This document shows positions 1 through 64,000 of a DNA stretch of 64,000 bases, piece by piece. The stretch covers positions 1 to 64,000 of the forward strand of contig JAUVXF010000001.1 of the NCBI GenBank assembly GCA_030603695.1, given 5' to 3'. The position numbers and the translations under genes are program-made. The notes under the pieces are model-generated. The model searched no databases and had not been told where the DNA came from. It saw nothing but the letters and a program-made list of their open reading frames with translations. Each line of letters opens with the position of its first letter. Within the stretch, counting starts at the first letter, position 1. This DNA comes from Natronohydrobacter sp. GTDB lineage: Bacteria; Pseudomonadota; Alphaproteobacteria; Rhodobacterales; Rhodobacteraceae.

Positions 1-53
1 GGCGCAAGGCGGACCCAGACCTCATCTGTCAACACAAACCGCTCTTCGTTCAT
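1..53 (-). mobile_element. IS5-type transposase, N-terminal fragment at window edge
   Basis: Reading leftward from an ATG at 51-53, the frame stays open to the window edge and gives MNEERFVLTDEVWVRLA. This resembles the opening of IS5/IS427-type transposases (basic start, then LTDE.W..L). A GGAGG lies just upstream of the ATG, at 59-63. Only about 17 residues are visible, so the family call rests on this signature alone and the state of the rest of the element is unknown. The IS end should lie somewhere between about 54 and 120; I could not place it. Confidence 0.55.
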
Positions 54-126
54 TCAAACCTCCATTTTGGAAGCTTGAATCAGAAATCAGGCAAGTTGGG
101 AATCCCGAATGTCCACAGGCCCTAAT

Positions 127-144
127 CTGAACTGGTCAGTTCAG
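127..144. promoter_or_regulatory. Perfect palindrome, probable TetR-type operator
   Basis: CTGAACTG-GT-CAGTTCAG is a perfect inverted repeat with 8-base arms and a 2-base centre. It lies 50 bases upstream of the adaptor gene of an RND efflux operon. Symmetry, length and position fit the operator of a TetR-family efflux repressor. No such repressor is visible in the window; it may lie to the left beyond the IS fragment or elsewhere. Confidence 0.55.
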
Positions 145-193
145 CGTATTTGCTCTATGTCGTGAAGCGCTCGGTTTTTTGGAGAAGTCTTGA

Positions 194-1291
194 ATGCGCG
201 TATTCCCCCTGATCACTGCCCTTGTCGTGTCATTTGTGATTTATCTTGTCGTGATGGAGCGCAGTGCGCTTCTGGGGTTTGCAGGCGTTCTTGCCCAAGA
301 GGCAGAGGCCACCTTGGAAGAAAGCCCCGCGCCCGAACTGGTGCGCGTTGTGGCAACACGCTCGCAGGCGCAGCCGGTGGCCAGCCCCGTTATCTTGCGG
401 GGCCGGACAGAGGCCAAGCGCCAAGTGGAAATCCGGGCCGAAACTGCGGGTCTGGTCATTTCCGAACCGCTGCGGCGCGGTGCCAGCGTGGCGGCGGGCG
501 ATCCGCTATGTGAAATATCCCCCGGCGTGCGCAAGGCCGCGCTGGATGAAGCGCAAGCCCGGCTGACCGAGGCGCAAATCACCTATCGCGCCGCCTCTGG
601 CCTGTCGGAAAGCGGCTTTGCCACAGAAACGCGGCTGGCCAATGCCCGCGCGGCATTGCAGGCCGCACAAGCAGGCGTTGACCGCGCGGTAGAGGAAATG
701 GCGCGGCTGGTCATGCACGCCCCCTTTGACGGGCTGCTGGAAACCGACACCGCCGAACTGGGCAGCCTGCTGCAACCGGGCGCGCTATGTGCCACGCTGA
801 TCCAGCTTGATCCCATAACGCTGGTAGGCTTTGCCACCGAAGCGCAGGTTGATCTGCTGGAACTGGGCGCGCCCGCGGGCGCGCGTCTGGCCTCTGGGCG
901 CGAAGTGATGGGGCAGGTCAGTTTCATCGCGCGCTCTGCCGATCCCCAAACCCGCACCTTCCGTGTGGATGTGACGCTTCCCAACCCCGATGGCGCCATC
1001 CGCGACGGGCAAAGCGCCGATATTCTGGTTCAGGCACAGGAACAAAGCGGCCATTTGCTGCCCGGCTCTGCGCTCACGCTCAATGATGCTGGGCTTTTGG
1101 GCCTGCGGCTGGTGGATGAGGACGGGATTGTCAGCTTTGCCCCCGCCCGGATTTTGCGCGATAGCGCACAGGGCATGTGGCTGGCCGGGTTGCCCGATGA
1201 GATAAACGCCATCATTCTGGGACAGGAATTCACCCGCGAGGGCGCGCAGGTGCATGTCACTTGGTCTGATGCAGAAGGGGCCGCACAATGA
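194..1291 (+). CDS. RND efflux periplasmic adaptor (HlyD/MFP family)
   Basis: Membrane-fusion protein of 365 residues that would link the inner-membrane pump encoded next to an outer-membrane channel. One N-terminal hydrophobic segment (about residues 4-22) anchors or exports it. A lipoyl-type beta segment follows (GRTEAKRQVEIRAETAGLV, around residue 71), then an alanine-rich helical hairpin (about 113-168) and a beta-barrel part (DPQTRTFRVDVTLPNPDGAIRDG). The ATG at 194 is preceded by GGAGAAG. Its stop overlaps the pump gene by four bases (ATGA), so the two are translationally coupled. No outer-membrane channel gene lies nearby. Substrate cannot be predicted. The operator-like palindrome at 127-144 probably controls the pair. 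Confidence 0.9.
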   Translation: MRVFPLITALVVSFVIYLVVMERSALLGFAGVLAQEAEATLEESPAPELVRVVATRSQAQPVASPVILRGRTEAKRQVEIRAETAGLVISEPLRRGASVAAGDPLCEISPGVRKAALDEAQARLTEAQITYRAASGLSESGFATETRLANARAALQAAQAGVDRAVEEMARLVMHAPFDGLLETDTAELGSLLQPGALCATLIQLDPITLVGFATEAQVDLLELGAPAGARLASGREVMGQVSFIARSADPQTRTFRVDVTLPNPDGAIRDGQSADILVQAQEQSGHLLPGSALTLNDAGLLGLRLVDEDGIVSFAPARILRDSAQGMWLAGLPDEINAIILGQEFTREGAQVHVTWSDAEGAAQ

Positions 1292-4200
1292 TTGGAATAG
1301 TTGCATGGGCTGCCAATCATGCGCGCATGGTTATGGCCATCATGGTCATGGTTCTTGGCGCAGGCGCTGTTGCTTATGTCAACCTGCCCAAAGAGGGCGA
1401 GCCTGATATCGAAGTGCCCGCCGTCATCATTACCGTGCCCTTTCCCGGCATTTCGGCGGTGGATGGCGAATCCATGCTTGTCAAACCCATGGAATCGGAA
1501 TTGGCCGATCTGGACGGGCTGAAAACCATCTCTGCCTTCTCGGCAGAGGGTTTTGCCGCCGCCGTGTTGGAGTTTGAATTCGGCTGGGACAAAACCGCCA
1601 CCATGGCCGATATCCGCGATGCCATGGGCCGGGCCGAGGGCAATTTCCCCGAAGGCGCACAGAATTATTCGGTGTCTGAAATCAATTTCTCGCAATTCCC
1701 GATCCTGATCGTGGCCGTTTCGGGCGATGTGTCCGAACGCACGCTGCTGCGCGCCACGCGCGACCTGCAAACCCGGATAGAGGGGCTGGATTCGGTGCTG
1801 GAAGCCGAAATCGCGGGCGAACGCGAGGAAATGGTCGAAGTGTTGATCGACCCGCTGAAACTGGAAGCCTATAACGTAACAGCCGGAGAGCTGATCCGCG
1901 TTGTCACCCAGAACAACCAGCTTGTTGCCGCTGGCGAAGTGGAAAGCGCGACAGCCGCATTTTCCGTCACCGTTCCCTCCAGCTTTTCCACTGTGGAAGA
2001 TATTTACCGCCTGCCCATCAAGGTGAATGGCGATTCTGTTGTCACTTTGGGCGATCTGGCCGAAATCCGGCTTACATTCGCAGACCGCACAGGCACAGCC
2101 CGCATAAATGGCGAAACCAATCTGGCCATTCAGGTGGTCAAGCGCAAAGGTTTCAACGCGATTGATACCACCGCACAGGTGCGCGCCGCGATAGAAGATG
2201 AACGCGCCACATGGCCGCCCGAATTGCAGGCCGCCATCCGCATCACACCTGCGCTGGATACATCCATTCAAACCGATGAAATGGTGGGCCAGCTGGAAGG
2301 CTCTGTTCTGACAGCCATTGCGCTGGTGATGATTGTGGTTCTCGCGGCCCTTGGCGCGCGGTCTGCCATGCTGGTGGGGCTGGCGATCCCCACATCCTTC
2401 CTGCTCTGCTTCATCCTGTTGGGGCTGATGGATGTGGCGGTTTCGAATATCGTGATGTTCGGGCTTATTCTGTCCGTGGGCGTTCTGGTGGATGGCGCGG
2501 TGGTTGTCACCGAATACGCCGATAAACGCCTTGCCGCAGGCGACAAACCAATGGCCGCCTATATCAAGGCCGCAGAGCGTATGTTCTGGCCTGTCATCGC
2601 CTCTACCGCGACCACGCTTTGCGCCTTTTTGCCCATGCTGTTCTGGCCCGGTGTCGCGGGCGAATTCATGGGCATGTTGCCCATCACGCTTATTTTCGTG
2701 CTCACCGCCTCGCTGATCGTGGCACTTGTCTTCCTGCCTGTTCTGGGGGGGATAACAGGGCGCATGGCGCAGGGGCTTGGGCGCACTTCCGCGGCGCTGG
2801 GGCGCAAACCGCTTGCGCTGCGGCTGGTTGCGGCCGGGCTGTCGGTGCTGGGCCTCTTCCTTGGCGCCATGCTGATGATAAATCCCGGCTATCTGTCCGG
2901 GGGCACGCAGACAGCGCAAAGCTTCGGGCAATTCCTGCCGGGTGCTGCGCTGATGGCCCTTTCGGCCATGGGCATTTCCACCAGCTTCGCCACACTGGCC
3001 CCACAGCCCAAACCTCGCCCCATAATCACCGAACGCCGCTACAGCGCCGCTGGCTATATGGCCAAATTCTTTGTGGGCAATCCGATCATGCCCATCGTGC
3101 TGGTGGTGGCTGTCAGCGTGTTTGTTGTGGGCGTGTTCCAGTATTACGGCCAAAACAATCGCGGCGTGGAATTCTTTGTGGAAACAGAGCCAGAGCGCGG
3201 GATCATCTATGTGCGCGCGCGCGGAAATCTGTCGCTGGAAGAGAAAGACGCGCTGGTGCGGCAGGTGGAACAGGTTGTCATTGCCGAACCGGGCGTGGCA
3301 ACAGTGTTCGGATTTGCCGGAGATGGCGGCCTGAACACCAATACCGCAGGCCAAGGCCCCCCGCGCGATGCCGTGGGGCAGGTGCAATTTGAACTGACAC
3401 ATTGGAGTGGCCGCCAAGGCATTCCCGAACAGCGCGGGCAGGCTATCTTGGATCGCCTGCAAACCCAGCTTGCGCAACTGCCGGGGCTTTATGCCGAATT
3501 CCTGATCCAGACAGGCGGGCCTTCGGGGGCAAAACCCGTGCATTTGCGCCTGACAGGGCAGGATTTTGACGAATTGGGCGCGGCGGTGGATATCGTGCGC
3601 GCCTACATGGCCGATAGCCCCGGCCTGTTCGATCTGGAAGATTCCCGCCCCATCCCCGGCATAGATTGGCAAATCAATGTCGATACCGCCATGGCGGGCC
3701 GCTTTGGCGCAGATGTGGCCACGATTGGCGGCATGGTGCAGCTGGTCACGCGCGGGGTGCTGCTGGATACAATGCGCGTCCCCAGTTCGGAAGAAGAAAT
3801 TGACATCCGCGTGCGCCTTCCCGAAGGCGACCGCCTGCTTTCCACGCTGGAAACGCTGCGCGTGCAAACCCAGACAGGGCTTGTGCCGCTATCCAATTTC
3901 ATCACCACCGAAACCGTGCCATCGCGCGGGAGGATCGACCGGGTGAACCAGCAACGCTATTATGATGTTCTGGCCGATGTGCGCCCAAATCTGGTGCGCA
4001 TCACCGATAGCGCAGGGCAAACCATCCGCGTGCTGCGCCGCGCCGATGTGGTGCCGCGCGAACATGAAACCGGTTCGCCCGAATACCTGCGCGCGCGCGA
4101 AACCTTGGCAGAGATCGAAGCAAATGGCTGGCAGCAAGTGCCCATCACCGCCACCGAACGCATTGCCGCACTCACAGACTGGCTGAGCGTGGAAAACCCG

Positions 4201-4986
4201 CTTCCCGCCTCTGTGGGCTGGGAATGGACAGGCGAACAGCAGGATCAGGAGGAAAGCACGCAGTTTCTGCTTGTGGCCTTCAGTGCCGCTTTGGGGCTGA
4301 TGTTTGTTATCCTGCTGACACAGTTCAACAGCTTTTATAACTCTGTTCTGGTGCTTCTGGCCGTGATCCTGTCCTCTGCCGGGGTGCTGATCGGGATGAT
4401 CGTGATGGATCAAACCTTCTCTGTCATCATGACAGGGACAGGGATTGTGGCGCTGGCCGGGATTGTGGTGAACAACAATATCGTTCTGATAGATACCTAT
4501 CAGGACTATGCGCGCATCATGCCCCGGATCGAAGCGATCATCCGCACCATAGAGGCCCGGATTCGCCCCGTGCTGATGACAACCACCACCACCATGGCCG
4601 GGCTGACACCCATGATGCTGGGCTTGTCCATAGATTTCGCCAATGGCGGCTATTCCATAGACAACCCAACCGCCCTGTGGTGGAAGCAATTGGCCACGGC
4701 GGTGGTGTTCGGGCTGGGCGTGGCCACTGTGCTTACGCTGTTGCTAACCCCTGCGCTGCTGGCGCTACGGGTGTGGGTGGAAAAAGGCGTCTATCGCAGC
4801 ATTCTGGGCCTGCGCTGGTCGCTGGCCCCGCGTGGTGGGGCACTGCGCCGCGACCGGGATCTGGAACGCCAGATGCGCCGCGCCAAAGGGGCAGAGCTGA
4901 TCTGGGAGGAACCGGAGCCAGAACCACAGCCCACAGAACAGCAACTGCCCCTGCAACTGGGAACACCTTTGCGGGCCGCAGAATAA
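1288..4986 (+). CDS. RND efflux pump, inner-membrane permease (long form)
   Basis: Proton-driven efflux permease of 1232 residues, longer than the roughly 1050 usual for AcrB-type pumps. The N-terminal helix (about 12-32), the large periplasmic loop and the TM2-6 block (from about 335) are in normal order. The TM4 motif reads GVLVDGAVVVTEYADKR with one acidic residue (D402), where AcrB-type pumps have two adjacent aspartates. The extra length is mainly between about 485 and 610, where additional hydrophobic segments and a Gly/Pro-rich linker precede the second half. There is also a Pro/Gln/Glu-rich tail (EPEPEPQPTEQQ). A large perfect inverted repeat follows the stop. Substrate unknown. Confidence 0.9.
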   Translation: MIGIVAWAANHARMVMAIMVMVLGAGAVAYVNLPKEGEPDIEVPAVIITVPFPGISAVDGESMLVKPMESELADLDGLKTISAFSAEGFAAAVLEFEFGWDKTATMADIRDAMGRAEGNFPEGAQNYSVSEINFSQFPILIVAVSGDVSERTLLRATRDLQTRIEGLDSVLEAEIAGEREEMVEVLIDPLKLEAYNVTAGELIRVVTQNNQLVAAGEVESATAAFSVTVPSSFSTVEDIYRLPIKVNGDSVVTLGDLAEIRLTFADRTGTARINGETNLAIQVVKRKGFNAIDTTAQVRAAIEDERATWPPELQAAIRITPALDTSIQTDEMVGQLEGSVLTAIALVMIVVLAALGARSAMLVGLAIPTSFLLCFILLGLMDVAVSNIVMFGLILSVGVLVDGAVVVTEYADKRLAAGDKPMAAYIKAAERMFWPVIASTATTLCAFLPMLFWPGVAGEFMGMLPITLIFVLTASLIVALVFLPVLGGITGRMAQGLGRTSAALGRKPLALRLVAAGLSVLGLFLGAMLMINPGYLSGGTQTAQSFGQFLPGAALMALSAMGISTSFATLAPQPKPRPIITERRYSAAGYMAKFFVGNPIMPIVLVVAVSVFVVGVFQYYGQNNRGVEFFVETEPERGIIYVRARGNLSLEEKDALVRQVEQVVIAEPGVATVFGFAGDGGLNTNTAGQGPPRDAVGQVQFELTHWSGRQGIPEQRGQAILDRLQTQLAQLPGLYAEFLIQTGGPSGAKPVHLRLTGQDFDELGAAVDIVRAYMADSPGLFDLEDSRPIPGIDWQINVDTAMAGRFGADVATIGGMVQLVTRGVLLDTMRVPSSEEEIDIRVRLPEGDRLLSTLETLRVQTQTGLVPLSNFITTETVPSRGRIDRVNQQRYYDVLADVRPNLVRITDSAGQTIRVLRRADVVPREHETGSPEYLRARETLAEIEANGWQQVPITATERIAALTDWLSVENPLPASVGWEWTGEQQDQEESTQFLLVAFSAALGLMFVILLTQFNSFYNSVLVLLAVILSSAGVLIGMIVMDQTFSVIMTGTGIVALAGIVVNNNIVLIDTYQDYARIMPRIEAIIRTIEARIRPVLMTTTTTMAGLTPMMLGLSIDFANGGYSIDNPTALWWKQLATAVVFGLGVATVLTLLLTPALLALRVWVEKGVYRSILGLRWSLAPRGGALRRDRDLERQMRRAKGAELIWEEPEPEPQPTEQQLPLQLGTPLRAAE

Positions 4987-5001
4987 ACGCGCGGCCCCAA
5001 A

Positions 5002-5042
5002 GCATGTGGCGCAAAACTGGGAACCGGTTTTGCGCCACATGC
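5002..5042. repeat. Perfect 16-bp inverted repeat after the RND operon
   Basis: Arms GCATGTGGCGCAAAAC (5002-5017) and its exact reverse complement (5027-5042) flank a 9-base spacer (TGGGAACCG). It sits 16 bases after the pump stop codon. It could end transcription or be a dispersed palindromic repeat. No U-tract follows, so it is not a classical intrinsic terminator. A shorter look-alike (TTTTTGCGCCAAACCGGTTC) is at 52916-52935. Confidence 0.75.
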
Positions 5043-5113
5043 CGCTACCTAAGGTAAGGGTCGCGTGACTGCAAATGAACGCGACATGCGCTTACCGCCA
5101 AAGAGGATATGGA

Positions 5114-5494
5114 ATGGATAAAGAGCTTTACCAGAAAGGGCTGGACATCCGGCGTGAAACGCTGGGCGATGCCTATGTGGATGCCGCTTTGGCCAATGCC
5201 GATGAGTTCGGGCGCGACTGTCAGGACATGGTCACAAGCTATTGCTGGGGCGCCACATGGGGCCGCGCGGGGCTGGATCGCAAAACCCGCTCGACCATCA
5301 ATATCGCCATGCTGGCCACCCTCAACCGCCAGCACGAACTGGCCGCCCATATTCGCGGCGCTGTCAATAACGGCGTTACGCCAGAGGAAATAAAGGAAAT
5401 CCTGCTGCAAGTGGGCGTTTATGCGGGTGTGCCCGCCATGGTGGACAGTTTCCGCATTGCCCGCACAGTGCTGACAGAGATGGGCAAGATCTGA
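5114..5494 (+). CDS. Carboxymuconolactone decarboxylase family protein (PcaC-like)
   Basis: Small all-helical protein of 126 residues in the CMD/AhpD-like superfamily. It matches the pattern of 4-carboxymuconolactone decarboxylase: FGRDCQDMVTSYCWGATWG, GLDRKTRSTINIAML, then the signature HIRGAVNNGVTPEEIKEILL and GVYAGVPA. PcaC converts 4-carboxymuconolactone to beta-ketoadipate enol-lactone, but no other protocatechuate-pathway gene is in the window, so the true substrate is open. I chose the ATG at 5114 because AAGAGGA lies 7 bases upstream; the in-frame ATG at 5075 lacks a comparable site. The gene stands alone between the RND operon and a WGR gene. Confidence 0.85.
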   Translation: MDKELYQKGLDIRRETLGDAYVDAALANADEFGRDCQDMVTSYCWGATWGRAGLDRKTRSTINIAMLATLNRQHELAAHIRGAVNNGVTPEEIKEILLQVGVYAGVPAMVDSFRIARTVLTEMGKI

Positions 5495-5507
5495 CGCTTT
5501 GGGCCGC

Positions 5508-5525
5508 GGGGCCAACAAAGGCCCC
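5508..5525 (+). terminator. Possible terminator hairpin after the CMD gene
   Basis: GGGGCC (5508-5513) pairs with GGCCCC (5520-5525) across AACAAA. Flanking GGCCGC and GCGGCC can extend the stem through a bulge. There is no run of T, so termination is only suggested. Confidence 0.3.
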
Positions 5526-5608
5526 CGCCTTTGCGGCCAAGGCGCGCTTCACCCTGCCGCCCTCTTGCGCTAGACTTGCCCCAACGCGCCAGATCTGAGG
5601 GCCAGAGC

Positions 5609-5851
5609 ATGCTGACATTTCTTTCCCACAGGCCCAGAACAGCCCATTTTTACAGGGTGGATGTCACCTATAACCTGTTTGGCGAATATTCTGTCATCCG
5701 CGAATGGGGCCGGGCGGGGCGCAGGGGGCGGCATGTGGTTTCTTGCTTTGGCAATCTGCGCGATGCCATCCGCGATGCCGATCGCTGGCACAGGCGCGCA
5801 TTCCGGCGCGGCTATCGCGTGACATTGCGCGAACACACCCTGCCGCTTTAG
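5609..5851 (+). CDS. Small WGR-domain protein
   Basis: An 80-residue protein that is almost only a WGR domain: an aromatic/basic N-terminus (RTAHFYRVDVTYNLFGEYSV), the signature REWGRAGRRGRH, and a helical end (FGNLRDAIRDADRWHRRAFRRGY). WGR domains bind DNA or RNA ends in PARPs and also occur alone in bacteria, where their role is unknown. The protein is very Arg-rich, fitting nucleic-acid binding. The ATG at 5609 begins the domain; the in-frame ATG at 5531 would add a low-complexity stretch overlapping the hairpin upstream. It has no operon partner. Confidence 0.75.
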   Translation: MLTFLSHRPRTAHFYRVDVTYNLFGEYSVIREWGRAGRRGRHVVSCFGNLRDAIRDADRWHRRAFRRGYRVTLREHTLPL

Positions 5852-6143
5852 GGCGCAGTGCTTGGCCGAGGGGCGGGCTATGGGGGGATTTCTTCTATTG
5901 CGCGGAATCAAGGCCGAAGGCCGCCGCGCATCGCTGGGCCGCCCCCCGGCACAGCGATTTGGCTGCAACCTGCGCTTAGCTTCAGTTTCGTTCGGACATT
6001 GCCGCCATAAAGTGACATAGCCTCTAGGCTAGATCGCCACACCGCGGCCCAGCGCTGCGCGGCTTGGCGCGCAGTTTCCAAGCTCCCCAATCCGCACGAG
6101 ACCGCCCTTGCCAATGTTACCTGACATGCCCGGCAACCCGCGC
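5852..6143. other. Intergenic stretch holding repeat copy A
   Basis: Convergent gap between the WGR gene and the second RND operon. The only structure I see is the dispersed repeat at 5899-6064. The remaining bases show no gene. Confidence 0.7.
5899..6064 (+). repeat. Dispersed structured repeat, copy A (full)
   Basis: About 166 bp beginning TGCGCGGAATCAAGG and ending GCTGCGCGGCT. It contains a short 5' hairpin GGCC-GAA-GGCC, a left arm CCGCGCATCGCTGGGCCGC, a near arm CGGCACAGCGA, a conserved core (TTTCGTTCGGACATTGCCGC) and a distal arm GCGGCCCAGCGCTGCGCGG that pairs with the left arm at 18 of 19 positions. Near copies are at 25178, 41735 and 63303. Confidence 0.85.
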
Positions 6144-9100
6144 CTAGATCGTCTTGCGCCCCACAGCGCTGGCCAATTCCTCTTGCAGCCGCACCAGCCC
6201 TGCCGCGCGTGGTTTGCTGAACCGCGCCAGCAGCATATAGGCCACAGGCGTCAGGTACAGCGTGGCCAATGTGGCCAGCCCCAGCCCGCCAACCACCACC
6301 CAGCCCAAGGCCGCGCGGGCCTCTGCCCCCGGCCCGACAGACAAAACCAGCGGCACACCGCCCAGCACAGTGGACAGCATGGTCATCATCACGGGCCGCA
6401 GGCGGATTGTGGCGGCATCCACAATGGCGGCGCGCACGGCGGCCCCCTCGTCGCGCAGCTGATTGGCGAATTCCACAATCAAAATCCCGTTTTTCGCCAT
6501 GATCCCCACCAATAGCACCAGTCCGATCTGGGAATAGATATTCAAACTGCCCCCGGTAAACAGCAGCGCAAAGGCCGCGCAGGCCAGCCCCAAAGGCACA
6601 GTGACCATCACCACCACGGCAGAGATGAAGCTTTCAAACTGCGCCGCCAGCACCAGAAACACGATCAGCACGGCAAACCCAAAGACCAGCAAAATCCCGC
6701 CAGATGTTTCATCCAGCGTCGCGGCCTCTGCCAAGGGCACAAGGCGTTCATTGGCGGGCAGAATTTCGGCGGCAAGCCGCTCTGCCTCTGCCAGCGCCAG
6801 CCCAAGGGGCATGCCTTGGGCAAGGCTGGCTGTCACCTGCACCGCGCGTTGCTGCCCCTCGCGCGTCAGTTGCGGGGCAATCGCGCGTTCCTGTAGGGTG
6901 ATAAAGCTGGACAGCGGCAAAACCTGCCCGCTGTCAGAGCGGATGAAACTGCGCTCCAGATCGCCGGGATCGCGCACGGGCGTGCGGGTAGAAAGCATCT
7001 GGATATCAAAGCTGCGATCATCCAGAAACACCGATCCCACCGAACGCCCGTCCAGCATGGCTTGCAGCGCCTCGCCCAACCCGTCCAGATTTACCCCCAG
7101 ATCAGAGGCGCGCTCTCGGTCAACCTCTATCGACAGTTGGGGTTGCGTGGTTTCAAAATCCAGCCGCACCTGCCCGAAACGGGGGTCTTGGTTCATGCGG
7201 TCAACCAGCGCTTGCGCATTATCGGCAAGGCTGTCGTAATTGCTGCCCAGAATGGCAAAGCGCAATCCCTGCCCCGCACCCCGAATGCGCAACGAATTGG
7301 GTTGGATGGCAAAGGCGCGCACCCCGATCACATCGCGCAGCCCGGCATTGATCTGGCCCACAATCTCTTGCTGGCTGCGCGCGCGATCCCCCCAATCGGC
7401 CAGCGTCATGACCATGAAGGCGCGGTTATCACCCCCGCCCAAACCCACAATGGAAAACAGGTTGGTCACTTCGCCACTTTCGCGCAGGGGGGTGATAATC
7501 GCCTCTATCTCGCGCACCTTGCGGTCTGTGTAATCAATGGAAACGCCCTGCGGCGCTGTCACACTCAGCAGCGCCACGCCCCGATCTTCGGGCGGGGTGA
7601 GTTCTTGCGGCACGGATTGCGCGGCGAAATAGCCCGAAAACGCGAATATCAGCGCCGCCGCAACCACCACCCACGGCGCGGCCAGTGCGCGTTCCAGACT
7701 GGCCTTGTAAAACCGCGCCAAACTGTCGCCCAGCCGCGCCACAGGGCCAGCGCTGGCGTCTTCCGGCGCGGCGCGCAGCAAAAGGCTGGCCAGCACCGGG
7801 CAAAGTGTAAGCGCCACCACAGAGGACAGCATCACCGCCATGGCCAAGGTAAAGCCGAATTCGCGGAACAACCCCCCGGCCTGCCCCGGCAGGAAAGACA
7901 GGGGCACAAATACCGCCGCCAATGTGGCCGTGGTGGTGACAACGGCAAAAAATACCTGCCGCGTGCCCAGCACCGCCGCCGCCCGCGCGCCCAAACCCTG
8001 GCCCCTTCGGCGCACGATGTTTTCCAGCACCACGATGGCATCATCCACCACCATCCCCGTGGCCAGAACCAGCGCCAGAAGCGTGATGATATTTACCGAA
8101 AACCCGGCCAGATACACGGCGGCCACAGTGCCAATCAGCGCAATCGGCAGGGTGACAGCGGGCACAAGCGTGGCGCGGGCATCGCGCAAAAACAGATAAA
8201 TCGTGGCGATCACGATCAACAGCGCGGCTGTCAGGGTTTTGATAACTTCGGAAATCGCCCCGCCCACGAATGTCGCCTCATCCGAGGTGACGAAAATCCG
8301 CACATCATCGGGCATTATGCCCTGCAATTCGTCCACAATGGCGCGCACATTGCTGGAAATATCCAGTGTGTTGCTTTGTGCCTGCCGGATAATCCCCAGC
8401 CCGATCCCGGTTTCATCATTGGCGCGCAAAATGGTTTCGCCCGGCGCTGGCCCCAGCGTGACCGTGGCCACCTGCCCAAGGCGCACATCATTGCGCAAGA
8501 CAAGCGCCTCAAAGGCGGCGGGGGTTTGCACAGTGGCCGTTGTGCGCACCTGAATGCTTTGGCGGTCATTGGACAGCGCGCCCGCAGGCACATCAAAAGA
8601 CACATTGCGCAGCGCGCTGCGGATATCGGCAATGCTCAGGCCGCGCGCGGCCAGTTCCAGCATATTGATATCCACCCGGAAAATGGCCTCACGATCGCCG
8701 AAAACCTGCAAATCGGCCACACCGGGCGCAGAGATAAGACGGTCTTCCACCAAATCTTCCACCAGCCGCGTCAGATCCTGCACCGACCGCGCGCGCGAGG
8801 TTACGCTAATCCGCATAACAGCATCAGAATCGGAATCGGCCTTGATAATGCGGGGTTCGTCCACGCCAGCGGGCAGGGTGTTGCGAATGCGCCCAATCGC
8901 ATCGCGGATATCGGTGGCGGCCACATCAATATCGGTCGCATCGCTAAATTCCGCCACCACCTGAGAGCGCCCGAAACGCGAGGTGGAGGAAATGCTTTGC
9001 ACCCCCGCCACACGGCCCACGGCCCCCTCTATCCGGCCAGTGATTTCGCGGTCTATCGTTTCCGGCCCTGCGCCGCCAAATTGCGTGGTAATGGTGATAA

Positions 9101-9284
9101 CGGGCCTGTCGACATTGGGCAATTCGCGCACTTCCACGGCAAAGAATGCCGCAAGCCCTGCAATCACAATCAGCGCGCTGAACACAAAGGCCAGAATCGG
9201 GCGGCGCACAAATAGCGCAATGCCAGATTTCGCAACGCTGCGCAGTTCATCCGGGGCGGTGCTGTCTGTCTGGGGGTTTTCCAT
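6144..9284 (-). CDS. RND efflux pump, inner-membrane permease (HAE1-like)
   Basis: AcrB-type multidrug exporter of 1046 residues, the normal length. It has a single N-terminal helix (about 31-50), then GAGPETIDREITGRIEGAVGRV in the porter domain. The TM4 motif GMVVDDAIVVLEN carries the paired proton-relay aspartates D414 and D415, and the second half ends in the usual hydrophobic block (LASVGP-like region, VGGLGLATLATLYLTPVAY). I placed the start at the ATG at 9284 (MENPQTDSTAPDEL), preceded by GAAAGGGCG and 14 bases after the adaptor stop; a longer frame from 9359 would overlap the adaptor. It is transcribed after the adaptor at 9298-10506. Confidence 0.92.
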   Translation of the reverse strand: MENPQTDSTAPDELRSVAKSGIALFVRRPILAFVFSALIVIAGLAAFFAVEVRELPNVDRPVITITTQFGGAGPETIDREITGRIEGAVGRVAGVQSISSTSRFGRSQVVAEFSDATDIDVAATDIRDAIGRIRNTLPAGVDEPRIIKADSDSDAVMRISVTSRARSVQDLTRLVEDLVEDRLISAPGVADLQVFGDREAIFRVDINMLELAARGLSIADIRSALRNVSFDVPAGALSNDRQSIQVRTTATVQTPAAFEALVLRNDVRLGQVATVTLGPAPGETILRANDETGIGLGIIRQAQSNTLDISSNVRAIVDELQGIMPDDVRIFVTSDEATFVGGAISEVIKTLTAALLIVIATIYLFLRDARATLVPAVTLPIALIGTVAAVYLAGFSVNIITLLALVLATGMVVDDAIVVLENIVRRRGQGLGARAAAVLGTRQVFFAVVTTTATLAAVFVPLSFLPGQAGGLFREFGFTLAMAVMLSSVVALTLCPVLASLLLRAAPEDASAGPVARLGDSLARFYKASLERALAAPWVVVAAALIFAFSGYFAAQSVPQELTPPEDRGVALLSVTAPQGVSIDYTDRKVREIEAIITPLRESGEVTNLFSIVGLGGGDNRAFMVMTLADWGDRARSQQEIVGQINAGLRDVIGVRAFAIQPNSLRIRGAGQGLRFAILGSNYDSLADNAQALVDRMNQDPRFGQVRLDFETTQPQLSIEVDRERASDLGVNLDGLGEALQAMLDGRSVGSVFLDDRSFDIQMLSTRTPVRDPGDLERSFIRSDSGQVLPLSSFITLQERAIAPQLTREGQQRAVQVTASLAQGMPLGLALAEAERLAAEILPANERLVPLAEAATLDETSGGILLVFGFAVLIVFLVLAAQFESFISAVVVMVTVPLGLACAAFALLFTGGSLNIYSQIGLVLLVGIMAKNGILIVEFANQLRDEGAAVRAAIVDAATIRLRPVMMTMLSTVLGGVPLVLSVGPGAEARAALGWVVVGGLGLATLATLYLTPVAYMLLARFSKPRAAGLVRLQEELASAVGRKTI

Positions 9285-9297
9285 CGCGCGCCCTTTC

Positions 9298-10506
9298 TCA
9301 GATATCAGGCTGTTGGGGGGCGCCCGCATCCGCGCGCGGGCCATCCACAGGCGCAACATCGCGCAGCCCGCCCACCTCTACAGCCGCGCCGGGGCGCAGG
9401 TTTTGCACACCTTCCAACACAACCACTTGCCCCACAGCCAGATCAGCGCGCAGCAAAACGGCATCATCACGGCGCTGGACAATCTCTATCGGCACACGCT
9501 GCGCGCGGCCCTCAGTATCCACGGCCCAGACAAAGGCCCCGCCCCTGTCCCATTGTATCGCCAGGGGATCAACCACAGGCAGCATTTCCCCCGCCAAGGG
9601 CACGGATATCCGAAAGGCCATGCCGGGGCGCAATTTGTCGCCAGCATTGTCAATCTCTCCCTGAATGCGCAGGGTGCGATTGGCATCATCCACACGCGCA
9701 TCCAGCGCGCGCACGCGCCCCGAAACCGTGTCTTGCATGCGCGACAGCGGGCTTATTTCCAGCAGATCGCCCACGGCAACCTGGCCCACAAACTGCTCTG
9801 GCACATCAAATTCCATCAGCAACTGGCTGCGGTCATCCATCCGGGCAATCTGGGCATTGGCGGCAAGCTGGTTGCCGGGTTCCACGCTGACAATTCCGAT
9901 CCAGCCGGAAATTGGCGCGGTAATCTCGCGGCGGCGCAATTCCAGTTCGGCATCGCGCAAATCCAGCTCTGCGCGGTTTACGGCCAGTTCCACCTCGTCA
10001 ATCTGCACCTGTGTCGCCGCCCCGCTTTGGCGCAGTTGCGCCACGCGGGCCGCGCGGGCCGTCGCATCGCGCAGGCCAAGTTCGGCGCGGGCAAGGGCCA
10101 GTTGCTGCACATCTGTATTCAGGCGTGCAATCTCGCGCCCCTCTTCCACCCAATCGCCAGAGGTGATGAACACCTCTTCCAACCGCCCCGCCACTTCGGA
10201 TGTCAGCACCACGCTGCGCAAGGGCCGCGCCGTGCCGATTGCATCTATCCGAGAGCGCGCCTCTGCCAGGGTGACTTCCTGCCCGATCACAACCTGTGCG
10301 GCCCCGCCACCGCCACGCGCACCAAAACCACCCCCGCCCCCAGGGCTGGGCGCTTCGGCCACAGGCACACCAAGCGCGCGCAACGGGCCAAGCAGGCCCA
10401 TACGTTCCAACGCAGGATGAGAGGCGGGCAAAAACACCGCCCAGGCCACCACGCCCACACAGGCCAGCGCCACACTAAGAAAGACAGAGGTTGCAAGTTT
10501 TTTCAT
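9298..10506 (-). CDS. RND efflux periplasmic adaptor (HlyD/MFP family)
   Basis: Partner of the downstream HAE1-like pump, 402 residues. N-terminal MKKLATSVFLSVALACVGVVAWAVF is a signal or anchor segment. A Gly/Pro-rich linker (SPGGGGGFGARGGGGA) precedes the lipoyl part (ARPLRSVVLTSEVAGRLEEV), a short helical hairpin (about 150-185), the second lipoyl half (APISGWIGIVSVEPGNQL) and the beta-barrel. The start at 10506 begins the signal segment; 45 extra residues are possible upstream but look non-coding. It lies divergent to a LysR regulator, which is a candidate controller. Confidence 0.9.
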   Translation of the reverse strand: MKKLATSVFLSVALACVGVVAWAVFLPASHPALERMGLLGPLRALGVPVAEAPSPGGGGGFGARGGGGAAQVVIGQEVTLAEARSRIDAIGTARPLRSVVLTSEVAGRLEEVFITSGDWVEEGREIARLNTDVQQLALARAELGLRDATARAARVAQLRQSGAATQVQIDEVELAVNRAELDLRDAELELRRREITAPISGWIGIVSVEPGNQLAANAQIARMDDRSQLLMEFDVPEQFVGQVAVGDLLEISPLSRMQDTVSGRVRALDARVDDANRTLRIQGEIDNAGDKLRPGMAFRISVPLAGEMLPVVDPLAIQWDRGGAFVWAVDTEGRAQRVPIEIVQRRDDAVLLRADLAVGQVVVLEGVQNLRPGAAVEVGGLRDVAPVDGPRADAGAPQQPDI

Positions 10507-10671
10507 GCTGCCGGTCTTTTTTCTGGAAATCCAAAGGCGACCATAGGCCACCATGGGTAAACCACTTAGTCTGCTTTGCCCCAAAGGGAAACACAAAGCC
10601 GTGACTGCCCCTTTTGGGTGCATCTGCCCGCCCTGCCGCAAAGGGCTTGCTGTCGGTCGGGGCCTTGGTTA

Positions 10672-10685
10672 TCATTAAAAAATGA
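10672..10685. promoter_or_regulatory. AT-rich palindrome, candidate LysR site
   Basis: TCATT-AAAA-AATGA is a perfect inverted repeat in the 229-bp gap between the efflux adaptor (leftward) and the LysR gene (rightward), 50 bases upstream of the LysR ATG. It fits the loose T-N11-A pattern of LysR-type binding sites and is AT-rich in a GC-rich setting. Which of the flanking genes it controls is not known. Confidence 0.4.
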
Positions 10686-10735
10686 AGCAGATAATTCAGG
10701 TTTTCTGATATTTTCTGTAAGAAGGGCTTACATAT

Positions 10736-11617
10736 ATGTCCATCCGCCTGCTGAAAACCCTGATCGCCGTGGCCGATCACAAAACATTCGGCGCGGCGGC
10801 CGATGCCGTGTTTATCACGCATGCCGCTGTCAGCCAGCAAATGCGCGCGCTGGAAGCGGATTTGGGGCTGGTGCTGTTTGATCGCACACGCCGCACGCCC
10901 GAACTCTCGCCACTTGGGCGCGCCCTGGTGGCGCGTGCGCGCAAACTGGTGGCGGAATATGACAATCTTGTGCCCTCTATTCTAAGTGATGACGGCTTTC
11001 AGGGCGAATTGAATCTGGGGGCCGTGCCCACCACCCTGACAGGGCTGGCCCCCGCTGCCATGTCGATCATGCGCAGCAAATATGCGGCGCTGCGGCTGCG
11101 TATTCACCCCGCGCTTACCTCTGCCCTGCTCACATCCATCGAACGCGGAACACTGGATGTGGCGCTTGTCAGCAAACCCGTTATCCTGCCAATTGGCCTG
11201 CAATTTCTGGAAATCGCGCAAGAGCGGCTGTGCCTTGTCACCTCTGGCCAGATCCCGGAAACAGACCCGATTCAGATTTTGCAAAACCATCCTTTCATCC
11301 GCTTCAACCGCGAGGCCGTGGTGGGCACATTGATAGAAAACTGGCTGCAAGATTCCGGCATCCGGGTAGCCGAGGCGATGGAACTGGAGAATCTGGAAGC
11401 GATTTCCAGCATGGTGCATGCCAATCTTGGGGTTTCCATTGTGCCCGCCCCCTGTGTGGCCGCGCCCGCTGCCGTGCCGCTGCGTTGGGTGCCGCTAAAG
11501 GATGCGCCCGGCCGCGCGCTTGGTCTGGTCTATGCCAAAGACACCCTCAAAACCCGCGTAATCGAAGAATTGCACGCCGCCTGTCTGGCCGCTGTCGCTG
11601 CGGCAGTGCCTGTATGA
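10736..11617 (+). CDS. LysR-family transcriptional regulator
   Basis: 293 residues. The N-terminal winged HTH is typical (MSIRLLKTLIAVADHKTFGAAA, then ITHAAVSQQMRALEADLGL and LFDRTRRTPELSPLG), followed by a LysR substrate-binding domain from about residue 90. The start ATG has AAGAAGGG about 8 bases upstream. Its stop overlaps the start of a TSUP permease (ATGA), so it may sense the same ligand that the permease moves. It is also divergent to the RND operon at 6144-10506. Effector unknown. Confidence 0.9.
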   Translation: MSIRLLKTLIAVADHKTFGAAADAVFITHAAVSQQMRALEADLGLVLFDRTRRTPELSPLGRALVARARKLVAEYDNLVPSILSDDGFQGELNLGAVPTTLTGLAPAAMSIMRSKYAALRLRIHPALTSALLTSIERGTLDVALVSKPVILPIGLQFLEIAQERLCLVTSGQIPETDPIQILQNHPFIRFNREAVVGTLIENWLQDSGIRVAEAMELENLEAISSMVHANLGVSIVPAPCVAAPAAVPLRWVPLKDAPGRALGLVYAKDTLKTRVIEELHAACLAAVAAAVPV

Positions 11618-12357
11618 GCGGGGTGGATATTGCCTTCATTCTGGCCGGGGCCTTTGCCGGGGGGCTGATAAACGGGCTGGCAGGCACAGGAACGGCCCTA
11701 TTTGCGCTGGGGTTTCTGATGGTCGCGCTTAACCCTGTCAGCGCGGTGGGCGTGGTGGTGCTGATGTCTGTTGTCACCGGGCTGCAAGGGCTGTGGGAAG
11801 TGCGCGCCGCCCTGCGCGAGAATGTGGCGCGGCGCTTGCGGTTCATTCTGCCGGGGCTGGCGGGTGTGCCTGTGGGGGTGCTGCTGCTAAACCACATGGA
11901 CGCCAATTTTCTGAAACTGCTGATAGCGGCGCTGCTGATCCTCTATGGCGGGTTTTTCAGCTTTCGCGCCAACCTGCCGAAATTTGAACGCCGCACCCCG
12001 GTTTTGGACAGTGTGATGGGGTTTTCGGGCGGGTTTCTGGGGGGCATGGCGGGGCTGTCGGGCGCGCTGCTGGTGATCTGGCTGTCCATGCGGCCCTGGC
12101 CCAAGGCAGAAACGCGCGCCGTATTGCAGCCCTTCAATGTGGCCATTCTGGGCCTGACAGCGCTGATGCTGTGGCGCGACGGGGTGTATGACAGCACCAC
12201 GATGACAGCGTTTTTCATTGCCCTGCCCGCCTCTTTTCTGGCGGTGCAGATCGGGCTTTGGCTGTTTCGCCGCATATCCGATACAGCCTTTCGGCGCTTG
12301 CTGATCGGGCTGTCGCTGCTGCTGGGGCTTGGGACTTTGGCCTCTGTTGTGATGTGA
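11614..12357 (+). CDS. TSUP-family permease (TauE/SafE type)
   Basis: 247-residue membrane protein with about eight hydrophobic segments in two related halves, as in the TauE/SafE family that exports sulfite, sulfonates or related small anions. The first half carries GAFAGGLINGLAGTGTALFALGFLMV, the second GFLGGMAGLSGALLVIWLSMR; the Gly-rich repeats are the family mark. It overlaps the LysR gene by four bases. The window has a second, unrelated-in-position member at 18578. The transported anion cannot be told from sequence. Confidence 0.85.
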   Translation: MSGVDIAFILAGAFAGGLINGLAGTGTALFALGFLMVALNPVSAVGVVVLMSVVTGLQGLWEVRAALRENVARRLRFILPGLAGVPVGVLLLNHMDANFLKLLIAALLILYGGFFSFRANLPKFERRTPVLDSVMGFSGGFLGGMAGLSGALLVIWLSMRPWPKAETRAVLQPFNVAILGLTALMLWRDGVYDSTTMTAFFIALPASFLAVQIGLWLFRRISDTAFRRLLIGLSLLLGLGTLASVVM

Positions 12358-12364
12358 TGCGGGC

Positions 12365-12381
12365 GGGGCAGCACCTGCCCC
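12365..12381. terminator. Possible bidirectional terminator hairpin
   Basis: GGGGCAG (12365-12371) and CTGCCCC (12375-12381) form a perfect 7-bp stem with a 3-base loop in the convergent gap between the TSUP gene and the acetamidase gene. There is no T-run on either side. Confidence 0.4.
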
Positions 12382-12417
12382 ACCCCCTGCCACGCCATAA
12401 GGGCAGATGCGCCGGCG

Positions 12418-13734
12418 CTACAGCCCGTATTGCTCGCGCGCGTAATCGCCAAGGCCCACGGCATCCAGCTTTGCAAGCGGTGCAAGGAAAGTTACCTGTA
12501 TCACCCCCGGCGCGCGGCCTATTTCTATGGCGCCATTCACAGTGGCGCGGTTGCGCACTTCGGCCACGCTCATACCCAGCAGGGCCGCCGCGCGGGCAAG
12601 CCCGTTGTCAATGGCCGCATTCAGATTGGCGGCAGTGCCGATCACGGAAATCGGGGCCAAGGGTTCCAGCGCGCCCATGCCCCATTTTGCGGCCAGCTTT
12701 TCGCCCTTGGCCATCTCGCTGGCGCTGAAGGGCTTGGCCAGTGGCGGCAAGTCTTCTTCCAGCGGAAACAGCACAGGCCCGTCAATGGGGTAATTCTTCA
12801 CCACCTCTACCTGTAGCGTCACGCTGCCCGATACATCCATCGTATGCCCTGCAATTTCGCCATCGCCCTGGCCTGCATGCATATCGCCCAGATATACGCC
12901 CGCGCCGCGCACCTTCACAGGCGCCACCAGAATCGCCCCGGCGCGCACAGCGTCAATATCCATATGGCCATCGGTTTTATGCTCTGCCAATTCCTCGGCG
13001 GTGATGGCGTAATCATGGGGCGCGCCCACCAGAAACGCGCCAAAATCGCCCGCATTATGGCTGTCGGGCATGGCCTTTGACGGGCATGTGCCCAGCTGGC
13101 CCATGAAGGGGCGCATGCGGATCAGCGTTCCCGGCATATCGCTTGGCGCGAATGTCAGGATAGAGTGCTGGCGGCTTGCATCGGGCAGGGCGGCGTAATG
13201 ATTGGCATCTTTGGCAATCTCTTCCGCCGCCGCTTTGGGCAGGGTCAGGCCCACGGCGCGGGTTTCATCGAATGTGACAGTATAGCCATGCACAATCTCG
13301 AAGGGTTTGACGGCATTCCCGCAGCTATCGCATTTCACGGCATCCTGGCCAATGCCTTCCACATGGGTTTCGGGCCAGACGGTATCACATACCGGGCAGC
13401 GCGCCGCCACATAGGGATCGCCCAGACAAAACCCTTCGGGGGAACTGTCATGCCCCGATGCGGTGGCCAATGATGTCACCGTAATATCGCGGATGCGAAT
13501 GGCAATGCCATCGCCAATCTCTGCGCCCTCCACATAGACAGGGCGCGTCACCTCATGCCCGCCGCGCAGACGCGGCGTTATCATCGGCCCCCAGCAGCCC
13601 GGCGCAGTATTGGCGATGATCGTGCCGCCATTTTCCACTGGCCCAAGCATGGGCGCTGCGGGATCAAGCACGCTATTGGTAAATTCCGAAACGATAACAC
13701 TCCGGCGGGCGGCGGGTCTGCTTCCATCTGGCAT
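12418..13734 (-). CDS. Acetamidase/formamidase family amidohydrolase
   Basis: 438 residues of the FmdA/AmdA family, which hydrolyses formamide, acetamide or related short amides to ammonia and the acid. Family patterns seen: GPVENGGTIIANTAPGCWG, MPGTLIRMRPFMGQLG, AVRAGAILVAPVKVRGAGVYLGDMHAGQGDGEIAGHT (shown only in part) and the C-terminal region PLEEDLPP. An insert near residues 110-150 has two CxxC pairs (CPVC and CDSC) that would bind zinc, as in several bacterial members. The ATG at 13734 has GGGAG 6 bases upstream. It is divergent from the TRAP/GGT operon and probably part of the same catabolic unit. Confidence 0.85.
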   Translation of the reverse strand: MPDGSRPAARRSVIVSEFTNSVLDPAAPMLGPVENGGTIIANTAPGCWGPMITPRLRGGHEVTRPVYVEGAEIGDGIAIRIRDITVTSLATASGHDSSPEGFCLGDPYVAARCPVCDTVWPETHVEGIGQDAVKCDSCGNAVKPFEIVHGYTVTFDETRAVGLTLPKAAAEEIAKDANHYAALPDASRQHSILTFAPSDMPGTLIRMRPFMGQLGTCPSKAMPDSHNAGDFGAFLVGAPHDYAITAEELAEHKTDGHMDIDAVRAGAILVAPVKVRGAGVYLGDMHAGQGDGEIAGHTMDVSGSVTLQVEVVKNYPIDGPVLFPLEEDLPPLAKPFSASEMAKGEKLAAKWGMGALEPLAPISVIGTAANLNAAIDNGLARAAALLGMSVAEVRNRATVNGAIEIGRAPGVIQVTFLAPLAKLDAVGLGDYAREQYGL

Positions 13735-13810
13735 GATAATCTCCCTTTTTTCATGGTGGTTGGAAGGGGTGGTTGCCTAAGGATAGGCGGTCAAACCCCA
13801 TCTGCAAGCC

Positions 13811-13902
13811 AGTATACATGCAACCCCGGCATGCCGTGGCAAAGTTTATGCTGCGCCTATAATGTGTTCAAAGCAAATTTTTTTTGCCCAGTTTGTACAC
13901 AA
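13811..13902. promoter_or_regulatory. Divergent control region with two GntR-like half-palindromes
   Basis: The 290-bp gap between the acetamidase and dctP holds two short symmetric motifs, AGTATACAT (13811-13819) and TTGTACACAA (13893-13902). Both resemble the xTGTxxACAx type of site bound by FadR/FCD-type GntR regulators, and such a regulator ends the cluster (19447-20148). An A/T-rich run (AAATTTTTTTT) lies between them. The link is inferred. Confidence 0.35.
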
Positions 13903-14024
13903 TCTTGCGCCTTGGGGCAGTTTTTTTCGCAGCGAATAAGGACAGGGGGGCAGGGCCGCCCTACTGCTTCCCCCACACCGCTGCGATGCAGCAAAAGCCA
14001 CTTTGCACCTGAAAGGAAGTCACC

Positions 14025-15113
14025 TTGGATCGTCGCAAGTTTTTATCCGCTTCTGCCCTGACTGCCGTTGGCGCAGGCGTTGCCGCCCCCCAGATCGCGC
14101 GTGCGCAAGATACGTTCAACTGGCGCATGACCAACAGCTACGGCCCGACAGCGCCTTTCTACACTGTTGGCCCCGGCAGCCCCACAGATATGATCGAGAA
14201 AATCCGCATCATGTCGGGCGGGCGGCTGAATATCCAGCATTTCGCCGCGGGAGAGTTGATCCCCGCCTTTGAAGGCTTTGACGCCGTGCAACAGGGCGTG
14301 GTCGAGATGAACGCCTCGAACAGTTATTTCTGGTCGGGCAATGTCTTTGCCGCGCAGTATTTTACAACTGTGCCCTTTGGCATGTCCTATATGGGCCATA
14401 TGTCGTGGCTGTTCCATGGCGGCGGGCTGGAACTGTGGCACGAGGTGTATGAGCCGTTCGGCCTTGTGGCCTTCCCCATGAACTCTACCGGCGTGCAGAT
14501 GACAGGCTGGTTCCGCGAACCTGTCGAAAGCCTAAGCCAGCTAAACGGCCTGCGCATGCGCATTCCCGGCCTTGCGGGCCGCGTTTATGCCAGCCTTGGG
14601 GTAGATACCCGCCTCTTGCCGGGCGGAGAGATTTTCCCCGCGCTGGAACGCGGTGTGATTGATGCCGCCGAATTTGTCGGCCCCTATCAGGATCGCGCAC
14701 TTGGCCTGCATCAGGCCGCGAAATTCTATCACACTTCCGGCTGGCACGAACCCGCCACCACCGGCGAATTGCTGATCTCCAAGGCCGCATGGGATAGCCT
14801 GCCCGAAGATCTGCAAATGATCGTGCGCCAAGCCTCTCAGGCGGCCTGCCTTGAAAGCCTGACATGGTCTGAATCCGTGAATGGCGCGGCGCTGACGGAT
14901 CTTGTCACCAATCACGGTGTCACCGCCGCACCCCTGCCAGCAGAGGTGATTGCCGCCCTGCGCGAAGCCACGCTGGATACGCTGGAAACAGAGGCCAGCA
15001 ATTCAGAAATCACCCGCAAAGTGCATGACAGCTATTTCGGCTTCAAGGCTGATCACGATGGCTGGGCACGCATCAGCGAAGTGTCTTGGTTCAAAGACAT
15101 TCTGGAGATGTGA
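14025..15113 (+). CDS. dctP: TRAP transporter solute-binding protein (TakP-like DctP)
   Basis: Periplasmic receptor of 362 residues. The N-terminus MDRRKFLSASALTAVGAG ends in ARA and is a twin-arginine signal (RRKFL). The mature part follows the alpha-keto-acid-binding TakP group: FAAGELIPAFEGFDAVQQGVVE, STGVQMTGWFREP, LRMRIPGLAG (holding the conserved carboxylate-binding Arg) and EFVGPYQDRALG. A carboxylate ligand is therefore likely. The start is TTG at 14025, with AAAGGAAG 7 bases upstream; no ATG or GTG gives the complete signal. It is first gene of an operon with dctQ, dctM, a GGT-like enzyme and a TSUP permease. Confidence 0.88.
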   Translation: MDRRKFLSASALTAVGAGVAAPQIARAQDTFNWRMTNSYGPTAPFYTVGPGSPTDMIEKIRIMSGGRLNIQHFAAGELIPAFEGFDAVQQGVVEMNASNSYFWSGNVFAAQYFTTVPFGMSYMGHMSWLFHGGGLELWHEVYEPFGLVAFPMNSTGVQMTGWFREPVESLSQLNGLRMRIPGLAGRVYASLGVDTRLLPGGEIFPALERGVIDAAEFVGPYQDRALGLHQAAKFYHTSGWHEPATTGELLISKAAWDSLPEDLQMIVRQASQAACLESLTWSESVNGAALTDLVTNHGVTAAPLPAEVIAALREATLDTLETEASNSEITRKVHDSYFGFKADHDGWARISEVSWFKDILEM

Positions 15114-15118
15114 GCCAG

Positions 15119-15634
15119 ATGAAACCCGCAGTCTTGCGTCTTGTTCTTGTGCTGGAATCGGTTGTCAAAGGCTTTGGCATACTGGCTGCATGGGTCTGCG
15201 TGGCGCTGGTGCTGCTGGTAGCGGGCGATGTATTCGCCCGCTACCTGTTCCGCACCGGGGCAGTTTGGGCGCAGGAATTGCAATGGCACCTCATTTCCCC
15301 GATCGCACTTTTTGGCATGTCTTATGCGCTGTTTTCGGGCGAACAGGTGCGCGTTGATGTGCTGTATGAACGCTTCCCCCCGATGGTGCAGCGCGTGACT
15401 GAAGTTATCGGCGGGCTGCTGATTGTGGCGCTTGGGGTTTTGCTGGTCAAACTCTCTCTGCCCTGGGTGGAAATGTCTTACATGCGGGGCGAATCCTCTC
15501 CCAATCCGGGGGGGTTGCCCTATCGTTTCGCGCTGAAAGCGCTGATCCCCTTGGGCTTTGGGCTGTTGGCCCTGCAAGGGCTTGCGCATGTGCTGCGCCA
15601 CGCCTTCGCCCTTCCACCGCGCGGCAAGGTGTAA
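15119..15634 (+). CDS. dctQ: TRAP transporter small permease (DctQ)
   Basis: 171-residue membrane protein with four hydrophobic segments, the usual DctQ arrangement. The conserved stretch DVFARYLFRTGAVWAQELQWHLI is in the region of the second helix, shown here only by its flanks: ARYLFRTG and WAQELQW. It would pair with DctM to move the ligand delivered by DctP using a sodium gradient. ATG at 15119 is five bases after the dctP stop, so the genes are co-transcribed. Confidence 0.88.
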   Translation: MKPAVLRLVLVLESVVKGFGILAAWVCVALVLLVAGDVFARYLFRTGAVWAQELQWHLISPIALFGMSYALFSGEQVRVDVLYERFPPMVQRVTEVIGGLLIVALGVLLVKLSLPWVEMSYMRGESSPNPGGLPYRFALKALIPLGFGLLALQGLAHVLRHAFALPPRGKV

Positions 15635-15659
15635 TCCGCGCAAAACAAGGTTTTTGTCC

Positions 15660-16985
15660 ATGTCACCCAATGAATTGCTGGCGATTGCCATGATCGCCGC
15701 GTTTTTCGTGCTGCTGATCATTGGCATCCCGGTTGGGATAGCCCTTGCGGCCTCTGCGTTCTTTTTCGGTTATGTCGGCTTTGGCCCGGCGCTGTTCAGC
15801 CTGCTACCCGCGCGGGTTTACGGGGTTGTGACCAATTACACCCTCATGGCCATCCCGCTATTCGTGTTCATGGGGGTGATGCTGGAAAAATCGCGGCTGG
15901 CCGAAGAGCTGATAGACGTGGTGGGCCATCTGTTCGGAAATATCTCTGGCGGGATGGGGGTTGCGATTATCTTTGTGGGCGTGCTTTTGGGGGCGGCCAC
16001 AGGGATCGTGGGGGCCACCATTGTTACGCTGGGCCTGCTCACCCTGCCCACGCTGTTGCGGCGCGGCTATCCCAAAACCATCGCCACAGGCATGATCTGC
16101 GCCTCTGGCACGCTGGGGCAGATCATCCCGCCCTCGCTGGTGCTGATCCTCTTGGCCGATATCTTGCAAGAATCCGTGGGCACAATGTTCGCCGCCGCCA
16201 TGGTGCCGGGGCTGACATTGGCGGCCGTCTATATGGTGGCCATTCTGGCCTATGCGTGGTGGAAACCAGGTTCCATGCCGCCCATCCCCGCAGAGGAACG
16301 CCGCGCGCTGTCGCGCATGGCACTGCTGCGCAAGGTGGTGATCAATGTTGGCCCGCCTGTGGGGCTGGTGGTGGCGGTGCTTGGCAGCATCATCGGCGGC
16401 ATTGCCGCGCCCACAGAGGCGGCCTCTATGGGTGCCGTGGGCGCGCTGGTTTTCGTGGCACTCTCGGGGCGGCTGACAGGGCGGCTATTGTATGAGGTCG
16501 CGCGCTCTACCCTGCTGATCTCGGCCATGGTGTTTTTCATCCTGATCTGCGCGCAGGTATTCGGGCTGGCATTCCGCGGCCTTGGCGGCGAAAGGCTGGT
16601 GCAGGGGATGTTCGAATGGGTTCCGGGTGGCGTAACAGGGGCGCTGGTGTTCCTGATGATCATCATCTTCATCCTTGGCTTTTTTCTGGAATGGATCGAA
16701 ATCACCTATATCGCGCTGCCTTTGTTCCTGCCCTTCTTCATGCAGGCGGGGGTAGATCCCGTCTGGCTGGGCATTCTGATCTGTCTCAACCTGCAAACCA
16801 GCTTCCTCACCCCGCCTTTTGGCTGGTCGCTGTTCTTCCTCAAAGGGGTTGCCCCGCCCAATGTGAACACCATGGATATCTATAAAGGGGCGATCCCTTT
16901 TATCGGGTTGCAATTTGTGGCACTTGCGATGGTGTTCTTCATGCCCGGTCTGGCAACCTGGCTTCCTGCTGCAATAGGATGGTAG
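15660..16985 (+). CDS. dctM: TRAP transporter large permease (DctM)
   Basis: 441 residues with about twelve hydrophobic segments. DctM marks include the start region MIAAFFVLLIIGIPVGIALA, the ASGTLGQIIPPSL stretch and AAPTEAASMGAVGALV. C-terminal FLEWIEITYIALPLFLPF and LTPPFGWSLFFLKG are the usual second-half motifs. It lies 25 bases after dctQ and 4 bases before the GGT-like gene. Together with dctP and dctQ it forms a complete tripartite importer. Confidence 0.9.
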   Translation: MSPNELLAIAMIAAFFVLLIIGIPVGIALAASAFFFGYVGFGPALFSLLPARVYGVVTNYTLMAIPLFVFMGVMLEKSRLAEELIDVVGHLFGNISGGMGVAIIFVGVLLGAATGIVGATIVTLGLLTLPTLLRRGYPKTIATGMICASGTLGQIIPPSLVLILLADILQESVGTMFAAAMVPGLTLAAVYMVAILAYAWWKPGSMPPIPAEERRALSRMALLRKVVINVGPPVGLVVAVLGSIIGGIAAPTEAASMGAVGALVFVALSGRLTGRLLYEVARSTLLISAMVFFILICAQVFGLAFRGLGGERLVQGMFEWVPGGVTGALVFLMIIIFILGFFLEWIEITYIALPLFLPFFMQAGVDPVWLGILICLNLQTSFLTPPFGWSLFFLKGVAPPNVNTMDIYKGAIPFIGLQFVALAMVFFMPGLATWLPAAIGW

Positions 16986-16989
16986 AAAG

Positions 16990-18576
16990 ATGCTCAGTTC
17001 AGCTTATGGCTTTAATGGCGGGGTATCGGCCCCGCACCGCGCCGCCGCTTTGGCCGCCCGTGATATTCTGGCCGCAGGCGGCAGCGCCGTAGAGGCAATG
17101 GTTGCCGCCGCCGCAGCGATTGCGGTTGCCTATCCGCATATGAACGGCATCGGCGGCGATGGGTTCTGGATCATCCACCGCCCCGGACAGGCCCCTGTGG
17201 CCGTGTCGGGCTGTGGGCGCGCCGCAGGCTTGGCCAATGTAGACTGGTATGCCGCACAAGGCGTGCAAGATGCCTTGCCCGCGCGCGGGGCTTTGGCCGC
17301 ACTTACAGTTCCCGGCACGATTGCGGGCTGGAAAGCGGCATTGGCGCATTGCCCACGCGGCAACCGTCTGCCCCTGTCCGATCTGCTGGCCCCGGCCATT
17401 GCACTGGCGCGCGAGGGTGTGGGCGTCACCGAAAACCAAACCCGCACCACCCGCGAAAAACTGGTCGGGCTGAAAGATGTGCCGGGCTTTGCCGATGCGT
17501 TCTTGCACAATGGCCAGCCCCCCGAACCCGGCCACCGCCTGCGCCAGCCCGCCCTTGGCGCAACGCTGGCACGGCTGGCCGAAGCAGGGCTGGAAGATTA
17601 TTATCGCGGCGATCTGGGCCAAACCCATGCCGCCTTTCTGGAAGCGGCAGGCAGCCCGCTGCGCCATAGCGATTTTCTGGGCTTTGACGCGCAGGTCACA
17701 CAGCCCCTGACAACCGAAATCAGCGCGGGCCAGTTGTGGAACATGATCCCGCCTACGCAGGGCGTGGCCTCGTTGATGATTTTGGGCCTTTATGACCGCT
17801 TGCGCGTGGCGCAGGCCGACGGGTTTGACCATATCCATGGGCTGATAGAGGCCACGAAACTGGCCTTTATCCGGCGCAATGCAGAATTGGGCGATCCCGA
17901 TCATATGGCCAGCAATGCCCAAGACTGGCTGGAACCCGCCGCGCTGGATGCACTCGCCACCCAGATAGACCCAGCGCGCGCCCGGCCCTGGCCCGAAGTG
18001 GCAAAACCGGGCGATACGATCTGGATGGGCACGGCAGATTCTGAGGGCTGCGTTGTCAGCTTTATCCAATCCGTGTTTTGGGAGTTTGGCTCTGGCCTTG
18101 TTTGCCCGCAAACGGGTGTGTTTTTCCAAAATCGCGGCGCGGGGTTCAGCCTTTTGCCGGGGCCAAACCAACTGCGCCCCCATGCGCGGCCCTTCCACAC
18201 GCTCAACCCCGCCTTGGCAAAGCTGCGCGATGGGCGCGTTCTGGCCTATGGCACAATGGGCGGCGAGGGGCAGCCCCAGACACAGGCCGCCGTATTCAGC
18301 CGCTATGCGCTCTATGGGCAGGATTTACAGCAGGCCGTCACCGCCCCGCGCTGGTTGCTGGGCAAGACATGGGGCGATGCGACAACCAGCCTGAAGCTGG
18401 AAAACCGCTTTGCGCCGGAACTGGTGCAAGCCCTGGCCGATGCAGGCCACGAGATTGAAATGATTGCGCCCTATAGCGATCTGGCAGGCCATGCCGGTGG
18501 CGTGGCGCTCTGGCCCGATGGGCGGATAGAAGTGGCCGCAGACCCGCGCGCAGACGGGGCGGCCTTGGGATTCTGA
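16990..18576 (+). CDS. Gamma-glutamyltransferase family protein, cytoplasmic form
   Basis: 528 residues of the Ntn-hydrolase GGT family, which cleaves gamma-glutamyl bonds or, in relatives, other amides. The heavy chain begins without any signal peptide (MLSSAYGFNGGVSAPHRAA), unlike the periplasmic enzyme. It carries MNGIGGDGFW and PPTQGVASLMIL. The self-cleavage and nucleophile Thr is T343 in GDTIWMGTADSEGCVV, aligning with T391 of the E. coli enzyme. The light chain keeps NRGAGFSL and GTMGGEGQPQTQ. The position inside a TRAP operon suggests action on an imported amide. GGT-like and cephalosporin-acylase-like members cannot be separated by eye. Confidence 0.85.
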   Translation: MLSSAYGFNGGVSAPHRAAALAARDILAAGGSAVEAMVAAAAAIAVAYPHMNGIGGDGFWIIHRPGQAPVAVSGCGRAAGLANVDWYAAQGVQDALPARGALAALTVPGTIAGWKAALAHCPRGNRLPLSDLLAPAIALAREGVGVTENQTRTTREKLVGLKDVPGFADAFLHNGQPPEPGHRLRQPALGATLARLAEAGLEDYYRGDLGQTHAAFLEAAGSPLRHSDFLGFDAQVTQPLTTEISAGQLWNMIPPTQGVASLMILGLYDRLRVAQADGFDHIHGLIEATKLAFIRRNAELGDPDHMASNAQDWLEPAALDALATQIDPARARPWPEVAKPGDTIWMGTADSEGCVVSFIQSVFWEFGSGLVCPQTGVFFQNRGAGFSLLPGPNQLRPHARPFHTLNPALAKLRDGRVLAYGTMGGEGQPQTQAAVFSRYALYGQDLQQAVTAPRWLLGKTWGDATTSLKLENRFAPELVQALADAGHEIEMIAPYSDLAGHAGGVALWPDGRIEVAADPRADGAALGF

Positions 18577-18577
18577 T

Positions 18578-19405
18578 ATGTTTAACCTGAGTTGGAATGA
18601 GATTATCCCGCTTGTCGCGGGCCTGATGGCCACGGGCGCTGTTGCGGGGGTGCTGTCTGGCCTGTTGGGCGTAGGCGGGGGTATTGTGATTGTGCCAGTG
18701 CTGTTTTGGGTCTTTGCTGCGCTGGGCATGCCCGCCGCGCTTGGCATGAAAATCGCCGTTGCCTCGTCCCTGCTGGCGGTGGCGATTACGGCCTATTCCT
18801 CTGCCCGCGCCCATCACAAACGCGGCGCGGTAGATATGGCCATTTTGCGGCTTTGGGCGCCATTCATGGCGGCAGGCGCATTGGCGGGCGGGGCGCTGGC
18901 GGGCTATATTTCCGGCCGCGCGCTGCTGGCCGTGTTTGGCATTGTGGCGCTGCTGGTCGCGTGGAACATGGCGCGGCCCCAGACCCGCATTCTGGCCCCG
19001 GCCCTGCCCAGCGCGCGCGGCACACAGCCTGCAATGGCGGCCAGCGTTGGGGTGGTGTCTGCCATGATGGGCGTTGGCTCTGGCACGCTGGGCGTGCCGC
19101 TGATGACAGCTTTCAGCGTGCCTGTGCGCCGCGCGGTGGGCACTGCCGCCGCTTTGGGGCTGGTGATCGGGCTTCCGGCGGCGCTGGCAATGATTGTGGC
19201 AGGCTTGGGCGTTCCGGGGCTGCCCCCGGCATCGCTGGGCTATGTCAATCTGGCTGCCGTGGCGCTGATCGTGCCGCTCTCGGTTGCCTGCGCGCCCTTG
19301 GGCGCAAAGCTGGCCCATGCGCTGGAACCCATCTGGATAAAACGCGCCTTTGCCCTGTTCTTGTGCCTGACATCGGTTCGGATGCTGCTATCGGCCTTGG
19401 GCTAA
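18578..19405 (+). CDS. TSUP-family permease (TauE/SafE type)
   Basis: 275 residues with about eight hydrophobic segments. Typical repeats are GVLSGLLGVGGGIVIVPVLFW in the first half (seen around residues 25-45) and MMGVGSGTLGVPLMTAF in the second. The ATG is one base after the GGT stop codon, so it belongs to the TRAP/GGT operon. TSUP proteins often export sulfite, sulfoacetate or other anions produced by catabolism, which hints that the imported compound may release such an anion. This is an inference from position. Confidence 0.85.
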   Translation: MFNLSWNEIIPLVAGLMATGAVAGVLSGLLGVGGGIVIVPVLFWVFAALGMPAALGMKIAVASSLLAVAITAYSSARAHHKRGAVDMAILRLWAPFMAAGALAGGALAGYISGRALLAVFGIVALLVAWNMARPQTRILAPALPSARGTQPAMAASVGVVSAMMGVGSGTLGVPLMTAFSVPVRRAVGTAAALGLVIGLPAALAMIVAGLGVPGLPPASLGYVNLAAVALIVPLSVACAPLGAKLAHALEPIWIKRAFALFLCLTSVRMLLSALG

Positions 19406-19446
19406 GCCGCGCAAGCACCCATAGCCAAGCGCATCACAGGCCAGCC

Positions 19447-20148
19447 CTAGCCCCGCCCACGGCCCGCCTTGGCCATGGGGCGCAGCTTGGCATCCCCCTC
19501 ATCCGGCCAATGCAGCAACATCGCCTTGGCCGCGCTTGTCAGATGGCGGCGCAAGGCTTTGTCAGCCGCCGCGCCATTGCGCTGCATCACGGCTTCCACA
19601 ATGCGGCCATGCTCCTGATGGGAACGCGCAATGCGCGTTTCATCCGCCAATTGCCGGCGCCGAAACGGGGCAAGCTTCAGGCGCAACGCTTCCGCCATGG
19701 CCTGAAACTCGCCATTGCGCGCGCCTGTATAGATCAGTTGGTGAAATTCGGTATTGGCGGCCTCATAGGTGGAAACATCCTCAACCCCGATAATCTGGCC
19801 CATATCTTCATGCAGGCTTTCCAGCCGCGCGCGTTCTTCCATGCGCATGCGTTCGGCGGCAAAGCGCCCGCACAGCGCCTCAATCTCGCCCATGGCCTCG
19901 AACAGCTCGCTAATCCGCTCGCGCGTGATTTCGCTTACCACGGTGCCCCGAAACGGCATCCGGGTGACAAGCGAGCGCGCGACCAGCACTTGCAGCGCCT
20001 CGCGCACAGGGGTGCGCGATACCTCATAGCGTTCCGCCAAAGATGTTTCATCCAGCCGCGTGCCTGCTGGCAATTCGCCCGAAATGATCGCAGCTTCCAA
20101 TTTCAGCGCGATTGTCTGGCCCAGAATGTCGCGCTGCCGTGCCGACAC
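19447..20148 (-). CDS. GntR-family regulator with FCD ligand domain
   Basis: 233 residues. The N-terminal winged HTH has LEAAIISGELPAGTRLDETSLAERY and SRTPVREALQVLVARSLV (split here); the C-terminal all-helical FCD domain includes EIEALCGRFAAERM and ANTEFHQLIYTGARN, with His residues typical of metal-assisted carboxylate binding. I set the start at the GTG at 20148 because AGGAGG lies 6 bases upstream; a longer frame opens only with TTG at 20217 and has no ribosome-binding site. It is convergent to the TRAP/GGT operon and is its likely regulator. Confidence 0.88.
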   Translation of the reverse strand: MSARQRDILGQTIALKLEAAIISGELPAGTRLDETSLAERYEVSRTPVREALQVLVARSLVTRMPFRGTVVSEITRERISELFEAMGEIEALCGRFAAERMRMEERARLESLHEDMGQIIGVEDVSTYEAANTEFHQLIYTGARNGEFQAMAEALRLKLAPFRRRQLADETRIARSHQEHGRIVEAVMQRNGAAADKALRRHLTSAAKAMLLHWPDEGDAKLRPMAKAGRGRG

Positions 20149-20284
20149 TTGCGGCCTCCTGTCTGTGAAAATCTGCGCTGAAAGCTTCTCTCTAGCGCCA
20201 TAAAACCGCGCAGGCAACTGCGCGTCAATCCCATTTCACCGCAGCGCCCGCGCCAAAGCGCGCGGCGCACAATCTCGCACCATA

Positions 20285-21400
20285 TCAGGGCTGCGCGCCC
20301 ACAATTCCGACAGGCCCCAATGCGCCGGTTTGCGCGCGCTGCATCAACAGATGGTCTAGGATGACACAGGCCATCATCGCCTCTGCCACTGGCACGGCGC
20401 GAATACCCACACATGGGTCATGGCGGCCCTTTGTCACCACTTCTGTGGGCGTGCCATCGCGCAAAACCGAAGCGCGCGGCGTGTGAATAGAGGATGTGGG
20501 CTTCACCGCAAAACGCACAACCACATCTTGCCCCGTGGAAATGCCGCCCAGAATGCCCCCCGCCTTGTTGGAACGGTAGCGCGGGCCAGTCTCGCCCATC
20601 TCTATCTCATCGGCGTTTTCCACGCCTGTCAGCGCGGCGGCGTCCATGCCCGCGCCAATCTCCACGCCCTTCACGGCATTGATGGACATCATCGCGGCGG
20701 CCAGATCGGTATCCAGTTTCGCATAGATGGGCGCGCCAATGCCAGCGGGCACGCCTTGGGCCACCACTTCAATCATCGCACCCACCGAATTGCCATCCTT
20801 GCGGATGGCATCCAGCGCCTTGGCCCAATCGGCGGCGGCTTGGGCATCGGGCACCCAGAAATCATTGCGCGCCACCTCTGCCAGATCAAACCGCGCGCGG
20901 TCTATCCGGTGCGGCCCCATCTGCACCATATAACCGGTTATCGCCACGCCCGGCACAAGTGCGGCCAGCGCGGCCCGCGCCACACCCCCCGCCGCCACCC
21001 GCGCCGCCGTTTCGCGCGCAGAGGAACGCCCACCCCCGCGCGGATCACGCAACCCGTATTTCTGGAAATAGGTGATATCTGCATGGCCGGGGCGAAAGGT
21101 ATCCAGAATATTGCCATAATCCTTGGAACGCTGATCCACATTGCGGATCATCAGCTGAATCGGCGTGCCTGTAGTGCGCCCCTCATAGACGCCTGAGAGG
21201 ATTTCCACCTCATCAGGCTCGCGCCGCTGCGTGGTATGGCGGCTTTGGCCGGGTTTGCGCTTGTCCAGCCACTGCTGGATCATCCCGGCCTCCAGCGCGA
21301 TCCCCGGCGGGCAGCCGTCCACCGTGGCCCCCAAGGCAGGGCCATGGCTTTCGCCCCATGTCGTGACGCGGAACAGATGGCCGAATGTGTTATAGCTCAT
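20285..21400 (-). CDS. aroC: Chorismate synthase
   Basis: 371 residues. It converts 5-enolpyruvylshikimate-3-phosphate to chorismate, the last shared step to aromatic amino acids, using reduced FMN. Signatures: [18 protein letters not shown] near the N-terminus, [31 protein letters not shown] (shown in part), and the C-terminal [20 protein letters not shown] and [17 protein letters not shown]. Full family length. It stands alone and divergent to the thiamine transport operon; aroE is at 32593 in another operon. Confidence 0.96.
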
Positions 21401-21575
21401 GGGCGGAACTTATCCCTTTGTTGCACGGCACTAGGGGTTACAGTGATTTGCCCATGATTGGAATAGCTGTTCCAGACCGGCGCTTTGCTTTTCGGCACCT
21501 CTCTGGCAGGGGCGGGCCAAGGGCTGGGCAACCGCCACCCTTGCCCCCCACGCCCAAAGCCCTTATCTGATCTCT
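21401..21575. other. Divergent promoter gap between aroC and the thi leader
   Basis: This stretch should contain the promoters for aroC (leftward) and for the TPP-riboswitch transcript (rightward). I see no coding potential, and no box clear enough to name. Confidence 0.5.
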
Positions 21576-21662
21576 ACCTTGGGGAGCCTGCATAGAGGCT
21601 GAGATGTGCACAGCGCGCGAACCCATCGAACCTGAACCGGTTAAAACCGGCGGAGGGAAGGT
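21576..21662 (+). ncRNA. TPP riboswitch (THI box)
   Basis: Direct match to the thiamine-pyrophosphate aptamer. P1 is ACCTT (21576-21580) with AAGGT (21658-21662). It has GGGGAGCC, the pyrimidine-sensing GGCTGAGATG (21598-21607), then CCATCGAACCTGAACCGG and the closing CGGAGGGAAG. It ends 55 bases before thiB. The thiB ribosome-binding site GAGAGAGGGA lies downstream, so control of translation start by TPP is likely. Confidence 0.95.
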
Positions 21663-21717
21663 TTGGCCCAAACCCATCTCCCCCGCCGCCGCGACATAGA
21701 GAGAGAGGGACACCCCC

Positions 21718-22695
21718 ATGAAACGCCCGATAATCGCCGCAGTTGCCGCCCTGTCCTTTGGCAGCGCAGCGCAGGCCGATACGCTGGTGGTGCTTGCGCC
21801 GGATTATTTCGCATCCAGCTGGGGGCCGGGGCCTGCCATCAAGGAAGGGTTCGAGGCCCGCTGCGCCTGCGTGCTGGAATTTCGCACGGGCGATGTCCTG
21901 CCCCGCCTGATGCTGGATGGCGCGCGGCTGGAGGCTGACGCCGTGATCGGGCTGGGCACAGAAGAATTGCTGCGCGCCCGCCAGACCGGGCTTTTCGCGC
22001 CCCATGGTCAGGATCTCGCGCCCCTGACTGTGCCTGTCCCTTGGGAAGATGCCCAATTCATCCCGTTCAACTGGTCTTATGTGGCCTTTGTCTATGATAA
22101 AACCCGGCTGGAAACCCCGCCCGCCAGCTTTGCCGAATTGCTGGATCGGGCCGATATTTCCCTTGTCTGGCAAGACCCGCGCTCTTCCGGCGCTGGTCTG
22201 GCGCTGATGCTGTGGGTTGACCAGCTTTATGGCGAAGAGGCCACGGCCATCTGGCAAAACCTTGCCGCCAAAACTGTCACCGTCACCGCTGGCTGGTCTG
22301 AAGCTTATGGCATGTTCACCAATGGCGAGGCCGATATGGTGCTCAGCTATACCACCTCTCCGGCCTATCACATCATGGCGGAAGATGATGACACCAAAGC
22401 CGCCGCCATCTTCGAGGAAGGGCATTACTTCATTGCCGAAGCGGCAGGCGTGCTGGCAGGCGCGGCCCAACCCGATCTGGCGCGCGATTTCATGGCCTAT
22501 ATCCTCTCGCCCGAATTTCAGGGCATGATCGCTACGGCCAACTGGTCTTACCCCTCGGCGCTGCCGCAGGCCGATTGGCCCGAAGTGTTCCGCGACCTGC
22601 CCTTGCCCGAACGCGCCATATTTCTGGATGAAGATACCGCAGATGCCCGGCGCAGCCCCGCGCTTGCGCATTGGCTGGATGGCATGACACGGTGA
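21718..22695 (+). CDS. thiB: Thiamine ABC transporter, substrate-binding protein
   Basis: 325 residues with a Sec signal (MKRPIIAAVAALSFGSAAQA), then a periplasmic binding fold. ThiB-like features: VLAPDYFASSWGPGPAIKEGFEARC, FIPFNWSYVAFVYDK and SYTTSPAYHI, the last a known part of the thiamine-binding site in the family. It binds thiamine or TPP and hands it to ThiP. It is preceded by a TPP riboswitch and overlaps or abuts thiP. Name supported by riboswitch plus gene order. Confidence 0.93.
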   Translation: MKRPIIAAVAALSFGSAAQADTLVVLAPDYFASSWGPGPAIKEGFEARCACVLEFRTGDVLPRLMLDGARLEADAVIGLGTEELLRARQTGLFAPHGQDLAPLTVPVPWEDAQFIPFNWSYVAFVYDKTRLETPPASFAELLDRADISLVWQDPRSSGAGLALMLWVDQLYGEEATAIWQNLAAKTVTVTAGWSEAYGMFTNGEADMVLSYTTSPAYHIMAEDDDTKAAAIFEEGHYFIAEAAGVLAGAAQPDLARDFMAYILSPEFQGMIATANWSYPSALPQADWPEVFRDLPLPERAIFLDEDTADARRSPALAHWLDGMTR

Positions 22696-22697
22696 AC

Positions 22698-24266
22698 ATG
22701 AGCGCCCGCACCGCGCGCCATGCCGCCCTTGCCTTGGGCGGGGCGGTTGGCGCGTGGCTGGTGGTGCTCAATTTCGGCGCGCTGGGGGCGGTGGCATGGT
22801 GGGCCGATGGGCCAAGCGCCTTGCGCGGGGCCGATTGGGCGGCCGTGCGCTTTACCCTGTGGCAAGCGCTTCTATCTGCCGCGCTGTCGCTTCTCTTGGC
22901 CGTGCCCATTGCCCGCGCGCTGGCGCGGCGGCAATTTGCCGGGCGCGGGCTGCTGATAACCCTGATGGGCGCGCCCTTTATCCTGCCCAGTCTGGTGGCG
23001 GTGCTGGGGCTATTGGCCGTGTTCGGGCGTGGGGGGCTTGTCAATCAGGGGCTTGGTGCGCTGGGATGGGGGCAGTTCAACATTTTTGGCCTGCATGGCG
23101 TGGTTCTGGCGCATGTGTTCTATAACCTGCCCTTGGCCACGCGCATCTTGCTGCAAGGCTGGGCCGCCATCCCGGCAGAGCGTTTCCGCCTTGCCGCCAG
23201 CCTTGGCTTTGGCCCCCAAGCCAGCTTCCGGCAGTTGGAATGGCCCATGCTGCGCGACATGGCACCGGGCGCGTTTCTGGTCATTTTCCTCATCTGCCTG
23301 ACCAGTTTTTCGGTGGCGCTTACCCTTGGGGGCGGGCCGCGCGCCACCACTGTGGAACTGGCCATCTATCAGGCGTTCCGGTTTGATTTCGATATGGGGC
23401 GCGCGGCCGTGCTGGCCTTGGTGCAATTTGGCCTATGCGCGGCGGCAGGGGTGCTGGCATGGCGCGTGGCGCTGCCCTCGGCCTTGGGCGGGGGCATGGA
23501 CAGGCCGGTGCAGCGCTATGATATGGGCGGCGCTGCGCTGCGGCTGTGGGATAGCGCGCTGATTGCAGGGGGTGCGCTGTTTCTGATGCTGCCCTTGGCG
23601 CTGGTGGCGCTGCGCGGCCTGCCGCATGTGGCGGGCCTGCCGCCAGAGGTCTGGCACTCTGCCGCGCGGTCGCTTTTTGTGGCCATCGGGGCCACGGGGG
23701 TAACGCTGGCCATGGCGCTGGCGCTGGCGCATGCGGTGCTGGCACTGGGCGGCAAAGGCGGCGCGGTGCTGGAATGGCTGGGGCTGGCCGCACTTGCGGC
23801 CTCTCCGCTGGTGGTGGGGACAGGGCTTTATCTGCTGATCCGCCCCTTTGCCAACCCGCGCGATCTGGCGCTGGTGGTCACGCTGCTGGTGAATGCCGCC
23901 ATGGCCCTACCCTTTGCGCTGCGCCTGATCCTGCCTGCCCTGCGCGCGGTGCGTGACACCCAAGGGCGGCTGGCCGACAGCCTTGGCCTGCACGGGCTGG
24001 CGCGGTTGCGGATTGTCACCCTGCCCCGCCTGCGCCGCCCCTTGGGATTTGCGGCCGGACTGACAGCCGCGCTGTCCATGGGGGATCTGGGGGTGATCAT
24101 GCTTTTTGCCGAACGCGAAGGGGCCACCCTGCCCATGCAGCTATACCGCCTGATGACAGCCTATAGGCTGGATGATGCGGCAGGCGCGGCGGTTGTCCTG
24201 CTGGGGGCCAGCCTTGCGCTGTTCTGGGCCTGTGACACATGGGGGCGCGGCCATGCTAAAGCTTGA
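22698..24266 (+). CDS. thiP: Thiamine ABC transporter, permease
   Basis: 522 residues: a fused double permease with about twelve hydrophobic segments and two EAA-type loops (LAASLGFGPQASFRQLEWP and DSLGLHGLARLRIVTLPRL), as expected of ThiP. The start is either GTG at 22692, overlapping the thiB stop, or ATG at 22698 just after it; I list the ATG. The end overlaps thiQ by 14 bases, giving a tightly coupled thiBPQ operon under the TPP riboswitch. Confidence 0.93.
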   Translation: MSARTARHAALALGGAVGAWLVVLNFGALGAVAWWADGPSALRGADWAAVRFTLWQALLSAALSLLLAVPIARALARRQFAGRGLLITLMGAPFILPSLVAVLGLLAVFGRGGLVNQGLGALGWGQFNIFGLHGVVLAHVFYNLPLATRILLQGWAAIPAERFRLAASLGFGPQASFRQLEWPMLRDMAPGAFLVIFLICLTSFSVALTLGGGPRATTVELAIYQAFRFDFDMGRAAVLALVQFGLCAAAGVLAWRVALPSALGGGMDRPVQRYDMGGAALRLWDSALIAGGALFLMLPLALVALRGLPHVAGLPPEVWHSAARSLFVAIGATGVTLAMALALAHAVLALGGKGGAVLEWLGLAALAASPLVVGTGLYLLIRPFANPRDLALVVTLLVNAAMALPFALRLILPALRAVRDTQGRLADSLGLHGLARLRIVTLPRLRRPLGFAAGLTAALSMGDLGVIMLFAEREGATLPMQLYRLMTAYRLDDAAGAAVVLLGASLALFWACDTWGRGHAKA

Positions 24267-24945
24267 TGATGTGGCGATCACACAAGAGGGCTTTGCCCTG
24301 CACGCGGCGTTCAGCTTGCAGGCCGGTGCGCGGGTGGCGGTGATCGGGCCATCTGGGGCGGGCAAATCGACCCTTCTGGGCGCAATAGCGGGGTTTGTGC
24401 CTGTCACCTCTGGCCGGATAGTCTGGGGCGCACAAGACATCACCCGCCTGCCCCCCGCCGCGCGGCCTTTGTCGATCCTGTTTCAGGATAACAACCTTTT
24501 CCCCCATCTTGGCGCGGCAGAGAATGTGGCCCTGGGGCTGAAACCCAGCCTGCGCCTGACAGCGCCAGAGCGCGCGCAAGTGGCACAGGCGCTGGCGCGT
24601 GTGGGGCTTGCGGGCTATGAGGGGCGCCGCCCCGCGCAGCTATCGGGCGGCCAGCAAAGCCGCGTGGCCTTGGCGCGGGTGCTGCTGCGCCAAAAACCCC
24701 TGTTGCTGCTGGACGAACCCTTTGCCGCCCTTGGCCCGGCGCTGAAGGCCGAAATGCTGGCGCTGCTGGCGGAAATCTGCACCGAAACCGGCGCCACCCT
24801 GCTGATGGTCACACATGATATCGCAGATGCGCGCGCCATCGCGCCAGATGTGGTGCTGGTGGCAGAGGGGCGCGCAGAGGGGCCATTCCCCACCGCCGCC
24901 CTGCTGGAAAACCCACCCCCGGCGCTGCGCGCCTATCTGGGGTAG
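24253..24945 (+). CDS. thiQ: Thiamine ABC transporter, ATP-binding protein
   Basis: 230 residues. Walker A GPSGAGKST, Q-loop in FQDNNLFPHLGAAENVALGL, signature LSGGQQSRVALARVLL, Walker B LLLLDEPFAALGP, and the switch His in MVTHDIADARAIA. The size and the DNNLFPHL loop are typical of ThiQ. It energises thiamine uptake by ThiBP. Last gene of the operon; repeats E and B follow. Confidence 0.95.
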   Translation: MLKLDDVAITQEGFALHAAFSLQAGARVAVIGPSGAGKSTLLGAIAGFVPVTSGRIVWGAQDITRLPPAARPLSILFQDNNLFPHLGAAENVALGLKPSLRLTAPERAQVAQALARVGLAGYEGRRPAQLSGGQQSRVALARVLLRQKPLLLLDEPFAALGPALKAEMLALLAEICTETGATLLMVTHDIADARAIAPDVVLVAEGRAEGPFPTAALLENPPPALRAYLG

Positions 24946-24958
24946 GGGTGCGCCATGC

Positions 24959-25059
24959 GCAGCCCGACCTTGCGCGGAATCAAGGGCGTTAGCCCGCCGC
25001 GCATCGTCATGCCGAAGGCATGCCTCTGGCATGACGCCGCCCCCCGGCACAGCGCTGCG
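24959..25059 (+). repeat. Dispersed structured repeat, copy E (core deleted)
   Basis: It keeps the 5' end (hairpin GGGC-GTTA-GCCC, then CCGCCGCGCATCG) but a palindromic insert (GTCATGCC ... GGCATGAC, 25006-25035) replaces part of the left arm. The near arm CGGCACAGCG then runs directly into the distal-arm sequence CTGCG. The conserved core of about 110 bases is missing. This fits recombination between the two similar CAGCG-containing arms. Confidence 0.7.
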
Positions 25060-25177
25060 TAGGGCGGGCCTGCGGCCCGTATTAACCGGGCGGGTGCGGG
25101 GATGGGCCGGAGACAGGAACCTCCCCGCCGCCTTACGCTGCTCTTGTGTATCTTGTGTATGACGCAGCAGCCCGACC

Positions 25178-25345
25178 CTGCGCGGAATCAAGGGCGTCAG
25201 CCCGCCGCGCATCGCTGGGCCGCCCCCACGGCCCGGCGATTTGGCAGCAACCAGCGTTTAGCTTTAATTTCGTTCGGACTTTGCCACGATAAACCGCTTA
25301 GCCTCAAGGCAAGATCGCCGCACCGCGGCCCAGCGCTGCGCGGCT
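25178..25345 (+). repeat. Dispersed structured repeat, copy B (full)
   Basis: Full copy. The 5' hairpin is GGGC-GTCA-GCCC. Left arm CCGCGCATCGCTGGGCCGC and distal arm GCGGCCCAGCGCTGCGCGG match copy A. The near arm is CGGCGA instead of CAGCGA, which still pairs with TCGCTG through one G-T wobble. The core is TTTCGTTCGGACTTTGCCAC. Confidence 0.85.
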
Positions 25346-25461
25346 ATTTTACCCGCCCCGTCACTGGACACGCCAAGGGTATCAAACGCTTGGTGACAGG
25401 CGGCGTTGCATAGAAGCGTCTAGCTCTCTAGCGTGTGCCCAGCGCCGCGCGGCCTCACCCC

Positions 25462-25869
25462 CTATTTCAGCTTGCGCCCCAGCAATTCCAGCCTGTGCCC
25501 TTCCAGCCTGTAGCCCAGCCGCCGCGCGATCTTTTCTTGCAGCGCCTCAATCTCCGGGTCACAAAATTCGATCACCTCGCCGCTATCCATATCTATCAAA
25601 TGGTCATGATGCGCGCGCTGGCTATCCTCAAACCGCGCGCGGCCATCGCCAAATTCAAGCCGCTCCAATATCCCGGCCTCTTGCAGCAGTTTGACAGTGC
25701 GGTACACCGTGGCCAGAGAAATCCGCGAATCCAGCGCATTGGCGCGGGCATGCAGTTCTTCGGCATTCGGGTGATCTTCGGATTCCTGAATGACGCGGGC
25801 AATCGTGCGGCGCTGGTCTGTCATGCGCAGCCCCTGCGCTTCCAGCCTGTCGAGAATGGATTTTGTCAT
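25462..25869 (-). CDS. Fur-family metal-dependent regulator
   Basis: 135 residues from the ATG at 25869 (MTKSILDRLEAQGLRMTDQR). The N-terminal winged helix holds TDQRRTIARVIQ and the recognition part ISLATVYRTVKLLQEAGIL. The dimer/metal domain has FEDSQRAHHDHLIDMDSGEVIEFCDPEIE. In alphaproteobacteria close Fur homologues often act as the manganese regulator Mur, while Irr takes over iron control; sequence alone does not separate Fur from Mur here. No metal-transport gene is adjacent. Single gene, convergent with thiBPQ. Confidence 0.88.
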   Translation of the reverse strand: MTKSILDRLEAQGLRMTDQRRTIARVIQESEDHPNAEELHARANALDSRISLATVYRTVKLLQEAGILERLEFGDGRARFEDSQRAHHDHLIDMDSGEVIEFCDPEIEALQEKIARRLGYRLEGHRLELLGRKLK

Positions 25870-25956
25870 CACACACCCCGTGCGCGTTCCCATAGCTGCG
25901 CCAGTTTACGCGCCCCGCGCAGCGCTGAAAACCGCAAATCCGCGCCCGCCAAATGC

Positions 25957-25988
25957 AAAACCCCCCGCCACAAGGGCGAGGGGTTTTG
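25957..25988 (-). terminator. Intrinsic terminator after tRNA-Asp
   Basis: On the minus strand, AAAACCCC and GGGGTTTT close a stem that also includes CGCCCTTGTGGCG-type pairing, followed by T residues. It lies three bases beyond the tRNA 3' end, a typical arrangement for a single tRNA gene. Confidence 0.7.
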
Positions 25989-25990
25989 AA

Positions 25991-26067
25991 TGGCGCGGTT
26001 GACGGGGCTCGAACCCGCGACCCCCGGCGTGACAGGCCGGTACTCTAACCAACTGAGCTACAACCGC
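25991..26067 (-). tRNA. tRNA-Asp (GTC)
   Basis: 77 nt including encoded CCA. The acceptor stem GCGGTTG pairs with CAACCGC, with discriminator G and then CCA. The D-arm is TAGCTCAGTTGGTTAGAG and the T-arm GGTCGCGGGTTCGAGCCCC. Anticodon loop CTGTCAC gives GTC, within stem CCGGC/GCCGG. All four arms fold without mismatches that I can see. Confidence 0.97.
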
Positions 26068-26146
26068 TTCGTGAGCGCCGAAATAGGGGGTCTTGCGCAG
26101 CGCGTCAAGCCAAAAGCGCACCGAAATTCGGGCCAGCGCGGAAAAA

Positions 26147-26878
26147 TCACCCAGCCCCCCCGGCGCGATACTGGCGCAAGCCCAACCAGCCCAGCGCCGC
26201 CAGATAAACCAGATCAGTTACAACCATCGTCACCCAGGGCCGCAAGATCAGAAGGCCCACAAAGGCACTCATCCCGATCAAAACCCAGATGGCATTGTCC
26301 CGCGCAATCCGCACGCCTTTGACAGAGGGGGTCGGCAGGCGCGAGACCATCAACAGCCCCACCGCCCCCAGATACAGCGCCACCAGCACCGGCACACGCG
26401 TGGGATCAACCAGCCCCGTCAGGCCCAGAAACACAGGTAACAGCCCCAACATGGCCCCGGCAGGCGCGGGCACACCGATAAAATGGCGCAGGCTGGCCCC
26501 TTCGGGCGTCACGCGCGAGATATTGAACCGCGCCAGACGCAAACAGGCACAGACCGCAAAGATCAGCACAAACACCCAGCCAAACCCGGCCGAAGGGCCA
26601 TCCAGCGCATAGCCAAACACCAAAATACCGGGCGCAACCCCGAAACTGACAAAATCGGAAAAGCTGTCCAACTCCGCCCCGAAAGAGCTGGTTGCATTCA
26701 GCTTGCGCGCCAATAGCCCGTCAAACCCATCCATCACAGCGGCAAAGATAATCAGCGCCGCCGCCAGCTCAAAGCGCTCGTCAATCGTGAAGCGGATGGC
26801 ACTCAGCCCCGCGCACATGCCCAGAATCGTCACCAGATTGGGGACAAGTTGCACAAGTGACAACCGCTCGCGCACCAT
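26147..26878 (-). CDS. pssA: CDP-diacylglycerol-serine O-phosphatidyltransferase
   Basis: 243 residues. It makes phosphatidylserine from CDP-diacylglycerol and serine at the inner membrane. The CDP-alcohol phosphotransferase signature is complete: D53-G54..A57-R58, G67, D71 and D75 (DGLLARK, then GAELDSFSD). Several hydrophobic segments follow. It is two bases downstream of psd, whose product decarboxylates phosphatidylserine to phosphatidylethanolamine, so the two make one pathway operon. Confidence 0.95.
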   Translation of the reverse strand: MVRERLSLVQLVPNLVTILGMCAGLSAIRFTIDERFELAAALIIFAAVMDGFDGLLARKLNATSSFGAELDSFSDFVSFGVAPGILVFGYALDGPSAGFGWVFVLIFAVCACLRLARFNISRVTPEGASLRHFIGVPAPAGAMLGLLPVFLGLTGLVDPTRVPVLVALYLGAVGLLMVSRLPTPSVKGVRIARDNAIWVLIGMSAFVGLLILRPWVTMVVTDLVYLAALGWLGLRQYRAGGAG

Positions 26879-26879
26879 C

Positions 26880-27578
26880 TCAGCGGGCCTCTGCCATGCG
26901 CCGTGGCTCGTTGCTGGTCAGATCGGCAATCACGGTTTCTGCCGAAATCATGGTCTGGCCCAGCGCGACCAGCGGCTCTACCCCATCGGGCAAATACACA
27001 TCCACGCGAGAGCCGAAACGAATCATCCCAAACCGCCCGCCTGTGGGCAAGTCCTGGCCCTCGCTCACCTCGCACAGAATGCGCCGCGCCACGAGGCCGG
27101 CAATCTGCACCACCGCAATCTTGCGCCCGTCGGCCATTTCCAGCGCCAGCGAATTGCGCTCGTTATCCGCGCTCGCCTTATCCAGAGAGGCATTCAGAAA
27201 TTTCCCCGGACGGTAAGCGATTTTCACCACTTTCCCCGCAATCGGCGCGCGGTTCACATGGCAGTTGAACACATTCATAAACACCGAAACCCGCGTCAGG
27301 GGCGCATCGCCCATGCCCAGCTCTGCGGGTGGCACGGCGGGTTCTATCAGCGAGATGACCCCATCGGCAGGGCTGACAAGCAGCCCCTCGCGTAGTGGGG
27401 TCTGGCGTTCGGGATCGCGGAAAAAGTAATAACACCACACTGTCAGTGCCACGCCAATCCAGCCCAGCGGCTCCCACAACACAAACAGCAGCACCGTTAC
27501 CCCGGCAAAGATGCTGATAAATTTATACCCTTCGCGGTGAATGGGCTTCACGAAGGTGGATAGCATATCTTGCGCCAC
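26880..27578 (-). CDS. psd: Phosphatidylserine decarboxylase, short (archaeal/rhizobial) type
   Basis: 232 residues. The proenzyme would cleave itself at the Gly-Ser of [14 protein letters not shown] to form the pyruvoyl cofactor. Two hydrophobic segments near the N-terminus (about 18-45) anchor it. [17 protein letters not shown] contains the conserved His. Start GTG at 27578 has GGGAGAG just upstream; an ATG four codons later is possible. First gene of the psd-pssA operon for phosphatidylethanolamine synthesis. Confidence 0.94.
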
Positions 27579-27593
27579 AATACTCTCCCGGCT

Positions 27594-28718
27594 TTAGATT
27601 GGCTCTATATCACCAATTGCGCGCTGCGCGTGAAAATCTGTCACAAATTCGGCCAGCCGCCCCGCGGCTATCGCATCGCGCAAGCCCTGCATCAGGCGTT
27701 GGTAATAGGTCAGGTTATGCCATGTCAGCAGCATGGAACCAATAATCTCATCACTTTTGATAACATGGTGCAGATAGGCGCGGCTATAGTTGCGGCAGGC
27801 GGGGCAGGTGCACCCCTCTTCCAGCGGCCTTGGATCATCGCGGTGGCGGGCATTGCGCATATTCACCGGCCCGCGCGCTGTCCAGCCTTGCCCCGTGCGG
27901 CCAGAGCGCGAGGGCAACACGCAATCAAACATATCCACCCCGCGTTCTACCGCGCCCACAATATCATCGGGCTTGCCCACGCCCATCAGGTAGCGCGGCT
28001 TGTCATCGGGCAACTGGCCGGGCGCGTAATCCAGCACGCCCAACATGGCGTCTTGTCCCTCGCCCACGGCCAGCCCGCCAATGGCATAGCCATCAAAACC
28101 AATCGCGCGCAGCTTCTCGGCAGAGGTGGCGCGCAAATCTTCCTCCAGCCCGCCTTGCTGGATACCAAACAGCGCATGGCCCGGTCTGTCCCCAAACGCA
28201 TCGCGCGAGCGCTGCGCCCAACGCATGGACAGCTGCATAGAGGCCTCTATCGCCTTGCGATCGGCGGGCAGGGCGGGGCATTCGTCAAAACACATCACAA
28301 TGTCAGACCCAAGCAGGCGCTGAATCTCCATCGAACGCTCTGGCGTCAGCATATGGCGCGCGCCATCAATATGGCTGGAAAAGCGCACCCCCTCTTCCGA
28401 CAATTTGCGCAGGCTGGACAAGGACATCACCTGAAACCCGCCCGAATCTGTCAGAATGGGGCGCTGCCAGTTCATGAACTTGTGCAATCCGCCAAGGGCT
28501 GCAATGCGCTCTGCGGTGGGGCGCAACATCAGATGATAGGTATTGCCCAGCAAAATATCCGCGCCCGTGTCGCGCACGGATTCGGGCATCATCGCTTTCA
28601 CCGTGGCGGCTGTGCCCACAGGCATGAAAGCGGGGGTGCGGATATCGCCGCGCGGGGTGGTGATTACCCCGGTGCGCGCGCGCCCGTCGCGCACTGAAAT
28701 CTGAAAGCCAAAGCCCAT
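27594..28718 (-). CDS. tgt: Queuine tRNA-ribosyltransferase
   Basis: 374 residues. It exchanges guanine for preQ1 at position 34 of tRNAs with GUN anticodons, among them tRNA-Asp as encoded at 25991. Seen: [45 protein letters not shown] with the catalytic Asp region, [13 protein letters not shown], and the zinc site [16 protein letters not shown]. Start ATG at 28718 matches the family start; extra upstream codons look spurious. Confidence 0.96.
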
Positions 28719-28837
28719 CTTGCCTGCCTTTTGCTGCCCTCTTGCCCCTTTGCCGCAAATAGGGCGCAATGCCAAGCCCGGCACATGGTTTCAGCGCCCT
28801 GCATCTGCAACAGGGCACAGATGCACCCGCTCGGCCC

Positions 28838-29437
28838 CTACCGCGCGCGCCGCAGATAAACGTAATAGGCCCCGGCCCCCCCATGGCGCAAATGCGCCTC
28901 GCGGATTTCCAGCACCACCGGGCCAAGGGGGGCCATGCGCAACCATTGCGGCACGTCATGTTTCAAGGCCCCTTGGCGGCGCGGGATCGGGCCATCATCG
29001 GCCGTTGTCTTGCCCTTGCCCGTAATCACCAGCACCAGCCGCAACCCCGCCGCATGGGCGCGCAGGATAAACCCGTTCAGCGCGCCATGCGCCTGCGCCA
29101 ATGTCATGCCGTGCAAATCTATCCGCGCGTCAGGCTCCAGCTTTCCCCGGCTCATGCGCTGAAACTGGCGCTTGTCCATCTGCACCGGCACACGCGCCAA
29201 AGCCTCGGAGAGCGAGTGCGCCAGATCATGCGCGCGCGGGGTCGCAGCCGGCTGAGGTTTCAGCACCAGCCCCGACAGCTTCGCGCGCTGGCGCGCTGGC
29301 GGCTGCGGCGCGGCCTCGGTTTTCGGCGCATCCTCTGGCCGAAACACGGGAACAGATTTCAAAGGCCGCGCAGTTTGCACCACGCGGCCCCAGATTTCCC
29401 GGTCTTCGGGTGACAGATCGCGCCGCTTGCGGCTCAT
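28838..29437 (-). CDS. Smr-domain protein
   Basis: 199 residues. The N-terminal half is basic and unstructured (PPARQRAKLSGLVLKPQ). The C-terminal Smr domain (about 98-190) shows IDLHGMTLAQAHGALNGFI and LRLVLVITGKGK, the sequences of the small MutS-related nuclease domain. These proteins nick DNA or cleave RNA; the target is unknown here. It overlaps timA by four bases (ATGA). In many alphaproteobacteria a lytic transglycosylase gene (mltA) lies between these two; it is absent. Confidence 0.88.
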   Translation of the reverse strand: MSRKRRDLSPEDREIWGRVVQTARPLKSVPVFRPEDAPKTEAAPQPPARQRAKLSGLVLKPQPAATPRAHDLAHSLSEALARVPVQMDKRQFQRMSRGKLEPDARIDLHGMTLAQAHGALNGFILRAHAAGLRLVLVITGKGKTTADDGPIPRRQGALKHDVPQWLRMAPLGPVVLEIREAHLRHGGAGAYYVYLRRAR

Positions 29438-30102
29438 TCGCCCGTGGCCACCAGTTTCCAGTTGGGGCTGTCCGAAGACATGTCGCGCGCAAATGTCCAG
29501 ACATCCTTCTGGCGCTTGATCTCGTTGGGATCGCCCTCAACCACCTCGCCACTATCGGTTTTGCGCACCACAGATGTCAGCTCGCCCACAAATTTGATGG
29601 TAATCTCGCCTTCACGCGTGGCCTTGTCAAAACTTGCATCCACGATGCTCAGCTCGCGCAGCCCCACAAATGTGGCGTCCACGCGCACGCCCTGCTGTTC
29701 GCGCATCTGCACCACATCATCAAAACTGTTGAACACATCGCGCGACAGGAATGGCAAAATCGAATCCAGATCAGAGGATTCAAACGCCATCAAAATCATC
29801 TCATACGCGCCGCGCGCGCCCTGCAAAAACTCGTCCACGCTGAAATCGGGATCAACCGCTTTCATCTTGGCCAGCGCCTTGGCCATGTCAGACCCTTCTG
29901 GCACATGATCCGTAATATCCGTATCCGGCCCGCCCTCAATCACCTCGAAACGCGGTTTTTTGGCGGGTTCGGCCGCAGGGGCCTCTCCGGGTAGGCGTGT
30001 TTGTTCAAATCCGTCCCGCGACCCAAGAACAGAGCGCAAACGCAAAATCAGAAATACGGCTATGCCGGCAAGAATAAGAAGCTGGATCACGGCTGGTTCC
30101 AT
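29434..30102 (-). CDS. Tim44/TimA-family membrane-associated protein
   Basis: 222 residues with one N-terminal hydrophobic helix (IQLLILAGIAVFLILRLRSVLG), an acidic linker and a Tim44-like domain (about 80-220; FLQGARGAYEMILMAFESSD, LRELSIVDASFDKA and DVWTFARDMSSDSPNWKLV). Bacterial TimA is an inner-membrane adaptor of unclear function. Start ATG at 30102 has GAGGAAA upstream and is preferred over 30117. Divergent to fxsA-secB. Confidence 0.88.
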   Translation of the reverse strand: MEPAVIQLLILAGIAVFLILRLRSVLGSRDGFEQTRLPGEAPAAEPAKKPRFEVIEGGPDTDITDHVPEGSDMAKALAKMKAVDPDFSVDEFLQGARGAYEMILMAFESSDLDSILPFLSRDVFNSFDDVVQMREQQGVRVDATFVGLRELSIVDASFDKATREGEITIKFVGELTSVVRKTDSGEVVEGDPNEIKRQKDVWTFARDMSSDSPNWKLVATGE

Positions 30103-30209
30103 TGTTTCCTCGGCCAAGGGTTGGTATGGCGGGTATGTTGCCTATGTAAGGTGGGATATGCGGCAAGTCCACCACATGCGACCTCATGTTCTGCTTGAAG
30201 GGCAAAGAT

Positions 30210-30668
30210 ATGTGGCTTTTAGTTGTTTTTCTGGCCATTCCCATCGTGGAAATCGTGCTTTTTGTCCAGATCGGTGGACAAATCGGCGTGATCGGCACAT
30301 TGGCGGAAATCGCCATTACCAGCGCGCTGGGGCTGGTGCTTATGCGGCTGGAACCGCACCGCAATGCGCAAGATGTGCGCGCCGCCCTTGCGCGCGATGC
30401 CAGCCCCGCCAGCCCCATGGCCCATTCGGCGCTGCGCCTGATCGGGGCGGCACTGTTGTTCGTGCCCGGCTTTTTCACAGATGCGCTGGGGCTGTTGCTG
30501 CTGCTGCCGCCCCTGCGCATGCTGATCTTGGCGCGGCTGTTCAAAACCCTGCAAACCGCCGCACGCCGGGGTGACGCCGTGATCATCGAGGGCGAATATG
30601 AAACCCGCCCCACCCAAGCTCCCGCCGCCGATTACACCCGCCTGCCCAACCGGGAAAACCGGGATTGA
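30210..30668 (+). CDS. fxsA: FxsA-family membrane protein
   Basis: 152 residues. N-terminal membrane segments (MWLLVVFLAIPIVEIVLFVQIGGQIG; shown in pieces in the sequence as MWLLVVFLAIPIVEI and VFVQ-like) and further hydrophobic stretches around 25-45 and 70-100 are followed by a polar tail ending DYTRLPNRENRD. FxsA proteins are small inner-membrane proteins linked to phage F exclusion in E. coli; their normal role is unknown. In alphaproteobacteria it commonly precedes secB, as here. Confidence 0.88.
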   Translation: MWLLVVFLAIPIVEIVLFVQIGGQIGVIGTLAEIAITSALGLVLMRLEPHRNAQDVRAALARDASPASPMAHSALRLIGAALLFVPGFFTDALGLLLLLPPLRMLILARLFKTLQTAARRGDAVIIEGEYETRPTQAPAADYTRLPNRENRD

Positions 30669-30734
30669 GCCGATGGCGACAGGGTGCTAAACACCCGGCC
30701 AAGCAAAATGACCGAATATATGGAGAGACAAGAC

Positions 30735-31256
30735 ATGACCGAAGCCCAGCCCCAAGGCGCTACCCCCAACGGGGCCACACCCCCCAAGGTGAATATGCGC
30801 ATTCTGGCACAGTATATGCGCGATCTGTCTTTCGAGAATGTGGCGGCGCAGAAAAAGCTTCAGGGCGGCAATGTCCAGCCCGATATTCAGGTGCAAGTCA
30901 GCCTTGATGCCAACAAGCGCGACACCGAGGGCCAATATGATGTGGCCACGAAGTTCAAAATCACCTCGCGCAACAAGGCCGATAATGAAACCCTGTTCAT
31001 TGTCGAACTGGATTACGTGGGCCTGTTCCTGATCGAAGGGGTGCCACAGGAACAGTTGCACCCGTTCCTTCTCATCGAATGCCCGCGCATGATCTTTCCC
31101 TTCGCGCGGCGCATCATTTCCGATGTCACCCGCGATGGCGGCTTTCCGCCCCTCAATCTGGATACAGTGGATTTTCTGGCCCTGTATAAGCAGGAATTGC
31201 AGCGCCAGGCAGCCCTTCAGGCCCAGAGCGCCGCGCCCGCCCCTGTGGCCAACTAA
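30735..31256 (+). CDS. secB: Protein-export chaperone SecB
   Basis: 173 residues. It holds preproteins unfolded and passes them to SecA. Family patterns: MRILAQYMRDLSFENVAAQ, IQVQVSLDANKRD, LFIVELDYVGLFLIEGVPQE, HPFLLIECPRMIFPFARRII (each part of the conserved core) and FPPLNLDTVDFLALY. The ATG at 30735 follows GGAGAG and starts MTEAQPQGATP; upstream in-frame ATGs at 30708 and 30720 are less likely. A strong terminator follows. Confidence 0.95.
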   Translation: MTEAQPQGATPNGATPPKVNMRILAQYMRDLSFENVAAQKKLQGGNVQPDIQVQVSLDANKRDTEGQYDVATKFKITSRNKADNETLFIVELDYVGLFLIEGVPQEQLHPFLLIECPRMIFPFARRIISDVTRDGGFPPLNLDTVDFLALYKQELQRQAALQAQSAAPAPVAN

Positions 31257-31272
31257 GCGCAGCACCCTAAAC

Positions 31273-31301
31273 AAAAGGCCCGGCTCTCTGCCGGGCCTTT
31301 T
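31273..31301. terminator. Bidirectional intrinsic terminator between secB and dnaQ
   Basis: AAAAGGCCCGGC (31273-31284) and GCCGGGCCTTTT (31290-31301) pair perfectly over 12 bases with loop TCTCT. The T- and A-runs on the two sides make it work for secB (rightward) and dnaQ (leftward). Confidence 0.93.
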
Positions 31302-31323
31302 GCATATCCAAACCGCGCGCGGG

Positions 31324-32019
31324 TCACAGCCCGTATTTGCGCCACACAGCCCCATCCCCCAGCTTGGCCACAAAAGCCGCATGCGCGGCGCGTTCTTCCT
31401 CTGTCACGCGCGGGGGCAAAGGGGCAGGGCGGCGCGGCAGGGGGGCGGCAGGGGCCTCTCCCACCCCGCCAATCCGCGCGGCAGAGGTGGACAGCGCAAA
31501 ATCCGGCTGCTGCCCGCCCAACAATTCCAGATACACTTCGGCCAGAATTTCACTATCCAACAGCGCCCCGTGCTTGGTGCGCGCCGAATTATCAATCATG
31601 AACCGCCGGCACAGCGCATCCAGTGACGCCGGAGAGCCGGGAAATTTCTTGCGCGCCAGCATCAGCGTGTCAAAGGCGCGCTCAAACGGCAGCACAGGGC
31701 GGCTGGCCCATTCCAATTCAGCATTCAGAAATTTCATGTCAAAGGCGGCATTGTGAATGACCAGCCTGTCCCCGGCCACAAATTCCAAAAACGCATCCAC
31801 AATATCGGTGAAAACCGGCTTGTCGCGCAGGAAATCATCGCCCAAGCCATGCACAGCAAAAGCCTCTGGCGGCATGGGGCGCAAGGGGTTGATATATTGG
31901 TGATAAGTGCGGCCTGTGGGCATCAGGTTCACCAGTTCCACAATCCCGATTTCCACAATCCTATGGCCCTCGGATGGCTCAAACCCCGTGGTTTCCGTAT
32001 CCAGCACCAATTCACGCAT
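31324..32019 (-). CDS. dnaQ: DNA polymerase III epsilon subunit (3'-5' exonuclease)
   Basis: 231 residues. Proofreading exonuclease of the replicase. Exo I motif [10 protein letters not shown] holds D7 and E9; Exo II is [16 protein letters not shown]; Exo III is [15 protein letters not shown] with the general-base His and final Asp. A C-terminal Pro-rich tail (about 185-231) would contact the alpha subunit. Start ATG at 32019 begins the exonuclease fold and overlaps coaE by 8 bases. Part of the maf-aroE-coaE-dnaQ operon next to the origin. Confidence 0.95.
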
Positions 32020-32596
32020 CTTTTGCCCCCAATCGCGCGACCAGATTTTGCACCGCAGCGCGCGCGCTGTCCATATCGCGCGTTTCAATCACAAAATCGG
32101 CCCGCGCGCGCTTTTCGGCATCGGGCATTTGCCGCGCCAGCACCGTATCCAACTGGGCCGCGTCCATGCCCGCGCGTGCCAGAACCCGCGCGCGCTGCAC
32201 CTCTGGCGGGGCGGTTACAACCAAAACCCCGTCCACCTGCGCGCCCGTTTCAAAGAGTAGCGGAATATCCAGCACAATCAGGGGTGCATCGGCGCGCGCC
32301 ACAAATTCCGCCCGGTCTGCGGCCACAAGCGGATGCACCACCGCTTCCAGCCGCGCCAGGGCGCTGGCATCGCGCGCAATCCATGCCTTCAGCGCTGCAC
32401 GATCCACCGCGCCACCGCGCACCGCATCGGGGCATAGCGCGCCCACAGCCCCCACCGCCGCACCCCCCTTGGCATAGAGGCGGTGCACCGCGGCATCCGC
32501 ATCCCAAACCGGCACGCCCAATTCCCGGAAAAACCCCGCTGTCGTGCTTTTCCCCATCCCGATAGAGCCGGTCAGCCCCAGCACATAGGGCCTCAT
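32012..32596 (-). CDS. coaE: Dephospho-CoA kinase
   Basis: 194 residues. Phosphorylates dephospho-CoA in the last step of coenzyme A synthesis. P-loop [12 protein letters not shown] (K16), [10 protein letters not shown], and [10 protein letters not shown] and [10 protein letters not shown] in the body match the family. It overlaps aroE by four bases and dnaQ by eight. Confidence 0.95.
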
Positions 32597-33417
32597 CCCG
32601 CCAATACCGCGCGGCGCAAATCCTCTGTCACCTCTGGGCGCAGGCCGAACCAGCGCTCAAACCCCGGAACGGCCTGATGCAACAACATCCCCAGCCCATC
32701 CACCACCCGGCAACCCCGCGCGCGCGCATCGCACAAAAGCGGGGTCTCCAGTGGGGTATAAACAATATCTGTCACCACAGCATCGGGCCGCAACAAGCCC
32801 GCATCCAGACCAAGGGCCGCATGGCCCGCCATGCCCAAAGATGTGGTATTCACCACCAAACCCGCACGGGGCAGGGCGGCGGGGGTATCGGCCCAATCCA
32901 GCACCGAAATAGGCGCATCCAGCACCGCTGCCAATTCATCGGCCCGCGCGCGGGTGCGGTTGGCAAGCACTATCTCTGTCACGCCCGCCTCTGCCAGCGC
33001 CACCAGAACCGCCCGCGCCGCCCCGCCCGCGCCCAAAACCAGCGCAGGGCCAGAACTGGCCCGCCAGTCCGGCACGCCCGCGCGCAGATTCTGGATAAAA
33101 CCATAAGCATCTGTATTATCTGCAAAAATCTGCCCATCGGCAAAAGAAAGCGTATTGGCGGCCCCAATCTTGCGCGCCACATCACTGGCATGATCCGCCA
33201 GCGCAAGCGCGGCCTCCTTATGCGGCAAGGTGACATTCGCGCCCACAAAGCCCATGGCAGGCATGGCGCGCAGCACGGCCGCCAGATCACCCGGTTCCAC
33301 ATGCAGGGGCACATAATGGCCGCGCACCCCATGCGCGCGCAGCCATGTTCCGTGCAAAATGGGCGAACGGCTATGGCCAATCGGGCAGCCAATCACTCCG
33401 GCCAAAGGTATCTTCAT
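32593..33417 (-). CDS. aroE: Shikimate dehydrogenase (NADP+)
   Basis: 274 residues. Reduces 3-dehydroshikimate in aromatic biosynthesis. Substrate site: [16 protein letters not shown]; catalytic Lys in [12 protein letters not shown]; Asp in [11 protein letters not shown]. The Rossmann part has [16 protein letters not shown] and [11 protein letters not shown], the latter with the NADP-binding Arg. Four-base overlaps with maf and coaE show a translationally coupled operon. Confidence 0.95.
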
Positions 33418-34007
33418 CCCGCAACCTCCCCGCGCAGGGCCAGATAATTCAGCAATTCCAACAGGGGCAGGCCCAGAATGGTGAAATAATCCCCCTGAAT
33501 CTGCGCAAACAACCGCACGCCTTCTTCTTCCAGCTTATACCCGCCTACAGAATTGCCAATGCCGGGCCAGTTGCGGGCCAGATAGTCGGCCAGATAGCTG
33601 TCGGAAAACCCCCACATCGTCAAGCGCGCAACCCCCACATGCCGCCATTGCGGCTGTCCATCCAGATACAGCACCGCCGCCGATAACAATTGATGCGTGC
33701 CGCCGCGCAGGGCCTCCAACTGCGCGCGCGCCGCATCCAGCGTTGCGGGCTTTTCATAGATCGCGCCCTTATAGGCCAAAACCTGATCACAGCCCAAAAC
33801 CAACCGCCCCGGATTGCGGCCCGACACTTTGCGCGCCTTGGCCTCTGCAAGCGCATCGGCAATATCACGGGGGCTGGCCTCTTCAGCCAAAAGCGCCGCG
33901 CGGATGCTGTCTTCATCCACACGGGCGGGCTGAATATCCGCGATCACCCCCGCATTCGCCAGCATATCGCGCCGGATCGGGGAACTGGACGCAAGGATAA
34001 GAGACAT
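33414..34007 (-). CDS. Maf/YhdE-type nucleotide pyrophosphatase
   Basis: 197 residues. Maf proteins remove pyrophosphate from dTTP/UTP or modified nucleotides. Seen: LILASSSPIRRDMLANAG at the N-terminus, a Glu in DEDSIRAALLAE, LVLGCDQVLAYKG with the catalytic Asp, GGTHQLLSAAVLY and GKYK-equivalent GGYKLEEEGVRLF. Which subfamily it is cannot be fixed by eye. First gene of the operon leading away from the origin; a DnaA box overlaps its start codon. Confidence 0.93.
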   Translation of the reverse strand: MSLILASSSPIRRDMLANAGVIADIQPARVDEDSIRAALLAEEASPRDIADALAEAKARKVSGRNPGRLVLGCDQVLAYKGAIYEKPATLDAARAQLEALRGGTHQLLSAAVLYLDGQPQWRHVGVARLTMWGFSDSYLADYLARNWPGIGNSVGGYKLEEEGVRLFAQIQGDYFTILGLPLLELLNYLALRGEVAG

Positions 34008-34386
34008 GTGGATAACCCTGTGCTAAAGCTGGCGGATAACCGACGGGCAAAAAGACTGAAAACCGCGCTCTCGCCCAGATTTGCCATGTTATGCCTGCCC
34101 ATACAACCGCGCAGACAGAGTCTTCCACATCCCCACAGCGCCAGATTCGCATTGTGCAAAACTTTTTGCCACAGCCCTAACATGTTTGTGATTCTGCTTT
34201 TGTTCCAACCTAAGACACTGAAATATTGAGTATAAAAAGCGCAACAGAAGCAACTTATGCCTTTTGGGCCTGTGGATAACCCTGTGGGGGAAAAACTTAT
34301 CCCCTTATCCACAGGGCTAACTACATCATCATTTCTTTTCTTATATTCTTTAATTAAGAAGAAGCAGCGCAGATAATGGGGGCAGC
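34007..34386. other. Probable chromosomal replication origin (oriC)
   Basis: A 379-bp gap between divergent maf and hemJ. It has three perfect R-type DnaA boxes: TGTGGATAA at 34007-34015 and 34271-34279, and TTATCCACA at 34305-34313. Weaker versions include TTTTTGCCACA near 34162 and CTTATCCCC near 34297. An AT-rich block (34321-34363, with TTATATTCTTTAATTAAG) right after the last box could be the unwinding element. GATTC methylation-type sites are present. rho, mnmE, mnmG, rsmG, parA and parB follow at once, the usual origin neighbourhood. Confidence 0.85.
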
Positions 34387-34824
34387 ATGCTGGGGGATTT
34401 CTATCTCTGGATCAAAGCTTTGCATATCATGGCTGTGATCAGCTGGATGGCAGGGCTGTTCTACCTGCCGCGCCTGTTTGTCTATCATGTGGAACGCAGC
34501 GCGGGCGCGCAGATGAATGCTGTCTTTCAGACAATGGAAGAAAAGCTTCTGCGTGTGATCATGAATCCGGCCATGATCGTGGCTTGGGTAACAGGGCTGA
34601 TGATGGTCTCTATCCCTGGTATCATCCAATGGGATGCCGTTTGGCCCTATACCAAATTCGCGGGCCTGATCGGGATGAGCTGGTTTCACATGTGGTGCGC
34701 GCGCAGACGGCGGATATTTACCGAAGGCGGCAATACCCTGACAGGCCGCGATTACCGCATGATGAACGAAGTGCCCACTGTGATGATGGTGCTGATCGTG
34801 CTGTCTGTGGTGGTGAAATTCTAG
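34387..34824 (+). CDS. hemJ: Protoporphyrinogen IX oxidase HemJ
   Basis: 145 residues with four hydrophobic helices (UPF0093/CopD-like). It oxidises protoporphyrinogen IX to protoporphyrin IX in haem synthesis. Family marks: LWIKALHIMAVISWMAGLFYLPRLFVYH (H13 and following, read in parts), MEEKLLRVIMNPAM and the invariant Lys/His stretch KFAGLIGMSWFHMWCARRRR. Full length. It is the first gene right of the origin; many alphaproteobacteria have hemE or hemJ here. Confidence 0.92.
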   Translation: MLGDFYLWIKALHIMAVISWMAGLFYLPRLFVYHVERSAGAQMNAVFQTMEEKLLRVIMNPAMIVAWVTGLMMVSIPGIIQWDAVWPYTKFAGLIGMSWFHMWCARRRRIFTEGGNTLTGRDYRMMNEVPTVMMVLIVLSVVVKF

Positions 34825-34947
34825 CGCTAATTGACTTTCAAAGGCCATTCGGCTAAGGGCTGGGGTGCAGTGCCGTCCGGCACATGGCACTTCACGCGAA
34901 ATAATGCCCGATCCCCCGCCATATGCTGCGGGCCTACAGGATTTTAC

Positions 34948-36249
34948 ATGTCCGACATCATCACAGACGACCGCCCGGAAAGCGACGAAACCCTTAATCT
35001 GGCCGATCTGAAAGCCAAAAGCCCGGCAGAATTGCTGGCCATGGCCGAAGAGCTGGACATCGAAAACGCGCCGTCCATGCGCAAGGGCGAGATGATGTTT
35101 TCGATCCTGAAGGAACGCGCCGAAGAAGGCTGGACAATTTCGGGCGAAGGCGTGCTGGAAGTGCTGCAAGACGGGTTCGGCTTTCTGCGCGCGCCAGAGG
35201 CCAATTACCTGCCCGGCCCCGATGATATCTATGTCTCTCCCGATGTGATCCGCCAATATTCATTGCGCACAGGCGATACGATTGAAGGCGTCATTCAGGC
35301 CCCGGCGGAAAACGAGCGCTATTTCGCCATCACCAAAGTAACACGCATCAACTTTGATGATCCCGAACGCGCCCGCCACAAGGTGCATTTTGACAACCTG
35401 ACACCGCTTTACCCCGATGAACGCCTGTGGATGGAAACCGCCGATCCCACCACCAAAGACCGCTCCGCCCGGATTATCGATATCGTGGCCCCCTTGGGCA
35501 AAGGCCAGCGCGCCCTGATCGTGGCACCGCCGCGCACGGGTAAAACCGTTCTGTTGCAAAATATCGCCCATAGCATCGAAAAAAACCACCCCGAATGCTA
35601 CCTGATCGTGCTGCTGATTGATGAGCGGCCCGAAGAGGTTACCGATATGCAGCGCTCTGTCAAAGGAGAGGTGATTGCCTCTACCTTTGATGAACCGGCC
35701 ACGCGGCATGTGGCCGTATCTGAAATGGTGATAGAAAAGGCCAAGCGCCTGGTCGAGCACAAGCGCGATGTGGTTATCTTGCTGGATTCCATCACCCGCC
35801 TTGGCCGCGCCTTCAACACGGTTGTTCCCAGCTCTGGCAAGGTGCTGACAGGCGGTGTGGATGCTAACGCCCTGCAACGGCCCAAGCGCTTTTTCGGCGC
35901 GGCGCGTAATATTGAAGAGGGTGGGTCACTTACCATCATCGCCACGGCGCTCATCGATACAGGCTCGCGCATGGATGAAGTGATCTTTGAAGAATTCAAA
36001 GGCACCGGCAATTCCGAAATCGTGCTGGATCGCAAGATCGCAGACAAGCGCGTCTTCCCGGCGCTGGATATCCTGAAATCCGGCACCCGCAAGGAAGATT
36101 TGCTGATCGAAAAAGGCGATTTGCAGAAAACCTTTGTCCTGCGCCGTATCCTGAACCCGATGGGCACGACAGATGCCATCGAATTCCTGATTTCCAAACT
36201 GAAACAGACCAAAACCAACTCTGATTTCTTCGATTCGATGAATGCCTGA
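34948..36249 (+). CDS. rho: Transcription termination factor Rho
   Basis: 433 residues. Hexameric RNA-dependent ATPase that ends transcription. The N-terminal region ([19 protein letters not shown]) is followed by the RNA-binding cold-shock-like fold ([34 protein letters not shown]). The ATPase has Walker [29 protein letters not shown] and [15 protein letters not shown] (Walker B), and the Q/R-loop region [26 protein letters not shown] in part. Start ATG at 34948 is the family start. Confidence 0.97.
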
Positions 36250-36250
36250 G

Positions 36251-37537
36251 ATGGATACGATTTTCGCACTGGCCTCGGCCCGTGGGAAATCGGGGGTTGC
36301 GGTGATCCGCCTGTCAGGGCCGCGCGCGCATGATGTTGCGCGCGCGCTCTGCGGCACGCTGCCGCCCACCCGCCAAACCGCGCTGCGCGCCTTGCGCAAC
36401 AGGGCAGGCGAGAGGCTGGACAGCGCGCTTGTTGTCACCTTCGCCCGCGGCGCCAGCTTTACGGGCGAGGATGTGGCGGAATTTTTCATTCATGGCAGCT
36501 TGGCCACTGTCGCCGCTGTAGAATCCTGCTTGGCCCAGGATCACGGGTTGCGGCTGGCCAACCCCGGCGAATTTACCCGCCGCGCGCTGGAAAATGGCGT
36601 CATGGATCTTACCCAGGTAGAGGGGCTGAGTGACCTGCTGGAGGCCGAAACCGAAAGCCAGCGTCGGCAGGCCCTGCGCGTGCTGGATGGGGCCATAGGC
36701 AAGCTGGTTGGGGGCTGGCGCGCGCATCTGCTCAAGGCGGCGGCACTGGTGGAAGTCTCGATCGATTTTGTCGAAGAAGACGTGGGCAATTTTGATGCCC
36801 AGATACTGGCCGAATTGCAGGCCGTGGCCACAGCCTTGGCCAGCGAAATTGCAGGGCAGGGGGCGCGCGAACGGGTGCAAACCGGGTTTGAAGTGGCGCT
36901 CGTCGGCTCTGTCAATGCGGGAAAATCCACGCTTCTCAACGCCTTAGCGGGCAGAGAGGCCGCGATCACCTCGGAAATCGCTGGCACTACCCGCGATGTG
37001 ATCGAATTGCGCATGGATATTGGCGGCTATGCCGTCACATTGCTGGACACGGCAGGGCTGCGCGAGACAGAGGAAGTGATCGAATCCATCGGCATAGCGC
37101 GGGGGCAAACCCGCGCCCGTGCCGCAGATTTGCGCATTATATTGTGCGATGGGCCAGATGCACCCCCACCGGTAGCGGTTGCGCCGGGCGATATTGTGCT
37201 ATTTGGCAAGGCAGATTTGCACCCCGGCCAGACAGGCGGCGTGTCCGGGCTGACAGGGCAAGGGGTGGATGCCCTCTTGGCACAAATAGAGGCGGCGTTA
37301 TCGGTTAAGGTGGCGCGCGATGGCGTAACCGTGCGCAGGCGGCATTTGCAGGCCATGCAACAGGCAAACGCCGCGCTGGCCGAAGCGATTGAAAAATTGC
37401 GCGCAGGGGCGTATATCCCCGAACTTGTGGCCGCAGATATCCGTCAGGCCATGACAGCGCTTGATTCGCTGATTGGCAAGATAGATGTGGAAGATTTGTT
37501 GGGCGATATTTTCTCGTCCTTCTGCATTGGCAAATAG
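36251..37537 (+). CDS. mnmE: tRNA modification GTPase MnmE
   Basis: 428 residues. Works with MnmG to add the carboxymethylaminomethyl group at wobble uridines. N-terminal folate-binding part ([20 protein letters not shown]), helical domain, then the G domain near residue 220: [37 protein letters not shown]. The C-terminus FCIGK carries the conserved Cys. The start may be ATG 36251, the usual MDTIF, or ATG 36242, which overlaps rho. Confidence 0.95.
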
Positions 37538-37539
37538 GA

Positions 37540-39411
37540 GTGTTTCACGTGAAACATTACGATGTCATTATCGTTGGCGGCGGTCACGCCGGGGTAGAAG
37601 CCGCGTTGGCCTCTGCCCGCATGGGCGCGCAAACCGCACTCATCACCTTTCGCATTGCCGATCTGGGCACAATGTCTTGCAACCCGGCCATCGGGGGCCT
37701 TGGCAAGGGCCATCTGGTGCGCGAGATTGACGCGCTGGATGGGCTGATGGGCCGCGCGGGCGATTATGCCGCGATTCAATACCGCTTGCTCAACCGCTCC
37801 AAAGGCCCCGCTGTGCAAGGCCCCCGCGTGCAAGCCGATCGCGCGCGTTTCCGCGAATTTGTGGCGCGCGAAGTTCTGGCCACCAAGGGGCTGGAGGTGA
37901 TCACCGCAGAGGTGACAGCGCTTCTGTGGCAGGGTGATTCGGTGACGGGCGTTCAGATCAACTCTGATACCGATATCACCGCCAAAGCCGTGGTGCTGAC
38001 AACCGGCACGTTCCTTGGCGGGAAAGTCTTTATCGGCGATGTCAGCTATCCGGCGGGGCGGATGGGCGATAAAGGATCGAACATTCTGGCGCAGCAATTG
38101 CGCAGCCTTGGCCTGCCCATGGGCCGCCTGAAAACCGGCACCCCGCCGCGATTGGATGGCAAGACGATAGATTGGGCCGCGCTGGAAACACAACCGGGGG
38201 ACGATGCGCCCGAATATCTGTCCTTCCTGACAGATCACACCATCGCCCCGCAAGTGGCCTGCGCCATTACCCACACAAACCCGCAAACCCATGATATCGT
38301 GCGCGAAAATCTGTCGCGGTCGGCCATGTATGGCGGCCATATCGAAGGGGTCGGGCCGCGCTATTGCCCGTCCATAGAGGATAAAATCACCCGTTTCGCG
38401 GATAAAGACTCGCATCAGGTGTTCTTGGAACCCGAAGGGCTGGGGGATGATACGGTTTACCCCAACGGCATTTCCACGTCTCTGCCGGCAGAGGTGCAAG
38501 AGGCCTATATCCGCACAATTCGCGGCTTGGAACATGCCACCATTCTGCAACCGGGCTATGCCATAGAATACGACTATATAGACCCCCGCGCCCTGACAAC
38601 CTCCTTGCGGCTGAAGGATGTGCAGGGGTTCTATCTGGCCGGGCAGATCAATGGGACAACCGGCTATGAAGAGGCGGGCGCGCAAGGGGTGGTGGCGGGG
38701 CTGAATGCCGCCTTGCAGGCCATGGGGCGCGATGCTGTCAGCTTTAGCAGGGCCACATCCTATATCGGGGTTATGCTGGATGATCTGACATTGCGCGGCG
38801 TGACAGAGCCGTATCGCATGTTCACATCCCGCGCCGAATACCGCCTGTCGCTGCGCGCCGATAATGCCGATCAGCGCCTGACCCCGCTTGGCCTGTCGCT
38901 GGGCTGCATATCGCCATCGCGCCGCGCTGCGTTTGAGGGGAAAATGGCCCGGCTGGATAGCGCCAAGGCGGCGTTGCGCGCGCTGTCTTTCACGCCGCAA
39001 GATCTGATTGCGGCTGGCCATAAGGTTAGCGCCGATGGCACGCGCCGCGATGGGCTGGTTTTGTTGGGGTTGCCAGGGTTCAATTTCGCCGCCATTCAGG
39101 CCCTCGCGCCGGATCTGGGGGCGATAGATGCGGGCACGCAGGCGCAGATTGAAAAGGAAATGGTCTATCATTCCTACTTGGAGCGGCAGGAAAGCCAGAT
39201 CAAATCTTTGCAGGCGGATGAGGAAAAGCGCATCCCCGAAGGGTTTGATTATGCCGTCGTGTCCGGGTTGTCGCATGAATTGGCCGGGAAATTGGCGCGC
39301 ATTCGGCCCGAAACCTTGGGGCAGGCGGCGCGGATAGATGGGATGACACCCGCCGCGCTGGTGCTGTTGCTGTCACGCATCCAGCAGCGCAAGGCGCGTG
39401 CCAGCGCATGA
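37540..39411 (+). CDS. mnmG: tRNA modification FAD enzyme MnmG (GidA)
   Basis: 623 residues. FAD-binding partner of MnmE. N-terminal dinucleotide fold [21 protein letters not shown], then [13 protein letters not shown]-type sequence ([20 protein letters not shown]), [23 protein letters not shown] in part, and [21 protein letters not shown]-type [16 protein letters not shown]. Start is GTG at 37540 or GTG at 37549; the first makes the N-terminus [10 protein letters not shown] perfect parS site spans these codons, so the first six residues are dictated by parS. Confidence 0.96.
37541..37556. other. parS: parS site 1, at the mnmG start codon
   Basis: TGTTTCACGTGAAACA is a perfect 16-bp palindrome identical to the alphaproteobacterial ParB-binding consensus. 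It overlaps the GTG start of mnmG. It is 3.3 kb left of parB and 3.2 kb right of the probable origin. Confidence 0.96.
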
Positions 39412-40025
39412 GGGATTTATCTGCGGCGGGAGTGAATGTTTCACGTGAAACATTGGCAAAGCTGGAGCAGTATTGCGCGCTTCTGGCCAAGTGGAATGCG
39501 CGTATAAATCTGGTTGCGCCCTCTACCATCCCCGATCTTTGGGCGCGGCATATTGTGGATTCCGCCCAAATTTTCCGCCACGCCCCCGCGACGGCACAGC
39601 ACTGGGTCGATTTGGGGTCTGGCGGTGGTTTGCCAGCGCTGGTCTGTGCCGTTCTGGCGCAAGAGGCCCTGCCAGATTGCCGCTTCACGCTGGTCGAATC
39701 AGACAAGCGCAAGGCCGCGTTTCTGCTATCTGCGGCAAGAGAATTGCAGCTTTCCCTGACCGTGGTCTCAGAGAGGGCCGAAACCCTTGCCCCGCAGCAA
39801 GCCGATATCGTTTCTGCCCGCGCTTTGGCCCCCTTGCCACAGCTTTTGGCATGGGTTGCGCGCCATCTGGCCGAAAATGGGGTTGCGTTGCTGCCCAAGG
39901 GCAAAAACTACGCGACAGAGCTTGCAGCGGCCCGCCACGAATGGCAATTTGAAGTAGAGATATTCGAAAGCCAGACAGACCCACTGGCAAGGTTACTCCT
40001 TTTGAAGGGAATTTCGCGTGCCTGA
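39408..40025 (+). CDS. rsmG: 16S rRNA (guanine527-N7) methyltransferase RsmG (GidB)
   Basis: 205 residues. Methylates G527 of 16S rRNA. AdoMet site [50 protein letters not shown] and [13 protein letters not shown] are typical. The N-terminal [13 protein letters not shown] is encoded across a parS site. Its start overlaps the mnmG stop by four bases, and its end overlaps parA by eight. Confidence 0.95.
39437..39452. other. parS: parS site 2, inside rsmG
   Basis: A second perfect TGTTTCACGTGAAACA, within codons 10-15 of rsmG, where it is read as NVSRET. It lies 1.9 kb from site 1 and 1.4 kb from parB. Confidence 0.96.
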
Positions 40026-40830
40026 GTCAGCGCCCACCCGGACAATCGCTATCGCCAACCAGAAGGGCGGTGTTGGCAAAACCACCACCGCGATAAACCT
40101 TGCTGCCGCTTTGGCAGAGCGTGGCGCAAAAACCTTGTTGATTGATCTTGATCCACAGGGCAATGCCAGCACCGGGCTGGGGCTGGAAGTGGCCTCGCGC
40201 CGCTATACCACCTATGACTTGTTGTTCAGTGATGTGCGGGCGGCAGATATTGTGGTTCGGTCTGCGTTTGAAAACCTGTCTGTCATTCCGGCCACCACCG
40301 ATCTTTCCTCTGCGGATATTGAACTTATGTCGCGCCCCCGGCGCACATTTCTGTTGCAGGATGCCTTGCGCCAGTCCGATATCCGGGAAGAGAGTTTCGA
40401 TTACATTCTGATAGATTGCCCCCCCTCGCTAAATTTGTTGACGATCAACGCCATGGTTGCCGCGCAATCCGTGCTTGTGCCCTTGCAAGCCGAATTTTTC
40501 GCGCTGGAGGGGCTTTCGCAGCTGATGCTGACAGTGCGAGAGCTGCGCGAAACCGCCAATGCTGGCCTGCGGATTGAAGGAATTTTGCTGACCATGTTTG
40601 ATGGCCGCAACAATCTGGCCCAGCAGGTAGAGGCCGATGCGCGCGGCACATTGGGCGAGATGGTGTTGAAAACCATGATCCCGCGCAATGTTCGGCTAAG
40701 TGAGGCGCCATCGCATGCCATGCCGGTTTTGAATTATGATTCCGCATCCAAGGGGGCGGTGGCGTATCGGGAATTGGCCGCAGAACTGCTTGAAAAACAT
40801 AAGAAAATTGTAAAAGAAGGGGCCGAGTGA
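40018..40830 (+). CDS. parA: Chromosome-partitioning ATPase ParA
   Basis: 270 residues. Moves ParB-parS complexes after replication. Deviant Walker A KGGVGKTTTAINLAAALA (K16 and K21), LIDLDPQGNASTGLG, DYILIDCPPSLNLLTINA and EFFALEGLSQL are Soj/ParA hallmarks. Start is GTG at 40018 inside the end of rsmG; it is followed by parB with a 1-4 base overlap. Confidence 0.96.
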   Translation: MPESAPTRTIAIANQKGGVGKTTTAINLAAALAERGAKTLLIDLDPQGNASTGLGLEVASRRYTTYDLLFSDVRAADIVVRSAFENLSVIPATTDLSSADIELMSRPRRTFLLQDALRQSDIREESFDYILIDCPPSLNLLTINAMVAAQSVLVPLQAEFFALEGLSQLMLTVRELRETANAGLRIEGILLTMFDGRNNLAQQVEADARGTLGEMVLKTMIPRNVRLSEAPSHAMPVLNYDSASKGAVAYRELAAELLEKHKKIVKEGAE

Positions 40831-41714
40831 TGAGTGACCGCAAGCAAGAGCGCCGTGGCCTTGGCCGCGGTCTTTCGGCCCTGATGGCAGAGGTAGCCCC
40901 CCAAGCCGAGGAAGCGGCCAGCCCAGAACGCCCGCGCGAGCAGCGGTTGCCTGTGGAAAAGCTGGTTCCCAACCCCGACCAGCCGCGCCGCGCCTTCGAT
41001 GATACCGCGCTTGCGGAATTGGCGATGTCGATTCGCGAGAAAGGCGTCATCCAGCCCCTGATCGTGCGCGCCAAAGGTGACATGTATGAGATCGTTGCCG
41101 GAGAGCGCCGCTGGCGTGCCGCGCAGCGCGCGCAGGTGCATGATGTGCCTGTGGTGGTTCGTGAATTTACCGATACCGAGGTGTTGGAAATCGCGATCAT
41201 CGAGAATATTCAACGCGCCGATCTGAACCCGGTGGAAGAGGCGATGGGCTATCGTGCCCTGATCGAGCGGTTTGGCCATACGCAAGAACAGTTGTCGCAA
41301 GTGATGGGCAAAAGCCGGTCGCATATTGCCAATCTGATGCGCCTTTTGGGTTTGCCAGATGAGGTGCAGGGCCTGTTGCGCGAGGGCAAGTTGACAGCCG
41401 GACATGCGCGCGCCCTGATAACCGCCGATGATCCCGCCATGTTGGCGCGCAAGGTGGTGTTGGAAGGGCTGTCTGTGCGCCAGACCGAAAGCCTGTTGAA
41501 ATCCGCGCCGGTGCAGAAAAAGACAGCTAGATCAAAGGTTTATGGCAAAGATGCCGATACCCGTGCCCTAGAGGCGGATATTTCCGCCACGTTGGGCATG
41601 CCAATTGATCTGGATTATGCCGGGGGTGGCCGGGGCAAGGTGACGATCACCTTCAGCAGTATGGAGCAGCTGGACAGGCTGTGCAGCATTCTGGGCACGC
41701 CGCCACGGGGGTAG
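40830..41714 (+). CDS. parB: Chromosome-partitioning protein ParB (CTPase clamp)
   Basis: 294 residues. Binds parS and slides along DNA as a CTP-dependent clamp. N-terminal RRGLGRGLSALMAE recruits ParA. The CTP-binding motif is EIVAGERRWRAAQRA, followed by IENIQRADLNPVEEAMGY and the HTH (EQLSQVMGKSRSHIANLMRLL). The C-terminal dimer part is around 225-294. ATG at 40830 is preferred over GTG 40827. Two parS sites lie within 3.3 kb upstream. Confidence 0.96.
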   Translation: MSDRKQERRGLGRGLSALMAEVAPQAEEAASPERPREQRLPVEKLVPNPDQPRRAFDDTALAELAMSIREKGVIQPLIVRAKGDMYEIVAGERRWRAAQRAQVHDVPVVVREFTDTEVLEIAIIENIQRADLNPVEEAMGYRALIERFGHTQEQLSQVMGKSRSHIANLMRLLGLPDEVQGLLREGKLTAGHARALITADDPAMLARKVVLEGLSVRQTESLLKSAPVQKKTARSKVYGKDADTRALEADISATLGMPIDLDYAGGGRGKVTITFSSMEQLDRLCSILGTPPRG

Positions 41715-41734
41715 GGGCGCGCGGTGTTTTTTTG

Positions 41735-41903
41735 CGCGGCGCGGAGCAAAGGCCGAAGGCCGCCGCGCCTCAAAGGGCCGCCCCTCGGCACAGCGATTTG
41801 GCTGCAACCTGCGCTTAGCTTGGATTTCGTTCGGACATTGCCGCCATAAAGTGACATAGCCTCAAGGGCAGATCTGTGCACCGCGGCCCAGCAATGCGCG
41901 GCT
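41735..41903 (+). repeat. Dispersed structured repeat, copy C (full)
   Basis: Full copy in the convergent parB/hemW gap. 5' hairpin GGCC-GAA-GGCC as in copy A. The left arm is degraded (CCGCGCCTCAAAGGGCCGC) while near arm CGGCACAGCGA and distal arm GCGGCCCAGCAATGCGCGG are retained. The core TTTCGTTCGGACATTGCCGC is identical to copy A. Confidence 0.85.
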
Positions 41904-41979
41904 AAGGCGTTTTTTTGCGCGCGTCTTTGGTTGGCGCCACCCGATTATCGGATAATACGCTGAGGCAAGGCGATATGCC

Positions 41980-43134
41980 CTAAGCCAGCAGCGCGCGCAG
42001 CACGGCGTTCAGCACGGGCCGCCCGTGGTCTGTGGCGGCCAGCCTGTTGCCTTGGCTGGTCACCAGCCCATCATCCACCAGCACCGCTATCTGCCCCTCG
42101 TGCAGCGGTTGGCCTGCCAGTGCCGTGTAGCGTGCCATATCTATGCCTTCGCGCAGGCGCAGCCCCATCATCAGGTATTCCAGCGCCTGTTCGTCTTTGG
42201 GGATCACCTCGCGCGGGGCCTCTCCATGGCCCAGCCTGTCCACCTGTGCCAGCCAGTCTTGCGGCAAAAGCGGGGTATGGGTGGCCATGCGCGCCCCGTT
42301 CAGGGTAAGCCGCCCATGCGCGCCCGGCCCGATGCCCGCGTAATCGCCGTAGCGCCAATAGATCAGGTTGTGGCGCGATTGCGCGCCCTCGCGCGCGTGG
42401 TTGGAGATTTCATAGGCCGGCATATCATGTTCGGCGCAAATATCTTGTGTTGCCAGATACATATCTGCCGCCATGTCATCTTCCAGCAGCCCTTTCAGCC
42501 CGCCTGCCGCGTGGCGTGCGCCAAAGGCTGTGCCGTCTTCGATTGTCAGTTGATACAGTGACAGGTGGTCTATCGCCATGGCCAGCGCCTCGCGCAGTTC
42601 TGTGGCCCAGTCGGACAGGGTTTGGAATTGGCGTGCATAGATCAGATCAAAGCTGACGCGGGCAAATTCGGTGCGGGCGATGTCAAAGGCCGCGCGGGCC
42701 TCTGCGGCGCTGTGCAGGCGGCCCAGCCGTTTCAGATCGGTATCGTTGAGGGCCTGAATGCCCATGGAAACACGGTTTACCCCTGCCTGTGCAAAGCCCC
42801 GGAAGCGCCCGGCCTCTACCGAGCCGGGATTGGCCTCTAGCGTGATTTCCAGATCATTGGCCAATGGCCAGCGGCTGCGGATGCGTTCCACAAGCGCTGC
42901 CACAAGTTCCGGCTCCATCAGCGAGGGCGTGCCGCCGCCGAAGAACACGGTATTCAGCAGGCGGCCCCCGGTTTCTTCGGCCACGCGGTCAATCTCTGAC
43001 AGGTAGGCGCGCGCCCAGGCGGATTGGTCTATTTGCGCGCTGACATGGCTGTTGAAATCGCAATAGGGGCATTTTGACTGGCAGAAGGGCCAATGAAGAT
43101 ACAGGCCGAAGCCGCCATTCTGCCAGTCTTGCAC
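41980..43134 (-). CDS. hemW: HemW-type radical SAM protein (haem chaperone family)
   Basis: 384 residues. Radical SAM Fe-S motif C18-QSK-C22-PY-C25 in LYLHWPFCQSKCPYCDFN. Next are FFGGGTPSLMEPELVAAL and RVSMGIQALNDTDLKRLGR. The family is often annotated as oxygen-independent coproporphyrinogen oxidase, but this short type without the extra N-terminal Cys/Arg features is HemW, which delivers haem. Start is GTG at 43134, four bases after the preceding Rid gene, so both are in the rph-rdgB-rid-hemW operon. Confidence 0.92.
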   Translation of the reverse strand: MQDWQNGGFGLYLHWPFCQSKCPYCDFNSHVSAQIDQSAWARAYLSEIDRVAEETGGRLLNTVFFGGGTPSLMEPELVAALVERIRSRWPLANDLEITLEANPGSVEAGRFRGFAQAGVNRVSMGIQALNDTDLKRLGRLHSAAEARAAFDIARTEFARVSFDLIYARQFQTLSDWATELREALAMAIDHLSLYQLTIEDGTAFGARHAAGGLKGLLEDDMAADMYLATQDICAEHDMPAYEISNHAREGAQSRHNLIYWRYGDYAGIGPGAHGRLTLNGARMATHTPLLPQDWLAQVDRLGHGEAPREVIPKDEQALEYLMMGLRLREGIDMARYTALAGQPLHEGQIAVLVDDGLVTSQGNRLAATDHGRPVLNAVLRALLA

Positions 43135-43138
43135 AGGA

Positions 43139-43513
43139 TCAGCCCTTAAATGCGGTGACTTCCACCTCTATCAGCATTTCAGGCTTTATCAGCCCCGCGA
43201 TAACGATGGTTGCGGCCGGGCGCACCTCGCCCATGGCTGCGCCCAGTGCGGGGGTGACATCGGCCATCAGCGCCGCATCTGTCAGCGTGTATTGCACGCG
43301 CACGATATCTTCGGGGGCGAAGCCGCCTTCTTCCAGCACCTTGAAGATGGTGGCAAAGCAGTTGCGCGCCTGGTCTGCCACGTTTTCGGGCATTGTCATG
43401 GTGCTGTAATCATAGCCCGTCACGCCAGAGACAAAGCACCAATCGCCTTTCACAATGGCGCGGCTATAGCCCAGCGTTTTTTCAAAGGGGGAACCTGTAG
43501 AGATGCGTTTCAT
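43139..43513 (-). CDS. Rid-family protein lacking the catalytic Arg
   Basis: 124 residues of the YjgF/YER057c/UK114 (Rid) family: GDWCFVSGVTGYDYSTMTMP, NCFATIFKVLEEGGF, IVRVQYTLTDAALM, RPAATIVIAGL. RidA deaminates reactive enamines and imines using an Arg (R105 in E. coli, in the VARLPKD segment). Here the aligned segment is IAGLIKP, so that Arg is Gly. It is therefore probably a non-deaminase Rid subgroup member. Start ATG 43513 overlaps rdgB by four bases. Confidence 0.85.
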   Translation of the reverse strand: MKRISTGSPFEKTLGYSRAIVKGDWCFVSGVTGYDYSTMTMPENVADQARNCFATIFKVLEEGGFAPEDIVRVQYTLTDAALMADVTPALGAAMGEVRPAATIVIAGLIKPEMLIEVEVTAFKG

Positions 43514-44124
43514 GCAAAACATCCTTGCAAAAGCGCCGTGATTGCGGCGCCACGGTGGGAGAGGGCGTTCTTTTCCGCAGCTGTCATTTCCGCAAAGCTG
43601 CGGGTTTCGCCTGTGGGTTGGAACATCGGGTCATAGCCGTGGCCATCTTGCCCACGGCGCGGCCAGATCAGCTGGCCTGTAACATGGCCTTCAAAGACTT
43701 CATCATGGCCATCGGGCCAGGCCAGAACCAAGGTGCAGCAAAATCGCGCGTCCCAGGGTTGGGGGGCGTTTAGGGCTGTCAGTTCGGCATGGGTGCGCTC
43801 CATGGCCATCACGAAATCGCGCCCCTGCGGGGTTTCGGCCCAATCTGCCGTATAAACCCCCGGCGCGCCGTTCAGCGCAGCCACTTCCAGACCGGAATCA
43901 TCGGCCAGCGCGGGCAGGCCCGTGGCGCGGGCTGCCGCATGGGCCTTTATCCGGGCATTGCCGATAAAGGTGGTTTCTGTCTCTGGCGGCTCTGGCAGCG
44001 CATGTTCGGCGGCAGAGGTGACATTTATCCCCAGCGGCCCCATGATCTGGCGAAATTCTTCCAGCTTGCCGGCGTTATGGGTGGCCACAAGCAGGGTTTT
44101 CCCCTCAAAGCGCCGCCGTGTCAT
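43510..44124 (-). CDS. rdgB: Non-canonical purine NTP pyrophosphatase (RdgB/HAM1)
   Basis: 204 residues. Removes dITP, XTP and similar from the nucleotide pool. [18 protein letters not shown] is the substrate loop, [13 protein letters not shown] and [20 protein letters not shown] hold the acidic metal/catalytic residues, and [10 protein letters not shown] and LSHRGAAI are the C-terminal marks. Four-base overlaps with rph and the Rid gene. Confidence 0.95.
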
Positions 44125-44834
44125 GCAATGGCCGCTTTTTGGGCGGCAACCAGTTCTGCCACGCCTTTTTCCGCCAGATTGAGCAGGGTGTCCATTTCGG
44201 CGCGCGAGAAGGTCGCGCCTTCGGCGCTCATTTGCACTTCGACCATGCGGCCAGAGCCGAGAAGGATGAAATTGCCATCCACGCCCGCGGTGCTGTCTTC
44301 GGCATAATCCAGATCCAGCACAGGCTGGCCCGCATAGATACCGCAGGAAATGGCGGCCAGATGATCTGTGATCGGGTCTGACACCACATCGCCTGCTTTT
44401 AGCAGTTTGTTCACGGCAAGGCGCAGTGCCACCCAGCCGCCTGTGATGGCCGCGCAGCGTGTGCCGCCATCGGCCTGGATCACATCGCAATCTATGGTGA
44501 TCTGGCGTTCGCCAAGTGCAGAGCGATCCACGCAAGCGCGCAAGGATCGCCCGATCAGGCGCTGGATTTCCACGGTGCGGCCCTGTTGCTTGCCCGATGC
44601 GGCCTCGCGCTTCATGCGGGTATTGGTGGAGCGCGGCAGCATACCGTATTCAGCCGTGACCCAGCCCAGCCCGGTATTGCGCAAGAAGGGTGGTGTGCGA
44701 TCTTCGAGCGAGGCGGTGCACAGAACTTTGGTATCGCCCATCGAGATCAGGCAAGAGCCTTCGGCATGTTTGGTCACATGCGGTTCGATTGAAATTTCGC
44801 GGATCGTGTCTAGATGTCTTCCTGACGGGCGCAT
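44121..44834 (-). CDS. rph: Ribonuclease PH
   Basis: 237 residues. Phosphorolytic 3' tRNA-processing exoribonuclease. [59 protein letters not shown] and [21 protein letters not shown] (in part) are family signatures. First gene of the rph-rdgB-rid-hemW operon, divergent to hrcA. Confidence 0.96.
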
Positions 44835-44965
44835 GGGGTATCCTTATTTGGTTTTGTTGTCGATACAGGGCCGCATAGGAGGGATGCAAGCCCGATTGCC
44901 CTTGAAACCCGCCTTGTTTTAAAGTGCTGTCCGGGGATGTGCTGTCAGATCATGCGGAGTGGAAG

Positions 44966-46045
44966 ATGCGCAAGACACCCAATGCACAGGAATTGCTGTC
45001 GGAGATGAATGACCGCTCGCGCGAGGTGTTTCGGCGGGTGGTAGAAGGGTATTTGCATTCGGGCCAGCCCGTTGGATCGCGCAGCCTGACGCGGGATATG
45101 AGCGAGAAGGTTTCTGCCGCGACGGTGCGCAATGTGATGCAGGATTTGGAATATCTGGGGCTGTTGGGCAGCCCGCATGTGTCTGCGGGCCGTGTGCCCA
45201 CCAATCTGGGCCTGCGGCTGTTTGTGGATTCGCTTTTGGAAGTGGCGCCGCTGGATGCGCGCGACCGCGAAAAGCTGGACAGCACACTGGGCGGCAATGA
45301 CCGCGACCTTTCGACATTGCTGGAACAGGTGGGCGGCGCGCTGAGCGGGATCACGCAAGGGGCCTCGCTGGTGCTATCGCCCAAGCATGAGGCGGCGATA
45401 AAGCATATCGAATTTGTGGGCCTGTCGGTGGATCGGGCGCTGGTGGTGCTGGTCTTTGCCGATGGCCATGTGGAAAACCGCCTGTTCACCCCCCCCAAGG
45501 GCATGACCCCTTCGGCCATGCGCGAGGCGGCGAATTTTCTGAATTCGATGATAGAGGGCGCGACTGTGACCCAGCTTTTGGCACGGTTCCGCGCCGAGAT
45601 GGCGCGCAACCGCCGCGAGATTGACAGTCTGGCCGCGATTTTGGTGGAGCAGGGCCTTGCCGTCTGGGAAAGCGAGGGCGAGCCAGAGGCGCGCTTGATC
45701 GTGCGGGGGCGCGCGAATCTGCTTGACGAGGGGGCCGCTGCCGCGGATATCGAGCGCATCCGAACCCTGTTTGATGATCTGGAGCGCAAGCGCGATATTA
45801 CCGAGTTTCTGGAACTGACCGAACAGGGGGACGGGGTGCGCATCTTTATTGGTGCGGAGAACCGTCTTTTTTCGCTGACGGGTTCAACTTTGGTGGTTTC
45901 TCCTTATATGAACGCGGAACGGAAGATTATTGGCGCGGTGGGCGTGATCGGGCCAACGCGGCTGAATTACGGGCGGATCGTGCCGATTGTGGATTATACC
46001 GCGCAGCTTGTCGGGCGGATGCTGACAGACCGCCGCGCAGAGTAG
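44966..46045 (+). CDS. hrcA: Heat-inducible transcription repressor HrcA
   Basis: 359 residues. Represses groESL-type heat-shock genes by binding CIRCE. N-terminal winged helix (SREVFRRVVEGYLHSGQPVGSRSL, SAATVRNVMQDLEYLGLL in pieces), VSAGRVPTNLGLRLFVD, and C-terminal GPTRLNYGRIVPIVDYTA. The start at ATG 44966 gives MRKTPNAQ. No CIRCE-like inverted repeat was found upstream. It is followed 21 bases later by grpE. Confidence 0.94.
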   Translation: MRKTPNAQELLSEMNDRSREVFRRVVEGYLHSGQPVGSRSLTRDMSEKVSAATVRNVMQDLEYLGLLGSPHVSAGRVPTNLGLRLFVDSLLEVAPLDARDREKLDSTLGGNDRDLSTLLEQVGGALSGITQGASLVLSPKHEAAIKHIEFVGLSVDRALVVLVFADGHVENRLFTPPKGMTPSAMREAANFLNSMIEGATVTQLLARFRAEMARNRREIDSLAAILVEQGLAVWESEGEPEARLIVRGRANLLDEGAAAADIERIRTLFDDLERKRDITEFLELTEQGDGVRIFIGAENRLFSLTGSTLVVSPYMNAERKIIGAVGVIGPTRLNYGRIVPIVDYTAQLVGRMLTDRRAE

Positions 46046-46066
46046 TGAAGGAAGAAGGTTGGAGAT

Positions 46067-46660
46067 ATGACTGAGGCAAAGCCGAAGCCGGAACATGATG
46101 GCGCAGATCTGGACAGTCTGGAGCCAGAGATCACCACGCCGCATGAGCAAGAGAGTGACGCGGTGCAGGATGATATGCTGGCCGCCCTCCAGGGTGAGAA
46201 TGCCGCCCTTGTGGCAGAGCGCGACGAGATGCGCGAGCGCATGATGCGCGCCCTGGCCGAGGCCGAGAACAGCCGCAAGCGCGCCGAGAAAGACCGCCGC
46301 GACGCCCAGCTTTACGGCGGCAGCCGGATTGCGCGCGATATGCTGCCTGTCTATGACAATCTGTCGCGCGCGCTGGATGCCGCGACCGAGGACACCCGCG
46401 CCGCTGCCGCCGGGCTGGTGGAAGGGGTGGAGCTGACCTTGCGCGAATTGACCAATGTGTTGAACAAGCACGGGGTGACGCGGGTAAGCCCCGCTGTGGG
46501 CGAGATGTTTGACCCCCATTCCCATCAGGCCATGTTTGAAGCGCCTGTGCCCGGCACCAAGGCCGGGCAGATCATTCAGGTGATGGCAGATGGGTTCGTG
46601 CTGCATGACCAGTTGTTGCGCCCTGCGCAGGTGGGTGTGTCCTCTACCCCGGCGGGGTAA
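46067..46660 (+). CDS. grpE: Nucleotide exchange factor GrpE
   Basis: 197 residues. DnaK co-chaperone that releases ADP. An acidic N-terminus and a long helix (about 35-90; LVAERDEMRERMMRALAEAENSRKRAEKD, shown in part) lead to the beta domain, with MFDPHSHQAMFE and GFVLHDQLLRPAQVGVS as C-terminal signatures. Its ATG follows AAGGAAGAAGGTTGGAG. dnaK and dnaJ are not in the window. Confidence 0.95.
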   Translation: MTEAKPKPEHDGADLDSLEPEITTPHEQESDAVQDDMLAALQGENAALVAERDEMRERMMRALAEAENSRKRAEKDRRDAQLYGGSRIARDMLPVYDNLSRALDAATEDTRAAAAGLVEGVELTLRELTNVLNKHGVTRVSPAVGEMFDPHSHQAMFEAPVPGTKAGQIIQVMADGFVLHDQLLRPAQVGVSSTPAG

Positions 46661-46679
46661 GAGGCGGCAGGCGGGGAAA

Positions 46680-46750
46680 GGGGGCGCTCGCGCCCCCTCT
46701 TGGCCCTTTGGGCCAATTCACCCCCTGAGGATATTTGAGCCAAGATGAAA
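46680..46750 (+). repeat. Hairpin plus GAGGATATTTG element, copy 1
   Basis: GGGGGCGC-TC-GCGCCCCC (46680-46697), a spacer ending AATTCACCCCCT, then GAGGATATTTGAGCCAAGATG with three more A's. It fills the convergent grpE/mutS gap and may act as a terminator. Near-identical to copy 2 (49508) and similar to copy 3 (55505). Confidence 0.85.
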
Positions 46751-46751
46751 T

Positions 46752-49391
46752 TCAGTCTCTGGTCAGGGATTTGAGGGTATAGAGAAGATCCAGCGCCTCG
46801 CGCGGGGTGAGATCATCGGGGTTGGTGGATTTCAGTTTTTCGAGCGCCGGGTTGGTGGCGGGTTGGGGCGCAGGGGCGCGGGCAGCCGAGAAGAGCGGCA
46901 GATCATCTATCAGGGCTTTGGGGGCTGTGGCGCTGTCGCCTTGTTCCAGGGCCGAGAGAACCTCGCGCGCGCGCGCAATCACGGCGGGGGGCAGCCCGGC
47001 AAGCCGAGCGACCTGCACGCCGTAGCTGCGATCTGCCGCGCCGCGCCGCACTTCGTGCAGGAAAATCACATCGCCATCCCATTCCTTGACGCTGACAGTG
47101 GCGTTTTCCACGCCCTTGAGGCGGCCCGCAAGGGCTGTCATTTCGTGGTAATGGGTGGCGAAGAGAGCGCGCGATTTGTTGATGTCATGCAGGTGTTCGA
47201 GTGTGGCCCAAGCGATGGACAGCCCATCATAGGTGGCTGTGCCGCGCCCGATTTCATCCAGAATGACCAGCGCGCGGTCATCAGCCTGATTGAGGATGGC
47301 GGCGGTTTCGACCATTTCCACCATGAAGGTGGAGCGCCCGCGCGCGAGATCATCTGACGCGCCCACGCGGCTGAACACCTGACTGACCAGCCCGATATGG
47401 GCGGAGGTGGCGGGCACATGCGCGCCAATTTGCGCAAGGATGGCAATCAGCGCATTCTGGCGCAGAAAGGTGGATTTACCCGCCATGTTTGGCCCTGTCA
47501 GCAGCCAGATGGCGGCGCTGTCTGTGGCGGAAAGTGTGCAATCATTGGCGATGAAGGGCTGGCCCGTGCGCCGGAGCGCGGCCTCCACCACCGGGTGGCG
47601 GCCCCCTGTGATGGCGAAGGCGCGCGAGTGATCCAGGCGCGGCGCGCACCAGTTTTCCGCCTGAGCGATTTCGGCGAGCGCGCAGGCCAGATCTATTTCG
47701 GCCAGGGCGCGCGCGGTTTGGGCGAGGTCTGCGGCGCTGGCAAGGATGGTGTGGCGCAGTCCCTCAAAGAGGCGTTTTTCAATTTCCAGCGCGCGGGCGC
47801 CTGCATTGAGGATGCGTGTTTCCAGTTCTGACAGGGCGGGCGTGGTGAAGCGCAGTTGGTTGGCTGTGGTCTGGCGGTGGATATAGCGGTCGGATTGCGC
47901 CAGCATCCGTTCGGAATGGGTGGCGGTGACTTCGATGAAATAGCCCAGGACATTGTTGTGTTTGATCTTGAGGGAGGGGATGCCGGTATCTTCGGCATAA
48001 TCCGCCTGCATTTGGGCGATGACAGAGCGGCCTTCGTCGCGCAGGTGGCGGGCGTCATCGAGTTCTGGGCTGTGGCCGGGGGCGATAAAGCCGCCATCGC
48101 GGGCGAGAAGGGGCGGGCCTTCGACAAGTGTGGTGGCGAGTGTGGCGAGAAGCGTGTCATGCCCGGTGAGGGCGGTGGCCGCCTGATCCAGATAGGGCGG
48201 GGGCGTGGCGCTGGCCAGATGGGCGGCGATGGTTTGGGCCTGTGTGAGCGCGGTGCGGATGGCGCCCATATCGCGCGGGCCTGCGCGATCGAGGGCGAGG
48301 CGGGAGAGGGCGCGATCGAGATCGGGCACTTCTTTCAGCGCCGTGCGCAGATCGGCGCGCAGGCGGGGGGTTTCGCGCAGGGCGGTGATGGCGGCTTGGC
48401 GCGCAAGGATCGTTTCCAGCCGGCGCGAGGGGGCAGAGAGGCGGCGTTCCAGAAGGCGCGCGCCAGCGGCGGTGACAGTGCGATCTATGCTGTGCAAGAG
48501 CGCGCCATCGCGGCTGCCGGAAAGCGATTGTGTCAGTTCCAGATTGCGGCGTGTGGCGGCGTCTATCTGCACCAGATCCTCGGCATTTTCGCGCTGGGGG
48601 GGATGCAGCAGGGGCAGTTTGCCGCGTTGGGTAAGATCCAGATATTCCACCAGCGCGCCGAGGGCCGCGCATTCGGCGCGGGTGAACTGGCCAAAACCAT
48701 CGAGGGATTGCACTTTGTAGAGCGCGCAAAGCCGGGCGGTGGCGGATTGGCTGTCAAAGCTGGCGGGCGCAAGCGGGGTGAGGGCTGCGCCCATCTCTTC
48801 GACCAGCGCGCGCATCTCTTCGGCCTTGCTGTCTGACAGCAGGATTTCGCGGGGCGCAAGCCGGGCCAGTTCTGGCCCAAGCCGGGTGCGGGTGCAGGGG
48901 ATGACGCGCAATTGCCCGGTAGAGATATCGGCCCAAGCCAGCGCGCTGTCGTCGCGCAATTCGGCGAAGGCGGCAAGGAAGTTGTGGCGGCGCGCTTCGA
49001 GAAGGCTGTCTTCTGTCAATGTGCCGGGGGTGACAAGGCGCACGACATCGCGCGCCACCACGGATTTCGAGCCGCGTTTCTTGGCCTGTTCGGGGGTTTC
49101 CATCTGTTCGGCAATGGCCACGCGAAAACCCTTGCGGATAAGGGTGAGAAGATAGCCTTCGGCAGCGTGATGGGGCACGCCGCACATGGGGATATCTTCG
49201 TCCAGATGTTTGCCGCGTTTGGTGAGTGCGATATCGAGGGCGGCGGCGGCGGCGATGGCATCATCGAAGAACAGTTCGTAGAAATCGCCCATGCGGTAGA
49301 ACAAAAGCGCCTCTGGGTGCTGGGCTTTGACGGCGAGATATTGGGCCATCATGGGGGTGATTGCATCGCTCACCGCTGGGGTGTCCTTCAT
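46752..49391 (-). CDS. mutS: DNA mismatch repair ATPase MutS
   Basis: 879 residues. Recognises mismatches; [15 protein letters not shown] holds the Phe-x-Glu mismatch wedge. Lever and clamp domains span about 250-560, with [13 protein letters not shown] typical of the core. The ATPase has Walker [52 protein letters not shown] in part, and [14 protein letters not shown] at 49391 ([18 protein letters not shown]) matches the family; an ATG three codons earlier is possible, and the long upstream extension is low-complexity. Confidence 0.96.
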
Positions 49392-49507
49392 CTGGGGCAT
49401 CTGGCGGGGAAGGTAGCGAAAGCGGGGGGCGGGGGGAAGGGGGGTGTTTTTGCGATCCGGGCCAGAGGCGGGCAGCTTTGGCCGGGGCTTTTGCTGATGG
49501 GAAGAAA

Positions 49508-49578
49508 GGGGGCGCTCGCGCCCCCTCTTTCGGCTTCGCCTCAATTCACCCCCTGAGGATATTTGGGCCAAGATGAAA
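49508..49578 (+). repeat. Hairpin plus GAGGATATTTG element, copy 2
   Basis: GGGGGCGC-TC-GCGCCCCC (49508-49525), spacer TCTTTCGGCTTCGCCTCAAT, then CACCCCCTGAGGATATTTGG and GCCAAGATGAAA. It lies in the divergent mutS/maeB gap, where a terminator is not expected, so a role beyond termination or a mobile origin is possible. The rest of this roughly 300-bp gap has no visible gene. Confidence 0.85.
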
Positions 49579-49689
49579 GGGCGCGGGTTTGGCCATATTG
49601 CATGTGGTGTTTGCGCTAGAGGGCTGCGCTAAATTATTGTGATATTGTGGCGGGGTGGCTAAGACAGAGCATTCAATCTGGGGGGTGTC

Positions 49690-51945
49690 ATGTCGCGCAA
49701 GAAATTTACCGATGAAGAGGCGTTGTCTTATCATCATCTGCCCGTGCCGGGGAAATTTGAGATTGTCCCATCCAAGCCCATGGCCACGCAGGCGGATTTG
49801 TCGCTGGCCTATAGCCCCGGTGTGGCCGTGCCTGTGCAGGCCATCGCCGATGATCCGCAGGCGGCCTATGATTACACCGCCAAGGGCAATATGGTGGCTG
49901 TGGTGTCCAATGGCACGGCCATTCTGGGCATGGGCAATCTGGGGGCGCTGGCCTCTAAGCCCGTGATGGAAGGCAAGGCGGTGTTGTTCAAGCGGTTTGC
50001 CGATGTGAACGCGATTGATATCTTGCTGGATACCGAAGACCCGGATGAGATTATTCAGGCCGTGCGGTTGATGGGTGTGACCTTTGGCGGGATCAATCTG
50101 GAAGATATCAAGGCGCCGGAATGTTTTATCATTGAAAGCCGGTTGAAGGAGATCATGGATATCCCTGTTTTCCATGATGACCAGCATGGAACGGCGGTGA
50201 TTTGTGCGGCCGGGTTGATCAATGCTTTGGAATTGTCGGGCAAGAAGATTGAGGATTGCAAGATCGTGCTGAATGGCGCGGGGGCGGCGGGGATTGCCTG
50301 TCTGGAATTGATCAAATCCATGGGGGCGCAGCAGGATAACTGCATCATGTGCGATACCAAGGGGGTGATTTATCAGGGCCGCACCGAGGGGATGAACCAG
50401 TGGAAATCTGCCCATGCCGCGCGCACCGAGGCGCGCACGCTGGAAGAGGCGATGGTGGGGGCCGATGTGTTTCTGGGTGTTTCCGTTAAAGGGGCGGTGA
50501 CGGCGGCGATGGTGGCCAGCATGGCCGATAACCCGGTGATTTTTGCCATGGCCAATCCTGACCCCGAAATCACCCCCGAAGAGGCGCAGGCCGTGCGCGC
50601 CGATGCGATTGTGGCCACGGGGCGCAGCGATTACCCCAATCAGGTGAATAATGTTCTGGGCTTTCCCTATCTGTTTCGCGGGGCTTTGGACATTAACGCG
50701 CGCGCCATCAATGACGAGATGAAGATTGCCTGTGCGCGGGCCTTGGCGGAACTGGCGCGCGAGGATGTGCCCGATGAGGTGGCCATGGCCTATGGCCGCA
50801 AGCTGGGTTTTGGGCGCGATTACATCATTCCCACGCCGTTTGACCCGCGGTTGATTTACACCATCCCCCCCGCTGTGGCGCGTGCGGGCATGGAGACAGG
50901 CGTGGCGCGCCGCCCGATTGTGGATATGGACGGCTATATCCAGACGCTGAAGGCGCGGATGGACCCGACGGCAAGTATTTTGCAATCCATTCATGCCCGC
51001 GCGCGGCAGGCGCAATCGCGCATGATCTTTGCCGAGGGGGATGATGTGCGGGTGTTGCGGGCCGCTGTGGCCTATCAGCGCGGGGGCTATGGCCAAGCGT
51101 TGGTTGTGGGCCGCGAGGATGATGTGCGCGAGAAGCTGCAATCGGTGGGGCTTGGCGATGCGATGCGCGAGATCACGGTGGTCAATGCGGGCACAACGCG
51201 GCATCTGGATAGCTATAAGGCCTTTCTTTATGGCCGATTGCAGCGCCAAGGCTATGACCAGAAAGATGTGCACAGGCTGGCCGCGCGTGACCGCCATGTG
51301 TTTGGCGCGCTGATGCTGGCGCATGGCCATGGGGATGCCTTGGTCACAGGGGCCACGCGCAAATCGGCGCATGTGCTGGGGCTGGTGAACCATGTGTTCG
51401 ATGCGCGGGCGCAAGATGGTGTGGCGGGTGTGACGGCGCTGTTGCACAAGGGCCGGATTGTGCTGATTGCCGATACGCTGGTGCAGGAATGGCCCGATGA
51501 AAATGATCTGGCCGATATTGCCACGCGCGCGGCCTCTGTCGCGCGGCATCTGGGGTTGGAACCGCGGGTGGCCTTTGTCAGCTTTTCGACCTTCGGCTAT
51601 CCGGTATCGGAGCGATCCGAAAAGATGCATCTGGCGGCATCTGTGCTGGATGCGCGGGGGGTGGATTTTGAATATGAGGGTGAAATGACCGTGGATGTGG
51701 CGTTAAACCCTGCCGCCGCTGCGCATTACCCGTTTTCGCGCCTGCGCGGCCCGGCCAATATTCTGGTGGTTCCGGCGCGGCATTCGGCATCGATTTCGGT
51801 GAAACTGATGCAGGAAATGGCCGGGGCTACGGTGATTGGCCCCATTCTGGCGGGGGTGCCGAAGCCTATCCAGATCTGCTCGACAGGGGCGACGGCGAGT
51901 GACATTCTGAATATGGCTGTGATGGCGGCCTGCGAGATTGTCTGA
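49690..51945 (+). CDS. maeB: NADP-malic enzyme fused to phosphotransacetylase-like domain (MaeB)
   Basis: 751 residues. The malic enzyme half (1 to about 430) decarboxylates malate to pyruvate: [48 protein letters not shown] and [17 protein letters not shown]. The C-terminal half (about 440-751) resembles phosphotransacetylase ([36 protein letters not shown]) and is usually inactive or regulatory in such fusions. ATG at 49690 starts [15 protein letters not shown], as in other MaeB proteins. Followed 12 bases later by a sugar kinase. Confidence 0.95.
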
Positions 51946-51957
51946 GGGGGTGCGGGC

Positions 51958-52833
51958 GTGACGGTGTGGTGTTTCGGCTCTGTCAATATTGACCATTTCT
52001 ATCAGGTCGCGCATTTGCCCGGCGCGGGCGAAACACTGGCCGCCAGCGCCTACCGGATGGAGCTGGGGGGCAAGGGGGCCAATCAATCTGTGGCTGCTGC
52101 GCGGGCGGGTGCTATGTGCCGCCATATTGGCGCGGTGGGTGCGGATGGCGGGGCGGCGCTGGCTACGCTGGAAAGCTATGGGGTAGAGTGTGGCGCCATT
52201 CAGCGGTTGGAGGGGGCCACGGGCCATGCCGTTATCATGGTCGATGGGCAGGGCGAGAATTGCATCTTGCTGCATGGGGGCGCCAATCGCGCCTTGGCGC
52301 TTGGCCCGGCGTTGGCCGCGCTGGAGGGGGCGGAATTGGGCGATATTCTGCTGATGCAGAATGAAACTGCCCATCAGGCCGCACTGGCAGAGGCTGCCAT
52401 GGGCCGGGGGATGGAGGTGATCTATTCCGCCGCGCCTTTCGATGTGGAGGCCGTGCGCGCGGTGCTGCCCTTTGTGAATACGCTGGTGATGAACGCCGTT
52501 GAGGCCGCGCAACTGCAAGCCGCGCTAGGGTGCGCGTTGGAGGATTTGCCGGTGGAGGCCGTGGTCGTGACGCGCGGGGCCGAGGGGGCAAGCTGGCACG
52601 CGCGCGGCACAGATGACATTCATGTGCCGGCTTTGCCTGCGGTGGTGGTGGATACCACAGGGGCGGGCGATTGCTTTACCGGCGCTTTGGCGGCGGCTTT
52701 GGCCGAAGGGCAGGCCCCGCATGAGGCCATGCGCTTTGCTGCGGCGGCAGCGGCGGTGCAGGTATCGCGCCCCGGCACGGCAGGGGCCATGCCCGCGCGG
52801 GCAGAGATTATGGCGGTGTTGGGCACAGCATAG
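51958..52833 (+). CDS. PfkB-family sugar kinase, ribokinase-like
   Basis: 291 residues. Phosphorylates a sugar or nucleoside with ATP. N-terminal WCFGSVNIDHFYQVAHLPGAGE and the Gly-rich ELGGKGANQSVAAARAGA are the ribokinase sugar-site motif; C-terminal VVDTTGAGDCFTGALAAAL is the anion hole with the catalytic Asp. Closest by eye is ribokinase. Start GTG at 51958. No sugar transporter is near, so the substrate is uncertain. Probably co-transcribed with maeB. Confidence 0.85.
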   Translation: MTVWCFGSVNIDHFYQVAHLPGAGETLAASAYRMELGGKGANQSVAAARAGAMCRHIGAVGADGGAALATLESYGVECGAIQRLEGATGHAVIMVDGQGENCILLHGGANRALALGPALAALEGAELGDILLMQNETAHQAALAEAAMGRGMEVIYSAAPFDVEAVRAVLPFVNTLVMNAVEAAQLQAALGCALEDLPVEAVVVTRGAEGASWHARGTDDIHVPALPAVVVDTTGAGDCFTGALAAALAEGQAPHEAMRFAAAAAAVQVSRPGTAGAMPARAEIMAVLGTA

Positions 52834-52943
52834 GGGCGGGGCCGCCCGGTGGGGCTGCCCGTGCCGGTGCTGCGCGTTCATCGGCAGTTACGCGAACCTG
52901 TTGTGGCCGCATATCTTTTTGCGCCAAACCGGTTCGGCGGGCC

Positions 52944-53285
52944 TTAGCCGTAAACGCTGTCTTTGCCGAAATGCTTGGTGAGCAGATAGTAGATGACCGG
53001 GCGGTATTTGTTGCGTTCCGAGCGGCCATATTTCTCAATAACCTTGTCGATCGCGTCATCCAGCGCGGGGCTATCGGGCAGGCCCAGTTTCTTTATCAGA
53101 AAGCTTTGGCGCACAGTGGCCAGTTCATGCGGCTGGGTTGCGGCCACGGTGGCGGCATCGGCATCATAGATCGAGGGGCCGCACCCGATTGTCACCTTGC
53201 GCAGCAAATCCATATCAGGTTCCACCCCGCATTTCTGGCGCAGGTCTGTGGCGTAGCGTTCGATCAGTTCGTCCCGTCGTCCCAT
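52944..53285 (-). CDS. DUF2853-type conserved protein
   Basis: 113 residues, helical, no signal or membrane segment: RDELIERYATDLRQKCGVEPD, LLRKVTIGCGPSIYDADAATV, ELATVRQSFLIKKLGL and RPVIYYLLTKHFGKDSVYG. I recognise the DUF2853 pattern, whose function is unknown. Single gene, convergent with the sugar kinase. The gap before msrA (53286-53429) shows nothing notable. Confidence 0.7.
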   Translation of the reverse strand: MGRRDELIERYATDLRQKCGVEPDMDLLRKVTIGCGPSIYDADAATVAATQPHELATVRQSFLIKKLGLPDSPALDDAIDKVIEKYGRSERNKYRPVIYYLLTKHFGKDSVYG

Positions 53286-53429
53286 CGCTGTGTCCTCTCT
53301 CTGATTATGGTGCGCCTTTGCCCTGCGGCCCGTGTGGCGCAGTGCGACAGGCGCTGGCAGCAGGATTGCGACAAGACACCATCAGGTCAAGCTTTTATCC
53401 GCGTGGGGTGGCTGGGCCGGGAACAGTGC

Positions 53430-54062
53430 TTAGCCCGCAAAAGCGGCGGATGCGCCCCAGACCTCGCGCACCCGGCGGTCGCGGCCACAGGCTTCGCGGT
53501 AGCTTTTATAGGCATCGCGGCGCTCTATCCAGCCAAAGCGGGTCAGGGTGCGTTCGGGCGAATTGGCGTAATTCTGATGAAACTCATCTGCCGGGTAGAA
53601 TGTCATGGCGGGCCGAACGGGGGTGACAATGCTTTGGCCAAGCTCTGCCTCTGCGGCGGCAATGGCGGCTGTGGCGCTGGCCTGTTGCGCGGGGGTGGCA
53701 AAAATGGCGGTCGTGTAATGCGCGCCCCGGTCACAGAATTGGCCACCTGCATCCAGCACATCGACCGAGCGCAGGAACATGTGCAAAATCTGGTCATAGC
53801 TGACGATGGCGGGATCGAAGGTAATTTCGGCCACTTCCAGATGATCGGTGCGCCCGCGCGCCACATCCTCATAAACGGGATCGGGCGTGCTGCCGCCCGC
53901 AAAGCCCACGCGCACATCGGTAACACCCTGCACACGGCGGAAATCCGATTCCACGCACCAGAAGCACCCGCCCGCCAGCACCGCTGTTTGCGTTTGCTGC
54001 GCCGTGGCGGGAGAGAGAAGCGACAGGGTGAGAGCAAGGGCGGCAGCGATCTGGCGGAGCAT
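53430..54062 (-). CDS. msrA: Periplasmic peptide-methionine (S)-S-oxide reductase MsrA
   Basis: 210 residues. Repairs oxidised methionine. Unlike the cytosolic enzyme it has a Sec signal (MLRQIAAALALTLSLLSPATA), so it should act outside the inner membrane. Active site GGCFWCVESDFRR with nucleophile C33; GFAGGSTPDPVYEDV, HLEVAEITFDP and the acid/base region FYPADEFHQNY follow. A C-terminal Cys in SYREACGRDRR could resolve the disulfide. ATG at 54062 follows AGAGGTTCCCCC. Single gene. Confidence 0.92.
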   Translation of the reverse strand: MLRQIAAALALTLSLLSPATAQQTQTAVLAGGCFWCVESDFRRVQGVTDVRVGFAGGSTPDPVYEDVARGRTDHLEVAEITFDPAIVSYDQILHMFLRSVDVLDAGGQFCDRGAHYTTAIFATPAQQASATAAIAAAEAELGQSIVTPVRPAMTFYPADEFHQNYANSPERTLTRFGWIERRDAYKSYREACGRDRRVREVWGASAAFAG

Positions 54063-54132
54063 GGGGGAACCTCTTGTGAAAGCGTGAGTGTGGATATAGC
54101 CCGAAAACGCTGCCGCGCGCGGCATGTCGCGC

Positions 54133-55473
54133 TCACATTGCAGTGAGCGCGGCCTCTGCTGCGGCCCCAAGGCGCAAAAGCCTGTCTTCTTGCATTGGCG
54201 GGGCCATCAGGCTGATCCCGACAGAGGGCGCGCCTGTGGGCAATGTCAGCGCACATAGCCCCAGAAGATTGCCAATGCGGGTATTGCGCAGGGTGAGCAG
54301 GTTTTCGGTGGTGAAATAGGCGTGATCCTCTTGCAGGCGCTGGGCATTGGGCGGCAGATTGGGCGCTGTGGGCAACAGCACGGCATCATAAGCGGCGGTT
54401 TGCGCCAGATAGGCGGCGCGATGCCCCTCCAGCGCGGCCCATGCGGCGATGTAATCCGTGGCCAGATGATCGCGGCCAGAGCGGAACCGCTCGAGGATGG
54501 GGGGGAAAACCAGCTCTGGCGCGGTTTCCAGCAGATCGCGCCATTGGGCGTAGCATTCGGGCGTATAGATGATGGCCGAAAGCGCCAGCGCGTCTTGCAC
54601 GGGCGCAAGGGCGCTGCGGGTGATCTGCGCACCTGCGCGCGCCAGCCTGTCTACCGCGCGCTCGAACCCCTGTGCAGGGGCTTCGCGGATATCTTCAAAC
54701 GGTGCGCCCTCCAGCACCAGAAAGCGCATGCCGTGCAGGCTGGTACCGCGCAGATCGGGGGCGGGGCGGTTTTCGAGCGCGCCAAGGATGGCCGCGCAAT
54801 CCTCTACGCTGCGGGCAAGGGGGCCTGCGGTATCAAATTTCGGGGCCAAAGGCACGACGCCTGCCAGCGAAATGCGCCCGGAGGTGGTTTTCAGCCCCAC
54901 AAGATCATTCCATGCCGCCGGAATGCGCACAGAGCCGCCCGTATCCGACCCCATGGCCACAGGGGCCAGCCCAAAGGCCACAGAGGCCGCCGCCCCGGAA
55001 GACGAGCCACCGGGCACGGCAGCGTGATCATTGATGCAAGGGGGCGTGGCGGTGACAGGGTTTAGCCCAAGGCCGGAATAGGCGAATTCGGTTTGATGGG
55101 TTTTGCCCAGACAGACCATGCCCGCGCGGGTGAGGGTTTGCAGGATCTGCGCATCTTGCGCGGGTGTGCGGCCTTTGAGCAGCGCCGAGCCGGATTCTGT
55201 GGCGATGCCTGCGGTATCGAACAGATCTTTCCATGAGATTGGCACGCCATCCAGAAGGCCCCGGCGCTGGCCCGCGCGGGCGCGTGAGCGCGCCGACATG
55301 GCCTCATCCAGCGCGCGTTGGCGGGTGGTGCGGGCATAGATGCGGCCCCCGTGGGGATGGGTTTCGATGGTATCAAGATAGGCTTCGGCAAGATCGACCG
55401 GGCAGAGCGCGCCATCGGCAATCGCGCGGCCCTGCGCGGTGGCGGAAAGGTGGTTCCAGTTTTCCAGTTTCAT
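54133..55473 (-). CDS. Amidase-signature family amidohydrolase
   Basis: 446 residues. Ser-cisSer-Lys hydrolase: Lys in GVPISWKDLFDTAG, cis-Ser in PGGSSSGAAASVAFGLAPVA and the nucleophile Ser in GSDTGGSVRIPAAWNDLVG. It is not linked to gatB or gatC, so it is more likely a free amidase than a GatA subunit; the substrate is unknown. ATG at 55473 (MKLENWNHLSA) preceded by GGGCAAGAG. Divergent to ubiH. Confidence 0.88.
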   Translation of the reverse strand: MKLENWNHLSATAQGRAIADGALCPVDLAEAYLDTIETHPHGGRIYARTTRQRALDEAMSARSRARAGQRRGLLDGVPISWKDLFDTAGIATESGSALLKGRTPAQDAQILQTLTRAGMVCLGKTHQTEFAYSGLGLNPVTATPPCINDHAAVPGGSSSGAAASVAFGLAPVAMGSDTGGSVRIPAAWNDLVGLKTTSGRISLAGVVPLAPKFDTAGPLARSVEDCAAILGALENRPAPDLRGTSLHGMRFLVLEGAPFEDIREAPAQGFERAVDRLARAGAQITRSALAPVQDALALSAIIYTPECYAQWRDLLETAPELVFPPILERFRSGRDHLATDYIAAWAALEGHRAAYLAQTAAYDAVLLPTAPNLPPNAQRLQEDHAYFTTENLLTLRNTRIGNLLGLCALTLPTGAPSVGISLMAPPMQEDRLLRLGAAAEAALTAM

Positions 55474-55504
55474 AACTCTTGCCCTGCGTTCGATCTGATA
55501 CCGC

Positions 55505-55556
55505 GGGGGGCTGTCTGCCCCCCGCACCCCCCGAGGATATTTGTCCCAAGATGAAA
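55505..55556 (+). repeat. Hairpin plus GAGGATATTTG element, copy 3
   Basis: GGGGGGC-TGTCT-GCCCCCC (55505-55523), then GCACCCCCCGAGGATATTTG (55524-55543) and TCCCAAGATGAAA. The hairpin bases differ from copies 1 and 2 but the stem is kept perfect, and the tail is conserved. In the divergent amidase/ubiH gap. Confidence 0.75.
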
Positions 55557-55622
55557 TGGAAAGGGCAGAGATGGATGCTTTTGCCGCATGGACTTTGGGC
55601 GCGTGGCGGGCATAGTAGCGCT

Positions 55623-56849
55623 ATGGAACAGGATGCAGATATCGTGATTGTGGGCGGCGGGCTGAATGGCCCGTCTTTGGCGCTGGCGCTTGCGCAAGCG
55701 GGCATGCGGGTGGTGGTGGTGGATGCGCTGGCGCGCGCCGCGCGCGCTGCGCCGGAATTTGATGGACGATCCTATGCGCTGGCGCTGGCCTCTGCACGTG
55801 TGCTGGCGGGGTTGGGGCTGTGGCGCGAGGTGGAGGCGCAGGCCCAGCCGATTTTGGAGATCAAGGCCAGTGACGGGCGCGCAGGCGAGGGTGCGGCGCC
55901 GTTTTTCCTGCATTTTGATCATGCCGAGATGGATGATGGCCCGATGGGCTATATGCTGGAAGACCGCTATTTGCGCGCCGCTTTGCTGGAGGCCATGGCG
56001 CGCGTGCCGGGGATAACCCAGATTTCAGGGGTGGCGGCGGTGGCGCAAGAGGTGACAGAGCGCGGCGTGGTGGTGCATCTGGCCGATGGGCGCGCGGTTT
56101 CGGCGCGGCTATTGGTGGGGTGTGACGGGCGCGAGAGCCAGACCGCCGCGCGCGCGGGCATTGGCCGCACAGGCTGGGAATATGGCCAGACGGCGCTGGT
56201 CTGTGCGGTGGCGCATGAGCGCCCGCATGGGGGCTGCGCGCATCAGTTTTTCATGCCTGCCGGGCCTTTGGCGATTTTGCCCCTTCCGGGCAATCGCTGT
56301 TCGATTGTCTGGAGCGAGGCGACAGCTACGGCCACGGCGATTCAGGCCTTGGAGGATGGCCCCTATCTGGAGGCGCTGCGCCCGCGTTTTGGCGATTTTC
56401 TGGGCGAGATTGCGCTTGCGGGCAAGCGCTATGCCTATCCGTTGCGCCTGAGCATTGCCAACAGGTTTATTGGCCCGCGTCTGGCGCTGGTGGGGGATGC
56501 TGCGCATGGGTTGCATCCGATTGCCGGGCAGGGGTTCAATTTCGGGCTGCGCGATGTGGCCGCTTTGGCCGAGGTGCTGATTCTGGCCGCGCGGCGGGGT
56601 GAGGATATTGCCAGCCCCCTGGTGCTGGAGCGCTATCAGCAGTGGCGGCGTTTTGATACGATGATGATGGCGGTGGGCACGGATAGTGTGAACCGCCTGT
56701 TTTCCAACGATAACCCGATTTTGCGGGGCTTGCGCGATTTGGGGATGGGGGCTGTAAGCGCTGTTCCCGCGCTGCGCCGCCGGTTCATGCGCGAGGCGGC
56801 CGGGCTGAGCGGGGATGTTCCGCGCCTGATGCGGGGTGTGCCGATCTGA
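55623..56849 (+). CDS. UbiH/UbiF/VisC-type FAD-dependent hydroxylase
   Basis: 408 residues. Flavin monooxygenase of the ubiquinone-ring hydroxylase group. FAD fold IVIVGGGLNGPSLALALAQAG, the second motif LLVGCDGRESQTA and the GD motif RLALVGDAAHGLHPIAGQGF followed by NFGLRDVAALAEVL. UbiH, UbiI and UbiF cannot be told apart by eye. Start ATG at 55623; upstream in-frame ATGs fall in the repeat element and lack coding character. Confidence 0.9.
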   Translation: MEQDADIVIVGGGLNGPSLALALAQAGMRVVVVDALARAARAAPEFDGRSYALALASARVLAGLGLWREVEAQAQPILEIKASDGRAGEGAAPFFLHFDHAEMDDGPMGYMLEDRYLRAALLEAMARVPGITQISGVAAVAQEVTERGVVVHLADGRAVSARLLVGCDGRESQTAARAGIGRTGWEYGQTALVCAVAHERPHGGCAHQFFMPAGPLAILPLPGNRCSIVWSEATATATAIQALEDGPYLEALRPRFGDFLGEIALAGKRYAYPLRLSIANRFIGPRLALVGDAAHGLHPIAGQGFNFGLRDVAALAEVLILAARRGEDIASPLVLERYQQWRRFDTMMMAVGTDSVNRLFSNDNPILRGLRDLGMGAVSAVPALRRRFMREAAGLSGDVPRLMRGVPI

Positions 56850-56864
56850 GGGGGTGCGGGCTGT

Positions 56865-58037
56865 TCAGGGGGTGAGGGGGATGACCTCGACCCGCTCTCC
56901 CTTGACCGCCAAAGCGACATTACCTTCGCACAGCCGCAGCGCATCTTCGCCAAAGACCTTTGCGCGCCAGCCCGACAGGGCGGGGATGTCGCGCTCTCCG
57001 GCGGCGAGGGCATCGAGATCGGCGCTGGAGGCGATGAGTTTGGCGGCAACGCCTGTTGCATCTGATTTCGCCTTCAGCAGCACGCGCAAGAGATCGGCCA
57101 GCGCCGGGTTGACTTGCAGCGCGTCGCGCGCTGTATCGGGGCGGGGCAAATCCTTGGGCGGGCAGGCCAGCGCCGTGGCCACGGCTGTGAGAATGCCTTG
57201 GGCAATATCGCCGCGCCTTGCCTCGCGCAGCAAAAGCCGCGTGCGCCCCAGATCATCCAGAGTGGCGGGTTTGAGAGAGGCCAGTTCCAGCAGCGCATCA
57301 TCTTTATACACGCGCGAGCGGGGGATATTGCGCGATTGCGCGTAGTTTTCCCGAAAGGCGGCCAATTCGCGCACGATGGCCAGAAAGCGGCCGGAATCAT
57401 TGCGGGTTTTCACACGCTTCCAGGCATCATCCGGGCGGGTGAGATAGGTTTCAGGATCATCCAGCGTGGCCAGTTCTTCGGCCACCCAGGCCGCGCGCCC
57501 GGTTTCTGCCAGCCGCTGCGCCAGCTTTTCATAGATCACCCGCAGATGGGTGACATCGGCCAGCGCATAGCCAAGCTGGGCATCCGAGAGCGGGCGCTGC
57601 GCCCAATCTGTGAAGCGCGAGCTTTTATCAACATTGCCCTTGGCCAGTTTGCGCACAAGGGTTTCATAGCCGATCTGATCGCCAAAGCCGCAGACCATGG
57701 CGGCAATCTGGGTATCAAATAACGGGCGGGGCAGAGTGCCGCCTTCGATATAGAAAATCTCCAGATCCTGCCGGGCGGCATGCAGCACCTTTACCGTGGT
57801 TTCATCGCGCAGGAGGGCATAAAACGGTTCCAGCGACAGGCCTTCGGCCAGCGGATCTATCAGCACGGCGGGGCCGCTATCTGCCCCGTCAGGCCCCGGC
57901 AGCGCCATTTGCAGCAGGCAGAGTTTGGCGTAATATGTCCGCTCGCGCAGGAATTCGGTATCTATGGTGACATAGGGGGCATCATGGGCGCGCGCGCAAA
58001 ATTGCGCTAGCTCTTCGGTGGTGGTGATCAATTTCAT
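56865..58037 (-). CDS. rnd: Ribonuclease D
   Basis: 390 residues. 3'-5' exonuclease for tRNA maturation. DEDD motifs: D26-T-E28 in VTIDTEFLRER, VLHAARQDLEIFY, and YALADVTHLRVIYEKL with the final Tyr/Asp region. HRDC-type helical repeats follow (RDDEALLELA-like KDDALLELASLKPATLDDLG). ATG at 58037 gives MKLITTTEELAQF, the family start. Convergent with ubiH. Confidence 0.94.
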   Translation of the reverse strand: MKLITTTEELAQFCARAHDAPYVTIDTEFLRERTYYAKLCLLQMALPGPDGADSGPAVLIDPLAEGLSLEPFYALLRDETTVKVLHAARQDLEIFYIEGGTLPRPLFDTQIAAMVCGFGDQIGYETLVRKLAKGNVDKSSRFTDWAQRPLSDAQLGYALADVTHLRVIYEKLAQRLAETGRAAWVAEELATLDDPETYLTRPDDAWKRVKTRNDSGRFLAIVRELAAFRENYAQSRNIPRSRVYKDDALLELASLKPATLDDLGRTRLLLREARRGDIAQGILTAVATALACPPKDLPRPDTARDALQVNPALADLLRVLLKAKSDATGVAAKLIASSADLDALAAGERDIPALSGWRAKVFGEDALRLCEGNVALAVKGERVEVIPLTP

Positions 58038-58163
58038 GCAATTGGCCTGGATTGCGCGTGCGGGTTGTGCCTGCATAGGCAAATTCCGGGCGGTTGGAAA
58101 GCCCTTCGGGCCATGCGCCCCTCTTGCAAATGCGCCGTGGCGCAGCTATAGGCGCGCAACGGT

Positions 58164-58240
58164 CGGAGTGTAGCTCAGCCTGGTAGAGCACTGTCTTCGG
58201 GAGGCAGGGGCCGGAGGTTCGAATCCTCTCACTCCGACCA
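58164..58240 (+). tRNA. tRNA-Pro (CGG)
   Basis: 77 nt with encoded CCA. The acceptor CGGAGTG pairs with CACTCCG, discriminator A, then CCA. D-arm TAGCTCAGCCTGGTAGAGCA; T-arm CCGGAGGTTCGAATCCTC. Anticodon loop TTCGGGA gives CGG between CTGTC and GGCAG. Starting C1-G72 is typical of bacterial tRNA-Pro. Degraded DNA follows directly on the 3' side. Confidence 0.96.
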
Positions 58241-58469
58241 ATGTGTTTCAGGGGCTTAGCAGAGTTTCGGGGCCAAGCCTGTCTGGGTGCGACCTGTGCA
58301 ACTTCATGGATTGGCGCGAAAACGACTGTGACATCTGGCCATGGTTCCCGTTTGGGCCGCATGCGGATTTTCTGGGCGGTGATGCAAGGTTTGCGCCGCC
58401 TTGGCGCCCCCCGGTTTTGGAAAACATCACAGCCGCGATCTGCAAGCCGGGCCGGGCGGGGTGGCAGCG
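58241..58469. other. Degraded DNA 3' of tRNA-Pro
   Basis: Open frames here (for example one containing MDWRENDCDIWPWFPFG) match nothing I know, have no ribosome-binding site and end before the helicase fragment. Probably remnant DNA of an insertion at the tRNA gene. Confidence 0.4.
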
Positions 58470-58845
58470 GCTAGGGGTTGGCAGGGCACAAACCGGATAG
58501 ATGCCGAAGCCGTGCTTGCCGATCATGCCCGCAACTGGCCGGAATTGTCGCTGGGTGTGATGGCGTTTTCCAAGGCGCAATCCAGCATGCTGACAGATGT
58601 TCTGGAACTGCACCGCTGCCGCGACCCGGTGCTGGAGGCTTTCCTGCGCGACGGCAAATCGGAGGATGTGTTTGTCAAGAACATAGAGAATATGCAGGGT
58701 GACAAGCGCGATGTGATCCTGATTTCGGAGGGCTATGGCCCGCAGGAACCGGGTGGGCGTTTGGCCAGCATAAGCTTTGGCCCGGTGAATGGCGAAGGGG
58801 GGCTGAATGTGCTTTTTCCGCGCGCGCGGGTTCGGGATGCGCGGC
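58470..58845 (+). pseudogene. Fragment of a superfamily 1 helicase (DUF4011/DUF3320 type)
   Basis: A stretch of about 120 codons in one frame reads NRIDAEAVLADHARNWPELS, LGVMAFSKAQSSML, VFVKNIENMQGDKRDVILIS and SFGPVNGEGGLNVL. This order matches the C-terminal helicase core of large DUF4011-containing SF1 helicases (usual form: FVKNLENVQGDERDVI...FGPLNREGGERRLNV.TRAR). Here the ERR triplet after GEGG is missing and the frame ends soon after, and no N-terminal parts remain. It is a relic, probably from an island at tRNA-Pro. Confidence 0.65.
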
Positions 58846-59086
58846 AAAGGTGAAGGTTTGCGCAAGGCCGCCCAAAGGCGCAGCAGGGGGCTTGGTGGCA
58901 TTGACGTAAATCAGGGGCAGCGGCCAGCTACATGCGCTGGGCGCATCGGGCCAGCAGGCTGGCCCCGTAAGTCTATCGGGCTGTGAATTTCGGGTTGGCG
59001 ATGGACAAGACAAGCGCGGCACTTGGCAAAAGATGGGGCAAAAGGCAGTTTGCAGCGCCCCATTGCATCTATCGGGGCGCCGCGTT
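58846..59086. other. Non-coding or degraded stretch
   Basis: No convincing gene. A short frame at 58983 (MNFGLAMDKTSAALGKRWGK) has no family I recognise. Likely part of the same remnant as the helicase fragment. Confidence 0.4.
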
Positions 59087-60163
59087 TCAGCGCTTTGGGG
59101 TGTATGTGGCAAAGCGCAGGGCCTGGGCCACGATCAGGCCGGAAAACGGCAAGATGATGAATATCCGCACAATGTGAAAGGCGGTCACGACAGCAAGCCC
59201 TTCTTGCAAGATCTTGGCTGTGAGCGCCATTTCGGTAACGCTGCCGGGGGCTGTGGATAAAACCATCACTTGCCAGGGCTGGCCTGTCATCCAGCTAAGG
59301 CCAATGCCCATAAGCGCGCAAAGAAGGATCATGACCAGCGATGTCAGCATAGAGCTGGGCAAAAAGCCGCGCGCATTGCGAAACAGATCGCGGTCGATCA
59401 CAGCGCCAAGCCATGTGCCAAGAAATATCTGCGCCCCCGCCAGCACGACATAGGGATAGGCCGAAACCGGCAATCCAAACACTGCCGCAAGGGCGGCACC
59501 TGCCAGCCCGCCAAGGAAAAACGGATTGGGCATCTGGACGAATTTCAGCAAAAGCGCGCCGCCAAGCCCAAAGGCAAAAAGCGCAAATGCGCCCGTGCCT
59601 GTCCATTCAACGGCCTGCAAAATGGCAACCGGATCCCCCACCCCGCCATCCAGCAAAACAATAAGCGGGGGGACAAGAACCACAAGCAAGACGATGCGCA
59701 TGGTTTGCGCAAAAATGATCGGCCCCGGCGCGGCCCCGTGTTTGGCCGCCAGAACCGCACTTTCCACTGGCCCCATGGGCAGGGTTGCAAGAATGGCCGT
59801 TGCGGCCCCCACATGGGTGATCCGCACCAGCAAAACCGCAACCACAAGGCTGAGAATGATTGTCAGCACGGCCGCCAGTATCATGGGGATTGCCAGAACC
59901 CCCATCAAATGCAGCGCCGCCGGGGTGAAGGCCAGCCCGACCGAGCTTGCCACCAGAATCTGGCCAAGTTGGCGCGTCTGAACCGGAATGCGCACAGGAA
60001 AGCCAGACAGGCGCACAGTACCCGCAAAAACCAGCGCGCCCAGCATCCATGGCAGGGGAAAATGCAGCCATTTCGCGAAAAAGCCAAACAGCACCGCACC
60101 CGCCATGATGGCCACAACATGCAGCAACTGCCCCAAGCGTGTTCCCCGCACTGCGTGAACCAT
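59087..60163 (-). CDS. AbrB-family (PF05145-type) membrane protein
   Basis: 358 residues with about ten hydrophobic segments in two repeated halves (FPLPWMLGALVFAGTVRLSG and VSAYPYVVLAGAQIFLGTWLG). Typical conserved pieces are ATLPMGPVESAVL and STAPGSVTEMAL. The family is often mislabelled as a transcriptional regulator or ammonia monooxygenase; it is an uncharacterised membrane protein. I chose ATG 60163 (GAGG upstream); starts at 60220 or 60241 would add a soluble N-terminus. Confidence 0.8.
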   Translation of the reverse strand: MVHAVRGTRLGQLLHVVAIMAGAVLFGFFAKWLHFPLPWMLGALVFAGTVRLSGFPVRIPVQTRQLGQILVASSVGLAFTPAALHLMGVLAIPMILAAVLTIILSLVVAVLLVRITHVGAATAILATLPMGPVESAVLAAKHGAAPGPIIFAQTMRIVLLVVLVPPLIVLLDGGVGDPVAILQAVEWTGTGAFALFAFGLGGALLLKFVQMPNPFFLGGLAGAALAAVFGLPVSAYPYVVLAGAQIFLGTWLGAVIDRDLFRNARGFLPSSMLTSLVMILLCALMGIGLSWMTGQPWQVMVLSTAPGSVTEMALTAKILQEGLAVVTAFHIVRIFIILPFSGLIVAQALRFATYTPKR

Positions 60164-60383
60164 TCCTGCCTCGCTTCTGTGGCGCGGTGCGTCCTGCCAC
60201 AGCCAGATTTCCAAATTCATGAATTTGGAATGCAAAATCAACCTGATGCACTTGATGCCGGGAATTGCCTGATTTTGGAAGGGGTGATGCGAGAAAATTT
60301 CACATGTGAAATGCGTTGCAAACAGAAATGGGGCAAGGGCCTGTATTGCCCCTGCCCCATTTGCTGTATGAGTGCACTTTGAC

Positions 60384-61186
60384 TTAGAAGCGGAAATTTA
60401 CGCCCGCGCTGACCGTATGCAGCCCTTTGCCTGTCACTGTCCAATCCGCGCCAGCCACGTTTGTGGTGAAGGTTTTGCCAACGTCGTGGTAGTTATATTC
60501 GGCAAATACAGAGACATTTCTGTTCAGGCGGTGTTCCACGCCCAAGCCGGCATTTATGCCTGTGCCTGTGGAACTGACAGTTCCCAGATTGCCCGGCAAT
60601 GTGGCCGTGAGTTTGGCGCGCGATGCACCCAAGCGCCCGTAAAGCAGTGTATTGCCATCATTCACCAACCCACCCGCGCGCAGGGCGATTGACATCAGGT
60701 TGGAATAGCTTGCTTTGGCGTTGAGGGTGATGGTCTGGGCGGGTGGAGTACCATTTGACCTCTTTCCAATGCCAATGGCTCGGACAAAAGCTGGAAGCCT
60801 GGAAGGGTAATAACCGCAGTATCCGTTCCCGAAATACTGCCAAGCGATCCTTCAATCAGGCCGCCAAAAACAAGATTGCCTTGCTGGATATCATAGCCCA
60901 AGCGCGCTGATCCCAAAAACCCCGAAACGCTGGGATTGAATGCGAGGGGGGCGCCGCTATTGGTGGTCGTGGAAATGCCTGTGCTGCTGGCCCCTCTGCC
61001 ATAGCCAACGCCAAGACCGGCGTAAAAGCCTGTCCAGGGCGCTGGCGCCGGGGCTGTCGCGATGGGCGTTATGACAACAGGCTCGGCCATCGGTTCTGCC
61101 GCGCCACCTGCAATGCTTGCGCCGGGCAGGCCAAGGGCAAGGGCTGCAACCGTGCCTGCAAGGTATGTTCTGTGCTCTTTTCGCAT
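60384..61186 (-). pseudogene. Outer-membrane beta-barrel protein gene with a frameshift
   Basis: The upstream part (ATG 61186, MRKEHRTYLAGTVAALALG signal) encodes the first strands of an OmpA/Omp25-like 8-strand barrel: WTGFYAGLGVGYGRGASST and SARLGYDIQQGNLVFGGLIE. Near 60735-60790 the frame shifts: the first frame runs to a stop at 60695, while the other frame continues with TPPAQTITLNAKASYSNLMS and LRAGGLVNDGNTLLYGRLG to the barrel end HTVSAGVNFRF. The shift equals loss of one base (or gain of two). Either a recent mutation or a sequencing error; both halves otherwise look intact. Confidence 0.82.
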
Positions 61187-61585
61187 GTTTCTCTCCGCTG
61201 CTATGCTTGGCATTGCAAATGCCAAGAATTATCGCCGTAAAACACAGCGCTGCGCAGAGAATATACTCTTGCGCAGATATATTTCGTCCCCACGATCATA
61301 CAGATTAAAAAAGATCGCTCAATTTCAACAAAGTTGCAGATCGGTTATTTTGCGCCTTTATATGGGATTATTAAATAAGGCGCACCCAGCGTTTGCTTGC
61401 CGGACATGGCGGGAATTTGGGGTGTTTTTGTCCCGATATGGAGCCGGGGGCGTGTGGGCGCAGGCGGCAAGGCTGTTGCTGTGCCAAGGATGCTGAAAAT
61501 AAGGGGGATGCCGCGCGGAAAACAGGCTTAAATCCAACCCATTATTTTAATTAAAAACAATCTCAAAGGCCGAATTTATCCCCGT
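61187..61585. other. AT-richer gap between the barrel gene and sulP
   Basis: About 400 bp with the likely promoter of the barrel gene and no convincing gene. It is noticeably AT-rich at 61255-61380 and 61540-61565 (ATTATTTTAATTAAAAACAA), unlike flanking coding DNA. A short frame near 61400 (CRTWREFGVFLSRYGAGG) matches nothing I know. Confidence 0.5.
61206..61226. promoter_or_regulatory. Perfect 9-bp inverted repeat upstream of the barrel gene
   Basis: CTTGGCATT-GCA-AATGCCAAG, perfectly symmetric, 20 bases upstream of the barrel start codon. It may be an operator or a leader hairpin in the mRNA. Confidence 0.5.
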
Positions 61586-63238
61586 TCACTCCGGCCGTAT
61601 TCTGCCAAGGGCGGTATCTATACTGCTGGCATAGCGCACGCTTGGTTTTTTCAGGCCATGCAGCAATAATGACCGCAGCACAGCCCGATTTGCGCCTGTA
61701 AGCCAGACAGTTACACCGCGCCTTTGGGTTTTGTGAACGATCCCTTCAATCATGTTCGCGCCTGTCGAATCCAGAAACGGGACTTCGGAAAAATCCATCA
61801 CCAGCGTTTTGTGATCGTCATTTATTCTGTCCAGAATAGACCCGATCGAGGCCGTGGCCCCAAAGAACAGCGGGCCAGAGATGCGGTAGATCACGATATC
61901 CGGGTCAGAGGCCGAAACAGGTTGCGCCCCTGCACCCCTGATTTTCTGGGCACGAACCGAAATTTGTTTGCTGCTGCGGTGCATGAACACCAGCGCGCCA
62001 AGGGCAAGGCCCACGATGATCGCCTCTGTCAGATCGCGGAAAACGGTGAGAAGGAAGGTGACGCCCAGAACCGTGATCTCCCCCCAGCCAGAGCGCAGAA
62101 GGGTTTTTATCGCTGTTTTCTCAATCATCTTCCATGCGACAATTGCCAGAACCCCTGCCAGTGCCGCCAGCGGAATATGCGCCGCAAGCGGTGCGGCCAG
62201 CAGGATAAAGGCCAGCAGAAACACCGCATGCAGCATGCCTGCAACCGGGCTGTGCGCGCCTGCGCGGACATTGGTGGCCGTGCGGGCGATTGTGCCTGTA
62301 ACGCAAAACCCGCCAAACAGGGCCGATCCCATATTGGCCGCGCCCTGTGCCACAAGTTCGGCGTTGGAATTGTGGCGCGTGCCCGACATGCTGTCGGCCA
62401 CCACCGCCGAGAGCAGCGATTCAATCGCGCCCAGCAGGGTGAAAGACAGGGCCGCAGGCAGCACCGCCACCAGCTTTTCCATGCTCAGGCTGGGAAGGGC
62501 GGGCATGGGCAGGGTGGACGGGATGCCGCCAAAGGCCGTGCCGATTGTTTCTATCCCCATATCCAGGGTTGCAGAGGCGACAGAGGCCAGCGCCACTGCA
62601 ATCAGCAATCCCGGCCATTTGGGCCGGAACCGCCCCAGCACAAGGATAACCGCGATGGTGGCCCCCGACAGCAGCAGCGCCGGGGGGGTGAGGCTGTCAC
62701 GCACCGCCCAGAGCGCGGGCAGTTTGTCCATCACCTCGCGCGGTTCGTCTGTGATGGAAAGGCCAAGTAAATCCTTGATCTGGCTGGCAAAGATGATCAC
62801 CGCAATCCCGGCGGTAAAGCCGATTACCACCGGAAACGGGATATAGCGGATAAAGACCCCGATTTTCAGCGCGCCGATAAGCGCAAGGAACAGGCCCGAC
62901 AGGAAGGTGGCAAGGATAAGCCCCTCCATACCATGCAGTGCCACTGTCGTGCCCACCAGCACGATAAACGCCCCCGCAGGCCCGCCAATCTGGTAGCGTG
63001 ACCCGCCAAGGGCAGAGACCAGAAACCCCCCGATAATCGCCGTATACAGCCCCTGCGCCGGGCTGGCACCAGAGGCGATGGCGATGGCCATGGACAGCGG
63101 CAGGGCCACAATCGCCACTGTCAGCCCGGCAAGGGCATCGGCGCGCAGTTGCGCCAGCCCGTAGCCATGGCGCAGGGTTTGCACCAGCGCCGGGGTAAAG
63201 GCGGTTTCGGTTTCGGGTGTGAGGGGGGTGTTGGTCAT
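61586..63238 (-). CDS. SulP-family anion transporter with STAS domain
   Basis: 550 residues. N-terminal membrane part of about 12 segments carries the SulP pattern (DALAGLTVAIVALPLSMAIAIASGASPAQGLYTAIIGG in pieces) and STAFGGIPSTLPMPALPSLS-like loops. The C-terminal STAS domain (about 445-550) has VMDFSEVPFLDSTGANMIEG, the anti-sigma-antagonist fold. Members carry sulfate, bicarbonate or dicarboxylates; the substrate is open. ATG 63238 follows a loose GGAACATCC; the longer frame extends into repeat D. Confidence 0.9.
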   Translation of the reverse strand: MTNTPLTPETETAFTPALVQTLRHGYGLAQLRADALAGLTVAIVALPLSMAIAIASGASPAQGLYTAIIGGFLVSALGGSRYQIGGPAGAFIVLVGTTVALHGMEGLILATFLSGLFLALIGALKIGVFIRYIPFPVVIGFTAGIAVIIFASQIKDLLGLSITDEPREVMDKLPALWAVRDSLTPPALLLSGATIAVILVLGRFRPKWPGLLIAVALASVASATLDMGIETIGTAFGGIPSTLPMPALPSLSMEKLVAVLPAALSFTLLGAIESLLSAVVADSMSGTRHNSNAELVAQGAANMGSALFGGFCVTGTIARTATNVRAGAHSPVAGMLHAVFLLAFILLAAPLAAHIPLAALAGVLAIVAWKMIEKTAIKTLLRSGWGEITVLGVTFLLTVFRDLTEAIIVGLALGALVFMHRSSKQISVRAQKIRGAGAQPVSASDPDIVIYRISGPLFFGATASIGSILDRINDDHKTLVMDFSEVPFLDSTGANMIEGIVHKTQRRGVTVWLTGANRAVLRSLLLHGLKKPSVRYASSIDTALGRIRPE

Positions 63239-63302
63239 GGGTGGATGTTCCGCCGCTGGCAGGGTGGGGTTCGCTGCGGGGTGGTTGTGGGGGAGGGTCG
63301 CA

Positions 63303-63478
63303 AAGCCGCGCAGCGCCGGGCCGCGGTGCGGCGATCCGGCAGAGTAGCTAAGCGGTTTATGGCGGCAAAATCCGAACGAAACCAAAGCTTAGCGCAGGTT
63401 GCAGCCAATCGCCGTGCCGGGGGGCGGCCCGGCGATGCGCGGCGGGCTTCGCCCTTGATTCCGCGCAAAGCTGTAGCT
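63303..63478 (-). repeat. Dispersed structured repeat, copy D (full, minus strand)
   Basis: Full copy in the opposite orientation. Read on the minus strand it has 5' hairpin GGGC-GAA-GCCC, left arm CCGCGCATCGCCGGGCCGC, near arm CGGCACGGCGA and distal arm GCGGCCCGGCGCTGCGCGG. Compared with copy A, the left arm has T to C and both partner arms have the matching A to G, so both alternative pairings are kept. Core TTTCGTTCGGATTTTGCCGC. Confidence 0.85.
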
Positions 63479-63536
63479 TGACCATCCGCGAAATGCTCGA
63501 ACCTGCGCCCCCCCGGTTGCTGCAATCTGCCCCACA

Positions 63537-63800
63537 TCAGCGGGGCCTTTCCGCTTTGTCTTTCAGGCGCAGACCGCGCCCGCCATCGGGGCTGGAAGCG
63601 CCTTCGGCAATCAGCACAACGCCTGCGCTATCCAGCGCCTCTATCACCTTTATCAGGCTGTCTATCATGCCGCGCACAGGGCCGGGGCTGGCTTCCATCC
63701 GTTGGATGGTGGGCACGGACAGGCCGGAAAGTTCTGCCAGCGCGCGCTGATCCAGCCCCGCCAAGGCCCGCGCTGCCCGCATTTGTGGGCCAGTTATCAT
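63537..63800 (-). CDS. Small XRE-family HTH protein
   Basis: 87 residues. Cro/CI-type helix-turn-helix at about 4-55: MRAARALAGLDQRALAELSGLSVPTIQRMEAS (read in two parts). A short C-terminus ends SPDGGRGLRLKDKAERPR. Such single-domain proteins are DNA-binding regulators; no toxin partner is visible. ATG at 63800. The 3' end runs towards repeat D. Confidence 0.85.
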   Translation of the reverse strand: MITGPQMRAARALAGLDQRALAELSGLSVPTIQRMEASPGPVRGMIDSLIKVIEALDSAGVVLIAEGASSPDGGRGLRLKDKAERPR

Positions 63801-63951
63801 GGGTGTGATCCTGAATGTGTTAAGTGATATTTAAAACATCATCATGCCTATGTCAAATATGATGCGCAGCAAAGGGCCACCCCGCCGCTGCATGTAAATT
63901 TTGCAATCCCCCCTTGCCCTTGGGCCAGCACAGACTTACCATTGCCCCTAA

Positions 63952-64000
63952 CCGTTGGGGTGCCCGGAATGCCGGGCTGAGAGGCGCGCGCCAACCCATC
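63952..64000 (+). ncRNA. TPP riboswitch, 5' part, cut by window end
   Basis: CGTTGGGGTGCCCGGAATGC is followed by CGGGCTGAGAGGCGCGCGCC and AACCCATC at the very end. This is the P1-P2 side of a THI box: GGGGTGCCC, the sensing GGCTGAGAG, and the start of the ACCCATCGAACCTGA-type segment seen in full in the riboswitch at 21576. A thiamine synthesis or transport gene should follow on the plus strand. Confidence 0.88.

Follow-up and report, generated by a model that had tools for sequence, protein, structure and literature searches.

Introduction

The CcrM-associated intergenic repeats (CIRs) of Caulobacter are described in PMC2229807 (section 7) as repeats with inverted arms and an exposed GANTC site. 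The element analyzed here was found in positions 1 to 64,000 (forward strand) of contig JAUVXF010000001.1 of Natronohydrobacter sp. (GCA_030603695.1); this 64,000-nucleotide stretch is referred to as the window. CIRs are the closest known kind, since they share with the element the pairing of inverted arms and a GANTC site; the likeness is one of description. No description of the element itself was found in the open-licence literature, which was searched for repeats of this kind or sequence, for CcrM repeats, and for loops.

Within the Rhodobacteraceae, the element is probably a non-autonomous palindromic DNA element of the MITE/CIR-like kind, spreading and turning over between gene ends. It resembles a small genome passenger more than an RNA switch. 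In this best reading, the co-evolution of its arms is unusual for a MITE/CIR-like element.

Copies in the Window

The initial annotation placed four copies of a ~165-bp element at 5899, 25178, 41735, and 63303 (minus strand), and blastn found all of them there. The cores are located at 5899–6064 (copy A; blastn and alignment), 25178–25345 (copy B; blastn and locus comparison), and 41738–41903 (copy C; blastn) on the plus strand, and at 63304–63468 (copy D; blastn) on the minus strand. When copy A was searched against the window, the values were 1.9e-56 for C, 4.1e-52 for B, and 9.8e-54 for D, with 87–88% identity to copy A over 165–172 bp. The size of ~165 bp holds for the core, but the whole element is longer, as outer arms of ~65–90 bp lie on both sides and extend as far as the flanking stop codons in most single copies.

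In copy A, all parts of which are given on the plus strand, the sequence shows a hairpin named P1 at 5900–5929 (GCGCGG-AATCAA-GGCC-GAA-GGCC-G-CCGCGC) with a GANTC (CcrM) site, GAATC, at 5905. According to the alignment and pair counts, it is followed by the left arm a at 5930–5941 (outer half ATCGCT, inner half GGGCCG) and the near arm b at 5947–5958 (inner half CGGCAC, outer half AGCGAT). The pair counts also define the distal arm d1 at 6033–6044, whose outer half ATCGCC pairs with b, and the distal arm d2 at 6045–6060, whose inner half CGGCCC pairs with the inner half of a. The outer arm on the P1 side (5852–5898) starts after the TAG closing the open frame 5531–5851, which was not called as a gene by our own caller, and the outer arm on the d2 side (6065–6143) runs to the TAG stop of the right-hand gene (CTA on this strand).

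The paired differences first noticed among the four copies were all recovered. Copies A and C have GGCC/GGCC as the inner stem of the 5' hairpin, and B and D have GGGC/GCCC. In A, the left arm ATCGCT stands with distal CCCAGCG and near CAGCGAT; in D, ATCGCC stands with distal CCCGGCG and near CGGCGAT. Copy B has the near-arm change alone, which leaves the left T opposite a near G as a G-T wobble. Elsewhere in the window, a TPP riboswitch (Rfam RF00059) lies in a divergent gap at 21570–21675.

Copy Number and Distribution

A copy number at chance level would have spoken against the element; the own genome (2.95 Mb) contains at least 65 full or partial stretches in the union of the searches. At least 48 copies were found there by blastn, 47 of these longer than 150 bp, and the 5' hairpin motif had 56 matches, with none for a reversed-pattern control. 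It should be noted that the BLAST counts of copies and genomes rest on the best-scored candidates and are therefore lower bounds. Dozens of copies were present in at least three genomes, with 40 matches in G020 among the best 40 of 135 candidates and at least 35, some of them short, in G021 among the best 40 of 71.

In the blastn search of 60 genomes (the own genome and 59 relatives) at E 1e-5, matches were obtained in the own genome and in at least 24 of 35 genomes of the same genus, and none of the 24 relatives outside the genus matched at this threshold. The 11 same-genus genomes without a match among the best-scored candidates count against the reading of a spreading element. In a sample from the order, the P1 motif was detected in 25 of 196 genomes and 17 of 87 genera; the tool used assigns all 196 genomes to the family of the window. 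A sample of 289 genomes from the class, four of them from the same family, gave no match in the 288 genomes other than the own. An exact-motif scan of named genomes yielded at least 117 stretches; the 80 titles among those listed bear Rhodobacteraceae or Roseobacter-group names as far as they could be placed, and one that was hard to place, Carideicomes, belongs to Rhodobacterales. The element is also present on plasmids of Pseudosulfitobacter, Salipiger, and Roseinatronobacter (95 records). The exact motif had no match in the viral collection, and blastn had none in phage records.

Two peculiarities of arrangement were seen. In the complete chromosome of G021, no element was among the matches listed for C1:0.80–1.70 Mb, a quarter of its length, and others lie across much of the rest. 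Short head-to-tail arrays of two or more copies occur at L043 and L044 (G000 contig C18) and at G000:C2:20829-21255, C29:10944-11359, and C7:247523-247946; they have a common spacer of ~95 bp, unlike the outer arms of single copies.

Architecture and Covariation of the Arms

Read from 5' to 3', the element comprises P1, arm a, a stretch rich in C, arm b, a middle region (~75 nt) holding a conserved ATAAA, arm d1, and arm d2. P1 consists of GCGCGG, AATCAA, an inner stem usually with a GNA or GNNA loop, G, and CCGCGC. Such loops were counted in 215 of 227 hairpins, a biased set in which one inner mismatch at most was allowed and loci picked by exact motif were included.

For the analysis of covariation, a family alignment of 66 sequences (64 distinct) from many genera was built. 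Of 81 exact-motif matches, 75 were long enough and 40 were kept once those with inserts, truncation, or no middle motif had been taken out (L171 was removed later); 23 of 49 relative loci were taken in as well. A second alignment comprised 47 copies of the own genome and omitted one copy of 144 bp.

Each arm is made up of an outer and an inner half, and the halves differ in their partners. Watson–Crick pairs fill 370 of 381 cells between the outer half of a and b, 366 of 381 between the outer half of b and d1, and 379 of 384 between the inner halves of a and d2 (no G-T, three A-C). The two other combinations of halves counted are loose (289 and 256 of 384). The 64 rows contain 10 different outer words and 13 different inner words; the outer halves of a, b, and d1 agree exactly in 42 rows and the inner halves of a and d2 in 60, compared with a shuffle mean of 31.9.

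The long structure has 87.1% of cells paired in the 66 sequences and 146 double-change cells, compared with 39.9 ± 5.0 in shuffled and 11–28 in slid controls. The local structure has 83.9% paired and 85 double-change cells, compared with 27.9 ± 4.0 and 15–29. The shuffle control is inflated by relatedness, and the slid control retains relatedness but favors a consensus-derived structure. Most family rows were picked by the exact P1 motif; therefore, P1 was judged on the 47 own-genome copies, which were chosen without this motif. Its inner stem shows 187 Watson–Crick pairs, one G-T, and no A-C, and the third pair is C-G in 27 copies and G-C in 19. Left unaided, RNAalifold picked P1, the inner halves of a with d2, and b with d1. 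The covariation, expected to vanish in 20 or more copies if spurious, is kept in both alignments, and the double changes stand far above the shuffled and slid controls; the initial annotation had held such paired changes to be hard to explain by chance.

A left arm with two mutually exclusive partners, acting like a switch, had also been proposed. Two competing conserved pairings do exist, but it is the near arm b, and not the whole left arm, that takes part in both; the left arm splits, its outer half pairing with the near arm and its inner half with the distal arm. As far as sequence can tell, the geometry of b may allow alternative pairings, but it is also expected from two short words repeated in inverted order, and the switch did not find support.

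The outer arms are of the same kind on both sides of the core. Their complementarity within a copy (own pairs score 24.0) is no higher than between different copies (25.9, sd 9.1), which counts against the palindromic reading. In seven cases the halves of an element are more than 220 bp apart, and from this spacing alone they were read as fragments.

A fragment of the element lies upstream of copy B, at 24970–25060 (plus strand); it comprises P1 and a portion of arm a, and a CGTC...GACG hairpin is nested in it. A REP-like second hairpin, CATGCC/GGCATG, lies inside arm a of some copies, several of which have CGTC...GACG ends; besides the window fragment, it was found in L119, L136, L145, L153, L167, and the G007 loci L080 and L081, and it resembles the CGTC-tagged repeats described in PMC3733652. 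At the corresponding position of arm a, the Lentibacter copies L154 and L168 have a different hairpin, GTCACATTGC...GCAATGTGAC.

Matched arms could arise by mutation and not by selection, if templated correction of a quasi-palindrome kept them alike without any function. Few intermediates were seen beside the double changes, some of which are double transversions in P1, and this speaks for such correction. However, the halves of a, b, and d1 match exactly in 42 of the 64 rows and co-vary in distant genera as well, other halves show no such match, and templated copying alone would not preserve the GNA/GNNA loop of P1 (counted in the partly selected set above) or the middle motif. We therefore regard this explanation as unlikely.

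In the preferred reading of a palindromic DNA element, the arms would be read at the DNA level, as two short words that recur in direct and inverted order. They may be recognized by a recombinase or transposase whose gene lies elsewhere, or copying errors at the palindrome may correct one arm from the other.

Position Relative to Genes

Gene context was determined with a simple codon-usage gene caller built for this analysis. With it, copies A, B, and C fall into convergent gaps and D between co-directional genes, so that three of the four copies lie in convergent gaps, as first reported. Among 48 copies, 27 are convergent, 20 co-directional, and one divergent, and none is inside a called gene; the 40 unique gaps divide into 22, 17, and one. 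Divergent gaps thus make up 1 of 40 gaps with an element, compared with 6 of the 12 gaps in the window that are 150 bp or longer and free of elements (p = 0.0003).

The copies mostly abut stop codons. Of 51 gene ends that face an element no more than 170 bp away, 30 have TAG as their stop; the corresponding counts are 13 of 54 for the window and 21 of 82 for further genome stretches, both of which include some genes adjoining elements. The tetranucleotide CTAG is rare (19 vs. 225 expected). IS630-like elements insert at CTAG in stop codons, and insertion of this type would fit the enrichment of TAG; CTAG-type termini as a sign of the target site are suggestive only.

Turnover at Loci and between Strains

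The two genes that flank copy B were located side by side with the locus between them in 12 of 30 genomes. The element is present in one orientation in G000, G027, G009, and G017 and in the opposite one in G011, and G020 has a remnant, also in the opposite orientation. It is absent from G013, G029, G015, and G012; G019 has other DNA in its place, and G004 and G030 appear empty, judging from coordinates. The locus in G002, a 66-base left match, was left out of use. In G021 (C1:3395086-3412414), the flanking genes of copy B are 16 kb apart with an element adjoining each, as if elements had served rearrangement.

At the locus of copy A, the right-hand gene was found in 20 relatives, and the left-hand gene was not common to them. 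The core stands beside the stop of the right-hand gene in G009 and G011 in the orientation of the window and in G020 in the opposite one; no core was detected in the stretches examined of the other 17 relatives, some of which are short. Seven element loci of the close relative G027 were also compared with the own genome. The flanks of four match an element locus there and those of three do not; at one of these three the own genome has a truncated element in the opposite orientation, and at another its flanks are on two contigs. No near-identical empty site was seen among the loci compared, which counts against the reading of a mobile element, as does the lack of an autonomous (ORF-bearing) version in 1.4 Mb of fetched loci.

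Strains of Pseudosulfitobacter pseudonitzschiae were compared at three plasmid loci, which had been selected from hit lists; many further records carry either one allele or the other. The flanks are 96.9 and 97.0% identical in L280/L283 and 99.2 and 94.3% in L281/L284, and in both pairs the ~200 bp between them hold an element whose type and orientation depend on the strain: one strain has ATCGCC- or ATCGAC-type arms, and the other has AGCGCCCGACCG-type arms in the opposite orientation. At the third locus (L279/L285), one strain has an AGCGCC-type element and then an ORF, and the other has an AGCGCC-type remnant and then an ATCGCC-type element, without the ORF. These loci are the clearest sign, at the level of sequence, that whole elements may replace each other. 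Replacement might proceed by gene conversion through the outer arms or by targeted insertion. In the preferred reading, copies would replace one another via their palindromic outer arms in either orientation, and such replacement would homogenize the type within a genome.

DNA Repeat or Structured RNA

The initial annotation suggested selection on structure, either in RNA or as terminal inverted repeats. The pairing is indeed kept, and the evidence leans to DNA inverted repeats and not to RNA. Watson–Crick pairs make up nearly all of the three tight helices, with 10 G-T and 8 A-C among 1,146 cells. As G-T and A-C are rare and about equal, DNA inverted repeats fit better than RNA, in which G-U should be tolerated on one strand. 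In the loose arm halves, A-C exceeds G-T (40 to 6 and 77 to 4), a possible hint of RNA on the minus strand. A minus-strand RNA had first been suggested by the A-C excess on the arm pairs and was set aside: splitting the helices left the excess in the loose halves only, and the folding energies favored neither strand more than in shuffles.

Orientation was examined in two ways. Between co-directional genes, 12 copies are antisense and 8 sense, which is no clear preference. Relative to replication, 42 of the matches listed for two complete relatives are leading and 28 lagging (p = 0.12), which we do not claim as an effect; the origins were guessed from 20 sampled stretches each, and the count omits short fragments of G021 as well as a copy located on a second contig. 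GNA-type loops with a C-G closing pair are stable DNA triloops according to PMC5815330, and the GNA loops of P1 are compatible with folded single-stranded DNA without being proof of it.

A structured RNA, a 3' UTR switch or an mRNA stabilizer in which b chooses between a and d1, would account for the strong covariation in the 66 sequences and for the pairing of outer b with both a and d1 (370 and 366 of 381 cells). The copies also lie just past stop codons, so they are probably read into, and the A-C excess of the loose halves could be G-U on the minus strand. However, the tolerance of G-U expected of an RNA was not seen in the tight helices, and the near-absence of wobble extends to the P1 inner stem of the own genome in spite of its many C-G/G-C exchanges. 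Folding energy shows no strand excess, orientation no clear preference, and a low-threshold Rfam search with copy A no match to the element, and relatives carry opposite orientations at the loci of copies A and B. Taken together, these points make a structured RNA quite improbable.

The CcrM Site

The most conserved block of the element, GGAATCAAGG, contains GANTC. The site is intact in 51 of 57 own-genome copies, where N is the most variable position of the block (changed in 9 of 57, compared with 11 of 513 at the nine other positions). In sequences without the exact search motif, GANTC is present in only 79 of 110, and some carry GGAACAAAGG or GGAGCAAAGG; the changes among these 110 fall on N (29 sequences), T (22), and C (21). 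The own genome encodes CcrM (3.9e-163 to CcrMI of PDB 6pbd). The window has 12 intergenic GANTC sites, 4 of them within elements; the elements were taken as 756 bases, compared with 9,571 intergenic bases.

A bolder form of the palindromic DNA element, to which we give a small chance, is one gated by methylation. In it, P1 would expose the CcrM site, and the word shared by a, b, and d1 would be read by a co-evolving host protein, DNA-binding or recombining, that swaps whole cassettes between convergent gene ends in step with replication.

Comparison with Known Systems

Should the reading of a palindromic DNA element hold, a repeat for which no description was found in the open-licence literature is carried by many members of one bacterial family, its arms record co-evolution with a putative DNA-binding or mobilizing protein, and the type at one site can differ between strains. 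Through the CcrM site, the use of cell-cycle methylation by such repeats could be tested directly. The lack of wobble offers a simple criterion for distinguishing covariation at the DNA level from that at the RNA level in other families of repeats.

A REPIN, that is, two REP hairpins in inverted order mobilized by a RAYT transposase, would match the two inverted-order hairpins, the high copy number, and the genome-specific sequence, but it is very improbable, as the own genome (a 99.97% complete draft) has no match to Y1_Tnp (PF01797) when 5 of 14 control genomes do, no GTAG/CGTC tag is conserved (best column GTAG in 6, CGTC in 12, and the complement GACG in 19 of 64 rows), and the core of 165 bp compares with REPs of 20–40 bp in PMC3733652. 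Like REPINs and BIMEs, the element consists of inverted hairpin pairs in high copy at gene ends with genome-specific sequences; unlike them, it is far longer and comes without a RAYT match in the genome or a conserved tetranucleotide tag.

With ERIC/IRU and other MITEs (Correia, RUP), as given in PMC2229807, it shares the form of an intergenic palindromic repeat with no ORF and possibly a TA-centered target, here CTAG at stops; its nested four-arm plan and added P1 hairpin set it apart from them. The small variable segments between strains described in PMC2884548 are likewise short stretches swapped in otherwise near-identical genomes, but here both alternatives belong to one palindromic family and stand in opposite orientation.

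The likeness to CIRs, as PMC2229807 presents them, covers the intergenic position, the multiple copies, the alphaproteobacterial hosts, the two inverted-repeat arms with a linker, and a GANTC at or near a hairpin loop; the element is itself a multi-copy intergenic repeat with inverted-repeat arms. It differs from CIRs in size (~110 bp in CIRs vs. a ~165-bp core plus outer arms here), in the place of its GANTC, which sits in the internal loop of P1, and in the replacement of elements at a site and the co-evolution of arm words observed here.
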